Shown: piece by piece, positions 1-64,000 of the stretch
Position numbering within the stretch: the stretch's first letter is position 1
Layout of the letters: each line of letters begins with the position of its first letter
Assembly (NCBI GenBank): GCA_021399445.1
Contig: JAJTUQ010000001.1
Location: forward strand, 1,054,001-1,118,000
DNA length: 64,000 bases
From: Xylogone sp. PMI_703
Taxonomy: Eukaryota > Ascomycota > Leotiomycetes
Reading direction: 5' to 3'
Translations under genes and position numbers: made by a program
Notes under the pieces: generated by a model
What the model saw: the letters and a program-made list of their open reading frames with translations, nothing else
Told to the model about the DNA's origin: nothing
Database searches by the model: none

Positions 1-520
1 GGGTTCTTGTACCTCACTTCTGGGAGGATTCGCAAGGGCACTGAAGAGATCAATGGCTACACGACCACCCCCTCTAACTGCATCGAGAAACCAATCCTCC
101 TTAAAAAGGTTGGGATTCTCTTTGGCCGCATCTCTGGTTTTGTTTTTAAAGTAATTGCGATAGTCTTGATCATCAAACGGCAAAAGCGTATTATACACCT
201 CAATTGCGACATCGAGCACATCCACGTAGGATACATCGACCATCCCTGTCACGTATCCAAGTGCTAGCTCTTTTAGCTTGCCTAGCTCGTACTGGCAAGC
301 AAATACAGAGTTCTTCTACGCTGGATGTGCTGGCTCGTTCTCCTTCGTCGTAATCATATTTCCCCGTGTAAAGGAAAGTCAAGAGATAATCGAAAATGGT
401 GGAATCAATATCCAATTCCAGCACGTCATCTTCAATACAAGATTGTAGCGTGGCATATTTGGAAAGTACTCCCTTGTGGATATAATAAGAGTTTGAGTCG
501 CTATCTTTGCAGAAAACCAT
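1..520 (-). pseudogene. BTB/POZ-domain protein, frame-broken and cut by window edge
   Basis: The frame from the ATG at 520 gives a BTB fold: a DSNSYYIHKGVLSKYA stretch (the usual xHkxvLxxxS element), then a VLELDID...FDYLLTFLYTGKYDYDE segment. After about position 320 this frame loses similarity and stops near 200. The expected BTB continuation (YELGKLKELALGYVTGM, then a helical tail with YRNYFKNKTRD) resumes in another minus-strand frame from about 285 to the window edge. An intermediate YLLAS piece reads in the third frame, so at least one net indel lies at about 285-310. No upstream exon could be joined. BTB proteins of this fungal type are usually of unknown function. It could be a real pseudogene or a local sequence error. 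Confidence 0.7.
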
Positions 521-1144
521 GTCGCTATTGTAAGGACTAAATTTAGGACATTAGTCTTCAAGAAGAAAGTAGCGTTGAATTTAGAAATTACCACGCCATG
601 ATGGATACCTCCTCAGATCTATTTTATTACCATTAATTAAAGAAATTCTCACAAAATCTCGTATACCGGGTCGTATAAGTTGTGTGGAGAATATAAGGGT
701 GAACTTACTGAGAGGCCGGTTCCCTGTATCAACAATCAGATTATCGCTGTTTTTCTTTTTCTTATTATAGCTATAATAGATGGTATTTATTAACAATGGG
801 GAATTTCTCAAGCCGCGATTACACGGTGTATTAATAGTTTATTCATAAGTTACGGAAATATGAGCTCATAAATGTTGAGTCCTCACCCTGATGGTTGCAC
901 TCCATACCAAGGTTAGGGAGCGGGAGCGGTTATGTAAACTATAAAAATTATACTTTCAATTAGAACTTTACTTTAAACAGAGTGAAGGGACCGCACTATC
1001 CTCTTGGGGAATAGAGAACTAGTACTTGATATTAGGGCGGATGCAAGCGTAAAAGGAGAAATCATGAGGCACTGGATGCGTAGTAGCCGCAAAGTTTATT
1101 TATTAAGTTATATGCTCATTGAGCTAACTATTGAGTACCCGTCT
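521..1144. other. intergenic, AT-rich
   Basis: No supportable gene. The short open frames here have no domain signal or plausible splice partners. It separates the BTB relic from the 3' end of the SSU1-like gene. The 5' exon of the BTB gene, if it exists, should lie within the first part of this stretch, but I could not identify it. Confidence 0.5.
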
Positions 1145-2414
1145 TCACGTAATTCTCTCTTCGTCAGAGTTGTGTGTATACTCTTGTTTCTTCCATCCAC
1201 TTTTCAATCCTAGAAGCTTTCCGGTTGCTATTCCTTTAATAGTAAATACGGTATTCACAATGGCCATAATAACCAACATGATAGTTAACGCAGTTGACCA
1301 AACGTTAAATGCAGGCGAATCCATCAACGTCCCAAGTTGTACTGCTGCATTCGTGTACACTCCCTATGCTTAAAGGTTAGCTTAAATTTCATATTCAAGA
1401 TGTCTTTCAATGAAGGCACTTGCTTACCCATGGAAATACTAACGACCACGTAGGCAACCCGAAGCTTAACGCTCTAATGCTTCTCTTGCTGTATGCCTCG
1501 TGTGCGATGCTCATGATAGCAAACGCCCACCAAAACGTCCCTTGACCCCATGCCAATAAGCCGCCAAAAATGCTAGCGTATCCAATAGGCTGAGCGGCCT
1601 GCGCAGTCAATAAAATTCCTTTCCCATACCCAGCAAAACTTCCTTTCAGCACGGCCTGGCCAAGCGATTGTAACGCAAAGCTTCCTTGCCCCCATGGGCC
1701 GCAAAGTATCATATCCTTATACAACTGTATCCCTGATGGCGACGAGCGATCAAAGAGACGAGTGAGAAAAATGGTGTCAAGGCCGAGAGCTAGTGGCAGT
1801 CCCATACCCACCATCAAATAAGACACAATAATAACGGGGACTTGCAGGCGGTCGCTCAGAGCTCCATATTGACAAATGACACCTCCACCGGCTGCAGATG
1901 TCAAAGATGCTATCAAGGGCAAGTTGGTTCCCGCTGTTATATTAGAGACTCCTGGTGGCTCGTATTTGACGTATATGTATGGGACTCCAGTGCAGACGAC
2001 AACGGACATGGCAGTATTAATCCACCAGAGAACATATGCGGCAATCCCCCATCCTGCACCCCATACAGACACAACATTAAGATCAATCATAATGACGATG
2101 GTAGTCATTGTGATGGAAATACTGGCCAAGCATGATGTCTCGTTGATATCAGTCAATATAGTCTTGATAGTATACCCTGGATAGATTATGAGTCGTAAAA
2201 AGTAGAGGATGAGGAATAAGATCCATAGAACGAGAGTGTAGACCCAGAGTATTCGGGAGATTATACCAAGCCCGTGAAATTGATAGTGTAGCTGATGTAA
2301 GATAACTGCAATGATACCAATCCCTTTAGGGATAAGGAACCACTGCGTAGTAAAATTGCGGAGAGCAATGCGCACGGGGCTTGTGGGAGCACTTTCAACA
2401 TGCTGGGGACCCAT
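1145..2414 (-). CDS. SSU1/TDT-family sulfite (anion) efflux transporter
   Basis: Two exons, 2414-1428 and 1363-1145, joined over a 64-base GT-AG intron containing GCTAAC. The product is 401 aa, normal for the SLAC1/TDT family. It opens with the family's RNFTTQWFLIPKGIGIIA element, has about ten hydrophobic helices, and carries a CGPWGQGSFALQSLG segment typical of the fungal Ssu1 branch. The family exports sulfite in yeasts; related TDT/SLAC1 proteins move malate, nitrate or chloride at the plasma membrane. The start is an ATG with a hydrophilic leader. It is transcribed in the same direction as the molybdo-oxidoreductase 0.8 kb upstream, so a link to that island is possible but unproven. Substrate cannot be read from sequence. 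Confidence 0.88.
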
Positions 2415-3185
2415 TGTCGAACAATTCCGAGATCAGTCCCTCATTACTATGAACTGCATTCAAACATAATTATCGCAAGATCTGAATCTGAGAAGAAGGT
2501 GTAAGCTGTGGAAGAGACCGAATCGAGCTGAGACATGAGAACCTGGGGGCAATTAAGCATAACATAAATTCAGATACAGCCAATCAGGTAACAAACGAAT
2601 TAGGCTTCCGATGATGTACCGGAAATAATGTCAGTTGTTTATCGACGCTATTGACGAAAAGAAACCGTGACGTACCAAGTGCACGTGATCGAAATACCAC
2701 CCTGTAAATAATGAATACTAAAACTCAGATGTATGTTAAGCATCAAATATACAGTTTTCGAAGGAATCTATAAAAAAGTCATTATCTTTAAGATTGGGGT
2801 TGCCGAAGGCCACAATCGTCTACTGGCACTACCATTTCGAGTCCTTTGTCGGGGGATGTTGCTTCATGCTCACTTCTGTGATGTGACCTCATAAGATAGA
2901 GATATTGAAATGTCTCCTAGGAGAAAATGCTATATAAATTACGTAATACTATGTAAAAGATTGACACCGCAAGTCCCAGAAGCAAGAAATGCCATTGTAG
3001 TAGCTTGGTGGCGTTAATTATGACGAATGTTGGGATGAAGGTATCTAACTATACAGATGGACCTTGAATTAAGTATGAGGATAGGAGTTGAAATTAGTTT
3101 AATGGATAACCCAACGGGCGCGAAACCGTGCCTACGACTGTGGTTGGTTGCAAGAAAATTTTGTCCTTGCCCATCTACTGCCGGT
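2415..3185. other. intergenic; promoter of SSU1-like gene
   Basis: No gene seen. It contains CCAAT (near 2580) and two CGATAA-type GATA sites on the minus strand near 2470 and 2640. The 3' end of the molybdo-oxidoreductase gene lies at its right edge. Confidence 0.5.
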
Positions 3186-6100
3186 TTACAATGGTTCCTG
3201 CTCTTCCTCTCCAACCTTTGGTGCTGGGACAAGTAACGTTTGCGGACTTCTAACCTTTATCTGTTGCTTAACCCACGCAATCATTCTTGTGATCTGCCCC
3301 GTACAGAAAGACACGACTTCAATAAAATCCTTGTCCCATAGCGCCTGACTTGCCGGAACTAGAGCTACAAAATGGCTCTCTACATGTGAAAGATACATGT
3401 AGAAACCTTGCATCGCAACAAGTATCTCATAAGGACTTGTGCTATTAAGACTATGATTGAGTATCGTGTCTTGGATAAGGTGAGAGATCTTTGAGTGGGA
3501 TTCGATGTTCGAGGAACAGTACTTGTCCACCATGGGCTTCAACCCGTCAGAAATAGATTCTGCAAGGCGACAGAGGACCCTGGTGCCGCTATGGATTTCG
3601 TGATCTTTGATAAAACGATCCGGTAGTGTGTGACATATTTTAAGCAAGGTAACTGTAGATTCGTATGTTGCTGAAATCCAGTATTCAACGTGGCGGACGC
3701 GTGGCTGACTAGCGTCGTGGATGGTATCGGCATCTGGCTTGCTTTGAGAGACTTTCTTTTCTATCAGTGTCTGTTGATGTTTGATATGGACTTTAACCTC
3801 GTCAGCTGTAAGTTTCTCAATTTTTACAGCCCCTGATTTAAACATTGGTTGTTTTGATATTGGGTCCCACTGCTCTATTATGGATCAATGTTAGTTAGCT
3901 GTTGGGGAATATATTGTGTTAGTTGATAAGTGCTTACCTTGAGTCAGTTTATTTGCCGCTCTGGCTCTCTCATCTTCCGAATCCCAGTATCTAGTAGAAT
4001 TTAGAAATACCTTGCCAAATCATCAAGGAATTGGGAGTCTTACCCAAAATGAAATGGAATGAATACTTGTCCCTTTGCAATCTGTCCTACTTTAACTGGA
4101 AGCTGAATTTGTCCCCTTCTAGAACTAATGGCAACTTCTTCACCATCTTTAATATCAAGTTCCTCTGCATCCCTCTCTGAGATCTGAATGAAAGGTTTGC
4201 CCCCAGCTTCGCGCAATTCGCGTACTCTTCCTGTTTTCGTCCTCGTATGAAAATGATATACCTGTCTGCCAGTCGAGAGCTGCAAAGGAAATTCCTCATC
4301 AGTCGCTTCAAGACTAGGTATATAATCTGCTGCTTTAAGGATCGCTCTGCCAGCTGGATTCATAGCTTGATACTGCTCTTTAGTAAATGGAGCTCCAGTC
4401 TCAAGGTCATGTCCAAAAGATTCACAATACTCTGTATCAGTGAAGAACTTGCCATCACTAAAGAGTCGTTCCGTGCCATAGGGGTTATCGGAGTTGCAAG
4501 GCCATTGAATACCAGACCCGCCAGTGAGTTTCTCATAACTCATTTCACTATAGTCACAAGGCCGCCCCTTACTCATCCGTCTCCACTCATTGAATGCTCC
4601 TTCTGGTTTGGTCCATGGCGTGAGAAGATTACCGTCTTTATCTCGGAAATCCATGCGACGACCAAAGTCGACGAATATGTCAAAATCAGCCCTTGCTTCT
4701 CCTGGAGGCTCAACGGCCTTATGTGAGATATGAGTGGTTCGGTCCACGTTCGTGAAGCACCCAGTCTTTTCACCCCACTGGGCAGCCGGGAGGACGACAT
4801 CTGCTATAGCAGCCGTTTCAGTAAGAAATGTATCTTGAACCACCACGAAGAGGTTGGGGTTTGTCAGCAGATCCCTTGTCCGAGGAAGGTTTGGTAACGA
4901 AACTAATGGATTCGTACCACTAATCCAAAACATCTGTATAGAGCCATTCTCAATATACTTCAACATATTTTGGATGTAAGTTGGTTCATTCCAGTGGGGC
5001 ACCTTTTCGGTTGGGATGTTCCAGACAGCGGCTATCTCCCGGATATGTTTCGGATTCATGTGGTTTCTAAACCCGGGGAATTCTCCATCACAGCCAGTTT
5101 CCCGATTATTTTGGGCAGTGGGTTGTCCATTCATTTGATAGATGCCACTTCCCGGTTTCCCAATAAGACCACGCAGGAGATTAATGTTGTTAATTTGACA
5201 GGCAGAAGCAGTTGCTTGATTTGATTGGTATACACCCTGCAGAGCCGTCGACAAGAGACTCTTGGCTGTGCCTATAATCTCGGCAGCTCTCTCCAATTGC
5301 ACAGCTGGGATTCCAGAGATAGATTCTACATATTTTGCGTTATACTTTTCAATTTTCTCTCTCAAGGTATCCAGTCCGATGGTATGCTCCTTCACCCACT
5401 CTTCGTTAGCCCACCCATTTTTAAACAGTAGATGTTGGATCCCATTAAGAACGGCCATATTAGTACCAATGCGAGGTGCCAGATGAACAGTAGCTTTCTT
5501 AGCGGTATCAGATATTCTCGGATCGACGACAACAACCTTCGGCGGGTCAGATCCAGCTAATCGGTCGAGCATGCGGGACCATAGAACTGTTTGGGTGGAT
5601 GCTATATTATTATGGCCGACAATGAAGATACAGTCCGTATAATCTATATCTGTGTATGACCCTGGCTGACCATCCGAGCCAAATGATTCTCGCATAGAGG
5701 TCGCAGCTGTTGCAGTGTACAACCGTGTATTCCCATCCCTATTTCTCACGATCAATTTTTCTGCTCATTATACATTCAAAGGGGTCAAACTATACATATT
5801 CAAGGTTTTCAGCCCTGCTTTTCCGATAACAGCCAAGGCATAATACTCTTCTAAGAATAACTGGCCTGTAGTATAAAATCCAATACCATGCGCAGTAAGT
5901 CGGCTCATCACGTCTGTTGCTTTGTTCACGATAAGTGACATAGCTTCATCCCAGGAAGCCCGTTCGAGCTTTCCATTTTTGCGAATGAGAGGATAATGGA
6001 GCCTCTCTTTACTCTTATTAGAGATCCAGCTGGATAATCATCAATTACCCCAATCTATATGGTTTAGGACTTCCACCTACGAATGTAATCCCTTAGGGCC

Positions 6101-6414
6101 CAGCCGTCCTTTATTAACTCGATCAGCAGCTCTACCTCTTATGCCAACTATTTTACCATCTTTAACGCCAATATCGCATCCGCATCCATTACTGCAACAC
6201 CGACAAGAAGCAGTATTAATAAAATTTTCGCGACTTAGAAGGTCATTACACAAACTTACCTGCACATAACGCAGGCACTTTGAACCCATCTATCTGCATC
6301 CTTAATCTGTTTTATGTCAACTCTAGTCGGCCACTCATATTTATATGGTGTTCTTTCGCCCCAAATATCCTTAATTGAATCACGCGACCCGTACGGCTGC
6401 TCCGGCGGATTCAT
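3186..6414 (-). CDS. prokaryote-type bis-MGD molybdopterin oxidoreductase (nitrate reductase/formate dehydrogenase superfamily)
   Basis: Six exons: 6414-6260, 6191-6081, 6029-5796, 5738-4044, 3990-3938, 3874-3186. All introns are 51-68 bases, GT-AG, and the joined frame is open for 978 aa. The N-terminus has an iron-sulfur motif CVMCSNGC (Cys48, 51, 55). The usual fourth Cys lies in a RLGPKG element as Gly83; Lys85 is kept. Next come FYTTGQLFLEEYY, the DGNTRL...FGSDGQPGSY active-site loop, molybdopterin-binding segments (GTNPLVSLP, ADVVLPAAQWGEKTGCFTN), a GGSGIQWPC element, and the C-terminal dinucleotide-binding domain (FPLQLSTGRQVYHFHTRT). About 220 helical residues follow. Residue 174 is Tyr where NapA/NasA/FDH relatives have the Mo-ligand Cys. 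Eukaryotic nitrate reductases belong to the unrelated sulfite-oxidase family, so bacterial origin is inferred. Substrate and electron donor are unknown; activity is doubtful. Confidence 0.9.
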
Positions 6415-6868
6415 AATTGCGAAAGCAGAGTTATACCTTAATTGTTTTTGAGGAATTTCGAAGTATCACCGTAACTGCCTTAATACATGAATACGCCTCA
6501 AACAAGCAGACTGTAAGGCCCTCGGAGATACCTCCTACAACCCCACTTAATTAGTGGTTGATATCTTGTTATATTTGTGATGTAACAGGCCTGGCCCCAT
6601 ACAAGACAGGAACTATGCAGGTTCAAGAGTATTCTTCAGGTAATAGTAACAAGGAGGAACAGGCTATTGCCAAAAACTAGTTGTTCATTGGTACAACCCA
6701 GAACGTTATGGCAGGCCTAGTGACTGACTTCGCGGTCTCCCCCTTCCGAATTCCACAGCGGGTGACTATGACCAACGGGACTATTTCTTGCCTTCTTTTG
6801 CATGTTAGAGGTATATAGTAGCCATGATCGCAATGTTAGGTATCCTTGAATAATCACACGTTGAATCT
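6415..6868. promoter_or_regulatory. divergent promoter between molybdo-oxidoreductase and moeA-like gene
   Basis: 454 bases separate the two divergent ATGs (6414 minus, 6869 plus). At 6520-6527 the sequence CCTCGGAG is the exact complement of CTCCGAGG, which fits the published NirA consensus CTCCGHGG for nitrate-induced genes in Aspergillus. A GATA core follows at 6527-6530, and another lies near 6563, as expected for AreA-type nitrogen control, though neither fits the full HGATAR form. A shared promoter suggests joint control of the enzyme and its cofactor gene. Function is inferred. Confidence 0.55.
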
Positions 6869-8386
6869 ATGTATCTGGACAGGTACACCTTACATTGCTT
6901 CGTGACTATGGAATGCAATATCTCATATGCATCTGCACTGTCCACCCTCCAAGCTACAGCTCATGAGTTTGCAAATCTCCAAACACACAAATACGAGGTG
7001 CTCCCAATTGTACAAGCGCTCGGGCAACTATCAGCAGACACGATCCGTTGCCCAATCTCAACACCTCGCTATAGCACTTCAGCGGTGGATGGATACGCGG
7101 TTCAGTCTTCCCTAACAAGAGAGGCCTCGGCTGAAAATCCATTGACGTTAAAAGTAATCGGGACTATTGCAGCCGGCCAAGTTCCCATATCAGTTTCTAT
7201 TGATGACCAACAAGATGAATCTATCCCATGTGTGGAGATCATGACGGGTGCTCGATTCCCCATTCCAGCAATCTTATCCTTATTATCACCTAAACGGCAA
7301 ATAGATGAATTTGACGCGTCTATAAAGGTAGAAGAGACAGTAGAAGTAAACGGTGCAGATGGTAATGCAAAATATATCCAAATTAAAAAACCTGCTCGAC
7401 GGGGCCAAAATTGGAGACCATCGGGAAATGATTTCAGAGAAGGAAAAGACATTGTTTTGAACAAAGGAGAGAGAATAACTCCTACTCACGTTATGGCTCT
7501 TGCATCGCTAGGGATTGGCGAGATTGCAGTGCAATCTAAACTCAAGGTAACCGTGGTATCTACGGGGCTCGAGATGTTGGAACATGATACGAAAGAGATG
7601 TGTAAGCAAGACGGCAAATGGGTGAGAGATTGCAACGGGCCGTACATCGAAGCCTTCTTGAACCACTTAGGTGTTGATGCAAGGAGGGAAGGCATTATAC
7701 GCGATGATCCTGAGGAGTTTCAGGAGAGGATACTATCAATGTTACATGGCGACTTTTGCGATATTATTATCTGTACCGGCGCGGTATCGATGGGCAAATT
7801 TGATTTCGTGCGATCATCAATTGAGCATCTCGGAGCAAAAATCCAATTCCATAAAGTTGCAATCCGTCCCGGTCATCCTATATTATTTGCAACATTACCT
7901 ACAGAAAGGCGAGCATCATTGGAGGAATATGTGAATGGGTGCACGCGCCAAGCTACAGCTATAAGCACTCCGAATAGTGGTAGTTATTCCCGAAAGAAGG
8001 AAGTAGCATTTTTCAGACTACCTGGGAATCCTATTGCTGCTGCTGTCTGTTTAAGATTTCTTGTTGTTCCATACCTTCGAGCGCTTGGTTCAGACAATAT
8101 GGCCGAAGTACCAAAAGAAGCTGTTGTGAACAGTGCCTTACAAGCATGTAATGGCAATCCAATGGGTTTGTCCAAACCGGCTCACCTTCAGACGTTTTGG
8201 CATGGAAAGCGTTCCTCAGACGGAAAAGTTGTTATTTCAAAGGAGCAAGGATCAAGTCAAATAAGACCGCTACTAGATGCAAACTGTTGGATTAGTATTC
8301 CTCCGGGAGAGGTGGGAGTTCGACATGGTGATAAAGTGCAATCATTTGAGATGTATCCTTTATCATTGAGCTCAGATAAATCATAA
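6869..8386 (+). CDS. MoeA/gephyrin-E-like molybdopterin molybdotransferase, stand-alone
   Basis: Single open frame of 505 aa; the ATG at 6908 (MECNISYASAL) is an equally likely start. MoeA inserts molybdate into adenylylated molybdopterin. Motifs in order: TSAVDGYA (consensus nSaMDGYA) near residue 71, EIMTGARFP, RRGQNWRPSGNDFREG, VVSTGLEML (consensus STGDEL, Asp replaced by Leu), ICTGAVSMGKFDFV, FHKVAIRPGHPILFA, and RLPGNPIAAAVCLRFLVVPYLR. There is no MogA domain, unlike the fused fungal CnxE/gephyrin that normally serves the housekeeping route. It therefore looks like a second, dedicated copy. It is divergent from the bis-MGD oxidoreductase and convergent with the mobA relic, 63 bases away stop to stop. 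Unlike mobA it has no break. Confidence 0.88.
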   Translation: MYLDRYTLHCFVTMECNISYASALSTLQATAHEFANLQTHKYEVLPIVQALGQLSADTIRCPISTPRYSTSAVDGYAVQSSLTREASAENPLTLKVIGTIAAGQVPISVSIDDQQDESIPCVEIMTGARFPIPAILSLLSPKRQIDEFDASIKVEETVEVNGADGNAKYIQIKKPARRGQNWRPSGNDFREGKDIVLNKGERITPTHVMALASLGIGEIAVQSKLKVTVVSTGLEMLEHDTKEMCKQDGKWVRDCNGPYIEAFLNHLGVDARREGIIRDDPEEFQERILSMLHGDFCDIIICTGAVSMGKFDFVRSSIEHLGAKIQFHKVAIRPGHPILFATLPTERRASLEEYVNGCTRQATAISTPNSGSYSRKKEVAFFRLPGNPIAAAVCLRFLVVPYLRALGSDNMAEVPKEAVVNSALQACNGNPMGLSKPAHLQTFWHGKRSSDGKVVISKEQGSSQIRPLLDANCWISIPPGEVGVRHGDKVQSFEMYPLSLSSDKS

Positions 8387-8404
8387 TAATAATTATTATT
8401 ATTA
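8385..8404. repeat. palindromic ATA/TAT microsatellite at gene end
   Basis: Immediately after the moeA stop the sequence is a perfect 20-base self-complementary run of ATA units meeting TAT units. It sits between two convergent 3' ends and could fold in either transcript, as a weak processing signal or simply as a slippage product. Confidence 0.6.
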
Positions 8405-8449
8405 TCGTAGTGCTTTTGTGCTATACAGTACAATAAATACGTATTATCT

Positions 8450-9171
8450 CTATGGTGCCACTTTCTTTTCTTCTAACCATTCCTTCCAGATTAACATAGC
8501 TTCTTCCCATTCTTCTTTTGTGTTCGCTGCTTTGATCCATACCTCTTCGACAGCCACCAATTGAGTGCCATTCATCTGTTTAATGACATTCACTAGCCCA
8601 CTCTTCCCCTTGCTACATTATACTTCAGCTGTTTTAAACTTTCCGGGCTCCAAATAGCTATCAATGGTTCGGGAAAGCCTTCATGATTAACAAAACAGGT
8701 AACAGGGGGTACGTAATCAGATAGAAGTTGGTGAATAGCAGCAACTGGAAGAAGTGGATAGTCACAAGCTATTACTAGCTATGGGACATTTGGAAATAAA
8801 GCATGTGCTGCTAATAAGCCAGCTGCGGGGCTGATATCATCTCCGCCGTCAAAGACAGTTTCAAGTTTGCCAAGGGAGTCTGGCTCGTCCAAATTATATC
8901 CTTTCAAGGAACCGAGTTCCTGGCCTGGTTTTGTCGTTCTTAGTCGTTTTCCTAACATTTTCTCCATTTCTTAGAGCTGTGCCTTGTCCTTGAGAGAGAT
9001 ATAAATTCTATCTACTGCAGGTATCGCAGATCGTAGTGTGCCAATAGCGTGCTCAAAGGCAGGTCGACCATCAGGGAACGGAAGGAGTGCTTTAGGTGAT
9101 CCCATGCGAGAGGATTGGCCTCCCATTAAAAGAAGAACTCTAAGGTCTGATCCCGTCATATCCCTTCGCAT
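8450..9171 (-). pseudogene. mobA-like molybdenum cofactor guanylyltransferase, inactivated
   Basis: From the ATG at 9171 the product begins with the MobA nucleotide-binding signature LLLMGGQSSRMGSPKALLPF, followed by DRIYISLKDKAQL and a TAA stop at 8973-8971. The same frame continues with MEKMLGKRL...GGDDISPAAGLLAAHALFPNVP, then a TAG at 8781-8779 where MobA has a Trp, then LVIACDYPLLP and PEPLIAIWSPESLKQL. At about 8605-8620 the frame breaks: the tail (KSGLVNVIKQMNG to KEWLEEKKVAP) reads in the next frame and ends at 8450. Two stops plus a frameshift in about 240 codons make a working protein unlikely, and none falls in a plausible intron. MobA adds GMP to Mo-molybdopterin to form bis-MGD. 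It has no role in the canonical eukaryotic Mo pathway, so its place beside a bis-MGD enzyme is significant. Confidence 0.85.
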
Positions 9172-9654
9172 ATAGTTATTATCCAAAACGAGGTTAAGGA
9201 ATACGAGAATTTGTAAGGCCAAAATTTAGTAGCTAACTGAGATATTTTCTTGAACATACCTCTCAGCTTATTGATTTGGGATTAACAGGAATTTGCTTTA
9301 GAATGCCGTGTGCCTTATTGTCTGTAAGTGATCTTCCCCCGCCCTGATCTGTGTGGGCCGGTGGTGTAAAGTAATATTCTACTTAGTCAGATTGGTGATA
9401 GAGGGCTTGTTTGGACAAATACCCCGTAAAGCCAGGTATCCCGCTTAAAAATTATTCTTTACGTTATGTCGACTTACGCCTAAGTGCCCCTATTTGATTC
9501 AGGGGGTAGTTTGGAGTATTTATAAGAGTACTCAAGAAAAGACGTAAAAAACATTGAGGAATGTATTAAAAGTCCTGTATAATGACATATATTGTAGTAT
9601 TGATTTTAGGGTCTACTTATTATGTCAGTAGTTCACCATTATACAATCTGAGCT
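9172..9654. other. intergenic
   Basis: Upstream region of the mobA relic and 3' flank of the cation ATPase. No gene, RNA or repeat recognised. Confidence 0.5.
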
Positions 9655-12600
9655 CTACCACGCAATCTTTGCAATCGGCCCTTTTGGCCACTGCCTCACG
9701 ATCAGCTTCCTTATCTCATCCATCAGCAGTATTCCAAGAGCAAGTGGCAACGGAAGAAGCCAAAATTCAATTGGTGCACTTGCTGTTCCAAAGATTGACT
9801 GAATGCCAGGTTCCTCCGTGACGAACACAGCAATAGCCAAGCTGACAACTACACTCGCAATTAACCAAGGGTTCCTTCTTTGCTTCCGTATGGGATCAGC
9901 TTGAAGAATCGATAACCGCTTATTACGAATACTAAGAATATTTCCCCACTGTAGAATCACAAGAGTTATAAAATAGACGCTCTGCCCGACCGTATTGAAG
10001 TGGGTGAGTTGTTCTTGCGTGTACCCGTAAAAACCGTCGGAGTACTTCTCAAAAGCAAATACTAGTGCATGGAAAGGGATACCCGCGTGCCTATACATGT
10101 ATAAAAAGAACATGGAATGCGCGCACAGAGTCTCCATAACACCGATAAAAAGGTAACTCTGTATATATAATCTGAGGGTAATCAGATGGTCTTTCTTGTG
10201 ATTGCGTGGGGGTAGAGTAAGTAAATCGAACTCTTCTTTCTCCATGATCAAGGAAAGTGACAGAAACAGGTCCGTAAACACACAAATAATGATCATCAGA
10301 AAAGATGAAAGTGGAAGCGGAACCCCGAAATAGACATTCATTAACACTGGCCATATTTCCGACCAAGATCCAGCGGGTAGCAGATAGCCTATAACCTTTT
10401 GCAAATTTTGGAAGACGAGTCGTCCAAGTCTGATAGCTTCAATAATTGCATCAAACTTGCCGAGGAGCACAAGGTCAGCAGCCTCAAGTGCAACGTCGCT
10501 GCCAGTACTAATGGCAATACCAACATCTGCGGCACGGAGGGCAGGGGCATCATTCACGCCATCTCCTGTGACGGCCACCGCATTATCACGAGATCTGAGC
10601 TCCTTCACAATACGTAGTTTCTGTTCAGGACTAGTACGTGCAAAGACAATTTCTTCATAGCCGCAGACAATATCCCAGTCGTCCTCATCCAGCTTCGAAA
10701 TGTCGGGTCCCTCAAGAAGTAGACTTGTCTGTTCACGATCACCAGTAGCACTCAGCTCTTTCCCTTCACTGCGCCCAGAGTTTTGCTGATTTTTTATTGA
10801 ATCAATTGTATCGGGAGTGGAGGTAGTAGAGCTGAATATACCGATATCATGAGCAATAGCCGCAGCAGTGAGGCCAAAGTCACCAGTTACCATAAAGAAA
10901 CGAACCCCAGCTCGACGGCAGGAGGCGACCGTCGAAGCGGCTTCTTTTCGCGGGGGATCTATAATGCCAAGGACTCCGATGATTGTCAGGTTATCAATAC
11001 TGTTCTGAATCTCATCCGCAAAAGCGTTGGACCCGGGAGCTGAGCTTGGAGTAATCTGCCGTTGGCAGAGCAAAATCACACGCTCTGCACTCCTTGACAG
11101 ATTTTTTTGAAGTGTGATAAATCGAGCCTTCGCCTCATGATTCAGATCCATGACCGTGTTATGCTCGAATGACCAGTAGGTTGTGCAGGATGGTAGAAGG
11201 ACATCGGGAGCTCCTTTAACTAACATGAGGAACTGCATTTTTTCAGAGAGGTGTCCAGTAGACATGTCGTTATGTTTATGTAATGTTAGCATCCATTTAT
11301 TTTTCGAGTTGAAAGGTATTTGAAAAACTGTAGGATGTTGATCCTTTATGAGAACATCGACTCCATCCTGAGCGGCTGCTGCAAATTTTAGAATTGCACC
11401 ATCGGTGGCATTCCCTTGGATGTCTCGATCCATCACTGCACAACCTATAGATAAAGCATCGAAGTTCGCATCATTACACAAGATCGATGCTTGATGGAGC
11501 TCTGTGAATGCCAATGATTCACTATGAGCAAATATTTTGTAGGCTTCCTCAACTGTCATCTGCTTATCCAGAAAGCCCACCGTCCTAACAACCATCTTGT
11601 TTTCAGTCAAGGTTCCCGTTTTGTCTGAACATATAATATTCACACATCCCAAAGTCTCAACCGTTGACAATCCTTTAGGAAGGATATTGTTCGTCTTCAT
11701 CCTGGTGGCAATGACCATCAGTGTCAGAGCCACACCAACAGGCATCCCCTCTGGAATAAAAGCAACAACACAACCCATAACATCGTCTAGCATTGCAATA
11801 ACGTTCATGAACTGGAAATGGTCAACTCTCAGCCATCCAACCCAGGTGAGCAGTATAGCCAAGGCGAGAATAACAGTAAGAACAACAATAATTGTAACAA
11901 AGCGACTAATCTCTCGTTGGATAAGAGTCGGCTGATCTTTAACAGAGTGAGTAGTCCCGGCAATCTGACCCATAACTGTATTTCCTCCGGTGAGAACGAC
12001 AATACCTCTGGCGCTTCCATTCGTAACCATAGTACCCATCAGTGCGATATTCCGAGTTTCGAGATAGTTGTTGTCTGTCATATCAATGGATCCTTCAATT
12101 TCGTCAGACTCTCCAGTGAGCATTGACCGATCGAATCTGACATCCCCGGAGCTGCTCAAAAGGCGAATATCCGCAGGTACTTTGTCTCCAATCCCAATCT
12201 TGACGATATCACCGACGACGAGATCAGTTGAGGAGACTTTCATGGTCTCGCCATTCCGAGTAACCAAAGCTTCAGCAGGTAAAAGATCCAGTATAGCGTT
12301 CATTGTCCGAGCCGTAGACCAGTCCTGAAATGCAGAGAAGCATGCTTGTAGAAATATAACGATAAGAACCAGAATTGCCAAGCCAAGGTTGTAGGGAGCT
12401 GGATTCGGGTCACCCAGCGGGCGCCAGCATATGAAGAAGATTATTACTCCAATCCATAGCACGGAACAGAACCCACCAAAGACGTAAAAAAATATCTTTT
12501 TCGCATAGTTCTGACGGCGGTGTTGGAAGGAGTTCTTTCCATCACGAGCAAGTCGAGACGCAGCTTCATCAATTCCAAGACCCTTTTCTGAGATGACATT

Positions 12601-12972
12601 GAGTTCAAGGCAAAGTTGGCTTGGGTCTAGAAGATGAAACTTAATATTGGCAAAATAATCTTGATTTTCATGCTCTTTATCCCCTTTTTTCTTCCGCTTT
12701 GACTCTTTTGTTCTCTTATCCTTGACATCCTGAATACCTTGAGACTCCGAGACCTCGAAAGATAACGTGCGGAATCCTATCGGAAGACCAGAGATTGATT
12801 GCGTTCTAGCTCGTGAGCTGGATCGAGAATCACTACTAGCAGGTCTGTGTCTGCTCTCACTTCGACGGCGTCGCTGGTTGGGATGCTCGCTAGATTCGAA
12901 TATGATGCGTTGCGGAATAGGGGTTTCCTTGATCTCTGCATCCCGGTCTGTTTCGTTCGACGTGGCCTGCAT
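9655..12972 (-). CDS. P-type cation ATPase, type IIC (Na+/K+-ATPase alpha-like)
   Basis: Single exon of 1105 aa starting at the ATG 12972 (MQATSNETDRD); the frame also extends to an upstream TTG. A basic N-terminal tail of about 100 residues precedes a cation-ATPase N domain, actuator motif LTGES (near residue 288), the transmembrane PEGMPVGVALTLM element, the phosphorylation motif ICSDKTGTLTENK (Asp450), the nucleotide domain, and the hinge motif TGDGVNDAPALRAADVGIAI. Six C-terminal helices follow. This architecture matches animal-type Na+/K+ and H+/K+ pumps, which occur patchily in fungi. Most fungi use ENA (type IID) for Na+ export. The transported ion cannot be fixed from sequence. No beta-subunit gene is visible in the window. 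A NHA1 antiporter and a HAL4/5-type kinase lie within 8 kb. Confidence 0.92.
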   Translation of the reverse strand: MQATSNETDRDAEIKETPIPQRIIFESSEHPNQRRRRSESRHRPASSDSRSSSRARTQSISGLPIGFRTLSFEVSESQGIQDVKDKRTKESKRKKKGDKEHENQDYFANIKFHLLDPSQLCLELNVISEKGLGIDEAASRLARDGKNSFQHRRQNYAKKIFFYVFGGFCSVLWIGVIIFFICWRPLGDPNPAPYNLGLAILVLIVIFLQACFSAFQDWSTARTMNAILDLLPAEALVTRNGETMKVSSTDLVVGDIVKIGIGDKVPADIRLLSSSGDVRFDRSMLTGESDEIEGSIDMTDNNYLETRNIALMGTMVTNGSARGIVVLTGGNTVMGQIAGTTHSVKDQPTLIQREISRFVTIIVVLTVILALAILLTWVGWLRVDHFQFMNVIAMLDDVMGCVVAFIPEGMPVGVALTLMVIATRMKTNNILPKGLSTVETLGCVNIICSDKTGTLTENKMVVRTVGFLDKQMTVEEAYKIFAHSESLAFTELHQASILCNDANFDALSIGCAVMDRDIQGNATDGAILKFAAAAQDGVDVLIKDQHPTVFQIPFNSKNKWMLTLHKHNDMSTGHLSEKMQFLMLVKGAPDVLLPSCTTYWSFEHNTVMDLNHEAKARFITLQKNLSRSAERVILLCQRQITPSSAPGSNAFADEIQNSIDNLTIIGVLGIIDPPRKEAASTVASCRRAGVRFFMVTGDFGLTAAAIAHDIGIFSSTTSTPDTIDSIKNQQNSGRSEGKELSATGDREQTSLLLEGPDISKLDEDDWDIVCGYEEIVFARTSPEQKLRIVKELRSRDNAVAVTGDGVNDAPALRAADVGIAISTGSDVALEAADLVLLGKFDAIIEAIRLGRLVFQNLQKVIGYLLPAGSWSEIWPVLMNVYFGVPLPLSSFLMIIICVFTDLFLSLSLIMEKEEFDLLTLPPRNHKKDHLITLRLYIQSYLFIGVMETLCAHSMFFLYMYRHAGIPFHALVFAFEKYSDGFYGYTQEQLTHFNTVGQSVYFITLVILQWGNILSIRNKRLSILQADPIRKQRRNPWLIASVVVSLAIAVFVTEEPGIQSIFGTASAPIEFWLLPLPLALGILLMDEIRKLIVRQWPKGPIAKIAW

Positions 12973-13879
12973 TTTGTGAGATCCGAGTGCCAACTTGGTT
13001 CTAGAAAGAATGAGAATGGGCCAGAATTCGCCATGTATAAAGAGAAGATCAAAGGCTTTGTATATAGTTAAATAAAGGGGCCATGAAAATATGCGGTTTA
13101 GCTGGCTAAGTAGGAGAATTTCGGCAGTTGCATTCCATTACATATCAGAAACATGATAGTTAAATTTTATGTCCCGGGACTACACTCCAACCTAGATGTA
13201 ATCGCCTACTGAGTGATGCACTATCCAGAGAAAACAGTAAAAGGTGGACCTACTGTAGCAACAAAGTACAACTATGAGATCAGTGAACTGTTACGTAAAT
13301 TTATTGAAGGCATACTTGGTCTCTAGTAGCAGTGTCCTTTTGGTTACGCACGAGATGAGGCATTTTCGCCATGGCTACCTGACCTGGGTCAGCATTCTCA
13401 GGGTAGAAACGATAGCCCCCAGTTTACACAACTACGTCGACAATACAGATTCGTATGGAACTGTATATTCTGAAAAGAACGGTAATCAAAATACGCAAAT
13501 TGCTGCAGTATACATCAAGTTAATAGGTATTGGATAATAGATAATCGCTACGCGCCGAATGACGTGCTTTCCTTTACATTCATATCCATATGGTTGTGAT
13601 CTATGTGCCGGTCTATACACTTTAAGAACCATTAACAATTAAGGCAGTATATCCTTCTACAAAGCAGTTATAATATAACTAATGCTTCAACTTATAGAGT
13701 TGATACGGTAATTGTGTAGGTCATTCCTACGATATCTTTCATTGTTTGTAATTTACCCATCCTGAATAACTCTGTGTCACATCCATCAGGACACCCACTA
13801 TATAGATCATTACTCTTTGAACATGTAGTGTCCTTGAACGCGGTTCTCATCCATTTTCAACCGCCAGAGATATAGCAAC
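12973..13879. other. intergenic
   Basis: Promoter side of the ATPase gene plus 3' flank of the RING gene. Open frames here are short and show no domain features. Confidence 0.5.
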
Positions 13880-14602
13880 CTAGACACCAGCACGATGAAA
13901 TATCCCGGGTGTAAGAAGGGCACGCCTTGGCGGTTCTATCGACGGAGTTATGGCGGAATCGCGCAGCATTACCCTACTATATCAACATATATCGTCAGTA
14001 TATGCATGATCTATGAGGTAATCCACTTACCACAGCGGACATGATCTGGCAAAACCTAACAACCATGTATCAATGCAACGACGATGATACATATGAGCAC
14101 AGGGAAGTATTCGAACTTTCTCGCCGTCATGGAGATCTTCCGTGCAAATAGAACACTGGACAGCGCCATTGTGTACTCTGTGTTCTTCCGTAGTACTCCT
14201 ATGTTTCTCCTGTCCGTCTAGGTTAGACGGTGTTGTATCTCCATCGGTACTCCCCTGAATAGTCGTAAGTATAGGCTGATATGGTCGTTTAGACAGAGTC
14301 TCTGCCTCTAAGATGCCGGCAGAGTCATAGATGTTCGTTTTCTGCTCATTCGCATTTGAACGTAGTTCATCACGATATATCACTGTTGGTATTGAGTCTA
14401 AAGTGGAAATTTCAATGCCTTCCTGCCTTTGCATATCACTCGGGGACGGATGCCAAATACGTGAAGAGACATCACTGGGGCGGAGTCGATTCATAACACA
14501 TGCAAGAAAAATTATGAGTGCGATCAGGGCAAGAGCAAGAGCGACCGACAGCGTGGTTTTATTGTCAGTGTTTGTATTTGGGCGCGATGGTGCAGTTGCC
14601 AT
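13880..14602 (-). CDS. RING-H2 finger membrane protein, putative E3 ubiquitin ligase
   Basis: Two exons, 14602-14031 and 13976-13880, give 222 aa. One transmembrane helix (about residues 17-36, LSVALALALIALIIFLACVM) follows a short Ser/Thr/Asn-rich lumenal end. A long polar linker leads to a RING-H2: CSIC, then ILPCAHMYHRRCIDTW, then CPLC. The last Cys of CPLC is created by the splice junction (TG|T), which supports the intron. The tail after the RING is RVMLRDSAITPSIEPP. The layout resembles single-pass ATL/Tul1-like ligases of the endosomal or vacuolar membrane. Substrates are unknown. Confidence 0.85.
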
Positions 14603-16242
14603 AGCCGTCAGGGGTCAGACAGAGTAACGGGTGTCGACTTTCTCAAAGTACTCACTAACTTATTCCAGCTGGTAGGTCAGCACTTGGTCCATGAGCCCTA
14701 TTGCAAACAACATCTTCCTGATACGGCCTTCAATTATTGTAGTTTTCACTGGCACCAATTTGGGCGCCGAATCATTAGCCGTCATAAGAGAGTTGCTCGA
14801 ATTTTCATTACATACTCGATTATGGTTTTTCTAAAAAACTATCTTTAATATTGAGCAGCGCGAGCATAATCAGCACCGTAGCACACAACCGCCCGTCATC
14901 TCACCGACATTCCGCATTTGCTCGCAATAGTTCTAGTAGTATTACGGGCGTCAACTTCTGTGTTGTTATCCAAAAGTGGTGTCTCAGGTCTGATGGTGAA
15001 GTATCATGTCTCTGGAACGAATCCAGATTGGAGCAGGCCAAAATCCCGCATCGTAGGAACTCCAAAATTCCCTCAGCGCGGAAACCATCAGCTCGGACGC
15101 AGCTAGATCTCATTTTGGTCAAGATAAGCTCATAATTAGCTCTTATGCAATTGAAGTTTTACCAAGATCTCCACGAGGGCTGTGGCGATGGAAAGTTACA
15201 CATTGTTTAAATATGCCTCATACATGTAATGTGGAGAGCTCTCTCGCTGTTTGTACCCCAACAGTCGATGGAACGGATTTCCCACTGACAAAATCTGGCT
15301 AGTTTAGTTAGATGCTATAATTCTAGCTATGCTTTCATATCGCGCAAATATTAGCGATGATCATGATGTTACTTATTTAAAGCTAATTGCGATTTCTTCC
15401 AAGAATGGCGCCTCTTCTTCGAGCTTTACACTCTTTTACTAAGTTATATGCTATAAGATCATCATACATTGGCTTACTAGAACAAAGAAAAGTTTTCAGA
15501 TATTTCAGTGTAGTGAGAATAAAAATAGCGAGAGTGTGAAAATCTTGATATCTGGGGTAATTACAGTACGCGTACCTGGTAACTATGCGCGATATTTGTG
15601 TGGCTGAGCCTATCATCACCTGCCATAACAAACCAACGCTCCACTTGAGGGGAATACCAGAATAGGTCAGCCGCGATGATATTACTACAGTCACACATGA
15701 GTGGAGTTGATTTGCGCACGATAAAACTAAAGAGAAACCATACTAGAGGCCTTCGTGGTGAGACTCGTGAAATCTGTTTGGTGTAGGCCAAAATCCCTCA
15801 GGCACGGCAGTTATCTGTCTCTTTGATGCTGCACGGATATCCAAATCTGTGGGAGTTTTCATTAACTAATTGAATCTCAATAGTCTTGGAACCGTCCCTT
15901 GAAGTTCAGAGGATGAGGAATTCCTGGTTCACTAAAACGCTGGCATACGGACTCAGATGTCGCTAGCCACCTCTTCTAGTTTTGCAAAGCTTCTCGTCTT
16001 GAAATAATCTTCAGCCAGCAATTTATGGGTCCTCAGACAAATACTGGCAGTGATTCTCACAGAAAATCAAGATTCAAGTCTCTTCCAAACGGCAAACATG
16101 AACACAGTCTTGCTGGTGTACGAAATGAAGTCACGCCATCTGACATCCTACGAAGTATCATCATAACAAGGTGGCAGAAACAACATTTCTACTCTTCAGG
16201 TAAAGTCAGCAATCCCTTTAGTTACTATGGTAAGATCAGCTT
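14603..16242. other. intergenic with unassigned open frames
   Basis: About 1.6 kb without a supportable gene. Minus-strand frames at 15383-15791 are open (76 and 103 codons, overlapping) but show no family signal. A plus-strand ATG frame at 16025-16243 precedes the kinase, but no GT-AG pair joins it to the kinase frame in phase. Confidence 0.4.
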
Positions 16243-17245
16243 ATGACCATCACACAGGATGCTATCGAGAAGCCTATACAGGACAAGACTATAATTGCAG
16301 AAAGATACGGTGAGGGCACCGAGTCCATCGGGTATGGACGATCGGGAAATGTGAAGCTGCTAAGGAAAATCAACATCAATAATAATGAAGTGGAACTCTA
16401 TGCTCTTAAAGAGCATCGACGTGCGCCTCACGAGTCTGTTAGATCATACCGGAACCGTTCGACTTCAGGTTTCTGCATTGCGTCGTGCCTGCGACATGCA
16501 AATGTTATCAAGATTCTTGATCTGATTGAAGATCAGAACAACAGTTACTTTGAGGTGATGGCCTTCTGTGATGGTGGAAGCCTAGCAAACTTAGTGCTCA
16601 GGAGCAAGAAACTTGAAGAACCAGAAGCCAACTGCTTCTTCAAGCAACTTGCGAGGGGTGTTGAATATCTACACTCTGTTGGAGTAGCTCATCGTGATCT
16701 TAAGCCAGAAAACTTGTTACTGACAGCTACTGGTGTGTTAAAGATCGCAGACTTCGGCGAGGCAGAGTGCTTCCGTCTTCCATGGCAAGAGGATGCTCGA
16801 AAGAGCCATGGTCGTAGCGGGACAATCCCATATATGGCGCCGGAGCAACTCCTGCTTGGAGGGTTTGACTCTAGAATGGTGGATATCTGGGCAATGGGAA
16901 TAATATACATGGTTATGAGAACAGGAAAACTTCTCTGGGACTCAGCTTTGAAGGGAGGGGACAGTAACTACAGCAGGTATCTTGAAGATCGACAGTTACA
17001 TTCTGGATTTCAACCCATCGAACACCTACGATACGTAAGTCATCACATTTAATTAACTTCTACAAGCCATATATGCTCACAATTATGCCCGGTATATTTA
17101 GGAAGACTGCCGCAATGTCATATATGCCATTCTTCATCCAGTCCCCAAGCATCGACTGATAGCTTCACAAATACTGGCAAGTCGCTGGTGTCATTCAATA
17201 CAGCTTTGTGATGCCTGTACGAAAGAGTACCGGAATACATTATAG
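16243..17245 (+). CDS. serine/threonine protein kinase, HAL4/HAL5 (NPR/HAL) type
   Basis: Two exons, 16243-17034 and 17102-17245, give 311 aa. Kinase landmarks: Gly-loop GYGRSGNVKLL, LYALKEHRR with the ATP-binding Lys, HRDLKPENLLL, DFGEAE, GTIPYMAPEQLLLGG, and DIWAMGIIYMVM. Exon 2 supplies the end of the C-lobe (EDCRNVIYAILHP, then ILASRW and a final LCDACTKEY). That ending is typical of the fungal HAL4/SAT4 group, which in yeast stabilises potassium transporters and confers salt tolerance. The long regulatory N-terminus usual for the group is missing here, so either the 5' end is incomplete or this is a shortened paralogue. It lies between a P-type cation pump and a Na+/H+ antiporter. Confidence 0.8.
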
Positions 17246-17575
17246 ACCAGTATGTGGACTGCAGTATCATTCGTTATCTTTGAAACTGGCTAATATTTAT
17301 CCTATGTTATGTTTAGGAGTTTTCCTTTGCCCTCTTTTTCAGATAGATACAATGTGGCCTGCTCGTCATTTCTTAACTCCTAATATAGAGTTATATATAC
17401 TTCTTTCAATCTCACTTAGTTCAACCTAAGTCAACCGCTGGTTTCAAATGAAGAGAAACGGATCGTTTGTATATCTGTGCTTCGACGTGAAGTATGTCTC
17501 AATTTAGTTTTGCCCTCTAGTTACGAATACCTTTATAGTGTAATCGTTTTATTGAACGGAAGGTTTTCATGTTTG
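17246..17575. other. convergent intergenic
   Basis: AT-rich 3' flanks of the kinase and the PaiB-like gene. Nothing else seen. Confidence 0.5.
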
Positions 17576-18514
17576 TTAGTCAAGGTATGTTTGATGACTG
17601 TTATCTCGCAATAACAAATATATAATCAGAAGTGCAGGAAGTCCAACCCAGCTATATCTTAACACCAAGTCGGCAAAATATGTTCGTTGTCCCGATTCAG
17701 ATGGGCCATCACTCTCGCCATTTCTCAATCGTTTGTTAGTCATCTTAATCTCATAACGCTCTTTGATTAGTTGAGACATAGCATGCGTCGCATCTGTTCC
17801 CATACTGTTGAAGCCTTTTATAACCCCTTGTATGTCTGCCTGGTTCAACTCCTGGCTTGCTTTGAATTTTCCCTCTAGGCGAGTGATATCAATCTCAACG
17901 CCTATGATATTCTTCCTTAGTAACTCATAGAAGCTCTGTGGCATATCAGAGATCTGCCAAGGAACAGGATGGCCCCACTTCCCGGTATGTTTCATTATAT
18001 CAACTTCACCCAACCGCGCTAGATCATCAAGCACGGTTTTTAGGTACTCTGCTGTTTCATCTGCTTTATTGTCGATGTAAAAGTGGGCCCGTCCATATGC
18101 TTGAACCGCGCTGTAGTTCCAAGTCGGTGCTGTTTTCTTAGTCGTGCTCATTGTTTCCATGTAAAATCTAGGGCTGACATAATGATGCAAGGGATCTGTG
18201 AAAAGAACAAGAACTTCTTGATCAAGAATTTTTGAGCTACTGCTGGCTTGCTCATGGCCATTTGCTTGCTGTTCTAGTGCCTGAATTATGGACTTTGATT
18301 GTGGATTCAACCGGGCCATATGTCCTCTCAGGCGGCCAAATTCAGTCTCGCTTTCATCGTCGCTCACATCTAAGACCCAAGGAATATGGCTAGACTGAAT
18401 AAAAGGGTACGTATCAGACTGTATCGCGGTCGTCAGGACGCCTAAAGGATTCGAGCGAATGAACTCTCTTAACACTGGGATCCTCTTTTCAACATAATCT
18501 GGCGGGAGAAACAT
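17576..18514 (-). CDS. PaiB-family FMN-binding split-barrel protein with C-terminal membrane anchor
   Basis: Single exon, 312 aa, ATG at 18514. Family pattern: MFLPPDYVEKRIPVLREFI, NPLGVLTTAI, HIPWVLD, GRLRGHMARLNPQ, VLVLFTDPLHHYVSPRFY, APTWNYSAVQAYGRAHF, and a C-terminal IVGVEIDITRLEGKFKASQ-like block. PaiB proteins are bacterial sporulation/protease regulators in Bacillus; fungal homologues are widespread but uncharacterised and probably bind FMN or haem. The last 35 residues hold one strongly hydrophobic helix (WVGLPALLIIYLLL) with a short polar end, so a tail-anchored protein is inferred. That argues against a DNA-binding role. Confidence 0.85.
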   Translation of the reverse strand: MFLPPDYVEKRIPVLREFIRSNPLGVLTTAIQSDTYPFIQSSHIPWVLDVSDDESETEFGRLRGHMARLNPQSKSIIQALEQQANGHEQASSSSKILDQEVLVLFTDPLHHYVSPRFYMETMSTTKKTAPTWNYSAVQAYGRAHFYIDNKADETAEYLKTVLDDLARLGEVDIMKHTGKWGHPVPWQISDMPQSFYELLRKNIIGVEIDITRLEGKFKASQELNQADIQGVIKGFNSMGTDATHAMSQLIKERYEIKMTNKRLRNGESDGPSESGQRTYFADLVLRYSWVGLPALLIIYLLLRDNSHQTYLD

Positions 18515-19513
18515 AGTATCTATTATTATCGGTTTTTCTAGGAAGAAGGCGTAAGAAATTCCTCAGAGTGTTACTGCAATGCTTCTAATGACAACCCACG
18601 TAATAAGGGCTATTATTGTAAGCCGACTTGTGTACTTTCTTCGTACAATTGAAACAAGATACTGCATAGGAGAAAATAAAAAATGAATTCCTGGACCTTG
18701 GAAATATATAATTGTTGGCTTCTTGATTAGTCGTCACTATATGCGAGTAGTTACTCATATTTTACTAGTCTACGCGGGTATGGTCCTGTCCATAGGCAAT
18801 TGACTACATCCGTATAGCCGATATCCACCCGCTGGCCGATTGTCACCTCCGTCTGCCGTGCGTACGTAACAAACAATATCCTGAAAACTATTAAGTATAC
18901 TACTATAAAACCAATCCACCATTGGACGGCATATCCTGAAAGACTGAACATTGTGAAGTATTCCGAAGTTATTTGACAACATCTTACGCTGAGAATCAGG
19001 CCATTTAGTGAATAGAGAAGAATCTAATGACTTAAATTTCCTGTCGTATTACCGGTTTAATAGAGACTGCTCTTCCCACTAATGTGTGGATATGCCCTCA
19101 GATTGCCGTATTTGGAAAATTATAACCTGATATACATGAAGTACAAACCACTCGTAACGGCGGGGATGCACCCAAACCAACAACAGCAAGATGTGAAACC
19201 CGTGGAGGCAGTGGGGAGCGCCATTGCAGCCATGATTGGACTGTAGTGGGCTAGCAGTGTAGTATTTGGTGGCGCGTGACGTCTCTGATAAGACATTAGC
19301 TAATTTAGGAAGCCTTTTATCTATCCGATCTTCATGTCCTTCCAGTCAAAGAGTTCGTCTTATATCCTTTACATTACAGCTTCCTGCTTGCCTCTTGATA
19401 AGTCTACCTATGTAACTGGACCATCGAGCCCTTCTTTAAAACTGATTTTCGCGCTATACAATACCAAAAAAATTTTCCAAAAAAATTTGAGCCACGCCGT
19501 TCGATTTGTAGCC
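18515..19513. other. intergenic; divergent promoter of PaiB-like and NHA1-like genes
   Basis: About 1 kb. A minus-strand ATG frame at 18951-18751 would encode 66 residues with one hydrophobic helix (WWIGFIVVYLIVFRILF), but it has no recognised family. The plus frame extends in-frame upstream of the antiporter start to an ATG at 19334 with no family similarity, so I treat 19334-19513 as leader. Confidence 0.4.
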
Positions 19514-20902
19514 ATGCCAACTCTTGCTATTACAAATTTCAACCTCATCTGCTGGGTGCTTGGAGGCTTTATCTCTCTCTTCGGACTAGTATCCTACCTT
19601 CTCAAAGAAAAGTTTTATCTCTCTGAGGCCCGTAGGTTTACAGAGAAGATGATATCGTTATTTGTTATCAAAAGAACTAAGCTTTCTGTAGTGATTTCGT
19701 TACTCGCCGGATTCACGTTGTCCCCATACGTTTTGAACATTATACGCCCACTAGACATTGCTAATGGCTCCATGACCGACCTTAATTCGATAACTTTAGA
19801 TTTCAGTCGACTTGTGCTTGGTATACAGTTAGTTCTTACCGGTGTGCAATTGCCTAGTCGATACCTGAAAACGGAATACAAATCGCTACTAGTAGTTCTT
19901 GGTCCTATTCTGGCTTGTATGTGGCTCCTAAGCAGCCTAATAACCTGGGCAATAGTTCCCAACATATCGTTCTTGCATGCCCTAGCCATTGGTGCGTGCA
20001 TAACTCCAACAGATCCTGTGCTCAGTAGTGGCATTGTAAAAGGTACTTTCGCGGAGAAGAACGTTCCTAAAGATTTGCAAAGACTAATTGTCGCGGAATC
20101 TGGAGCTAACGATGGTCTCGGATATCCTTTCTTGTTCTTGGCTCTTTATATAATGAAACATTTGGGCAACGAGGATACTAAGCAAACCGGTAGTATCAAA
20201 AAGATTGCGTATCTTTGGTTCGGAGAAACTTGGACTTATATTATCCTGCTAAGTATAATATACGGTATTGCTGTAGGCTGGGCAGCCCGTGAGTTGCTTC
20301 ATTGGACTGAGAAAAAGAACTTCGTTGATCGAGAGAGCTTTGTGGTCTTTTCCATTGCATTAGCTCTCTTTATCATCGGCAGTTGCGGATTTATCGGGAG
20401 CGATGATGTCCTGGCCTGTTTTATTGCTGGCAATATCTTTACATGGGATGACTGGTTCCGGTTGAAGACCCTTGAAGACTCTCTTCAGCCAACGCTGGAC
20501 ATGCTACTCAACCTTTCCATTTTTATGTGGTTCGGAGCCGTGTGTCCATGGTCAAAATTTGTAGAAACTGATATAATTTCTATCAACCGCCTCCTCTTAC
20601 TTAGCTCCGTCATTATTCTCTGCCGGCGCTTACCAGTGGTTTTTGCGCTGAGAAGGTTTATCCATCAAATCGAAGATAACAGACAGGCAATTTTTGTGGG
20701 ATTCTTCGGCCCAATAGGAGTCAGTGCAATATTCTACTTATACCTTGCTCTGGAGTTCCTTGATACCTTAGTAGACTATAATGGGATACAACGAACTGAT
20801 GCAGCAAATCTCGCTGAGTTAATGACAATTGTTGTCTGGTTCATCACTATCAGTAGTATTGTAAGAGTCATTCCCGAGCATGCCAATCTTTTGAAAGGCT
20901 AA
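19514..20902 (+). CDS. plasma-membrane Na+(K+)/H+ antiporter, NHA1/SOD2 type
   Basis: Intronless, 462 aa from the ATG at 19514 (MPTLAITNFNLICWVLGGF), chosen because family members begin with this membrane segment plus LSEA. An in-frame ATG 60 codons upstream is less likely. It has about 12 helices with CPA1 motifs: FSRLVLGIQLVLTGVQLP, ACITPTDPVLSSGIVKGTFAEKNVP (ion-site Asp in TDP), VAESGANDGLGYPFLF (ND motif), and SDDVLACFIAGNIFTWDDWF. The fungal family exports Na+ or K+ in exchange for protons. The long cytoplasmic C-terminal tail of NHA1 is absent, as in shorter Sod2-like forms; a missed 3' exon is also possible. Confidence 0.9.
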   Translation: MPTLAITNFNLICWVLGGFISLFGLVSYLLKEKFYLSEARRFTEKMISLFVIKRTKLSVVISLLAGFTLSPYVLNIIRPLDIANGSMTDLNSITLDFSRLVLGIQLVLTGVQLPSRYLKTEYKSLLVVLGPILACMWLLSSLITWAIVPNISFLHALAIGACITPTDPVLSSGIVKGTFAEKNVPKDLQRLIVAESGANDGLGYPFLFLALYIMKHLGNEDTKQTGSIKKIAYLWFGETWTYIILLSIIYGIAVGWAARELLHWTEKKNFVDRESFVVFSIALALFIIGSCGFIGSDDVLACFIAGNIFTWDDWFRLKTLEDSLQPTLDMLLNLSIFMWFGAVCPWSKFVETDIISINRLLLLSSVIILCRRLPVVFALRRFIHQIEDNRQAIFVGFFGPIGVSAIFYLYLALEFLDTLVDYNGIQRTDAANLAELMTIVVWFITISSIVRVIPEHANLLKG

Positions 20903-22274
20903 CAACTGCAGATATGCTATGGGCTTAGCATTCCACTGGGTAAATTAGGCTTTCATCTTCCACAAAGTCTCTTACAAACCCTCAACCGGAGAGGTATAGA
21001 CTCAGGATACATAACTGGCAGTGTTCTGGTGGGCTCCACCATAACATCCGTAACACAGTATGGAACCATCCTCTTTTCAAATAGAGAGGAACTAGATCCT
21101 TGAGTATACTCGCAGCTTTCGGCAACGGATCCTAACTCGGAGCCGTCATCTAGAATTGAGACGCAATTTAATTTTAGAGGGGGTTAGATATAAGGAAGCA
21201 CTCACGCAAACATATTTTAAAGGCTCTCACATTCTCACATTGAGCTTCTAAAGCTGATAACGGATCATGGTGCCAAGAAATGTATGAAAGTACGTATGTC
21301 TATTAATTATTATCCCATGATCAACACTTCACCTAGTATACATCTTCTTCCAGTAGCAGATAACTAAAAACCGGCAACCCCCACCGAGTGGAACCCGAGC
21401 ACAATGTCCAAGCTAGTAATAGTTAGCATAGCGACCAATAGCTCAAACTACTTCATCAGCAGACAGACCCGTAACAGGCTAATTGCCTATTTGAGAAATT
21501 TATGGTCACAGTGCCTTTGCGAGACATAGAAATACGAAACTCGTTTCATCTCCCCATACGGTACGGTACACACCAGCGCGCTCCATACGTTTATTAAGTC
21601 GAGTTCTTTGAATAGGGCCACACCATCAAGACCAACATAGGCAAACTATAGCGCAACTTTATTGGCTCCTCTAATAGAGTAATAAATAATGATACGGTAT
21701 AATATACAAGCAAATATCAAAAATGCATATGCATAATTATGTAAGGGCAGCTGGAGGAGGTATGAAATACGATTCAAGTTTGGATTGCACTTTGCATAAG
21801 AATGCTTTAAAACCAATAGCTCGTAAACTCTTACAGCCCCTTGGCTCTGAGGCTGAATATGTCTGCAAAGTTAAAACGATGCCCCACCAGATGGTCTGCA
21901 ATATGGTGAGTAAGCATCGAGATATGTGACGAAAGGAGCCATCCAACCTGATTAGTAACATCACACAGGTAGATCTATAACCCTCTAAGAAGCTCTAGAA
22001 CCATTATAAGCCACCTTGATAGATTAGGTGCGGGACGGTTACCGCATCTTCGCATTAGCTGAGGCCCTAGGACGCCTATCAGGCTTAGGATCACTGGCGA
22101 ACTAACATAAGTGTACACCATTTTAAATCAAGTGGAAGTAATATATAAGAAGTGCTTATGTGGTTTATCAAAACTGTAAGTCAGAGTTGAGCAGCCATCT
22201 CTTAATATTTCTACTCTTTTTCCTTACTAGCTTGTGAAACACTTGGTCATACTTTGCCCAAAGACACCGAAATC
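20903..22274. other. intergenic
   Basis: About 1.4 kb between the antiporter and the hydrolase. I found no gene or RNA. Short frames near 21723-21964 are open on both strands but carry no signal. Confidence 0.45.
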
Positions 22275-23105
22275 ATGCCTTACATCACCACTAAAGACAA
22301 CTCTCAAATCTACTACAAAGACTGGGGTAACCCGTCTGGGCAACCAGTAGTATTTTCGCATGGATGGCCTCTCAACAGTGATAACTGGGAGAGCCAAATG
22401 TTCTTCTTAAGTAACCAAGGCTATCGCTGCATCGCGCACGATCGACGTGGCCATGGCCGCTCAAGTCAACCCTGGGAGGGCAACAATATGGACACTTATG
22501 CTGATGACCTCCACGAGCTTTTCGAACATCTCGACTTGAAGAATACTATGATGGTGGGTCATTCAACGGGCGGTGGTGAAGTGGTCCGTTTCCTAGGACG
22601 ACATGGATCTTCTCGAGTGGCCAAAGCTGTTTTAGTTTCTGCTGTGCCACCAGTCATGGTCAAGAAGGCAAGCAACCCAGGTGGAACGCCAATTGAAGTG
22701 TTTGACAGCTTTAGAGCTGCAATGGAGAAAGACCGTGCTCAGTTTTTCCTCGATGTCCCTACTGGGCCATTCTTTGGATTCAACCGCCCTGGCGCAAAGG
22801 TTAGCCAAGGTCTCATCCAAAGCTGGTGGCTTCAGGGGATGCTCTGCGGGTATAAGGCCGCCTACGACTGCATCAAGGCATTCTCGGAAACGGATATGAC
22901 GGAAGACATGAAGAAGATCGATATTCCTGTTTTGATTCTTCACGGCGATGATGATCAAGTTGTCCCAATTGGAGCTAGTGCACATGAAGGGATTAAGTTG
23001 CTCAAGCATGGTACTTTGAAAGTCTATCCAGGAGCTCCCCATGCTTTACCAAACATTTGCATAGATGAGGTTAACCAGGACCTACTTACTTTTCTCAAAT
23101 CATAA
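22275..23105 (+). CDS. alpha/beta hydrolase, non-haem haloperoxidase (perhydrolase) type
   Basis: Intronless, 276 aa from the ATG at 22275 ([18 protein letters not shown]), the usual start and length of the bacterial chloroperoxidase family; the frame also opens at an upstream TTG. Oxyanion region [27 protein letters not shown], nucleophile elbow GHSTGGGEV (Ser97), acid residue in [11 protein letters not shown], and catalytic His in YPGAPHAL complete the triad. Such enzymes hydrolyse esters or lactones and can make peracids. Close likeness to bacterial members and lack of introns fit an old transfer, although the family is common in ascomycetes. It probably acts in the cytosol, as no signal peptide is seen. 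Confidence 0.9.
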
Positions 23106-23528
23106 AGGGAAGTTAGTGGGTGGTTAAGAGTCAATAACCAATGGAGCAGTATGGATTAGCATCGAAATAGCAATATCTAAGTAATGTGTTTCATTATTTC
23201 ATCACAAAAGTGATGTGGCGTATCTCTGCCCTAGTCAATGAATAACTTATTTAGATTGTTTAATGAATCAGCTAAAGGCCTACTAGTATTCGATCATTGT
23301 CGCCCTTTTATTCTGTAGTAATTTGCCATCCCAATACAAGATAGGAATTCTACTCTTGGGATATCCGGTGGTCCCGAATCGGTCCTAAATCACTAAACTA
23401 GATAAGAAAATCTTTCCAAGCATGTGAATCAGAAATATATATCGCCCGATCTGAACCTAAGCTCAAACCCTTTCTAATGCCCCTCTCTCTAGCTTTGATG
23501 GTAGCATGCAGTATCTTAATGTGCTGCA
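23106..23528. other. convergent intergenic
   Basis: 3' flanks of the hydrolase and the PAP2 gene. No further feature recognised. Confidence 0.5.
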
Positions 23529-24736
23529 CTAATGGTAGCGTTTTATATCGTCCTCCCGATCTACGTTAAATTCTTCAGACGACCTCGTTGGCTTTTCTAT
23601 CGAAAACAACGATAAGATCCAAATCTCAACTGGTTCCAGGGCAAGCCAGATCCTGTTTATCTTCCAACCCAACATTGAGACCATTGCGCCAACTACGGCA
23701 TCGAGTACAAAATGATGTGCAGTTGCAATAATAGTGACAAACATAGCTATTGGCCACAAAGGCGCCAAAACTCTCAACCATCGGTGTGGGGAGTATCGAC
23801 ACAGACAAAACGCAAAGAAGAATGCTGTGCCGAAATGCAAACTTGGCATGGCGGCAATAGTTAGCTGGAAACGGTTATTGGACCATATTGAGCCCTGCTG
23901 CCTATTCTTGTGCAGTATGTCCACAAAATTATATTCTTCAGGAAGCAGGCGAGGTGGCATACATCGCCACATGGATAAAATTGCGAAGGCAATGAAGTTA
24001 TCGATTGCTATAGTCCGACGTATGCGCTCGTGAGTGCGAGGTGGGATAAAAGTATATGTATAGACAATAAAGCACACCCCAACAAGGATGTGTGAGTGAT
24101 ATATCTTACCCAGAATGGATATCAACCAAGGGATATTGTTAAGAACATATTGTTGTAAGGGCCTCTCAATAGCAATGCCCAGGGTGTACTCCATATTTAG
24201 AATACTCATTGCATGTTGCCGGGCAATAGAAACAGGTGCTTCGTGTCCTCGAAGCTGCTTTGCACTAAAGGCTCGGAGAAGTTGATAAGGCCTGCTCAAA
24301 GTTCAGCATTGTGAAGCGCAAATCCTCTAACACGCATTATAGCATACCAATATGTCAAGTTCCAATAACATATCTCCAGAATAAACGGAAATTTTGCCAA
24401 TAACTTTGATGCCCATGTATTATCTCGGCTCTTGTCGATATCGATCTTGGCAAGAAGTCTCTGTGGTAATGTCTTTACAGTCCTCGAATATGAAGACTGA
24501 GCCGGGGGTGAAGGACTTCTTTTTTCGGTGGACAGGTATGCGTTGGCTTCTATGTCGTTATGTTCAGGTTGATTGCTTCGTTGGCGGTTTACGATAGTGC
24601 TGATGGTGAAAGCGGTGGCGATGACCGTAATGCAAATTAGCAAAGTAGGCCAATAGAAAGACAAAAGCCTCAATACATACAGCCTGGCTCTATGATATTC
24701 TTGAATGCCATGGTTCTCCTGTGATAGAAAAGGCAT
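23529..24736 (-). CDS. PAP2-superfamily integral membrane phosphatase (inositol-phosphotransferase-like)
   Basis: Two exons, 24736-24348 and 24291-23529, join over a 56-base intron to give 383 aa. The splice restores NLTYWPYQLLRAFSAK, the element preceding the helical core. There are about six helices. PAP2 catalytic motifs are AAMPSLHFGTAFFF (second motif, with His) and ATAHHFVLDAVVGAMVS (third motif, H-x3-D). This subgroup is related to Aur1/IPC synthase-like proteins. It probably acts on phospholipid or isoprenoid phosphates in the ER or Golgi; the substrate is not determinable. The N-terminal exon contributes one helix and a polar cytosolic loop. Confidence 0.82.
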
Positions 24737-26398
24737 GTAAAGCCGAAATAGCTGGGAGATGGAAGGAAAAAGAAGTCAGAGACAAGGACGAGATCAGACG
24801 AGCATCAAGCTCTCGACATAAGTACAATTCAATTCCGGCTCTTATCATAGTTCTGTCATAATTACTGTAATCAACCACGTCTCGCGTGGCCTTACGAGCT
24901 CCCTTGTTTCGGACTGCTCGGTGGTCGTCCATTGCCGGCTTCATAGGCGATATCATTTTTCCAAACAGGGTAGAAAGGCACATGTTGAAACACGAAACTG
25001 GATCACCAAGGTGTCGAGGACGAATAGGTATTCTACATCTGCAGTCCGCTCAATAATCACATCAACTGCTATTGGTCCAGAATAGTTTCCAAGTTTACTT
25101 GTATTTGGCGCAAATCCACATCAGATCCCGAACTTGCCGGGTGCTTGTCTGAAAAATAAGGTGACGCAAATACGAAGTGATTACTTAAACAATCACCAGT
25201 CCCCGTCTAAAAGTTTAAGATCAGCTAAGGTACCGTGATAGGCTAGAAATGCCATGTAAGAATCTCTTACCAAGATCTACGAGGCTTGCGTCAGGATATC
25301 CGCTGGAGCATATCTTGTACTTGGTATGATCTGGCGCTAATAGCATAAAGAGGACATGGTAATTGTCCACAATAAGACCTAATTTGTATCAGCTTGCCCA
25401 TAATCATTAGTGCAAAACACAGAAGAAACCGTATGAAGGAAGCACGATAATAGTTATCCTCGGAAAAGTTTCACTTCTAGTTTTTAGCTGTTTGTAGGAC
25501 TTCACATGAACGAAGGCTACGAGATATTTGGCTGAAGATAAATAAAGAAACCATGATATTCGCAAGCCTTACAGTAGAAAATATCGAGATCGTTGCCATT
25601 CTATATGGACGAGGCTGCGTGGCCAAGACAAGCACTAACAGATGCTGTAAGAAGTTTAAAAAATGTTCAGGGTTGTGAGGCGCAGGTCGAGGATGGGAAT
25701 TTAGAGTTCAGCTGCCAAGATGCTAATGAGGCACTGGTGCGGCTGGGTAGAAGATCACTCAGACGACGCCACTTCCCTCTGTATAAATAGATTCAACTTC
25801 TCAGAACAAAAGGAGAACTCCAGTTGAACTGGCTGCTTACGTCCCCCTATCAGTGTTCTGATACAACGGATCTTTATAAGATTCTCAGCCTTTATATTAA
25901 TCCCACAGAGCCCAATCATATTTGTACAATATTTAGAGGAAACGGTGTTAACAAATACCCATTTAATTTGAGTAGATACCTTACACAGGATCATTGCTGC
26001 ATATAAGCTAGCATTGAGCTCAAGCCTCCTCGCAGGATAAGAACAGTCTACTATTTGGACCCAACTGTCTAAATTTGAATTTATACTCCAACGGCTCATT
26101 GCATTTTCTGTTGTATGTGTCCAAACTTGACGAGTTGCTTATGTATAATGATTTTATGCCCAGCTTACCCTAACTATTCGAGTTTCAGCTGTATACGATT
26201 TGCGACAAGATACAACCAGAGTTAATGTTGTGGAGACATTCTAAAGAGGGCCCTACCTTAACACATACATCTAACTTCTAGCATCTCACTTATAGCCAGT
26301 AAATTCCCCATTATTGAGGGTATTCAAATATTTCTTAGCTATTGATATAAAAGACAATACCACTCAACTCAACTCATAAGCTCAATACAACGAGCGAG
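24737..26398. other. intergenic with a possible coding fragment
   Basis: No confident gene. A plus-strand frame at 25608-25790 (MDEAAWPRQALTDAVRSL onward, 60 codons) has a balanced, protein-like composition but no partner exons and no family I recognise. It may be a relic. The rest is AT-rich. Confidence 0.35.
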
Positions 26399-26795
26399 CT
26401 AAGGCTGCTTGCTAGCTGCCAAATCGTGAAAATCTGCGTCTTGGCCTACTTTCAATGCTTCCTCCGTCTTTGCTTCAGCTTTTCCTTGCGCGGCAGAGCT
26501 AAACTTTTCAGAAGGCTGGTTCAGAACATCGTTGACGTGGCCGCTAAGTCCACCTTGTCCGCCATCAATGGCCTCACCAATGTTACGATCTACTGCTGTT
26601 GCGCCATATGTATCCTTGGTCTCATCGATTATATTCCTACGAATCAGTTATTAGAAGCCAAATCTGTAAAATATCGCCCTCCTCTGAGAGATAGTCGTAC
26701 TGTGCTTGTCCATGTTGGTTAGAGTCGAGGGGTGTTTGTTGTATTCCCCGATCACTTGGGTGACCGCCAGTGTTAGAGTTTGTCGGTGCAGACAT
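26399..26795 (-). CDS. small hydrophilic stress-type protein
   Basis: Two exons. Exon 1, 26795-26701, begins MSAPTNSNTGGHPSDRGIQQ. Exon 2, 26636-26399, encodes NIIDETKDTYGATAVDRNIG, then AIDGGQGGLSGHVNDVL, KFSSAAQGKAEAKTEEAL, and ends in ASKQP. Total is about 110 aa, Gly/Ala/Gln/Asp-rich with no hydrophobic core, resembling small LEA- or CsbD-like fungal stress proteins. The acceptor (TTCGTAG after CTAATAAC) is good. The donor used here, GTACGA, is weak, so the exon 1 end is uncertain; the frame through YDYLSEEGDILQ may instead be coding. A longer open frame on the opposite strand overlaps it and is rejected. Confidence 0.65.
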
Positions 26796-27269
26796 ATCAA
26801 CTGTTGGTTTGCCTTATCAAAGATATATGATACAATAAAATATCTGGTATGTATCGATAACTTACCTTTCTACATCACAGATTTGAAGATCAGCACTTTC
26901 CAACCAATACGTCATACCGCTGCACGTGATCTTTATATGTTCACTGGGTGCTTAGGAGAGCATAACTGTATGATAATCTAGTTTATCAGTTTAAAAATAG
27001 TAACAACATCGGTTGATTCCATGTCTCTATTGCTCCAATAGAAAATTATAACCCAGTCCTGCTTGCATTTTGTCTTTCTCTCACGTGACTTTGCAGGCCA
27101 TACCTAGAGTTGATAGATCGAGTTCAAATATACGCCAGATCTGGAGAGTAAAGGGTATTCGGTTTTAAAAAAAAGGATATAAGTATGATAAATCAATGAA
27201 ACAATCATCTTAAATAATTCACATGCAGAGATAGTCGAATAGGAGCGTGACGAGGGCTCTCGTTCTATG
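26796..27269. other. intergenic; promoter of small stress-type gene
   Basis: AT-rich. No gene recognised. Confidence 0.45.
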
Positions 27270-29015
27270 CTACAAAACATATCTGAAGCCTGGGTTATCT
27301 ATTTCAGTAACATCATGCATTCCCTGCTCGATAGCTTCTTTCTCTTGGTCTGAAATCAAATCCAAATTCCTTGCAGCAGCTTCACGGTCCCTTTTCTTAT
27401 TGACGCTCCACATATACACATATAACACTATTACCATCACAGTTTTCGCACAATAGCCCACAAGGATTCTTAGGGTCACTGGTCAGTAATTTCAACACCC
27501 AGAGGCCTTAGGGAAACTCACGCAATATAGGCTGAGTGATAGAGTGGAGCCTCCGTCGAAATAAAAGTCTGCGGCCCAATAATATTTCCAACACAGTATC
27601 CAATGAATAGAAGAGCGCCAGTAAACTGTTTCTTGGTGTAGCCTGCAATATTGCTGCTCACCATAGTCAAGCTTAAGCTAAATCCAACTGATTGAAATGA
27701 GCACAGCCAAAGTGCTACCAATCTTCCCCATCTATTTTCTTTGCCAGATGGACCTGGAGAGAGGCCAACAAGCACACCTCCAGCCACGACACATATCAAA
27801 TTACCCACAAGCATTGTCAAACAGCGAAGATTAGGCCATTTAGAGCTTACATAGCCTGAGATTAGTAATGAAACAATCTGGATTACAGACCCTGGAATCT
27901 GCATGTATTGTGTCTGGAGCGCGTTGAATCCGAAGGTCTCGAGGATGATAGACGTAAACTAATATAATACATCAGTTACGATACTGGAAAAGTAATATAG
28001 ACATTTCGTGGTGCAATGTAAAACCTACGCTTGATTGAGCGGCGTTGGGAATCTGGGCAGCGATAGCCATCACAAAGAGAATCCACGTTTTCGGATCCTG
28101 GATAGCTTGCCAGACTTGATACTTCTTGAAATGGTGGTTCTTGATACCCTGTCTATTTCTCGCAACTCGCTCTACGGCAACGATTCGCTCACGCTCTGTG
28201 AGAAAGCGAGCATTCGATGGCAGATCCGGCATGAAAAGGATGAATACTACCCCCCATGCCAAACTTATAGAGCCAAAGATGAGGAAAACATACATCCATT
28301 GGGGTAATCCTGTTGTAATATGACCAATGGCGTAACCTAGCAAACCACCAAACACACCGGCAACCCCATTCATGCAGTAATATATTTCCAAGCGTAGGGG
28401 TTGTTCATGTCCTTGATACCACATAGACATGACAAGAACAAAACCAGGATTGACCACGGCTTCTGCCATCCCGAGTATGAACCGGTTAGATGCGATACCG
28501 GCGAAATTTGTACATGCAGGTGTTGTGAGAATGAGAATACCCCAAACTAAGAAGTATTAGCTATATCTCCCAAGGAATTTATCATGAAGAGAAATGGAAT
28601 CTCTACCAATTGTGCTTAAGCCAATAAACTTGCCCGTAGGAAAGCGCTGAAGGAGATAGCCGGCAGGATATTGCGCAAACAAATAACCAAAGTAGAAGAT
28701 AGAACTGAGCCATGAGTAATCTTGTCCCTTGAGGTGTGTTCCCTTTTGCAATCCATAAACGCTGGCAAAGTTAATGCTCGACTTATCAAGATATTGCAGC
28801 ATATAGCTGCCCATCAAGAGAGGCAATATGTGAAGGTCGATCTTCCACAAGACCCGGCGCTCTTCTCTCAAATCCACTTCTCTTGCATCTTGTCTCTTAT
28901 ACAGTTCATATGTCTCGTCCAGATCCTTTGAAGAGACAATGGATATTCCATCCTTGGTTGGCAGATCCTGAACCGTTGGGCTATCCCCAGTGATTTGATC
29001 GTTCTTCTCATCCAT
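27270..29015 (-). CDS. MFS transporter, anion:cation symporter (Dal5/allantoate permease-like)
   Basis: Four exons, 29015-28607, 28546-28029, 27958-27522 and 27468-27270, give 520 aa. The last acceptor is CCTAAG; the closer CAG would break the frame. A charged N-terminus with LWKIDLHILPLLMGSYMLQYLDKSSINFASVYGL opens the first helix, a hallmark of the family. Then SSIFYFGYLFAQYPAGYLLQRFPTGK, NRFILGMAEAVVNPGFVLVMSMWY, a central loop starting DLPSNARFLTERERIVAVERV, and GYCVGNIIGPQTF before the C-terminal helices. ACS carriers take up organic anions (allantoate, vitamins, sugar acids) with protons. It lies downstream of the AA8-AA12 gene on the same strand, with a second ACS carrier beyond it. 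Confidence 0.9.
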
Positions 29016-29778
29016 CTTGTAACATAAAAATGTATTTCTATATTACTCCTTATGAAATGGACTTGAAGACAACGGTCGCTCGAGTAAAACGCGGACGAGA
29101 AAGAGTTTTGGCTATTTACAACATCGCTGTAAAAACAGAGCTGCATCATATTTTCTTATCATCCTCGAAGCTCTGCCAAGGATGTCGATTATTGACGGGA
29201 AAATACCACCTCATGAACCTCATTAATCCCATTATCGCAGTGATCAACAGAACGTCAACACCAGCTCGCGCCTTATCACCTTCCCTGTTAGGGGAGGGAC
29301 GAATTACGCCATACTCGCTAATAATTGATAAGAGCTTGGAGGCAGGAACAATCCACTGGGAGTTCATAACTTTTCAATGTGGGGATGCATGCGGGCAATG
29401 GACAGGCAGTAATCATACAGTACAGCAGTGGGATGATTAAAGGAAAGGGTTGGACAAAGGAGGCATGGCTCGGGTCGGGAACCTCCCGAGCTTATCCCCC
29501 AAATAGGCTTACTAGCCAAATATCAAATACATACGGAGATAGAGGTTATGTATTAGAGAAGTGGAATACTTCTATTTCATAGGGAGCCTGGTCTGTGTGG
29601 AAATAGGAATATCTTGTCAACGATCATCTGAGGCTCATCATAATAGCTACTGCATCAGCTATTATTGATCTATTCCCAGCAATTGCTTAACTCGAAGAAG
29701 CACCAAAAAACCAAATTAATCAACAAACCACATAGTCACCCAATTGTTCACACTGCCTCTTCCATATGCCCTCTCATA
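29016..29778. other. intergenic
   Basis: Promoter of the ACS permease and 3' flank of the AA8-AA12 gene. Nothing else recognised. Confidence 0.5.
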
Positions 29779-31890
29779 CTATGCCGTGCCTAACATAAAC
29801 AGCTCACCTTCGGCCGCAGAGTCACTCGTCACAAACATCCTACCACGAGAATTAAACACAATTCCCACAGGTCTAAAGCAATACGTAGTTGAGCATCTCG
29901 TCACGTCAGAATTCCAAAATATATCAGTATACCCAGAATTACTGTTCGACGGCGCCGTCGGCGCATAGCTCCCATCCGCTGCTCTCGAGAAAGGCACCTT
30001 GACAACCTTGTATCCGGTAGCTGGCGAACGGTCCCAGGATCCATGGAAGGAGACATAGAGGTTCTGGAAAGAGGAATCGAATTTAAGATCTAGAGGTGCA
30101 GAGTGGGCTTGGAAGCTCAAGCGTGGTGGCGTAGATTGTTGGATACAGCTGGCATCATTGAAGGTGTTGTTTGGAGTCATGACGAATTGATCTCCAGTTT
30201 GGAATTGACGATCCGTGATTAAGCTAGGCTGCCAGACGGTGAAGCATGTGGGATATCCATACCATTTCGTATTTGATACGGTAACATCTCCAAGGTAGTT
30301 CAGTTCCTCTGCTGGGTTGTCCTGATGTATATCCTTGGATTGGCCATTAACAGTACGTTGTGCATCATCAGAGCTATTCTCAACACCCCAGAGCCTGTTC
30401 AAACGTCAGTAATAGACACCAGAAATTCAAACGCAATGCCTTACATGCTATTTCCATCAAAAGTTAGACCAACTTCATTCCGTAGGCCATATCCAGCTTG
30501 GTACCCGCCTGTAGTCCAAACATAGCCACCACTGGGTACAGAATTGAGATCAAAAACTTTAACAACAGCTCTCTCAGTCTTAATGTTCACAGACTCATTA
30601 TCGATATTTGAATTCGACCCTTCTTGTATGACGAGCAGATTCGGTGATTTCGGCGAGATCACCAGCGTCCGGGATGGATGACCACCGGGATTCATTCCGT
30701 TCACTATCGTCTTAGAAGTTGATGACACAGTTTGCGTATTAGCATCATAGGTCCAGCTATAAACCGTCGTTAGAGAACTTGCATACAATGTCTTGCCATC
30801 GATACTGAGGTAGATGCCATGGTTAAGACTAGTTAGTGATACCAAGGTCTTTGTTGATGAAACACAGCCATTGCTGGATAAAGTGTGAACGGTGATGCCC
30901 TTCCCGCTTTGAACAATCAGAAGGTTGCCGGCTGAATCTACAATTACACCGCGAGGTGTCGTCAATCCTCCAGCTATCTTGACAGCCTTCCATCCACTGG
31001 CAAGTGCCGAAGGAAAACGAGGTGCTGCAACTCCCGAGCAGCTAGTTGGAAAAGCAGCAGAGCCAGTCGTTGTAGAAGCAACCGAAGTAGTGGTCGTAGT
31101 TACTCGTGAGGTAGTTGTTGTGGTAGATACAGGAGGTGGTGCTAGTACATTCTTGGCAACCCAGGTATCGAAGTCTGAATCTCTACCCAATGCGAGATTA
31201 TGAGTCCAGGTTCCAACGCTGTTGTGGGCATTGAAGATAGTCGTATTACTTGTTGGATCGACCACCGTAGAATTCGACTGTGCCCAGGCGAGGGTTGCAG
31301 TTCCACCTGGATCAAGGGAAGTGGTATTTCCGGAAGTGCTGAGCCACTGGCTACAACCTTCACAAAGCACAGTAAGTGTCCAATGGGTGCTATTAGCTCC
31401 TGAACCGCGCATCAGAGTATAAGTTGCACCGTCATATGCTTGAGGCACATTGTAGTTACTGTGTGAATATCTTAGCAAAGAAGGATAAAAGGTAAACCAA
31501 AACAGGTATTCTTACAATGCCATACGAGACGATGGAACCGATTGAGCATCATTCGCCCAGCCCATGATGATGGGATTGGAAAGCATCTCTCCACCCCATG
31601 CCAGCGCTGCCCAACCATTTGAGATCGGTGCTACAATCTGAATGATGATGTCAAATGGCCCCTGAGCTTTGGATACAAATGGTAATGCAGTTCGGTAGGA
31701 TATTCCTCCAGGAGTGGTGTAAGATGAGTAACAGATACTCGTGAGCGGATCACAATATCTGGAAGTCTCTTGTCCATAGGCTTGAAATTTACAGATTATA
31801 AGCAAGAGGGAGAGGAAGAGTTTATATTTGATGTAACTTACCGATACTCGCCATGGCGAGCATGGCGCCAGAGAGTTGGGCTAGATGCAT
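29779..31890 (-). CDS. secreted AA8-AA12 quinohemoprotein (cytochrome b plus PQQ-dependent sugar dehydrogenase)
   Basis: Four exons, 31890-31842, 31780-31516, 31458-30445 and 30394-29779, give 647 aa. Exon 1 and the junction encode a signal peptide (MHLAQLSGAMLAMASIAYGQ). An AA8 cytochrome domain follows: YCDPLTSICYSSY, GWAALAWGGEM (haem-ligand Met position), SSRMAFNYNVPQAYDG, CEGCSQW, and FNAHNSVGTW with the haem-ligand His. A Thr-rich linker (about 25 residues) leads to an AA12 six-bladed propeller like the Coprinopsis pyranose dehydrogenase: GWKAVKIAGGLTTPRGVIVD, LNHGIYLSIDGKTLYASS, GYGLRNEVGLTFDG, FHGSWDRSP, FRPVGIVFNSRGRMFVTSD. No CBM1 is present. Known members oxidise sugars such as fucose or rare aldoses and pass electrons to LPMOs. 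No PQQ synthesis genes are seen. Confidence 0.88.
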
Positions 31891-32422
31891 GTTTTGTCGC
31901 TGTGAAGATGCAGTCTAGAGCATCAATCTTCGTGTTTGCAAGTGGAATATATCTCGCCCTCTACACCCTTACGACCGGAGAACACATAGATGAAATACAT
32001 AATCGTGGCCTTTAGCCTTATTAATAAACACTATGTGTAACTCTTTGGTGCGGGGTTACGAAAAGGCCCGTTGTACAGTGCCAAGCAAGAATGCGATCAG
32101 CATTGATGAAATTTGAAGCTGTTAATATAAGAATACCATGTCGTTGAACCAGTTCGGAGGTCAAATAACGGTTTAATAACGGTACCGGCATATGCGGAAC
32201 CAATAGTAACTACTTCGAAGGTAAACGTTTCATTACGTGTTTTGGCTAAACGATCTCATCCAGCCTTGGCGTCATGGGCATTTAAAATCCGGATGAAATC
32301 GTGTGAACAGATATCCAGGGGTGATATTCCTCAATTAAGTTAATTCTCACATGTAATATAATATTATTGATAGTTACTTGAAAACAAGCAACTCTCTACG
32401 ACGTCTCGTTTCATTATTAATA
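31891..32422. other. intergenic; promoter of AA8-AA12 gene
   Basis: No coding or RNA feature recognised. Confidence 0.5.
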
Positions 32423-34296
32423 TCATAACATATACCGGAAGTTCATATTCTCCCTGTCCGACAGATCGTCCAAAGCATGGGAGTTGTCTGGAGGGCCAAA
32501 TTCACGGTCCCGTCTCGCATTTTCTCTAGCAAGAATGATACGACTGATCAAAGCCACAACCATAACCGCAGCTATAGAGACCGTACATGCGATAAAGCCT
32601 CCACGATAAACCGGACCAGGCGTAGAAGAAAAGCAAACAGGGCCAAGCATATTCCCAACACAGTATCCAACGAATGTTGCTAAACGTTTAGTTAGCTTCG
32701 GGTACTTGAAGATGATGCAGAGTATTGAACTCACCTGCTGATACAGTGGACTTTTTCGTATGGCCAGCAACATTAGAAGAGCTGAGGCCAACACCAATAG
32801 CGTTTGAGCCTACCACGAATGGAAGCAGGACCACCCCACCATACCTACATGTGCTCTGTCAGTAAAGGCACTTCATGTTAAGTCTAACTATTGATACTCT
32901 AATTCACTTACAAGGCATTTGGATTAGATCTTGGGCCTAACCAGCAGATTAGACCACCAGCAAGCGCAGGCAAGGCGCAGATAAACATCATTATATACCG
33001 CATATCCTTCCACCTTCTTGTTATATAGCCGGAGCCAAATACACTAACAAGAGCCACAAACCCAAGCGGTATCTGCAGTAGAAGAGCATTGAAGTTGGTG
33101 AATCCGAGGTCCTTGATAACAAGACCTGAGAAAGATGCAAATATACTGCTTGGAATACCCGTTATCAAGACAACGAATGAGTTGGACCAGAAGTTAAAAT
33201 CTGTTACAGCCTCTCGTACTTGTTCCTTTTTGAATCGACGTTCGATGAACCCAGCATTGTTTTCCTTGAGGCGTGCCAATACAATTGCTCTTTCTCTATC
33301 GCTAAGCCACTTTGCTTTAACTGGGTTATCTGAAGTGCCTGTTAGCCTATTTCACTCAAAATTCGAGACTATACTTGCCTGGTAAGACCCAGAGAAATAC
33401 AAAACTGAAGATGCACGTGACAGCACCAGCAATCAGATACATGTACTTCCAAGTAGATGCGCCAAAGGATCCATGGATATGGCCGATGCCATATGATATT
33501 AAGGGAGAAATCATGGTGCCTACGCCAGTCATGCCATACCATAAGCTGCTTCGGAGTGGCTGCTCACGCCGAGTCCACCAGAATGTGATATAGACAGTGA
33601 ATGTAGGAGCAATACAGGCCTCTGTAACGCCAAGAAAAACACGGTTGACCATCAACTCTGCATATGTCCTGCAAGCTGCCGTACTCATCATAACAATAGA
33701 CCAAAGGAATATGCATACAGCACAGACTTTTGCCGTTGGATAACGCTGGGTGAGGATAGCAATCGGATAAGTCGCCACTGGACCACATTAGGTAAGAAAG
33801 CTAGGCCGAATAGGAGTTCCAATGATATGTCTCACCTAAGTAGCCAATATAAAAAATGAAAGAGCAATTGGAATAACGGGTGTTATCCGTTATAGGACTC
33901 CCTGTATTAGTGTGCCCAATGACTTGCTCTAAATCCAGGTCTTTTGCCAGATTGAAGAGAACAGCTTGACCAAGCAATGCCTTATCCCAGCTAGTAAAGT
34001 TGACGTCAGATATAGAGATCAAATATCTACATGAGACGTACTGAAAAGCTCATAACTTACTACTGTAATCCGTAGCTGACCATCAGTACCGGCAGTATCC
34101 AGAAGTCCAGATATCGCACCAAACGTCTCTCTTCGGCTTTGGTATAGACAATGTCTTCAGCTGGGATACCTGGGAAGCGCAACGACTCATACTGCAATCC
34201 ATCAGACTTCTCTGTATCCGATCCATTGTCGGTCTTGGCCTCAGCTCTCTGAGCTGGGTCCACCTCCTTTTCCCTCATCTCGGCGAATTTCTCCAT
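32423..34296 (-). CDS. MFS transporter, anion:cation symporter (Dal5-like), second copy
   Basis: Six exons: 34296-34061, 33990-33836, 33777-33379, 33338-32912, 32844-32735, 32679-32423; 527 aa. The third intron begins with GCAAGT, so it is a GC-AG intron; no GT donor keeps the frame there. Family features: YLDFWILPVLMVSYGLQYWDKALLGQAVLF, ATYPIAILTQRYPTAKV, NRVFLGVTEACIAPTFTVYITFWWTRREQ, AKWLSDRERAIVLARL, and VGYCVGNMLGPVCF. The ATG at 34296 was chosen; the frame also reaches a TTG further up. It faces the Zn2Cys6 regulator across a 1 kb divergent promoter. Likely substrate is an organic anion; identity unknown. Confidence 0.9.
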
Positions 34297-35318
34297 CAAC
34301 GGCGTGTAAAAAATGCGCAAGAGAAGGAAAAGCAAAGGTAGTCAGGTATTGTAAAATGGTTGAGACGCGTCAGCAATTATTAATATGTTTGGATGGGTGC
34401 ACTCGTCGTCCCTGTAGTCAGAAACACGATCTCATCTGACGACCTCCTACGGTAGAATCTCCACACGGCACACGATCCACCAACTGCCGACGGTCGGTCA
34501 ACGTTAATTTGCACCCCTAGAGCCAAGAAACCCTCCAATGACGTTGTGAGCAGCGCTGTGGAACAGTGATGGCGTCGAATCGTTGCGGCTTTGTTGCGGC
34601 TTTGCAGGTGCTGAAGGAGCCAAGCCGCAGTCCAAGGGGTTCCACGAAAGACGGGAAGAGGCGAGAGAGGATGGGGGGCTCGGTAGGGCCACGAAGCTCG
34701 GGTATGAAGTGCGTTTCCGCAGTGTTGATAGACGCACCCGTCGCGCAATCATCTCACCACGACTGCGAGACCGCTCCTCCCTTTATCAACACCGCCTGCA
34801 CCCATTCGTGCTTCGCCCATCAAATCTTAATTTACGGGTATCTTGTTCCACGCATCGACATCGAGACACTTCCAGATTGGGTCCAGGCCGACGAGGCTTG
34901 ATTAGTAAGACGCTTGAGCCTAGCCTAGCACGGTCGAGACTGGTGACCGCCCGGTCGGGAGAAGCAGTCCGCAGCGCCATCGCACAATAAGCACAAATCA
35001 CGTCTATCCATTCTGATCCTTCGACTCGTCCTTTCTCTGAACCCTTTCGCTATGTACCCCGGATTTTCGATTTAGCTTCTCGAGCTCTCCAATTATTCGC
35101 CCTGTCGGTCCCAGCTGCTGTTGTCGGAGTCGGCTGGCAGCCCGGCGCCACGTGGTGAGACCCTTCTTTCACGGATTCTCGCATTCCCGTGCCTCAATTC
35201 TCCTCACACACATACGTACCTCCATCACTTGACGGGGAAGGATCGAGTCCAGGGCTCCAGCAAAGAAGAGGTTCCACAGGCTGGAGTGCATGGCCACAAC
35301 CCTTGGTGGCACGTCGCC
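34297..35318. promoter_or_regulatory. divergent, GC-rich promoter between ACS permease and Zn2Cys6 regulator
   Basis: The stretch is clearly richer in G+C than most intergenic DNA here and is open in several frames on both strands, as GC-rich DNA tends to be. None of those frames has a domain. The arrangement would allow the regulator to control itself and the permease. I could not identify a specific operator. Confidence 0.45.
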
Positions 35319-37208
35319 ATGTTGCCCGCTCCACAGCCTGGCCATGCGAGTTCCAGTGGCACACGACGACGCGGATTCCGCACGCCCACTGCTTGCACTG
35401 TGTGTCGCCAGATCAAGGTCAAATGCGACAGGCGCGAGAAGCTTCCCGGGCGTTGTACCAGGTGTGAGACGACCAACTCAGTATGTGAGATTAGTTCGAC
35501 GTTCAAGCGCCGCAGGGTGAAAGGCCCAGACAGCGATGAGATGGTCAAGCTGCGTGCGGAGCTGGAGCAGATGAGGGCTCAAGTTTCATCGCTCCTCCCG
35601 CAAACATCGCCTACGAGTACTTCAGAATCGATCCCGTCTTCTGCTACAGCGGACAAGGAACCAACAGTTTCTGAAGGGGATGAACGAGCCGGCACTGGCG
35701 TCCAAGACACAACACCAACCCTTGGGAGAACTGCTGGTGATATTACTGTTCTACCTTGGCAAATTGATGCTGCATTTGAAGTATTTTTCCATAATATACA
35801 TCCATTGCTGCCGTTTGTCACGCAATCTACTCCCAATACATGCTACGCTCGAGAACCATTCTTGTTCTGGACCATTTGTGTCCTTGGATTGAGATCCGTG
35901 ACTCCAGGACTGGCACAGGCTCTCTGTCCTTTTGTCCACGCAGAAGCACTACATGCGCCACACAGGTCTTGTTACAATCAAATTGCGGCCACAGCAGTGG
36001 TTCAGGCGCTGCTTCTACTATCCATGTGGCCCTTCAAGTCCCCTTCATTAATGCATGAGTCAGTTTGGCTTCACTGTGGAAGTGCCACCCATCTCGCAAT
36101 GCATATAGGTCTGCATCAACCCCATAGTGCTTCAGAATTTGTGCCTAAATATCGGCGAGACTTCCAGCCGGTTTCGGAATTTCGACGAACTTGGATTGCT
36201 TGTTACGTGGTTAACTCTCTGGTATCATTCTCTCGAGGTTATCCTAGTACAATTCGAGCTGATTTCAACCTGATTAAGTACTCTCAGAGTACCCCTACGC
36301 AACTTGGAATAGCTCCAGAACTTCATAAGTTCCTCTTGCTTTCAAGAAGAATCGAGGAAGGGGTGGAACTTGGTAGCCCACAATCAGTTCCACACGGTCA
36401 AATTGACCCAGCAACACGGTCAGGCGTATATGGATTACTCCAGGCGCGAATAGCAGAAACCGAGGAACAACTAAAAACTCCGTCTCTCTCTACACTCATG
36501 AACGTCTTCCTCATTTCACTGAAGTTGACGCCTATCGTGCAAGCATTGCAATCTACTTCTCCTCTGTCTCTTCAAGAAACAGCAGTGATCCAAGGATTTG
36601 AGCTTGCTAGCCAGTTGATATGCCAAGCTGAGATACTCCAGAAGGAGTTAAACAGGCTATACTTCCCTGTCTTCGTAGATGGCATGGTGCTCATATCGGC
36701 AGTGCTTATTCTGAAGATCCAAATATCGCGGTTTGCTGGGCTCGTGGACCAACAGCGTGGCCAAGAGCTTGTCAACAAAGCATGCAAGTACTATCGAGAG
36801 GGAGTAAATGAGTTCAGTACGATTCCAGCACGCTTAACTCAATTTATGGACGGTGTTCGAACAATGATAGCGGAGAACCGGCTTCCAGTTGGTGGGTTTG
36901 TAATCGAAAAGGCAAAGTGCCATTACACTCAGAATATCCTCTACGAGGTGAGTATATTGTCAAGACTAGTCTAGCCTCATGATTAGATCATAGAGAGCAG
37001 TCAGATCTGAGCTACTCACTAACTGTCACAGGTTCTCTGGGACTTTTATGAATGGAAGAGGATGGCAGTTGGGGCTGCCGAGTTCCAAGAAGCCCCTCCT
37101 CCGCCCAATGATACAGGGCTTAACAATATGGTTTCCTTTCTCGATTTGGAGCAACTGGATGCCGATTTCTGGCAAATGTTAAATTATACTAATGGTCCGA
37201 TCAATTAG
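35319..37208 (+). CDS. Zn2Cys6 fungal transcription factor (War1/Leu3-like)
   Basis: Two exons, 35319-36947 and 37032-37208, give 601 aa. The ATG at 35319 (MLPAPQPGHASSSG) is the first in frame near the DNA-binding domain. The binuclear cluster is Cys26, 29, 36, 46, 49 and 56 (C-x2-C-x6-C-x9-C-x2-C-x6-C), followed by a basic KRRRVK patch and a heptad stretch (EMVKLRAELEQMRAQVSSLL) for dimerisation. A middle-homology region has FHNIHPLLPFV, LLLSMWPFKSPSLMHESVW and HIGLHQPH. Exon 2 adds an acidic end (VLWDFYEWKRMAV to LDADFWQMLNY) that may activate transcription. War1-type factors respond to weak acids. It is divergent from an ACS permease and upstream of a carboxylesterase. Confidence 0.9.
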
Positions 37209-37857
37209 AGCATTATGCATGGGTTATGGAAATAGGACGGGTATGGGAGTTAGCAACTTAAGCGGATCCTTATAAATCATGTAGAAAAGCGGGATTGTCT
37301 TTCTTGGATGCTTGCCTCCTCTTCATTTGCTACCCCCCGCAAAATCAATATAATCTCAACGGGATCTAAGGAATAGATAGGAGGCACAATGCAGAGTATT
37401 ATTATTTCAAGGAAAAGCCCACGTCTGCGCATTCGGAGAATGGGGTCTTTTTCGCACTATTTTACGTCTTACGGACCCCATATATTAAAACACATGTGTC
37501 GCGCTCCGCAAGTAGTCTAGATCTTTGGCGAGGAGGAGCTCAAAGATGGGCATAGAGGGTCCAACTGCGAAACCGCAAATCATCCCTCATAAATTATTGA
37601 AATTGCGGGTACTTTAGACTTTTAATCTCAACAAGAAAGAATCGAGCTCAGGAGCGCCGTTTCTCAGGCTATATTTGCTGCTAATATTAAGTCCGATATT
37701 ACCCCATGCTTTCGAAGAGCCGCAACAGATCTCCATTTAGTTCGAGTCCTAATCTACTGTTGGTGATATGGTAGGATAGCAAGCAGGTTCGTGTACCTTG
37801 AGTCCTTTTCCTCCAACGCGAACGCTAAGACTCTTCTCAGTTTCAGCGGGCCAGAGG
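37209..37857. other. intergenic; promoter of carboxylesterase gene
   Basis: No gene seen. The frame of the esterase extends upstream to a TTG at 37798 without a Met. Confidence 0.5.
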
Positions 37858-39962
37858 ATGTCTTTACTTAATGGGCTTGTTGAAGCCGTGAAGAGTAATC
37901 TGAACCATGTCGGTGTAACGTCAAGTTCACAGGTATCACCGCTGTCGCAAAATGGCACTGCTCAACTCGAACCCGAAGTTTCCCCGGAACGAACCGTGGT
38001 ATTCGAGACACAATTGGGGAAGATAAAAGCTTGTTTGGAAGCAAGTTCACTGGCAAGTTCACTGCGAACTTCAGATCCTGCGGCAGCAGTATCGACGTCG
38101 TCGTCCTCTATTGATGTCGCAAAGTGCTTAGGGATCCCATATGCGAAGATACCCTACCGCTGGGCGGCTCCTAGAAAGATACAAGAGGCATGGACAGGAA
38201 CAAAGGATTGTACGCGATTTGGACCACAATGCCCCCAGTCGAAAGCAGCGCTCTTCCCTCTCAATGACCTACCGCTGTTCGGAAACCTTGGTGGCACAGG
38301 CAGCTTCCCAATTCAGAGCGAGACAGAGGACGAATTCGACTGCTTAAACCTTAATATATTCACTCCATTGAACGCTGTCGCTCCATCGAAATCCCGCCAA
38401 GAGAAGCTTCCGGTTGTGATCTGGATACACGGAGGAGCGTATTGGACAGGCGCCGGAGGAGTAGACGTTTATGGTGAGCACAGAGCAATTAAGGATCGGC
38501 TTGGTTGCTAAGGAGTTCTCTCAAGACGGAACAGAAATTGTCGCCCGATCAATCATACTAGGGTCACCGGTTATTGTGGTTACAATTAACTATCGACTCG
38601 GCGCCCTTGGTTACCTTCATTCGCGAGAGCTTGCTGCCGATGCTGCCAAGCAAGATGACGTTCCACCGGTTTTCCGATCAACGGCTAATCTGGGACTGGT
38701 TGACGCTTATACGGCTGTTGAGTGGGTTAGTAAACAATACCAAGATCGTATAGTCTCACAGGTGTATAACATACTTACAGGTGAAAGAAAACATTTCTAG
38801 TTTTGGTGGCGATCCAACACAGATAACTGGTATCGGAGAGTCAGCAGGTGCGGGTATGATAAACGGTCTTACTTATTCGTTATGATAACGTTAAACTAAA
38901 TAATGTTCCTAGTAACCTGGAATTATTTGGCTGTGTATAGCCAACTACATGTTCATATTCCTCGACTAGTCCTTTCTTCTTCGACGCTTTTTGCGAACCA
39001 ACTTATACGCGCTCAGGATGCCCAGAAAACCTTTGACAATATCTGCATTAAGAATGGGATATTACCCGTTGACAAGGAGTCCGTCTCCCTTCTTCGACAA
39101 ATTCCAGTGGATCAGTTAATCTCAACCTCCCATTGTGCTCGAAATACATTTCGCCCGATCTGGGATGGAATTACCATAACCTGTGATCCACGGAATGTCC
39201 TTAATGATCCGGCCATGTGGGATGACGATCTCGAGGAGATCATATTTGGGCAATGTGAAAACGAGGTAGGTTTTATCTGCAACGCACCCCGGCAATGGCT
39301 AATCCAGCTTTTGTTAGTCATGGTTGAGATATGCACTAGATCAGCCAGATATGACCCATAGTATCAATGGACGCGTACCACCAACTAGAAATCTCAGAGA
39401 AAGATGCCATGAGCTATACTCAGAGCCAAGGGGGGAGAAATACAAGTGGTATGATTCCATCACCGATACCAAAGTACCCAACACTGCTCTCTCATGGATG
39501 GCACTCGATGGCCATTCTCGATATTATGCTCTCACACCACCTCTCTCGAAGAACTTCCTTGAATCGAAGTCAACTAAGCAAGTCACTCGCACCGTATATA
39601 AATATCTATTCTCTTGGACGCCAGCTCTCTGGCCGAAGGACTGGCCAGCAAGCCACACTGCCGATATTCTGTCGATATTTTTGAACAAAAGACTTAACCC
39701 CAGAGATCTAGTCATCTCCAAAGCTTTTGCGGATGAACTCATCCTATTCGCAGCTCGAAAGCAAGATAGAATTCTATTACAGCGGTCTGTCATAGATAAT
39801 CCAGTATTTAATGTTTTCAATCGGGACGGGAAATGGGAGATCAGGAAAGAGGGAACTGGAGAATTTGGCCTCGATAATGAGTGTTTGGAGTTCTGGAGAG
39901 AGGTCGCCGACGCTACTATTGAGGCTGGACCGGAAGGTTGGAGCGAGATCTCCAAATGCTGA
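37858..39962 (+). CDS. type B carboxylesterase/lipase
   Basis: Five exons, 37858-38460, 38513-38725, 38781-38853, 38913-39265 and 39318-39962, give 628 aa. The introns were placed to restore family blocks: IHGGAYWTGAGG|EFSQDGTEIVARSI, VEW|VKENISSFGGDP and FGQCENE|SWLRYALDQ. Landmarks: KCLGIPYAKIPYRWAAP, DEFDCLNLNIFTP, PVVIWIHGGAYW (oxyanion hole), VVTINYRLGALGYL, and nucleophile elbow GIGESAGAG (Ser293). A late SHTADILSIFLN segment fits the catalytic His. The region after the elbow lacks the usual IMQSG block and reads LVLSSST instead. No signal peptide is evident, so it is probably intracellular. Substrate unknown. An ATG at 37858 was preferred over an upstream TTG. Confidence 0.85.
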
Positions 39963-41954
39963 ATAGAAATTGAGTTAGCCGGTTACTCTATGTCGTATTT
40001 TTACTCGAGCTGGTCCTGGAATAATGCAACGTTGAGTTGTCAACGTGCTGATTCATGTTGATGAAATTGGCCATGGAAGCCGTATTATATATCATACATA
40101 CATACAGTTCGTGTTATATACCTATTTTCATACGGTCGGAGTGAAATTGATGGTTGTTACGATGTCTATCAGAATATCAGCAGCGGGAAGTACTGTCTTC
40201 GTGCATAGATTTGTCATTTGAGACATCTGCATCACGCTGTGTCTTATGCAGGTAATGAACTCAATGCACGGTTTATGGTAAACCAGAAACTCTTCTTAAA
40301 GGGTATTATATATTCTCTGAGTTATGTAATCCATCTGGATACAATGTTACTGAATATACCATAATGGAAACCAAGTTCTTCGGCCCGACAATTCCTTTAA
40401 TGCTCGAAAGACAAAAGACGGAGCTGATTTGAAACTAGTATTTGCTGGGTAAATGCTATGTAGGTAGATGAGGAATATATCTTTGTAGGCCAGCAACCAC
40501 ATAGAACGGCAGAAGAAGCCAGACCGATATACAGCATGAGACCTGGATCCTTGAACCAACCCGCGCCTGTAGAACTATACTATCTTATCACATTGGTTAA
40601 GAACTTCACACTACCTACAATCGTACACTCTATATGATTGATGTAAGATAGTAGTAGCAGTCAGATCACAGCATTACTACTTCACCATAAATACTAGTCA
40701 CTCACGTATTCCAAATCAATTTGAAGTATGTTCAAATATTTACATTAGGACTTAAATTAACCTCTCCGCGAATATTTGATGGCATACAGAGTTATAGTCT
40801 GGAATGTGATAAGCCAAAGTCGGAGTATCTGTCTAAATACCCGCTTGGCATGATAGCATGGAGGCTTAAGTTAACCAAATATTAATAATCCATGATCTCT
40901 TTGGAAAGTTACTGCGTCTCTTACATAAAAAGCTCAGTGATAAGTAGGAGCAGATTCCTCTTACAGGTGCTCTGCAGTTTATCATGTTCGTCACATCTAG
41001 CATGAATAGCGGGAAGTTATATGCATTGAAACAGGTCGCGGGCCAGCTAAAAAGAACACTTCTATGGCTTCTTCTCTTTGCCGTTGGCTTTGACCACCTA
41101 ATGCAACAGTTCATACAAAGATCCGATTGGTACTTCTGGATGTTTCGTGTCACACATCGCCGATGTAAAACACGGTACTGGGATGGTACATCAGCCGATG
41201 GAACTTGATAGGTTGAGGCTCAAAGTCATCGCTAGCCGAACTATAGTTTAATGTTACAAATGCTGCGGAAATGTCTTCTTTCCCATAACGGACAATTGAC
41301 TGCATAAGTTCAGGATAGAAGAGGTAGGACATTTCGGAATCTTTAAGGCCGATAAGAGAATATGCTGCACGTACATTCAAATCGTCCGACTTTTTCCACT
41401 ATAGCCATTCCAGCAAGGTGACTTATGCAGATGAAATACCAAATTTGCGCCAAATAATCTTGACTATGTCTAATTATTATGTCCAGGGCTAATACTAACC
41501 CCTGGGATAGTTCCCTTTGCTCTCTCATGGTCTTGAAGAGACTTTTGAGACAAGATCCCAGTGCTATGCCGTCATATAGAGTATAACAGTCGTTACTTGA
41601 AGTTCCGAAGTCCATTCATGCCTTCTAGCAAGGCTTCGAAGATGCACTCCACTTATTCATATGAAAAATCACTAAGTAACCTGCATTGAAAAGTCTCATT
41701 CGTCCTTATTGCGGCACACTCAGTCCCGAAGTTAAGTTACTGTATAGCCTCAAATTACAAAGTTTAGTCAGATACCTGTATCTCAGCCTCGACTGCATTC
41801 TTTCATGGTCTAGATCCTATATCAATGGGCATATCAGCCCTACTGGGACGGGTAGAAGCAATGTGCACATAAGGGCCCATTCCTCCCCACCTGCATATCT
41901 TGGCCAACTACATGTGTATTGCCAGCACAACTCAGTCGCCCTCACCATCACACC
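39963..41954. other. 2 kb without an intact gene; possible relic
   Basis: Mostly AT-rich and featureless. On the minus strand, 41615-41150, two frames that overlap by 38 bases together read like one protein: the first ends HLAGMAIVEK before drifting, and the second starts NVRAAYSLIGLK and runs to HPSTVFYIGDV. This suggests a coding fragment broken by a small indel at about 41343-41395. I do not recognise the family. Confidence 0.35.
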
Positions 41955-43112
41955 ATGTTAGCAAGCGGTGTTCCCGTCTACTTCGAAGAAAGTTGGGCTA
42001 TCTTAAGCAGTATTGGTTTGATAAATCTGCTACTCGGATTGATAGTTGCTGGCATCGCGAGTCTCTGTCCAGCCACTTTGGTCCCAATCGTCACCTCTGC
42101 AGCGGGTGCTCTGGCAAACGGGCTATGCTACTATGCATTCTACACAAATAATGTGACCAAAGGAACTGCCGTTGCGGCTGGGGTAGCTGACACTTCATGG
42201 TTGGTAAGTTTCCATGATATCTACGTGTGACTTCAAACAGGATATGGTTATGATATGAAGAAGCATTCTATGCTAACATACTATAACAGATCCAAGAAGT
42301 AGGCATGTCGTTCTATAGCTACTTAATATTGATTCGCATTCTTAACCATAAGGAGCGTATGGTATTCATGCTTACTTTCTGGGCGCTCATTCTTGCCCCG
42401 GTGGCATTCCGGCTCGCTATTCTACAAGCTCGAGTCCAGGATCTCATGGGCGATAACCTATCCAAGCAACCGCTTGTTGACAATCTTCACGTTGGCTACT
42501 TCATATCCATTGCTGCGCTTGAATGTCTCTCTGCGTTCTTTTTGTTGAGGAGATTTACAACAGCTAAGAAAATCTGTTGTAAAGAGGCACCAGAAACTCG
42601 AAGCTTATTTCGCTACTTGACGAGAAGTACCGAAATTAGGGTTAGTGTATTGGCTGTCATTGGATTCAGCAGAGCCATTACATATAGTTTCCAGACTCAG
42701 CAGATCGCCGCTACGTCTCCAGTAACCCAACTGGACCGGTTTGTCTACACTTTGGAGTGCATGTTTCCGGTAATAATGTAGTAAGTTACCACTCCACTCT
42801 TTCATGGCGAATCGTTTCCCTACATCATGGCTAACTAACTTTTTTAGTATTGACATCCTAGCACCCAAATATATCCTCTCATCCACCTCCAATGGCAACA
42901 ATGAACCTCCTTTCCGTAACTATCGAAATAGTCCAACGCATCTATCACGATATATGAATGATAGTCCAAAAAGCCAAATGTATTCTATCAGCCACTTGGA
43001 GACCAGGATTGATGCCAATGGCTTAGTACGTTTGGTATCAAGTTCACAAGAGAGAATCCTTCAAGTCCCGGAACTAGCAAGGACAAATGTCAATGGCCAG
43101 AAAATTTATTAG
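41955..43112 (+). CDS. fungal multi-pass (about 7TM) membrane protein, unknown function
   Basis: Three exons, 41955-42203, 42290-42780 and 42848-43112, give 334 aa. Exon 1 has two or three hydrophobic helices with a Gly/Ala-rich segment (AGALANGLCYYAFY). Exon 2 begins IQEVGMSFYSYLILIRIL, continues HVGYFISIAALECLSAFFLLRRF and FRYLTRSTEIRVSVLAVIGFSRAITYSFQTQQIA, and ends LDRFVYTLECMFPVIM. The third exon has YIDILAPKYIL and a polar Asn/Ser-rich cytosolic tail. I recognise this as a pattern of uncharacterised ascomycete membrane proteins, not as a named family. A receptor-like role is conceivable but unsupported. Confidence 0.75.
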
Positions 43113-44476
43113 GGCATAATCCAGATTTAAAAATCAGCTGGAACTGAACCAAAGCAGTTGAGTTGACCTCCTGCTTTGGATTTGCTAGATTATACGATGT
43201 GATGACTATGGTGTATGCAATTACAAGGTATCGAGATTATGGGGGCAATTCAGTAATACAATAAGATATTGTTTAATACATACACATGACGATCTAGTCA
43301 TTCTTTCAGTTAGGGTTGGAATGTAGTCTGTTGCCATTCATCGCCGGGGTATCCCTTCTTTGCTGCCACATCAAATCGATTGATAACCGTCTCAAAATGC
43401 AACCCTACAAAGCATGTTTTCTCTGACTGGTATATACCCCGCTCTCTTAATAAACCATACTATGGGTAACCATCCATCACTCCACTACGCAATTACCAGA
43501 ACCTGAATTTCCCGGATGAGTGGGCTGATACTTGCATATAGTGCCCAAGCTCTGGATGTCAACCGTTTACTAGCTGCCGGGCCGTCCCGCCCGTGCGCCA
43601 ATCAGAACTAGTTGCAAACAACTTCCGCAAAGGCGCCGAAAACTAACAAAGAGGTGCTGTAGGTTGAGAATTGCACTGTCCATGGATGGGTTGTCCCGAC
43701 AGATTGGTACTGTTGCTCTTTTAGGCATGTCGTAATTACGACACATAGCGGGGTGTCATGAGGATTAATGAGGTTACATCAGATAAGAAATTTACACCAA
43801 AAGTGGCCACGAAAGCATACAGATCGTCGCATGGGTGACTAATTTCTAAGGAAACTCATCTTCGAGAGATCCAAAAAAAATCCCCAGGTAGAGAATTTTT
43901 ATCGAAAGCTGAAGGATAGACTGTTTAGGTATAGATTGAAAACTAGTCATTGGCATTGTAGTTCAGTCCCCTTGGAATTGTTAAGTTATATGTCAAAATT
44001 TTCCTTAAAGAATGGTGGGACTAGACAGAAGGGACACAATAGGTTAGGCAAGAGAATCGGAGCTTCAAGGCGCACAATGCTGCTAACATTCAACCATATT
44101 ATTCACTGTCGTCTCTATACTGAGCATACCGTGTTGTGTAATTCATAAAATATCTGAGAACCAAAGCTGACTTAGTTTAATCACTTTTGATTGTTAAGGC
44201 CATTCAATCAAGAGCCCCGCAATCAATGCACATTTGATCACGACTATCACGGTTCTAGCATATCGTATCTGACAAGCATAGCAGCGTAAAGGAGAGAAAT
44301 TCTATTTCATCTCTAATTAAGATTTTGTCTAACAGGCTTAAATATTATCAATAGGCATCTATTTGCTTCCTAGATGCAGTGGCAATTTATCTTTATTGCA
44401 ATTCGCTTCCTCCCCATCTTCTAGTAATTTAAGAAGCTGGTATGTTACATACCAGATGATTAATGAAACTTGGATC
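43113..44476. other. convergent intergenic
   Basis: About 1.4 kb. Contains CCAAT (near 43599) and scattered short frames. No gene recognised. Confidence 0.45.
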
Positions 44477-46247
44477 TTAAACTGAAGGAGCCGTCTTCTC
44501 CTCAACATCTACACCAACAGATGACTTGCCAATTTCAGAGTCAGAAGCGTGCTCTAACTCGTGGTTCTTGTCGAAGAGGTAGTTGACGTTCTCAAGGGTG
44601 CGTCCTTGGGTCTCGTAGATGAAGAAGTAAACTGGAAGGTTCGTTAGCTAGCTGCATTAGTAGCAAATTATATAAACGAATTTGCTTACCATAGGGGAAA
44701 CCAATAACATTGAAAACGGTAAACCAGATCCAGGTCTTCCATCCAACATTAGCGACTGCAATTGGGCCAGCATAAACGGTAAGGAATGCCATGAGCCATT
44801 GCGAGGAGATACTGAGACCGACACCGGTGTGACGGTGCTTAAGAGGCATACTCTCGCTGACATAGATGTACGGCATTGGCGCCCAGGTAGGACTGAAAAC
44901 AAGAATCCAGCCAAAGAGCATAGCAGCAGCAGCGGAAGAAGTAGCCTTCTTGCCAAATGATAACAAGATAGTAAATGCGATCATGAAGACGGATTGGAGA
45001 GCAGCACCCCAGAGGAGCCACTTTCTCCGACCGGCTCTCTCGCAGAAATAAGAACCGAAGAAAACGCCAATAGCAAGGAGTGTAGTAGCAGCGCCAGAGC
45101 AAATTGATGCTGTCGTGGCCTGCAGACCAATATAGACTTGGAAAATAGTGGTCATGTAATAGAAAATCATGTTGATGCCCATCAAGTAGGCAACACCAAC
45201 GAGAATGACACCATCACGGATACGTCGGACGGCTTGGGTGGCAGATTTATCAACAATCAGGTTGGAGAGCTTCAGTGGCTCGGATTCTTGTCGGAGTTCA
45301 ACCTGGATTTCATTTTGAACCTTGAGGGCTTCTTCCTCGGTAGGATAAAGTTGCTTAAGGAGTCCAAGTCCCTCCTGTTCTCTGCCGCGAAGATAGTACC
45401 ATCTTGGAGTGTCTGTAATGCGCGGTTTCTGTCAGCCTAGTGTTTTAAGCTTAAAAGTATAATTTCAATGTGCAACTTACCGCCGTTAGGCCAAATCAAA
45501 ACGAAAACCAAAAGAGACCAGATGATCTGGATGGAGAGTGGTAAACGCCAAACAACTTGTCCAGAAGCATAAGTGAATCCGAAATCGCTACACAATCCTT
45601 AGCATACTCACATAAACGCATAATCATCAAAAAAGCTCCACTTACATCCAATACGCCAAAGCAGTACCCGTACAAGCGAAGCCCATCAAATAACCAACGA
45701 GAGGGCCTCTGACAGCGGTAACAGGTGTAATCTCGGCAACGTAGACTGGACCCATAGACACGACAAGTCCATTTCCAATACCCTTCACAGCCACTGATTA
45801 GGATGTTGTGCAGAGTGCATCTCTAGCGGTGGCGGGCAAACTTACAATAACTACACGACCAGCGATCATCTGGCCGTAGGAGTAGGCAGAGACACAAATG
45901 ATAGTACCAATAATCTGCACGACAGCACCGAGCATGATCCAGGTTCGGCGACCTAGACGGTCACTCCATGGGGTAGACGCAAAGCAACATCCCAGCCACG
46001 AAGCCAGAAGGAAAGATGCCACGATCATAGAGAACGTGGTGGTATTGGGAATCTTCGCTTCTTCGTCAGCACAAAAACACAGCTCTTCTCGTTTACGTGA
46101 AAAAGTCACAACTGGATTATTCACCTTCATTGCCGATTGGAACGCCTCGGTCTCAATGATTCCACCCAACACACCAGCGTCCCACCCGTAGGACATGTAG
46201 CCCATACGAACGCCCCATAGTACTAAATTTTGACTGATTTTCACCAT
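44477..46247 (-). CDS. MFS sugar transporter (hexose/quinate type)
   Basis: Five exons: 46247-45846, 45782-45646, 45587-45481, 45412-44690, 44631-44477; about 507 aa. Sugar-porter signatures: YGWDAGVLGGII, SDRLGRRTWIMLGA, GRVVIGIGNGLVVSMGPVYVAEI, DTPRWYYLRGREQEGL (PESPR-like), MGINMIFYYMTTIF, CERAGRRKWLLWG, and YVYFFIYETQGRTLENV (PETKG-like). Exon 1 may contain a further in-frame intron, 46124-46053, which would remove 24 unlikely residues and give FQSAMK|IPNTTTFSMI. The 5' end is uncertain: a good acceptor at about 46265-46270 hints at an upstream exon I could not identify. Likely substrate is a hexose or related sugar. Confidence 0.85.
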
Positions 46248-48690
46248 TGTCGCGAGCACTCTTGCTGTAAGGTATCAATCAGTGCAGACACAGCCTGTTT
46301 TATTTTTTTGCATCAGCTCAGGGCTCCCATATAAGGTTTTACAAAAGACAAAACCACCCTGGTGAAAAGAAAGAGACGGGGACCCTGCTATACAAGTAGG
46401 CTGACTGGACCAGACACAGATCTGTATGTTGCCCCCTCTCGTCCGAAGATGGGGGAGGGTGTATTGTGGGTAGGGGGCAAAAAGCAGAGCAAAAAGCAAG
46501 AACAGGCACGTACCAACCAAAAGAAAGATGAACACTCGCAGCGAGGAAGTGGAACACACCGCGGCTTCTGCACCTTGGAACAAGGAGGACATGCAGAGGA
46601 TATTTCAGAGCAGATAAAGAGCTGCTGGCGTGATTGTGCACTGGAACATCCGGCATGTAGCTAGTGGTGCTAGCATTGGTTTGACCATGCAGCTTTGACT
46701 GTGGAAATTACTAGGTTGCCTTGGGGGTATGAAAATCAATAGATAGAGTGTTTTCATTTACCGTATTCAATGCCACCTCCACCCGCGGGTTCCTCTCATT
46801 CGTCGGACCATTGAATACGGCACCAATACCGATTACCACATGGTAAAGATGCGGTGAAGGCAAGAATAGGAAATCATCTCTCTCTTGATACCATGGCGTG
46901 GAAGTTAGCGTGCTTTGGATATGCCGTACTTCGTCACCATTCGTTCTGGATATCAATTGAGTGCTTAGGGTAGGCCGGAAGGAAGCTCGCGGACGAGTTG
47001 GAGTGTTACAGTGCAGGTGCCATGGGGGTTCATGTACCGATGGCACGCTGGCGTGCTTGTGCATCCTCGATCCACAGCATTACTGAGTCGTGCTATGTAC
47101 CGTACCAACAGGGTACGCGTAGCCAGGCTGCCAGAAGTGTACTGTACTCTCTGCACGGCATCTGGAGGAGAGGATGAGCAGAGGGGAAGCGAAGTGTGGC
47201 TCGGGTGGCGGACGGGCCCCAACAGGGGAATCTTCCTAGGGGCCGCCGTGGGGCGCTGACTGCATGGGCTGGTGACAAACGAAAAGCCAGGAGTAAAAAG
47301 CAACGGTGCATTCCCTCAATCGGCCAAGTAGGTTTTGCAAAGTCAGCAAGCGTAGGGGGCCCAGCAGCGTCGTATTGATGGCGCTCAGACTCAACCATGG
47401 GTCATGCCAGTACCCGAACTGGCTACAGGCCAGAGTGATTGGCTTGGGTGGATAGGTTCCCCAGTGATCGCTGCTAGCATTGCCATAGTTAGAGATGAAC
47501 AGGGCTTTCTGCTACACTGCAGAGTATCAAGCGTCCAGCAGGGCCGTGGGAGGGTTGTATGCATTGTCTCCATTATTGTCTCTGGTTGCCATTACTACGG
47601 TACCTTCGTGAGGAGCCAGCCAGCACCCTGGGCGTTGTCTGGACCGCAGTTGAGACGCAGGAAAACCCCGTGATTACAGCCAATGTTTGTCGAGGCATTC
47701 TTTGCCCTCGTAATTGACTGGCTATCAACTACACACTGCAAGACGCCACCATGTTTGTAGCTACTTCAATAACCGTAATAATCGTCGCTGACCAACACTC
47801 GAGCCAGCTATCTTTACTTATCGAGGATAGAGGATACAAGAATGATAAACTGTGGAAATGAAATGAAACTGTATCATCAAGTATCATCGGCGTCGTATGA
47901 GAAATTGTTCCGGTTTGCAAAAGGCTATTCGCCGAAAAAAAATGTGATAGAAAATTCTGTTGGAGAAATGAGATTCCGGAGCAGGATATTCAGAGGGCTA
48001 ATCATCACTTCTCACATGTGAATTCTCCCGCTACACAGCGGCTTTGCAGCTCATCGAGATGGTTTTGCGATAGATCTTCTTACCTCTGTCTCACCGCAAA
48101 GATCCTGTTGTGCCACCATCCCTTAGCTGTCGTCCGCAGCTGGTTATACACTCCTTGTTTGCTCTCTCGCCGACACCACGTGAAGACCACACTTACAGGT
48201 AGTATCTGCTGTAGAGAGTGTGGCCCGGTAGTTGAGCTTGCCCTGGTACTTACGTATCACAGCAACCCCAATGCCGAGCAAGGCCCAGATATCTCCGTAA
48301 TCACACGTGGATAGCTACCCAGTTAGGGCCTATGGGTGGTTGCACGAGTGAGCAATAATCGCAACTCGGATATAGGACATGGCCTACGAGTAATCAAAGT
48401 ATCAAGTAATACGGAGTACCACGTACCAAGCAGGTACTTGGCATGAAAGTAACACGACAAGCGACGCCCCGAGAACATGCATAATAATGGCGTATTTTGA
48501 CAGATTAAATTTAGCAAAGATATACAGTACCCCTAGCTTACAATCCTACAATCTAGCAAAATTACCTAGAACAATATCCTTGTCTGTTTTTGACAGCTTA
48601 TGTCCACGCCACAAAAAGGAAAAATTTTCAGCTCCGGAGAGACGATCTACTTCCAAATGACCTAATACAGAGAGAGGCGCACCCTATGGC
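46248..48690. other. 2.4 kb intergenic, GC-richer, promoter side of sugar transporter
   Basis: No supportable gene. Overlapping open frames on both strands between 46275 and 47670 lack domains. The stretch has many GTAC-containing short palindromes, including a hairpin-like CCAAG...CTTGG near 48425-48442. The right end is the 3' flank of the P450 gene. Confidence 0.4.
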
Positions 48691-50630
48691 TTATTCGCGT
48701 TCGTGAAGTTTCACCGTGAAGTCACGATTGTAAGCGACACCTCCAGCAACAACGAACCGGCCTTCTCTCACGACTTCCATGTCAAAGCGTCGAACAGTCT
48801 AAAGAAAGTTAAAGCGTAAGCGGGAATTGTACGTTGTCAACAAGGAAGAGAACGGGCAAAGAAACAGAGCGAATTCGCTATTGTGAAAACTTACCTCTGG
48901 GAGAAGCTTGTACATTTCCATCAGCGCAATATCCTTGCCCAGGCAGACTCGAGAGCCCATTCCAAACACGAAGCTAGCGGCATCCATCTCAGCTGCCTTC
49001 TCAGGGCTCTCGAGCCAGCGGTCAGGACGGTAGGCGTCTGGGTCCGGAGCGTACATGACGGGATCGCGCTGAACAATATATGCATTGCTAGTAATCTCTA
49101 CGCCCTGAGGAACAAAAGTGCCATCAATCTCTCTTCCTCCAGCGCAAGTAACACGGGCAAAGAGGTTGTCCGCGGGTGGGTGCAGTCTAAGGGCCTCCTT
49201 GATGCAAGCGACGAAATACGGGAGGTGGACACGCACTTCCTCGTATTTGACCGGGGTAGATAGTTTTCCTGCTTTGTCGGCTTCCTCAATTTCCTTGCGG
49301 GCTTTTGCGAGGGCATCGGGGTGGGTGGCGAGAAATCGAAGAGTGCTTCCAAGACCGGTACCAGTGGTGTCTGCTCCCGCCTGGATTAAGAGAGTGACAT
49401 GTGCGCGTTTTTGAATTGGGCTGAGAGGTTTGCCGTCCATTCGTGCGTCGAGAGCACTGTAGAAATCATTCAGTTAGCAATCTTAAAAGATCATAAGCCA
49501 TAAAATAAGTAGAGCTAGCTTACTGTTGCATGAAGTCTGGCTTATCAGGGTAGATGCCATTCTGGAGATCCTTCTCTCTATCGGTGACCAACCTGTCTGC
49601 TTGCGCCATGAGCCAGCCCATGCCACTGTCATTGGAGGTCTTGGGAAGGAGCCATAGGTTGAGACCGGGAATAGTCATGATGTAGTTTCTGAAGAAGCGG
49701 AAACGTCCAACAAAGCCGAAGAAGTCAAGACCTTTGCGCCAGCTGGTGAGGATGTTACGCTCATCACGGCTGTTCTCAACAAATCCCCAAGGGTTTGTAA
49801 AGGATAGCATAGTCATGATATCAGCGGCAAATTCACTATTTGGCTAGGGTTAGATTCTAGATGCCTCTTTGAAGATTTCGATAGTCCTTGTACTTACGCA
49901 ACTTTGTCAGAGAGGCAGACGTCGACCTTAGATTCCGCACGCTCTCTCATCTTTCTGACGAACAACTGGACCTGGTCATCAATTCTGTCTTCCCATTCAT
50001 TCTTCAGACCTCCCATAGACCACTGTAGATTCATTAGTCGTGTGCATCTTTCCAAACCATCTTTCCAAACAATTTCATAGAGTATAATTTAACCTACCGG
50101 GACACGTGGTCCAGCCAGCGCCTTCCGTAAGGCCTTGTGAGTATCTCCATCAAGAGTAGTAAAGAGATGAGGAGGCCCCAAAACACCGGTGCCGTAAAGA
50201 CCGGCCTTCTGATTCAATTTGGGATCCCAGTAGATATCCTTCAAAGCTGAGGGCCTAGGGAAGAGAAGCATGGTGGGTGAGATACGAATTGGGCGATCGG
50301 CTATTTTTTCGAGTCAGATTGCGTAATTGCATTGCGGAGGTTTAAGAGAAACAAGCTTCTGCATGAGGAACATGGTTTTTTTTTTTAAAACAACTTACTT
50401 CCATATTTCTTAACCAAGCCCTGAAGCCATTGGGGTTCAGTTTGAGAAACAGATATGAGGGCGCCGGTCAGAGAGAATGAGGCCGCGTACCATGGGCCAG
50501 GGAACTTGGACAAGGGATGCAAATACAGATTATAGAAGATGCGGAAGAACAGTGTTGAGGCAATAGCTACCACAACGAGCACCACTGCCGCTTTGGCATC
50601 GAGGTGATCGGTAAGAGTGCTTGTAGTCAT
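48691..50630 (-). CDS. cytochrome P450 monooxygenase, pisatin-demethylase-like
   Basis: Six exons: 50630-50399, 50300-50098, 50022-49898, 49835-49524, 49456-48895, 48798-48691; 513 aa. An N-terminal ER anchor (about residues 13-32) precedes the HPLSKFPGPWYAA hinge. Then RISPTMLLFPRPSALKDIY, WSMGGLKNEWE, I-helix AGADTTGTG (about 317-325), ExxR in KEALR (about 378-381), the PERF-like YRPDRWLE, and the haem loop FGMGSRVCLGKDIA (Cys about 462). Exon 6 provides the last beta region (TVRRFDMEVVREGRF). Pisatin-demethylase-type P450s detoxify plant phenolics or act in secondary metabolism. No biosynthetic backbone gene is nearby, so a detoxifying role is the simpler guess. The first intron has a 13-base T run on the plus strand. 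Confidence 0.92.
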
Positions 50631-52974
50631 TGTGTTTCGAAGGACCAGCGATCGAGCACAGAAAAAAGCATTGGAAGAGAAAAAACAGGAAAGGGTCTAT
50701 GTGTAAAGAATGTGTCTCTTTGTTGGAGCTTGCTTGCTACGCAGTGCGTGTGTGTGTGACGGGGATTTATAAATGAAATGGGAAAAGTGGGCACAATTTG
50801 CTGCAGCTCATGAACCCAGACGCAAAAGGTGCTACAAACGGTCAGGGCAGTAGAACAGGCCACCTCTTAGAGAAAAGGTAGCATCAGGCCAAAGTACGTT
50901 GAGCTGTCATTGCGTTTAGGACCCTGGTGGCTTGCTCGCTGAGTGCCCTGGGGCCAAATGGGGGGTTGATAGTGGATAGTGATGCTGCTCTCCCTCCTTA
51001 CTCTATCTCTCTAGCGCGTCTAGCGCCGTTAGTGGTCTCGTTCCCTTCATAATCTCTTACACATTCTCGACATCCTGCAAAAGCAACTACCGGACCGTGC
51101 TATGTTGCCCATTTCGATAACAGGCTTCGCAGGATAGCTTGAGAAGTGGGGTGGATAGCGGAGAGCAGCCATCATGCCAGACAATGATATTCAAGGGTTC
51201 GGAGCAAATGGGGTCCCTCGGAAATTCCGCCAGACGATCCTTTCCAGCTAGAGGCGTTCCCAGCGCCGTTGGAAAACACCCAGGGCCATGGATTGCCGAG
51301 GAGTACCAACTGCATAACTAATTTGGGAGCCATTCGGTTGGTCCATTGTTCTTTTTTCGATCCCAACTGCTGCAGGCGACCGAGGCGACGTTCCAGACAG
51401 CCCAACCAGGCAATACGACTTGGAAGACTTGTTCTAGGAGGTTTGCATAAGAATGTAACCCACGGCGCAGCAGGGCCGAGTTCAGATCAAGCAAAGGATC
51501 TACGTCGGCAATCCAATGAGGCCTGCAGTGTTGCATCTGTCACAATAAAGGCCCTGTTCGTCAGACACACTAGGGCCATTTCTCCATCCAGTGGAGAATG
51601 CTGGACGAGCTCCTTACCGATGGAGAATTAAAGGGGGGGCGGTTCAATCCCGGGAGCGGGGAGCGAACGGCAGCGAACGGCAGCGGTCCGCGCGCTCCTA
51701 GCGAAGTGCCGCGCGATACCGATTGCGGCTAGTTTCCTAACGTCTGTTTTTCCTTTGCTGGAGAGATTCTGCGCCATCCTTCTTCATCTTTTGATCCCGT
51801 CTCAGCCCGTGTTGGCGAATGCTGCCAGCTCGCAAGCCAAGGGAAATGAAGGCCAGGTAGGATTCGCTTGGCTGGTTGGTCGCCGCTGTGTCGGTGATAG
51901 CTAGGCGCTTTTGGGTGCCGGAGCGAGTCCTGGGAATTGGCCGGTCCTACCAATCGCGAAGGTGTCCTTGCTTTCCACTCTTATCTAGTTATGGTCCAGC
52001 GTCCAGACTAGGACAAACACAAGTCTCCTCAGGCTGCACCGTAAAATAAACCCTTGCTGGCGGGGAACAAGTACCGTTGGATGGCCTCGTTCTTGGCAGT
52101 GGTAGTATCCACCCGTGGCACAGTGATGACAGGGACGACAGAAAAAGGAACCACACGTGCCACAATGAGAGCAGAACTCCCAAATTGATCGGCACAGCTC
52201 CACTTTTGGCCGAAGAGAACATCTCCGCCTGTAGCTGTCAACTCCGAGTCGCAATTATGGCTCCAGACGGTCTCAGGGACGATCCCAGATGGGCTCTGAG
52301 TTCAATGGCGACGCCCTAGACTGATAGAATTGAGCAAGAACGTATTCGTCATTCGACCCCTGGATTCTGCTCTTTTGTGCGTCAAGGTTGGATCCCGAGC
52401 AGTAGCATCCACGGCGTGCCTGGCATTATCACGGGGCCTGGAGAGAAAGGGGGGGAGAGCAGCTTGGTAGAGAAGAGTTATCACATCAAATTAACGCAAA
52501 TACGGCCAGCTATGTAGTGTGATCAACATTAGCACACTCGTAAAGAAGAAAAGGCTACTACTGTACGTTTCATAACCGACATGGCAACCTCCGGGGAATG
52601 ACTGGTTCTCTTTCCTTGCCCTATGTTGTGCCTTGTATCTGCTTTTTCTTACTCTGCAGCGGACATCAATCAGTCCTCGGTAACTGGGGGTTGGTGTGCA
52701 ATCCGTTTTATGTTCTGCTGTGAAGTTGCATCGAGAAGGAGAACTCCTTCGACGGGGGCAATCCAAGAACATCTAGATTCTGACTTCGATGATAAAGACT
52801 CTCGGTGCACACACCGATCTGTGGCTGGTCTCCAGAATTTTGTGTCGTTAGTCCCATAAACTCGAATCAACGCCGTCAATTCTCTTCAACTCCAGGCTTC
52901 GAGGTACTCACAATCCTTTATGACTTTCGATATCACATAAAAATAGTCGCTCTTTCGAAACCCAAATATCTACA
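50631..52974. other. 2.3 kb intergenic, divergent promoter of P450 and rhodopsin-domain genes
   Basis: Long GC-richer spacer with a short GT microsatellite near 50749. Open frames occur on both strands but none has a domain or coherent splice partners. No RNA gene recognised. Confidence 0.4.
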
Positions 52975-54461
52975 ATGGCAGCGCCAACTCCTCCCTTTCA
53001 GGGACCCCGCCCAGCGGACTTCTATGATGTCGAAACTGTAAGTTGTTGAGATCGCTTTCTGCATGGAAATGCGGTGGTTGATACGATTCTTCTCCACAGA
53101 CCAGCGAAAGAGCGGTGGTGATCACATGCTCCTGCATTGTCGCAGCTTCTATGATATTGAGAACACTGGGGCGGTATGCCCTCAGCCTTAGAGCTAAAGA
53201 TGCGGGAACCGGGCATTATCTAGGCTTAGATGACAGTAGGTTCTCTCTCACCAAATGCGGGATTGTCCTGGCTAATCAAGACATGTAGTTTTCAACCTTT
53301 TTGCGGTGGTAGGTTTCTCAACTGCAAGACATCCGAAAGCCACAAACCCAAACTAATAAGTGCAGTTAACCTTTTATGCCTTGGCGGTAGCCGTCCTTGT
53401 TGGTAGGTTACCATTCAGAAGAATATCATTACTTCTTGCTAACGTGACGTCGTAGCCATCGATCGTGGAATGGGAACCCATATCGATAGAGTTATCTGGC
53501 TAGGTGGATCTAAGGGACTCGATCGTTACAACCTCGTTAGTAACTACCATCGATCATGATAGTTGAAGATTGTTTAAACTAATATTTGACCAGGCAATCT
53601 ATGTCTGCGCGCTAACGTACAACTCCGTGCTCGGGTTCGTGAAGCTGTCCGTCCTTGCCCTCTATCGACGTATCCTTCAGGGAGTGCCGTCCAAGACCTT
53701 GGTCATCCTCAATTGGTGTGTTATTGGATTAGTTGCAACTAACACAACGATTAATGTCTTCGTTGCAGCATTCCAATGCAATCCAATCCACGCAGCATTC
53801 GATTCCAACATCAAAGGAGCAAAGTGCATTAACCCTAGTGCCTTCTATATCGGAAATGCGATAACTGGTATTATCACCGATTCAGCTGTTTATCTTCTAT
53901 CTATTCCTATTATCCGACCTTTGCAGATCAACCGAAAGCGAAAGCTTGCTATCCTTCTTACCATGCTTGTCGGTCTTTTGTATGCTTCCCCCACTCTGCT
54001 ACAACTGTTGTATCTTCCTTTACGTACAGTACTGATCAATATACCTACCTAGTGCCGTTGTGACCTCATGTGTCCGACTCTCTTTCCTGCCCAGTCTTCT
54101 TGTCAACCCCGATGCCTCTTACGCTATGGGTGTCCCTATGGATTGGTCCGTAGTCGAGCCCACTGTCGGTATTCTCGTCAGTTCTATGCCTGCTATCCGT
54201 TCCGTTACCTATCTCTGGAGCCCTGCCCGTGGAAAATCCCAGAACAGTAACTCCATGCCTTCGCATCTCGAGTCCAGGACAAGAAACGGCCACATCAAAC
54301 TCGATGAGTTCAACGGAACCAATGACCTCAGTCACACTGAGGTCAGTGCCAAGAAAGTTCCGGACGATGACGATAGCGAGAGAAACCTCATCTACCAAGG
54401 TGTGGTCAAGTCTGGAGACGGCATCGCTAAGACCACCGAGATTCACATTTCAAGAACATAA
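52975..54461 (+). CDS. fungal rhodopsin-domain integral membrane protein (SAT4/PTH11-related)
   Basis: Seven exons: 52975-53037, 53100-53235, 53289-53308, 53366-53402, 53456-53535, 53594-53979, 54053-54461; 376 aa. Exons 3 and 4 are only 20 and 37 bases; the donor of exon 3 could be three bases earlier. The joined product starts MAAPTPPFQGPRPADFYDVE and has seven helices. Family marks are ETTSERAVVIT, GHYLGLDDIF, AIDRGMGTHIDRV, LTYNSVLGFVKLSVLALYRRI, CNPIHAAFD, GAKCINPSAFYIGNAI, and DWSVVEPTVGILVSSMPAIR. The polar tail ends IHISRT. This family is hugely expanded in ascomycetes and includes PTH11-like receptors. No CFEM domain is present. Role unknown. Confidence 0.88.
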
Positions 54462-57400
54462 ACGTGCTGCGCCACTGAACTATTTGATAATAAAAAAGTG
54501 CTTTGTTGCTTTTTTGGTTTGGCTAGTTATGTTTTTGGCAAGGTTAACGACATATCTTCTCTGCGTTGGATGACGGCTATATCATAGCTATTACGGTCTT
54601 TACCCCTCATTTTACTGTCTTTTGTGTATGAATAATAGGAGTTGAAAAAAAGAGGTTTTGTCGGCTGTATAACTTTGGTCTAGGTACACGCGTAGGTTAA
54701 AGGAATACAGTTATTAACCCCATGATGTGTTCCTGGTGGGCGTTATGAGTGAATCGGTTTTAGGAGTACAGAAATACAGTGTATTTCTTTTAGGCTTTTG
54801 ACGATCTATGGATATCTCATAAAATAGCATTATTATTATGAAAGTTGCTACATAGTTCATTGGCCACCTATCCCTGTGTTCAACTCCTCAAGACAGATTT
54901 TTTCACCATCAAGATCTATTATTTCCATAATGAAATGATCGAGATGATCGTCGATACTCTGTTATCTAGCGTTCACTTCCTTGCAAATATCATAAATGCT
55001 AATTCCCTCTGCTGCAGCACCAAATCGCAAAATATCGGGGCCGTTAGGTGACGATCTCTAGTAAGCTCGGTGGAGTAACCAAATAGGGGTTTGAAACTCT
55101 CCACAGCAAAATATCTCCACTCGAGCACAGTCATCACCTGCCGAGTACGCGTATAGGTCACAACCCGGATTATCCACAATCTCAAAACAGATTCCCCATC
55201 TCATCGGTAATCTGCATAACAACATGACTCCACTGTATTGTGTTACGCGAACAGCACCTAACTTTCGCGACTCCTTAACTCTTATCGTTCTGGCCCCAAT
55301 GGCCTAAGATTTTAAGATTAGGTGGAGATATGTAGGATTTTGTTTCGGGCCACTAACCTTTTCAGCACGGTGCTAATCCGCAGTACGGATGTCGACTGCA
55401 AAAGTAAGTCTACTTCCGTATATCCAGGAGATATGCCGTTAAAAGTAGAGTCAATAACGTAATTACCCGGTTCCTAGCTGACGTTACAATCGGATATAAA
55501 CAGCTACTCCCCTATATCCTGGACCCATGCTCCTGATCAATAGACTAATAAGGCATTGATTGACAGTATCGTCCAATTCTGAAGAGATTGGTACTAATTG
55601 GGATATCTTGCGACGTGGAGTTACAGAGGGTAAATACATGTGACAAAGGGAGACCGATCGAATGTGGGCCAATATTGGCTTTAATGATATGTTAGTCCAT
55701 AGGCCAATGGGGCGAAGCATGTATAAAGGGCTAGCAATTCTGGAATTAGTACGCTATCAACTTTCACGATGAGATTGAATAGTTTAGGCTTGGGGCTACA
55801 ATACAAAAGTCCTTGTATGAAATTGTAGACGAAGTATACAGCACTAGGCCCTCTAGTCTGGATATAGAAAGTAAATGATATTATCAGGACCAGCTCGCCT
55901 CACGTTCTTGATATTAGTAGCCCTGAGTATATTGCCTCGAATCCAGAAAGTCACACACGTGTGAAACCATGCAAAACAAATCCAGACGCAGATGTGAACT
56001 ACTATCTCGGGGCCCAAACGCTACTACATAGGCATCTCATGCCTGGCAGCAAGACCTGGCACAGGGGTCGCGTTGCCAGATCTTTTATGGAACGAAATAT
56101 GATAGGCAAGGAAAACCATACGCTATTAAGTACAGTAGTTTCGACCCTAGAATTCGGGCAGCATTATGACATTCAATACCGATTTCTGGAGTCATATAAT
56201 CTCAAGAATCTAATCCATGAGTATGGTGCCTGGCACTGCACAAAATCCAGAGTTCCTCACGTATCTATACTGTACGCACCCGAACCATCGTCGTGGAGGG
56301 TGGAGGGCTCTTTAGATAACGTAGCTCATAATTTTTTCACTCACACGTAAGAGTCACAATTATGTAGTAATTAGTATGTTGTTGATCCACTAATTTCGAA
56401 GGAGAGCGGCGCTAACTATCTACCCGTTTATGGAATGAATATGTCCATTCCTTGAAGAATTGAGCAATACCAGAAGCGTCAGCTACACGTCTCTAGTACT
56501 TTTAGCATAGTACGCACCACTATGAGTCTGTCCTAGATATGAAGCCATCCTATGGCCGAGCCTTGCAATCCTTAGACTCTCTGATATACTTTTATTCGTT
56601 GTTATAGATCTTTGTCTATAACAAAATTGACATAGTCTACGAATGATAAAGACACCCGTCCAGTTACCTATAGACAACTCATTTCGATCACACTTTAGTG
56701 TAAATTCTTAGTCATTATCAAGATTCTACACAGGGTGAAGTGCTATGAAATGGAGAAGTAGTTAGTCGGAATGTTTGATCAGCCTAGGTCACATTGGAAA
56801 CATTGGAAGTAGTTCAGCTTTTAGACGGAAGTATACCTTTTAGCTTAAGTTGGTAACACAGATTGTCGAGAAGATTTTACTGGCTTAGATATACCAAGTT
56901 ACTTTGAAACCAAACAAGCATCTTTGAAGATCGGGTGTGAACTTAATACCCTTAGAATGCACCATACTTCGCAATTTTACTTTGACTATGTCAAGGATAA
57001 CAAAGACTTTGCATTACTGTCTTTGATAATGCAATACTGGCAGGCGATTTATCTGTTGATACTAGATATCGTGAGAACCGTGCCGAATTTAAGGTGAATA
57101 CGCATACAACAAGAAGCAGGACTAGATAAGCTATTTTGTGAACTATTCGATAGATATAAACATATTATCATCTTAGCTACATATCACATACAATCCAGAT
57201 GAATCTATACAACCGCAAACATCATACAACAACATACTTGATTGAAGGGACCCGGAATTTGAAATTCCCATTGCTTCTTTGAAATTGAAGATAGATGGCT
57301 CTTACTTTTAGTAGATCGACTCTGAGTGATTAATCGTCGATCCACACGTCTTCGCATACTAAATAGTAATAGTATTTACTCCTAGACCTCGTCTAACTTG

Positions 57401-58745
57401 TACAGTCCGCCAGACCTCGGAAAATGAAGCAGTTGTGATCAGATGCAAGTTAATTGCGACGCTTATCATTTCAAGTAAGATTTATAGTTACATCCTCCTC
57501 ATTACTGAGCCTTTGCATGACATGCAAATCTGAAGGTTTCCAATAAGACAAAACATAACAGAGTTTAATACATTCTAAAAAAAAACTCGGCTAGCGTTGG
57601 CAAGTACACGTCTTCTACCTCTCAATAATTTATTAAATACTCCCTGCATATACATAATCAACACCTGGTAGAATACCAAATTTCCCCATCAATTGGCCTG
57701 GCTTGTGGAGGAAAAAAATTTTAAATGACAAAAGAGTTCATGCCATACAGCTATCGTGTCGTGGCGTGTGCTGTATGCCCTACATCTCCCCTAATATATC
57801 AGTGTTTTATCACTATTAGGATCAGCTCCGTTATCCCACCTTCAGAACAGCAACTTGACCTGACCACTCTCCCAGAGAGGCGCTGTTTGCTGTTCCTTAC
57901 ATGGGACTTGCTTATTTGGGGTTATATTGATTGGAAGGGAGCGAATCTAAGGGGGAAGGAGCGAGATGGCTAGCGTGCTAAGACGTATGCCCCCCTTATA
58001 TCTAAAAGGTCTCGGCAGCTGTTCATGCTTGTTAGGTCAGAGGCTATTGTTCAGCCTTGTTCACTATGTTTATGTGATTGAAACTGATGTAAATACTTTG
58101 TGGAGCTGTTGTACTGTTGGCCTAAGGAGTATCCGTCCTTTTGGAAGCACTACGTGTGTGTTATGGTTCTGATATTCTATACTAGTCTAGATGATTTTTG
58201 CAACTGATAGATTGTTCATTTTATTTTTTGAAACTCCGTACCAATAACGATACCGCCAATCCTTCATGTTTATTGAGTTTCTGTATTGACTGGTCGAAGA
58301 CTGGCTAGCCACTCTTATCATAACATTGTGACGCTGATAAATAATTGATATGCTGAAAAATGTAATGCTCTTTGAATATATGCCATGATCATACAAAACG
58401 AATAGATATCCCGTCAATCTAATTATCGTGAGCCCAGCTAACAAAATAACCGTAGCCCCTCTTCCAACCCTCCTTTCTTCCCTTTCTTGTTACACAGCCG
58501 CTGGCATTTTGAACGCATATTCTTCTCTTTATAAAATTTATTCTTCTGATAGAGTAGAACTAGTCATAAAAAATGGCCCACCATGTCGAGTTTAGACCCG
58601 TCGGTGATATAAAGATAATCCCAGAACCAACAAAAACCAGTAGTCATTGAAACCCATCCCTCTGAAAACTTAAAGATGAAATCGTGAATCGTAACGGCGT
58701 GACACTAGAAATATAACACTCCACAAAGGGTAATCAGGATGTAAG
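54462..58745. other. 4.3 kb gene desert, AT-rich
   Basis: The longest stretch with no intact gene. Open frames are scattered, short and without domain features. One spot on the minus strand, about 55080-54870, reads protein-like (SPNGPDILRFGAAAEGISIYD, then HLDHFIMEIIDLDGEKICLEEL) with an internal stop, suggesting an old coding relic. I cannot name it. No terminal repeats or transposase motifs were found. Confidence 0.45.
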
Positions 58746-59755
58746 TCAGGAGTTTCCCTTGCTTTCATGCTCTTTCTGATGCCTCAACAAATCCCTCCGT
58801 CGAAAAAATCCTCTGCCACGTACTCGCACACAGCCCTGAACTGGGCATGGAAATGGACTCTCATCATGCACCTCACGCATATGTTTGGTGAGATCACTCT
58901 GCGTCTGGAAAGTGGAAGTACCTGGGTTATGTAAATGGAAAAAGGAGGAGGAGCAAGCTTGATGACAGCATGGAAAAATTTTCTTCTTCGAAGACGCCGT
59001 TAAGAGTGATGGGACGGAGTCATCCACGGCTCGAAATGCATCGTCTTCATTGTCCTCGATTTTGTGATAATTGCGAAGATGATTGGCGAGATGGTCCTTA
59101 CGGCTGAACGCATTTGGCCCAGAGAATCGGGTGCAGTATGTGCAAGGGAACCTAGCAGTTGCCGGATCGAACGTGCGGATGTGGCGCATGAGAACGTCGA
59201 GCCGAGAGAAAGCCGCGCCACAGTGGCAGAGGTAGGGAGCGTGCGAGGTTGCCTTAGCATGATCAGCCAATGAATTGTCGTGTAGGAAGGATTCGCCGCA
59301 TTCATTGCACGTGTTTGCTTGAGTGTCTCCAGGCACGCCGTGGATTGGGCTTATTGGGAGCGAGAAAATTTGTGCATGTTGGAATGCCATATTGTTGGCC
59401 GTCATATGGGAATCAGGTGCGCTTCACGGCTGTTAGCAAGCAACAATAATTACAAACTTCTAGGAAGGATGCTGTACTAGTTCCATTGTATTGCTGCGAT
59501 TTGAATATCGTTGGTATCTGCACTATTTTCACCCCACGTGAGGGTAGGAGTGAAGCTGGTTTGACTACAATATTCGCTATACATCTGGGGATTACCGGTG
59601 GGTGCTGATGCCTCGGGATCGTGGCCGTAACTGGATGTTGTTGGTGGGGTATCACGTGACAAGGAGCACTCTCTAGACTGGTCTTGGTAGGCGGGATGGC
59701 TTACAGAAGGTTCTGTGCAAGTGTTGATATAGTTGAAAGAAAAGTTATAAGCCAT
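58746..59755 (-). CDS. C2H2 zinc-finger transcription factor
   Basis: Two exons, 59755-59478 and 59421-58746, give 317 aa. The acceptor is GTGAAG 12 bases past a GCTAAC branch site; the nearer AACAG would break the frame. Exon 1 is a low-complexity Ser/Thr/Pro/Gln region starting MAYNFSFNYINTC. Exon 2 carries about five fingers: NTCNECGESFLHDNSLADHAK, YLCHCGAAFSRLDVLMRHIR (C-x-C form), FPCTYCTRFSGPNAFSRKDHL, FPCCHQACSSSFFHLHN, and FPCPVQGCVRVRGRGFFRRR. It ends in a basic stretch, HQKEHESKGNS. It is probably a nuclear DNA-binding regulator; targets unknown. Confidence 0.85.
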
Positions 59756-61348
59756 GCTGGCGATAGGGGAATCTCGGCCACCGTGGTATCCAACTACAAT
59801 GCTTGTAGTTACTCGTACTGATCCTGCCTTTCGTGGGGTAGAAAATTGCGACTAATGTATAGTATGGTTTACAATCTTGTTTGGAATTTTGCGAACCAGA
59901 TTCCTGAGGCTCTTGAGGCTCTCGACGACTGCCTTCTTTGAGCCGCCCTTCCCAAGGTTCAAGACTAGGTCAAATCCGGCTTAATATTAGCCAAAGTTGT
60001 CGGTGAACAATTTGGGTGGGTGCCAAGAACGGTTTATCAAGGGCGGAACATAGCCCACTTGCTCGCACGAGGACCACTGGCTTTCTCATCTCGTTAGCAG
60101 CCGCACCAAGGTGCACTCAAAGGCTCTGCAGCTTCACAACATAAAGTATGTTCACATCCGCATCTTTCTCAAACGGCCCCGAATATCTCTTTACGAGCAT
60201 CAGATAGTTGGTTTCGACAATGTGCTATAGTTTGCTAATGCGGTTTGTTATTGATAATGCAACTCATATGAATACCTCCATTCGCTAACTAGTGATACAG
60301 GTATGATCTGGCGTGCTGTCCAGCTATAGCGCTCTCACCATGCTCTACCACTGAGTCCATTCTTGGATTCGCCATTGGTTGTTTGTCCAGCACGCACTAC
60401 CGGTCTGTCTTCGCGGCGATGAAGTCGGCTTTTTAAAGGTTCGGCTCTGCCCCGGTTCAGGATTTTTCACTACGTTGGGTTAGTGAGGTAGCCTGGACTC
60501 TTGTAGTTCACGCCTTTTCGACTTGTGTTACCTAGAACTCTCCAGGTCTTCTTTGTGACTGGTTGAACTCAAAAGAGAAACGCGCAGCCCAACGCGGATA
60601 CACAAAGTCAGGCTTACGACCCTGATATGCTTGGTAACATCACGGCTTCTTCTATGCGACAGCTTCGTTGCGCCACAGCTTCTAATATATTAGAGGTTCT
60701 GCCATATTATAGCTTCTCGTTATAGCTTCTTGTTGTAGCTTCTACTACGTTATAATTTCTACTACGTTAGCTTCTATGGTATAGCTTCCGCTATGCTACA
60801 GCTTCTGCTGCATTAGAACTCATCAAAACGCACGTTACTCCATACAATGGCGTTGAATATCAGTTCCCCAAGTCGGGAAACACTTCTCTCATGAGCTTTG
60901 CAAGACAGTCAATTAAAGTTACGCCATGATAGGCAATTGATTTACGGATTTACACCCGCGCGCGGGGCCGCTACAAGTGGCTGATCGTGGCCCGGGTTGA
61001 ATAAGTGGCCCATTGTTAGGGCCCTCCTAGTACCCGGACTTGGGTCTTCTTTTGCGGTGCTCCACTGGACGGAAGGGGATAAGTGTATGCTTATCATCCA
61101 AGACTTGTCCATGAAAAGGAGACGTGAGAATTCCAAAACAGAAGGTTTTATATCTTCGACAGCGATTGGAATAGCATCAAAAGAATATATTAGAATCAAT
61201 CGATTCAACGCTAATTCGTTTAGACTATTTAGAATCCAACGCCCGCAGCATGATGATTACAGGTATATTAGTGTACATATTTTTTGCCGTTGCATAACCG
61301 TTTCTATCCCATGAAATCCATACAATTCGTTCCTACATCTCCGCGTGC
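59756..61348. other. 1.6 kb intergenic with degenerate repeat
   Basis: No gene recognised. It holds the AGCTTCT-unit repeat described separately and a minus-strand stretch near 60300-60360 that resembles only the D-arm of a tRNA. Short frames near 60942-61314 have no domain. Confidence 0.4.
60643..60818. repeat. degenerate tandem repeat with AGCTTCT core
   Basis: About ten imperfect copies of an element like TATAGCTTCTNCTACG occur head to tail with period about 10-24 bases, for example at 60710-60717, 60724-60730 and 60737-60743. The spacing is irregular, so it is an eroded minisatellite or low-complexity relic, not a protein-coding repeat. Confidence 0.7.
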
Positions 61349-62777
61349 TTAATCAAAATCATGCTCAACCTTCCATGCGTCAGTGAGCTTTAGTCCTGCA
61401 TCCCTCAAGCCGCACTCCTTGTGACCCCATTTCTCATGATAGGTTTGCACACCACACTCGATCGCCATCTGAAGGCCAGTCTCGAAGCCCTGTGGGTCTC
61501 GGTAGAATGGCTCTCCTTCTCCGCCCTGCTGCTTGTACTGCCACGAGTTCCGTTCCTCCTCACCATGCAACTTGACGTCAGTCTGGACCTTGATAGCATC
61601 AACCAAATCGTCAAAACCCTTGCCACCTCGCTCGTCCTCGGGCAACTTCGCCAACTCTTCCATCGTCTTGGGTGGGTTCGCTGGATCAATCTTTCGGCGG
61701 AAGAGGAGGTTGAGATCGATTGAGCCACCAACATCAGCTATCCGTCCAGCATCGGCAATCGGCATCTTCACTCCAGCCATGCCAAACCGCTCAATCATGT
61801 CGCAGTCCGTTTTGTAGTAGCTGATGAAGGTATCCCATGCACCAGCCTTCATGAAGGCCTTCACGTTATTGAGAGCCAACCAATCATATGCAAAGAATTG
61901 GATGGACCATTCGGGCTTTTCTCCTGTATTCGGATCGCGGAGGTAGTCGGGACCGGTAGCCTCTCGCAGCGTATCAACAGCACGCATGTAGAGTGATTTG
62001 AACGGAGTTTTGTCGTATTTCTCTTCTGTGAGGGCAAGGATATCCACTACGGAATTATCATATCAGTATACGTTGCCAGGATTGTAGATGGGGAGAAACA
62101 GTATCAAGGGACTTCAAGTTTGTTGGTTTTGGAACTCTAGTTGGAGAACATTATTGGAGCTTAAAAAAAAATAGATACATACTGTGACTCCACCAGAAAT
62201 AGTCCCAGCCTTTCTCGAACGAGGTGAAGATGTAAAAGTTCTGGAGCTGCGCAAAGGCCAAGAGGGTAGGGGTGTAAATGACATTTACGCCAAAGACATC
62301 CTTCAGACGCTTGACATTCAGGTAGAAGGGATTCTGCAGAGTGAGCTTGCCATCCTCGTTCGACTTCATCGTGCCGGTGTTGTCAACGACGTAGATATCC
62401 TCCGGTGGCCATCCTGACGCAATGTACGACAGCACGGCTTGTTGCAGCATAGGCCAATTGCGGGTGAAGCCAATGAACAGCGGTGTCTTCTCCGGTACAT
62501 GAGGATTCGGCGGTCTATTCCACGAGGCGATTTCAGGAAAGTCGCTTCTCTTGGTCAAGTTCTCTGCGAGAGGAAAGTTGTCGCTAATTGGAGGTCTCTT
62601 CTTCACGTTCTCGAGATTCTTGTAGATGGGTCCTTTGGGCTTCTCTGCAGGAGGCGGCGGGGGTGCTTCTGGAGACAGGAGATTCGCATTGGGGAGACCG
62701 CGAGACCAGAAAAAGTAGAGCAGGAGGGAGAGGCAGGCGCCGACGGCAAACAGATTCCCGAGTCGCTTAGGAAACAT
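61349..62777 (-). CDS. type II membrane protein, glycosyltransferase-like, unknown specificity
   Basis: Two exons, 62777-62183 and 62046-61349, separated by a 136-base intron (long for this window), give 430 aa. A short cytosolic end and one signal-anchor helix (about residues 8-24, NLFAVGACLSLLLYFFW) precede a Pro-rich stem. The lumenal domain begins PLFIGFTRNWPMLQQAVLSY and has a GT-A-like EDIYVVDNTGT element and YFWWSHMDILAL, a DxD-like acidic site formed across the splice. WSIQFFAYDWLALN, CDMIERFGMAGV and a highly polar C-terminus follow. The layout suits a Golgi glycosyltransferase of a fungal-specific family. Family assignment is by pattern only. Confidence 0.75.
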
Positions 62778-64000
62778 GGTGATGGGAATGTGATGATGGC
62801 GACACAGAAAGAAGCACTTGACGACGAGGCTTCAGGAGAAAAGACGGAGGTTCAGCAGAACAGGCACGAGATAATTTACAGTAATTAATTAGGGACTCAG
62901 CCGGAACAGGCAAGGAGGCGGGCGTCTGCGGCCCCGTGTGGCCGAAGGATTTCATCGCAGCTTGTTGTCAACGTAAGAGCCTACTGCCGCTTTGGGTGCT
63001 GCCCAGCTGTGGCTCGGCCTATCACCATCGCCGCCACTAGCAAGGTTGTTGGTGGCGCGGGCTTGGCTGGCCACTCTAGACCTTATTTTCCCGCGTATGG
63101 AGGCACGGTGGTAATATCTGGTAATCAAGGAGCTGTAATGTTCAGAATAGCGAAATCTGTAAATAATCTAGATGTGCTTAAAGTCTACGTATTATTCCAC
63201 AATAGGCATCTCCTCCTTGTTACTGCATATATTACTCAAATCTCATTGTTCTTTCCCTTTTCCCACCGAGCAGTGCAAGCTTTATCAGCCAGGTCCATGT
63301 GTTCGGTATTCGTTTGTATCCGCAGGCCCTCTCTCGGATTCCGCGACGGGCTAGGCTCAACTATCACTAGCACGCACTCTGATTGGCGAAACCGCATTTG
63401 CCAGACCATTACTGGTTAGACTAGTAGCACACACTAACACTAGTCGGGGCTTTATTAATAATGCTATTTGGGCAGTAATTACACACTACGGCAAACTAGG
63501 CAAATGAATTTAGTGTTTGATACTAAAATCTTGCTAGCGCTTCGTAGGTCTGGATGGTGATTTGTTATTTTATGAGGATGAACCAGCGTTGCAATTTAAG
63601 CACCTGGCGAACCACTACAAGTAGAGTTGCTGGTCTGAATTGGAACTAATTAGCTGGGCGTGTTAGACACTGTGCTTCCTTGAGTCTCTGGAATATTGCC
63701 TATATTGAAAGAGACATAACTCTTTCATATCTCAGACAAAAAGCCTTCTTCAGTTCAGATAACAACAAAATTTCTAGCTGACTTGTCCATCACCTAAAGT
63801 CTAGCATTGAACGACTGTTTAGGCATGTACTGTCTCATTTCAATCCCAGTGCAACAGACCACCTCGGATCTCGCCGGATCTGCGATGATAAAGTTCTCAG
63901 GAACTGACCTTCCATACACAGTTCACTTGCTCCCTTTACCACTAAGCCTATTATTTGAGTAATAACAACCACTCCAACATAAATACGTTACAATGATGCG
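62778..64000. other. intergenic to window end
   Basis: Promoter of the glycosyltransferase-like gene and flank to the right edge. The plus-strand frame at 63009-63419 has no recognisable domain. No gene, RNA or repeat can be supported. Confidence 0.45.

What the first reader, a model, noticed from the sequence alone, without database searches (positions are those of the whole stretch)
3186..9171. A bis-MGD molybdoenzyme island in a fungal genome
Three genes that only make sense together lie within 6 kb: a NapA/NasA/FDH-superfamily oxidoreductase, a stand-alone MoeA-like molybdotransferase and a MobA guanylyltransferase relic. The canonical eukaryotic molybdenum pathway ends at Mo-MPT (sulfite-oxidase and xanthine-oxidase families) and needs no MobA. 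All three carry fungal context: spliced introns in the oxidoreductase, and fungal neighbours on both sides. This suggests a transferred prokaryotic-type enzyme that came with, or recruited, its own cofactor-finishing genes.
Basis: partly seen in the sequence, partly recalled or inferred. Interest (0 to 1): 0.9.

Follow-up and report, generated by a model that had tools for sequence, protein, structure and literature searches.

The report
Decaying bacterial-type molybdenum enzyme island, fungus
Many fungi carry a set of neighbouring genes, apparently taken from bacteria, for a molybdenum enzyme of a kind usually held to occur only in bacteria and archaea; in this fungus the set looks crippled, having lost the residue that holds the metal and the gene that finishes the cofactor.

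Summary
The three genes are real: a 978-aa bis-MGD-type oxidoreductase (six exons, five GT-AG introns), a stand-alone MoeA and a MobA relic at 3186-9171, on a 9.1-Mb contig whose oxidoreductase equals that of Xylogone sp. PMI_703. The island is not unique: relatives occur in many ascomycetes, some basidiomycetes and a chytrid, and the genes travel together (28 contig lengths shared among 360 listed proteins; about 0.7 expected by chance). Each protein forms one fungal clade (99-100% bootstrap) beside bacterial proteins. One bacterial contig carries oxidoreductase, MoeA and MobA, and its MoeA is sister to the fungal MoeA. The trio therefore looks like one old transfer, at odds with reviews that call MobA, dinucleotide cofactors and the DMSO-reductase family prokaryotic. 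In this window the island is decaying: the cysteine expected to hold molybdenum is Tyr174 (Cys in 115 of 115 relatives with a letter there), and MobA, the only MobA-type match found in the genome, has two stops and a frame change. Where intact, the enzyme is most likely a one-subunit NapA/NasA-like reductase of nitrate or a similar oxyanion, with an unusual three-cysteine iron-sulphur site. Cofactor and substrate are inferred, not shown.

The parts
3186..6414 (-). Oxidoreductase gene (NapA/NasA/FDH-like, DMSO-reductase family), six exons, 978 aa: exons 6414-6260, 6191-6081, 6029-5796, 5738-4044, 3990-3938, 3874-3189, stop 3188-3186
   Evidence: homologues; Pfam architecture of the same gene (P0001)
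5717..5719 (-). Codon of Tyr174, at the column where relatives have the Mo-ligand Cys
   Evidence: Cys in 115 of 115 hits with a letter there, 5 of 120 gapped; NapA ligand column in the profile alignment
6120..6273 (-). N-terminal iron-sulphur motif CxxCxxxC, split by intron 1 (6259-6192); the fourth cysteine of the superfamily is Gly (GRLGPKG, about 6105-6085)
   Evidence: positions of the motif edges approximate
3189..3874 (-). Last exon; its distal part encodes the C-terminal helical domain (ferritin-like bundle in the model of a stand-alone bacterial version)
   Evidence: (no Pfam match for 3189-3872)
6908..8386 (+). Stand-alone MoeA-type molybdotransferase gene, 492 aa, open
   Evidence: tree
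8450..9171 (-). MobA-type guanylyltransferase pseudogene: stops at 8973-8971 and 8781-8779, frame change between 8617 and 8596
   Evidence: tree

Best explanation
A fungus long ago acquired from bacteria a set of genes for a one-subunit DMSO-reductase-family enzyme together with its own MoeA (molybdenum insertion) and MobA (adds GMP, leading to bis-MGD). In most carriers the set looks intact and should work like a cytoplasmic NapA/NasA: MoeA finishes Mo-MPT made from the ordinary fungal pathway, MobA converts it to MGD, two MGD and one cysteine hold Mo in the enzyme, and electrons enter through an N-terminal iron-sulphur site that in this family keeps three of four cysteines. The substrate is most likely nitrate or a similar oxyanion. 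In the window's fungus the set has been inactivated: MobA is a pseudogene with no replacement found, and the Mo ligand is Tyr, so the enzyme should be cofactor-free and inactive although its frame and MoeA are still open. Shown by computation: gene structure, homology, linkage, clades, lesions. Inferred: cofactor, substrate, electron donor, single transfer, order of losses.
Confidence: 0.72

Rival explanations
1. The window's oxidoreductase is kept by selection as a metal-free protein, as complex I subunit NDUFS1/NuoG of the same superfamily works without a Mo site, so loss of the cysteine and of MobA is adaptation, not decay.
For: The 978-aa frame is open; 97 of 98 columns invariant in 93 other rows are kept; overall change is no faster than in the sister (28 against 26).
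Against: MobA is broken in several ways; at outgroup-invariant sites the window alone departs at 11 and the sister alone at 3, which hints at relaxed constraint; a recent loss explains the intact frame equally well.
Confidence: 0.12
2. The lesions are assembly errors and the island works.
For: One missense, two stops and one frame change; only one assembly was seen, and P0001 derives from the same gene.
Against: Four independent faults all fall on two functionally coupled genes, none on MoeA or the rest of the oxidoreductase; base substitutions are unlikely errors in a 25-contig assembly (inference).
Confidence: 0.06
3. The island spread among fungi by repeated fungus-to-fungus transfer rather than by descent from one ancient acquisition.
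For: Few basidiomycete and chytrid names among the 120 listed hits (a capped list); the chytrid pairs with an agaric (97/88) and Tremellomycetes lie near ascomycetes; Xylogone sp. PMI_703 ranks among the ten genomes with most transferred genes (PMC11708051, passages).
Against: One fungal clade for each gene argues against several bacterial donors for these rows, and within Pezizomycotina several class-level groups hold together.
Confidence: 0.3
4. The intact enzyme acts on another substrate (formate, or an oxyanion other than nitrate).
For: FDH folds tie with NapA; FDH alpha is the best NCBIfam match, 459 and 499 bits, below its cut-off of 666; in M. smegmatis two further putative nitrate reductases were dispensable for nitrate use (PMC7816997, passages), whether or not they belong to this family.
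Against: Thr instead of the FDH His after the ligand and invariant NGQP instead of RGQN; bacterial neighbours HPP (11 of 80 loci) and SLAC1 (7 of 80), families with nitrite or nitrate transport members (recalled).
Confidence: 0.4

Closest known systems
Periplasmic nitrate reductase NapA of Desulfovibrio desulfuricans (PDB 2nap, 2jio)
   Different: Fourth iron-sulphur cysteine is Gly; extra C-terminal helical domain; in the window the ligand is Tyr; scores below NapA cut-offs
Assimilatory nitrate reductases NasA/NasC/NarB
   Same: DMSO-reductase family; E 1.7e-114 and 6.4e-122 to the NasC model; single catalytic subunit
   Different: 384-408 bits against a cut-off of 1100; separate branch in the tree
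Bacterial set on the contig of L003 (Deltaproteobacteria MAG, JACQAW010000098.1)
   Same: Oxidoreductase relative, MoeA and MobA on one contig; its MoeA is sister to the fungal island MoeA
   Different: Also MoaA, MoaC-MoCF, a MOT1-like gene and HPP; MobA orientation and divergence differ
Canonical fungal Moco pathway (CnxE-type MoeA; nitrate reductase, sulfite oxidase and xanthine oxidase families)
   Same: Makes the Mo-MPT precursor; genes for such enzymes are present in this genome
   Different: Needs no MobA and has no bis-MGD enzyme (PMC9370521, passages); its MoeA lies outside the island MoeA clade

Membership tests
DMSO reductase (MopB) family | Molybdop_Fe4S4, Molybdopterin and Molydop_binding domains | tested here: met
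   All three over cut-off in P0001 (same gene) and P0002
DMSO reductase (MopB) family | Amino-acid Mo ligand Cys, Sec, Ser or Asp in the window's copy | tested here: not met
   Tyr174; Cys in 115 of 115 hits with a letter. The ligand list is recalled, partly in PMC10100899 passages. Complex I subunit shows that a member can lose the Mo site
DMSO reductase (MopB) family | bis-MGD bound | not testable with these tools
   Needs cofactor analysis; MobA of the window is broken and no other match was found
NapA | Score over the NCBIfam NapA cut-offs | tested here: not met
   304-328 bits against 930.55, 320-343 against 904
NapA | Four cysteines for a 4Fe-4S cluster | tested here: not met
   Fourth is Gly in 97 of 100 hits with a letter, Cys in none
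NapA | Export signal (periplasm) | not tested
   No signal prediction was run
NasA/NasC | Score over the NCBIfam cut-off | tested here: not met
   NasC 384-408 bits against 1100; haloarchaeal NasA 320-370 against 1000
Formate dehydrogenase | His after the Cys/Sec ligand and RGQN with the substrate Arg (recalled) | tested here: not met
   Thr after the ligand in 115 of 116 hits with a letter (the other is P0001, misaligned there) and NGQP in 120 of 120
Formate dehydrogenase | Score over the NCBIfam cut-off | tested here: not met
   459 and 499 bits against 666
MoeA | MoeA_N, MoCF_biosynth and MoeA_C in one open frame | tested here: met
   All over cut-off; NCBIfam MoeA models matched below cut-off
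MobA | NTP_transf_3 domain and MobA-type relatives | tested here: inconclusive
   NTP_transf_3 over cut-off; intact fungal relatives match NCBIfam MobA models best (E 4e-22, 2e-22) and MocA less well, all below cut-offs; with MobA-like rows in the tree
MobA | Open reading frame in the window | tested here: not met
   Two stops and a frame change

The most novel reading that the evidence does not exclude
Many fungi make bis-MGD, a cofactor held to be prokaryotic only, with a bacterially derived MoeA-MobA pair, and use it in a one-subunit NapA-like enzyme: a further class of molybdenum enzyme in eukaryotes, of which the window shows a lineage that has just lost it.
Probability: 0.7. Interest if true: 0.85.

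Novelty: new variant of a known kind. Interest (0 to 1): 0.72.

Why it matters
Reviews state that E. coli MobAB have no counterpart in plants, fungi and humans and that dinucleotide cofactors occur only in prokaryotes (PMC9370521, passages), and that the DMSO-reductase family is exclusive to prokaryotes (PMC10609526, abstract and passages; PMC4633490, abstract start in a listing). One review abstract says the opposite in general terms, 'all domains of life', but the passages I saw name no eukaryotic member (PMC6650914). A large Mo survey queried eukaryotes with sulfite-oxidase, xanthine-oxidase and mARC proteins only (PMC6147048, passages). If the fungal sets work, the prokaryote-only statements need revising and fungi gain a second, bacterial-type route for nitrate or a like substrate. 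The window adds a natural test: losing the metal ligand and MobA together is what mutual dependence predicts.

Tried and rejected
Contamination or chimera: rejected on introns, fungal flanks, even GC and the 25-contig genome. Functional SLAC1 neighbour: the window's SLAC1 ORF is only weakly like the bacterial neighbour tested (25.8 bits) and the genome has SLAC1 matches at about five other places, so chance adjacency is preferred. MobA beside the bacterial relatives: a fungal MobA profile found none among ORFs of the 80 loci and MoeA was found only in L003; a Pfam search later showed MobA on the L003 contig, so the first search was too strict and absence elsewhere is not shown. Faster evolution of the window's copies: not seen at well-conserved sites (10 against 9, 11 against 9, 7 against 8), but seen weakly at outgroup-invariant sites (window alone 11, sister alone 3). 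Second bis-MGD enzyme in this genome: the other PF00384 match scores best as NuoG. Genome searches are six-frame and exon by exon, so a divergent or much-split guanylyltransferase could be missed.

Limits of counts. In one search, 5 of 74 bacterial rows show Arg at the ligand column; I take them for wrong frames picked by my ORF script but did not check them one by one. Bacterial loci were found with the patterns DGNTRLCT and NGQPT[AS]QN, so their ligand count leans to Cys; the 120 protein hits were not chosen that way. Protein lists are the best 120 of 7493, 173 and 7914. In one search six of 80 loci gave no usable target frame. The tree held a wrong-frame outgroup row and that wrong-strand rows; replace them. 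'Not in print' rests on searches of one open-access library without supplements; Table S2 of PMC11708051 may list these genes. Database entries already name single fungal proteins 'nitrate reductase' or 'bis-MGD-type', so the sequences are not unknown.
Full report
OBSERVATION. The three genes are present as described. The minus strand from 6414 to 3186 holds six exons joined by five GT-AG introns of 51-68 nt and gives 978 aa. Every junction falls inside sequence conserved across the family, which supports the exon model without RNA. MoeA is one clean frame, 6908-8386. The MobA frame, 9171-8450 on the minus strand, has stops at 8973-8971 and 8781-8779 and changes frame between 8617 and 8596. 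The window is G000:C1:1054001-1118000 of a 50.1-Mb genome in 25 contigs. The best protein hit, P0001 of Xylogone sp. PMI_703, differs from my translation only at 12 positions around the third intron, where its model drops the active-site stretch. A paper calls this strain a mycoparasite among the ten genomes with most transferred genes; 'molybd' and 'nitrate reductase' do not occur in its main text (PMC11708051, passages).

SPREAD AND ORIGIN. Named fungal hits include Pezizomycotina, Saitoella, Filobasidium, Naganishia, Crassisporium and Rhizophlyctis at 54-69% identity; the first hit with a bacterial source name is P0111 (Rhodospirillales MAG, 53%) (higher ranks recalled). A careful tree of 83 rows (25 named fungi, 7 unnamed environmental rows, 48 bacterial or presumed bacterial rows including one labelled archaeal MAG, 3 outgroup) puts the 32 fungal-type rows in one clade at 100/100, sister at 96/95 to P0106 and L009, inside the bacterial family. 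Island MoeA: 22 fungal rows form one clade at 100/100, sister at 100/98 to the two MoeA of the genome that holds L003, with the fungus's own CnxE-like MoeA elsewhere. MobA: 17 fungal rows form one clade at 99/97, joined by two Bacteroidota rows (100/99) and then by the L003 genome (94/79). The L003 contig carries the oxidoreductase and an HPP gene, divergent from MoaA, MoaC-MoCF, a MOT1-like gene, MoeA and MobA. A ready-made set in the donor is thus plausible, though MobA and MoeA do not point to exactly the same nearest bacterium, and among the 80 bacterial loci only this one showed the neighbours.

LINKAGE IN FUNGI. No fungal DNA beyond the window's genome was available, so linkage was read from the contig lengths printed with the hits. 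Among 120 + 120 + 120 proteins, 28 exact contig lengths are shared by two or three gene types: 13 oxidoreductase+MoeA (one is the window's own contig), 10 MobA+MoeA, 3 MobA+oxidoreductase, 2 all three; about 0.7 is expected by chance. Locus tags agree, for example Trapelia MMC30_005159/005160/005161, Fusarium sarcochroum FSARC_9541/9539 and Thermocarpiscus VTK56DRAFT_6062/6060. One Monosporascus model joins oxidoreductase and MoeA domains (P0073).

DECAY IN THE WINDOW. At the ligand column the window has Tyr; 115 of 115 hits with a letter have Cys, and 5 of 120 are gapped. Among 98 columns strictly invariant in 93 other rows the window departs only here; other rows depart at 0 to 4 such columns when treated alike, so the number is ordinary and the place is not. 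The sister P0105 starts after the site and cannot tell. The sister's MobA (P0121) and MoeA (P0242) share its contig length and are open, so the MobA loss came after that split. The broken MobA is the only NTP_transf_3 match found in the genome. MoeA_N matches twice, Oxidored_molyb three times and MoCoBD_1 at three places, so ordinary Moco enzymes remain. Without MobA the enzyme should lack MGD, and without Cys its usual ligand; either loss makes the other harmless. A kept metal-free protein is not excluded: the frame is open, and well-conserved sites change equally in window and sister (28 against 26), although at outgroup-invariant sites the window alone departs at 11 and the sister alone at 3.

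FUNCTION. Nitrate or a like oxyanion is my first choice, from the NapA-type residues and from bacterial neighbours: HPP in 11 and SLAC1 in 7 of 80 loci (Pfam of one member each; that these families include nitrite and nitrate transporters is recalled). The SLAC1 ORF beside the window's island is probably coincidence. In M. smegmatis, MSMEG_2237 and MSMEG_6816, putative nitrate reductases, were dispensable for nitrate use (PMC7816997, passages); I could not establish whether either belongs to this family.

NOVELTY. A Moco review states that E. [quoted passage not shown] Another calls this enzyme family exclusive to prokaryotes (PMC10609526, abstract and passages). A 2023 superfamily survey covers bacteria and archaea and, in the passages seen, names eukaryotes only for mitochondrial respiratory chains; 'fungi' and 'fungal' do not occur in it (PMC10100899). 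Against this, one review abstract says 'all domains of life' (PMC6650914). The searches named under Tried and rejected found no report of a fungal MobA or fungal bis-MGD enzyme; most subscription journals were not searched. I rate this a new variant of a known kind: the enzyme type is bacterial and known; its linked, widespread presence in fungi with MobA, and its loss here, are the news.

Noticed in passing
Bacterial relatives (rows), N-terminal iron-sulphur site: The three cysteines are present in 45 of 73 bacterial rows with a letter; in about 23 rows the second and third are His and Asp, so part of the family may have lost the cluster altogether.
   Followed up: no
P0057, P0058, P0075, P0082, P0083, P0097: Six unnamed environmental relatives read GRLGCKG instead of GRLGPKG: a cysteine one residue after the lost fourth ligand, perhaps a regained ligand.
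   Followed up: no
window 5717-5795: The deposited protein P0001 splices around intron 3 with two introns that remove DGNTRLY and neighbours; either splicing leaves no cysteine ligand.
   Followed up: partly
L009 (4555-base contig of a Methanomicrobiales MAG) and P0106: Nearest prokaryotic relatives of the fungal clade in the tree; the archaeal label may be a binning error on so short a contig.
   Followed up: no
P0073: A 1241-aa Monosporascus protein joins oxidoreductase and MoeA domains; true fusion or a gene model that runs through two neighbours is unknown.
   Followed up: no
L003 1-14209: A compact bacterial set for one molybdoenzyme: oxidoreductase and HPP divergent from MoaA, MoaC-MoCF, MOT1-like, MoeA and MobA.
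   Followed up: partly
window 1407-2432: SLAC1-family anion-channel ORF beside the island; SLAC1 genes also flank 7 of 80 bacterial relatives, but sequence similarity is weak and the genome has several others.
   Followed up: yes
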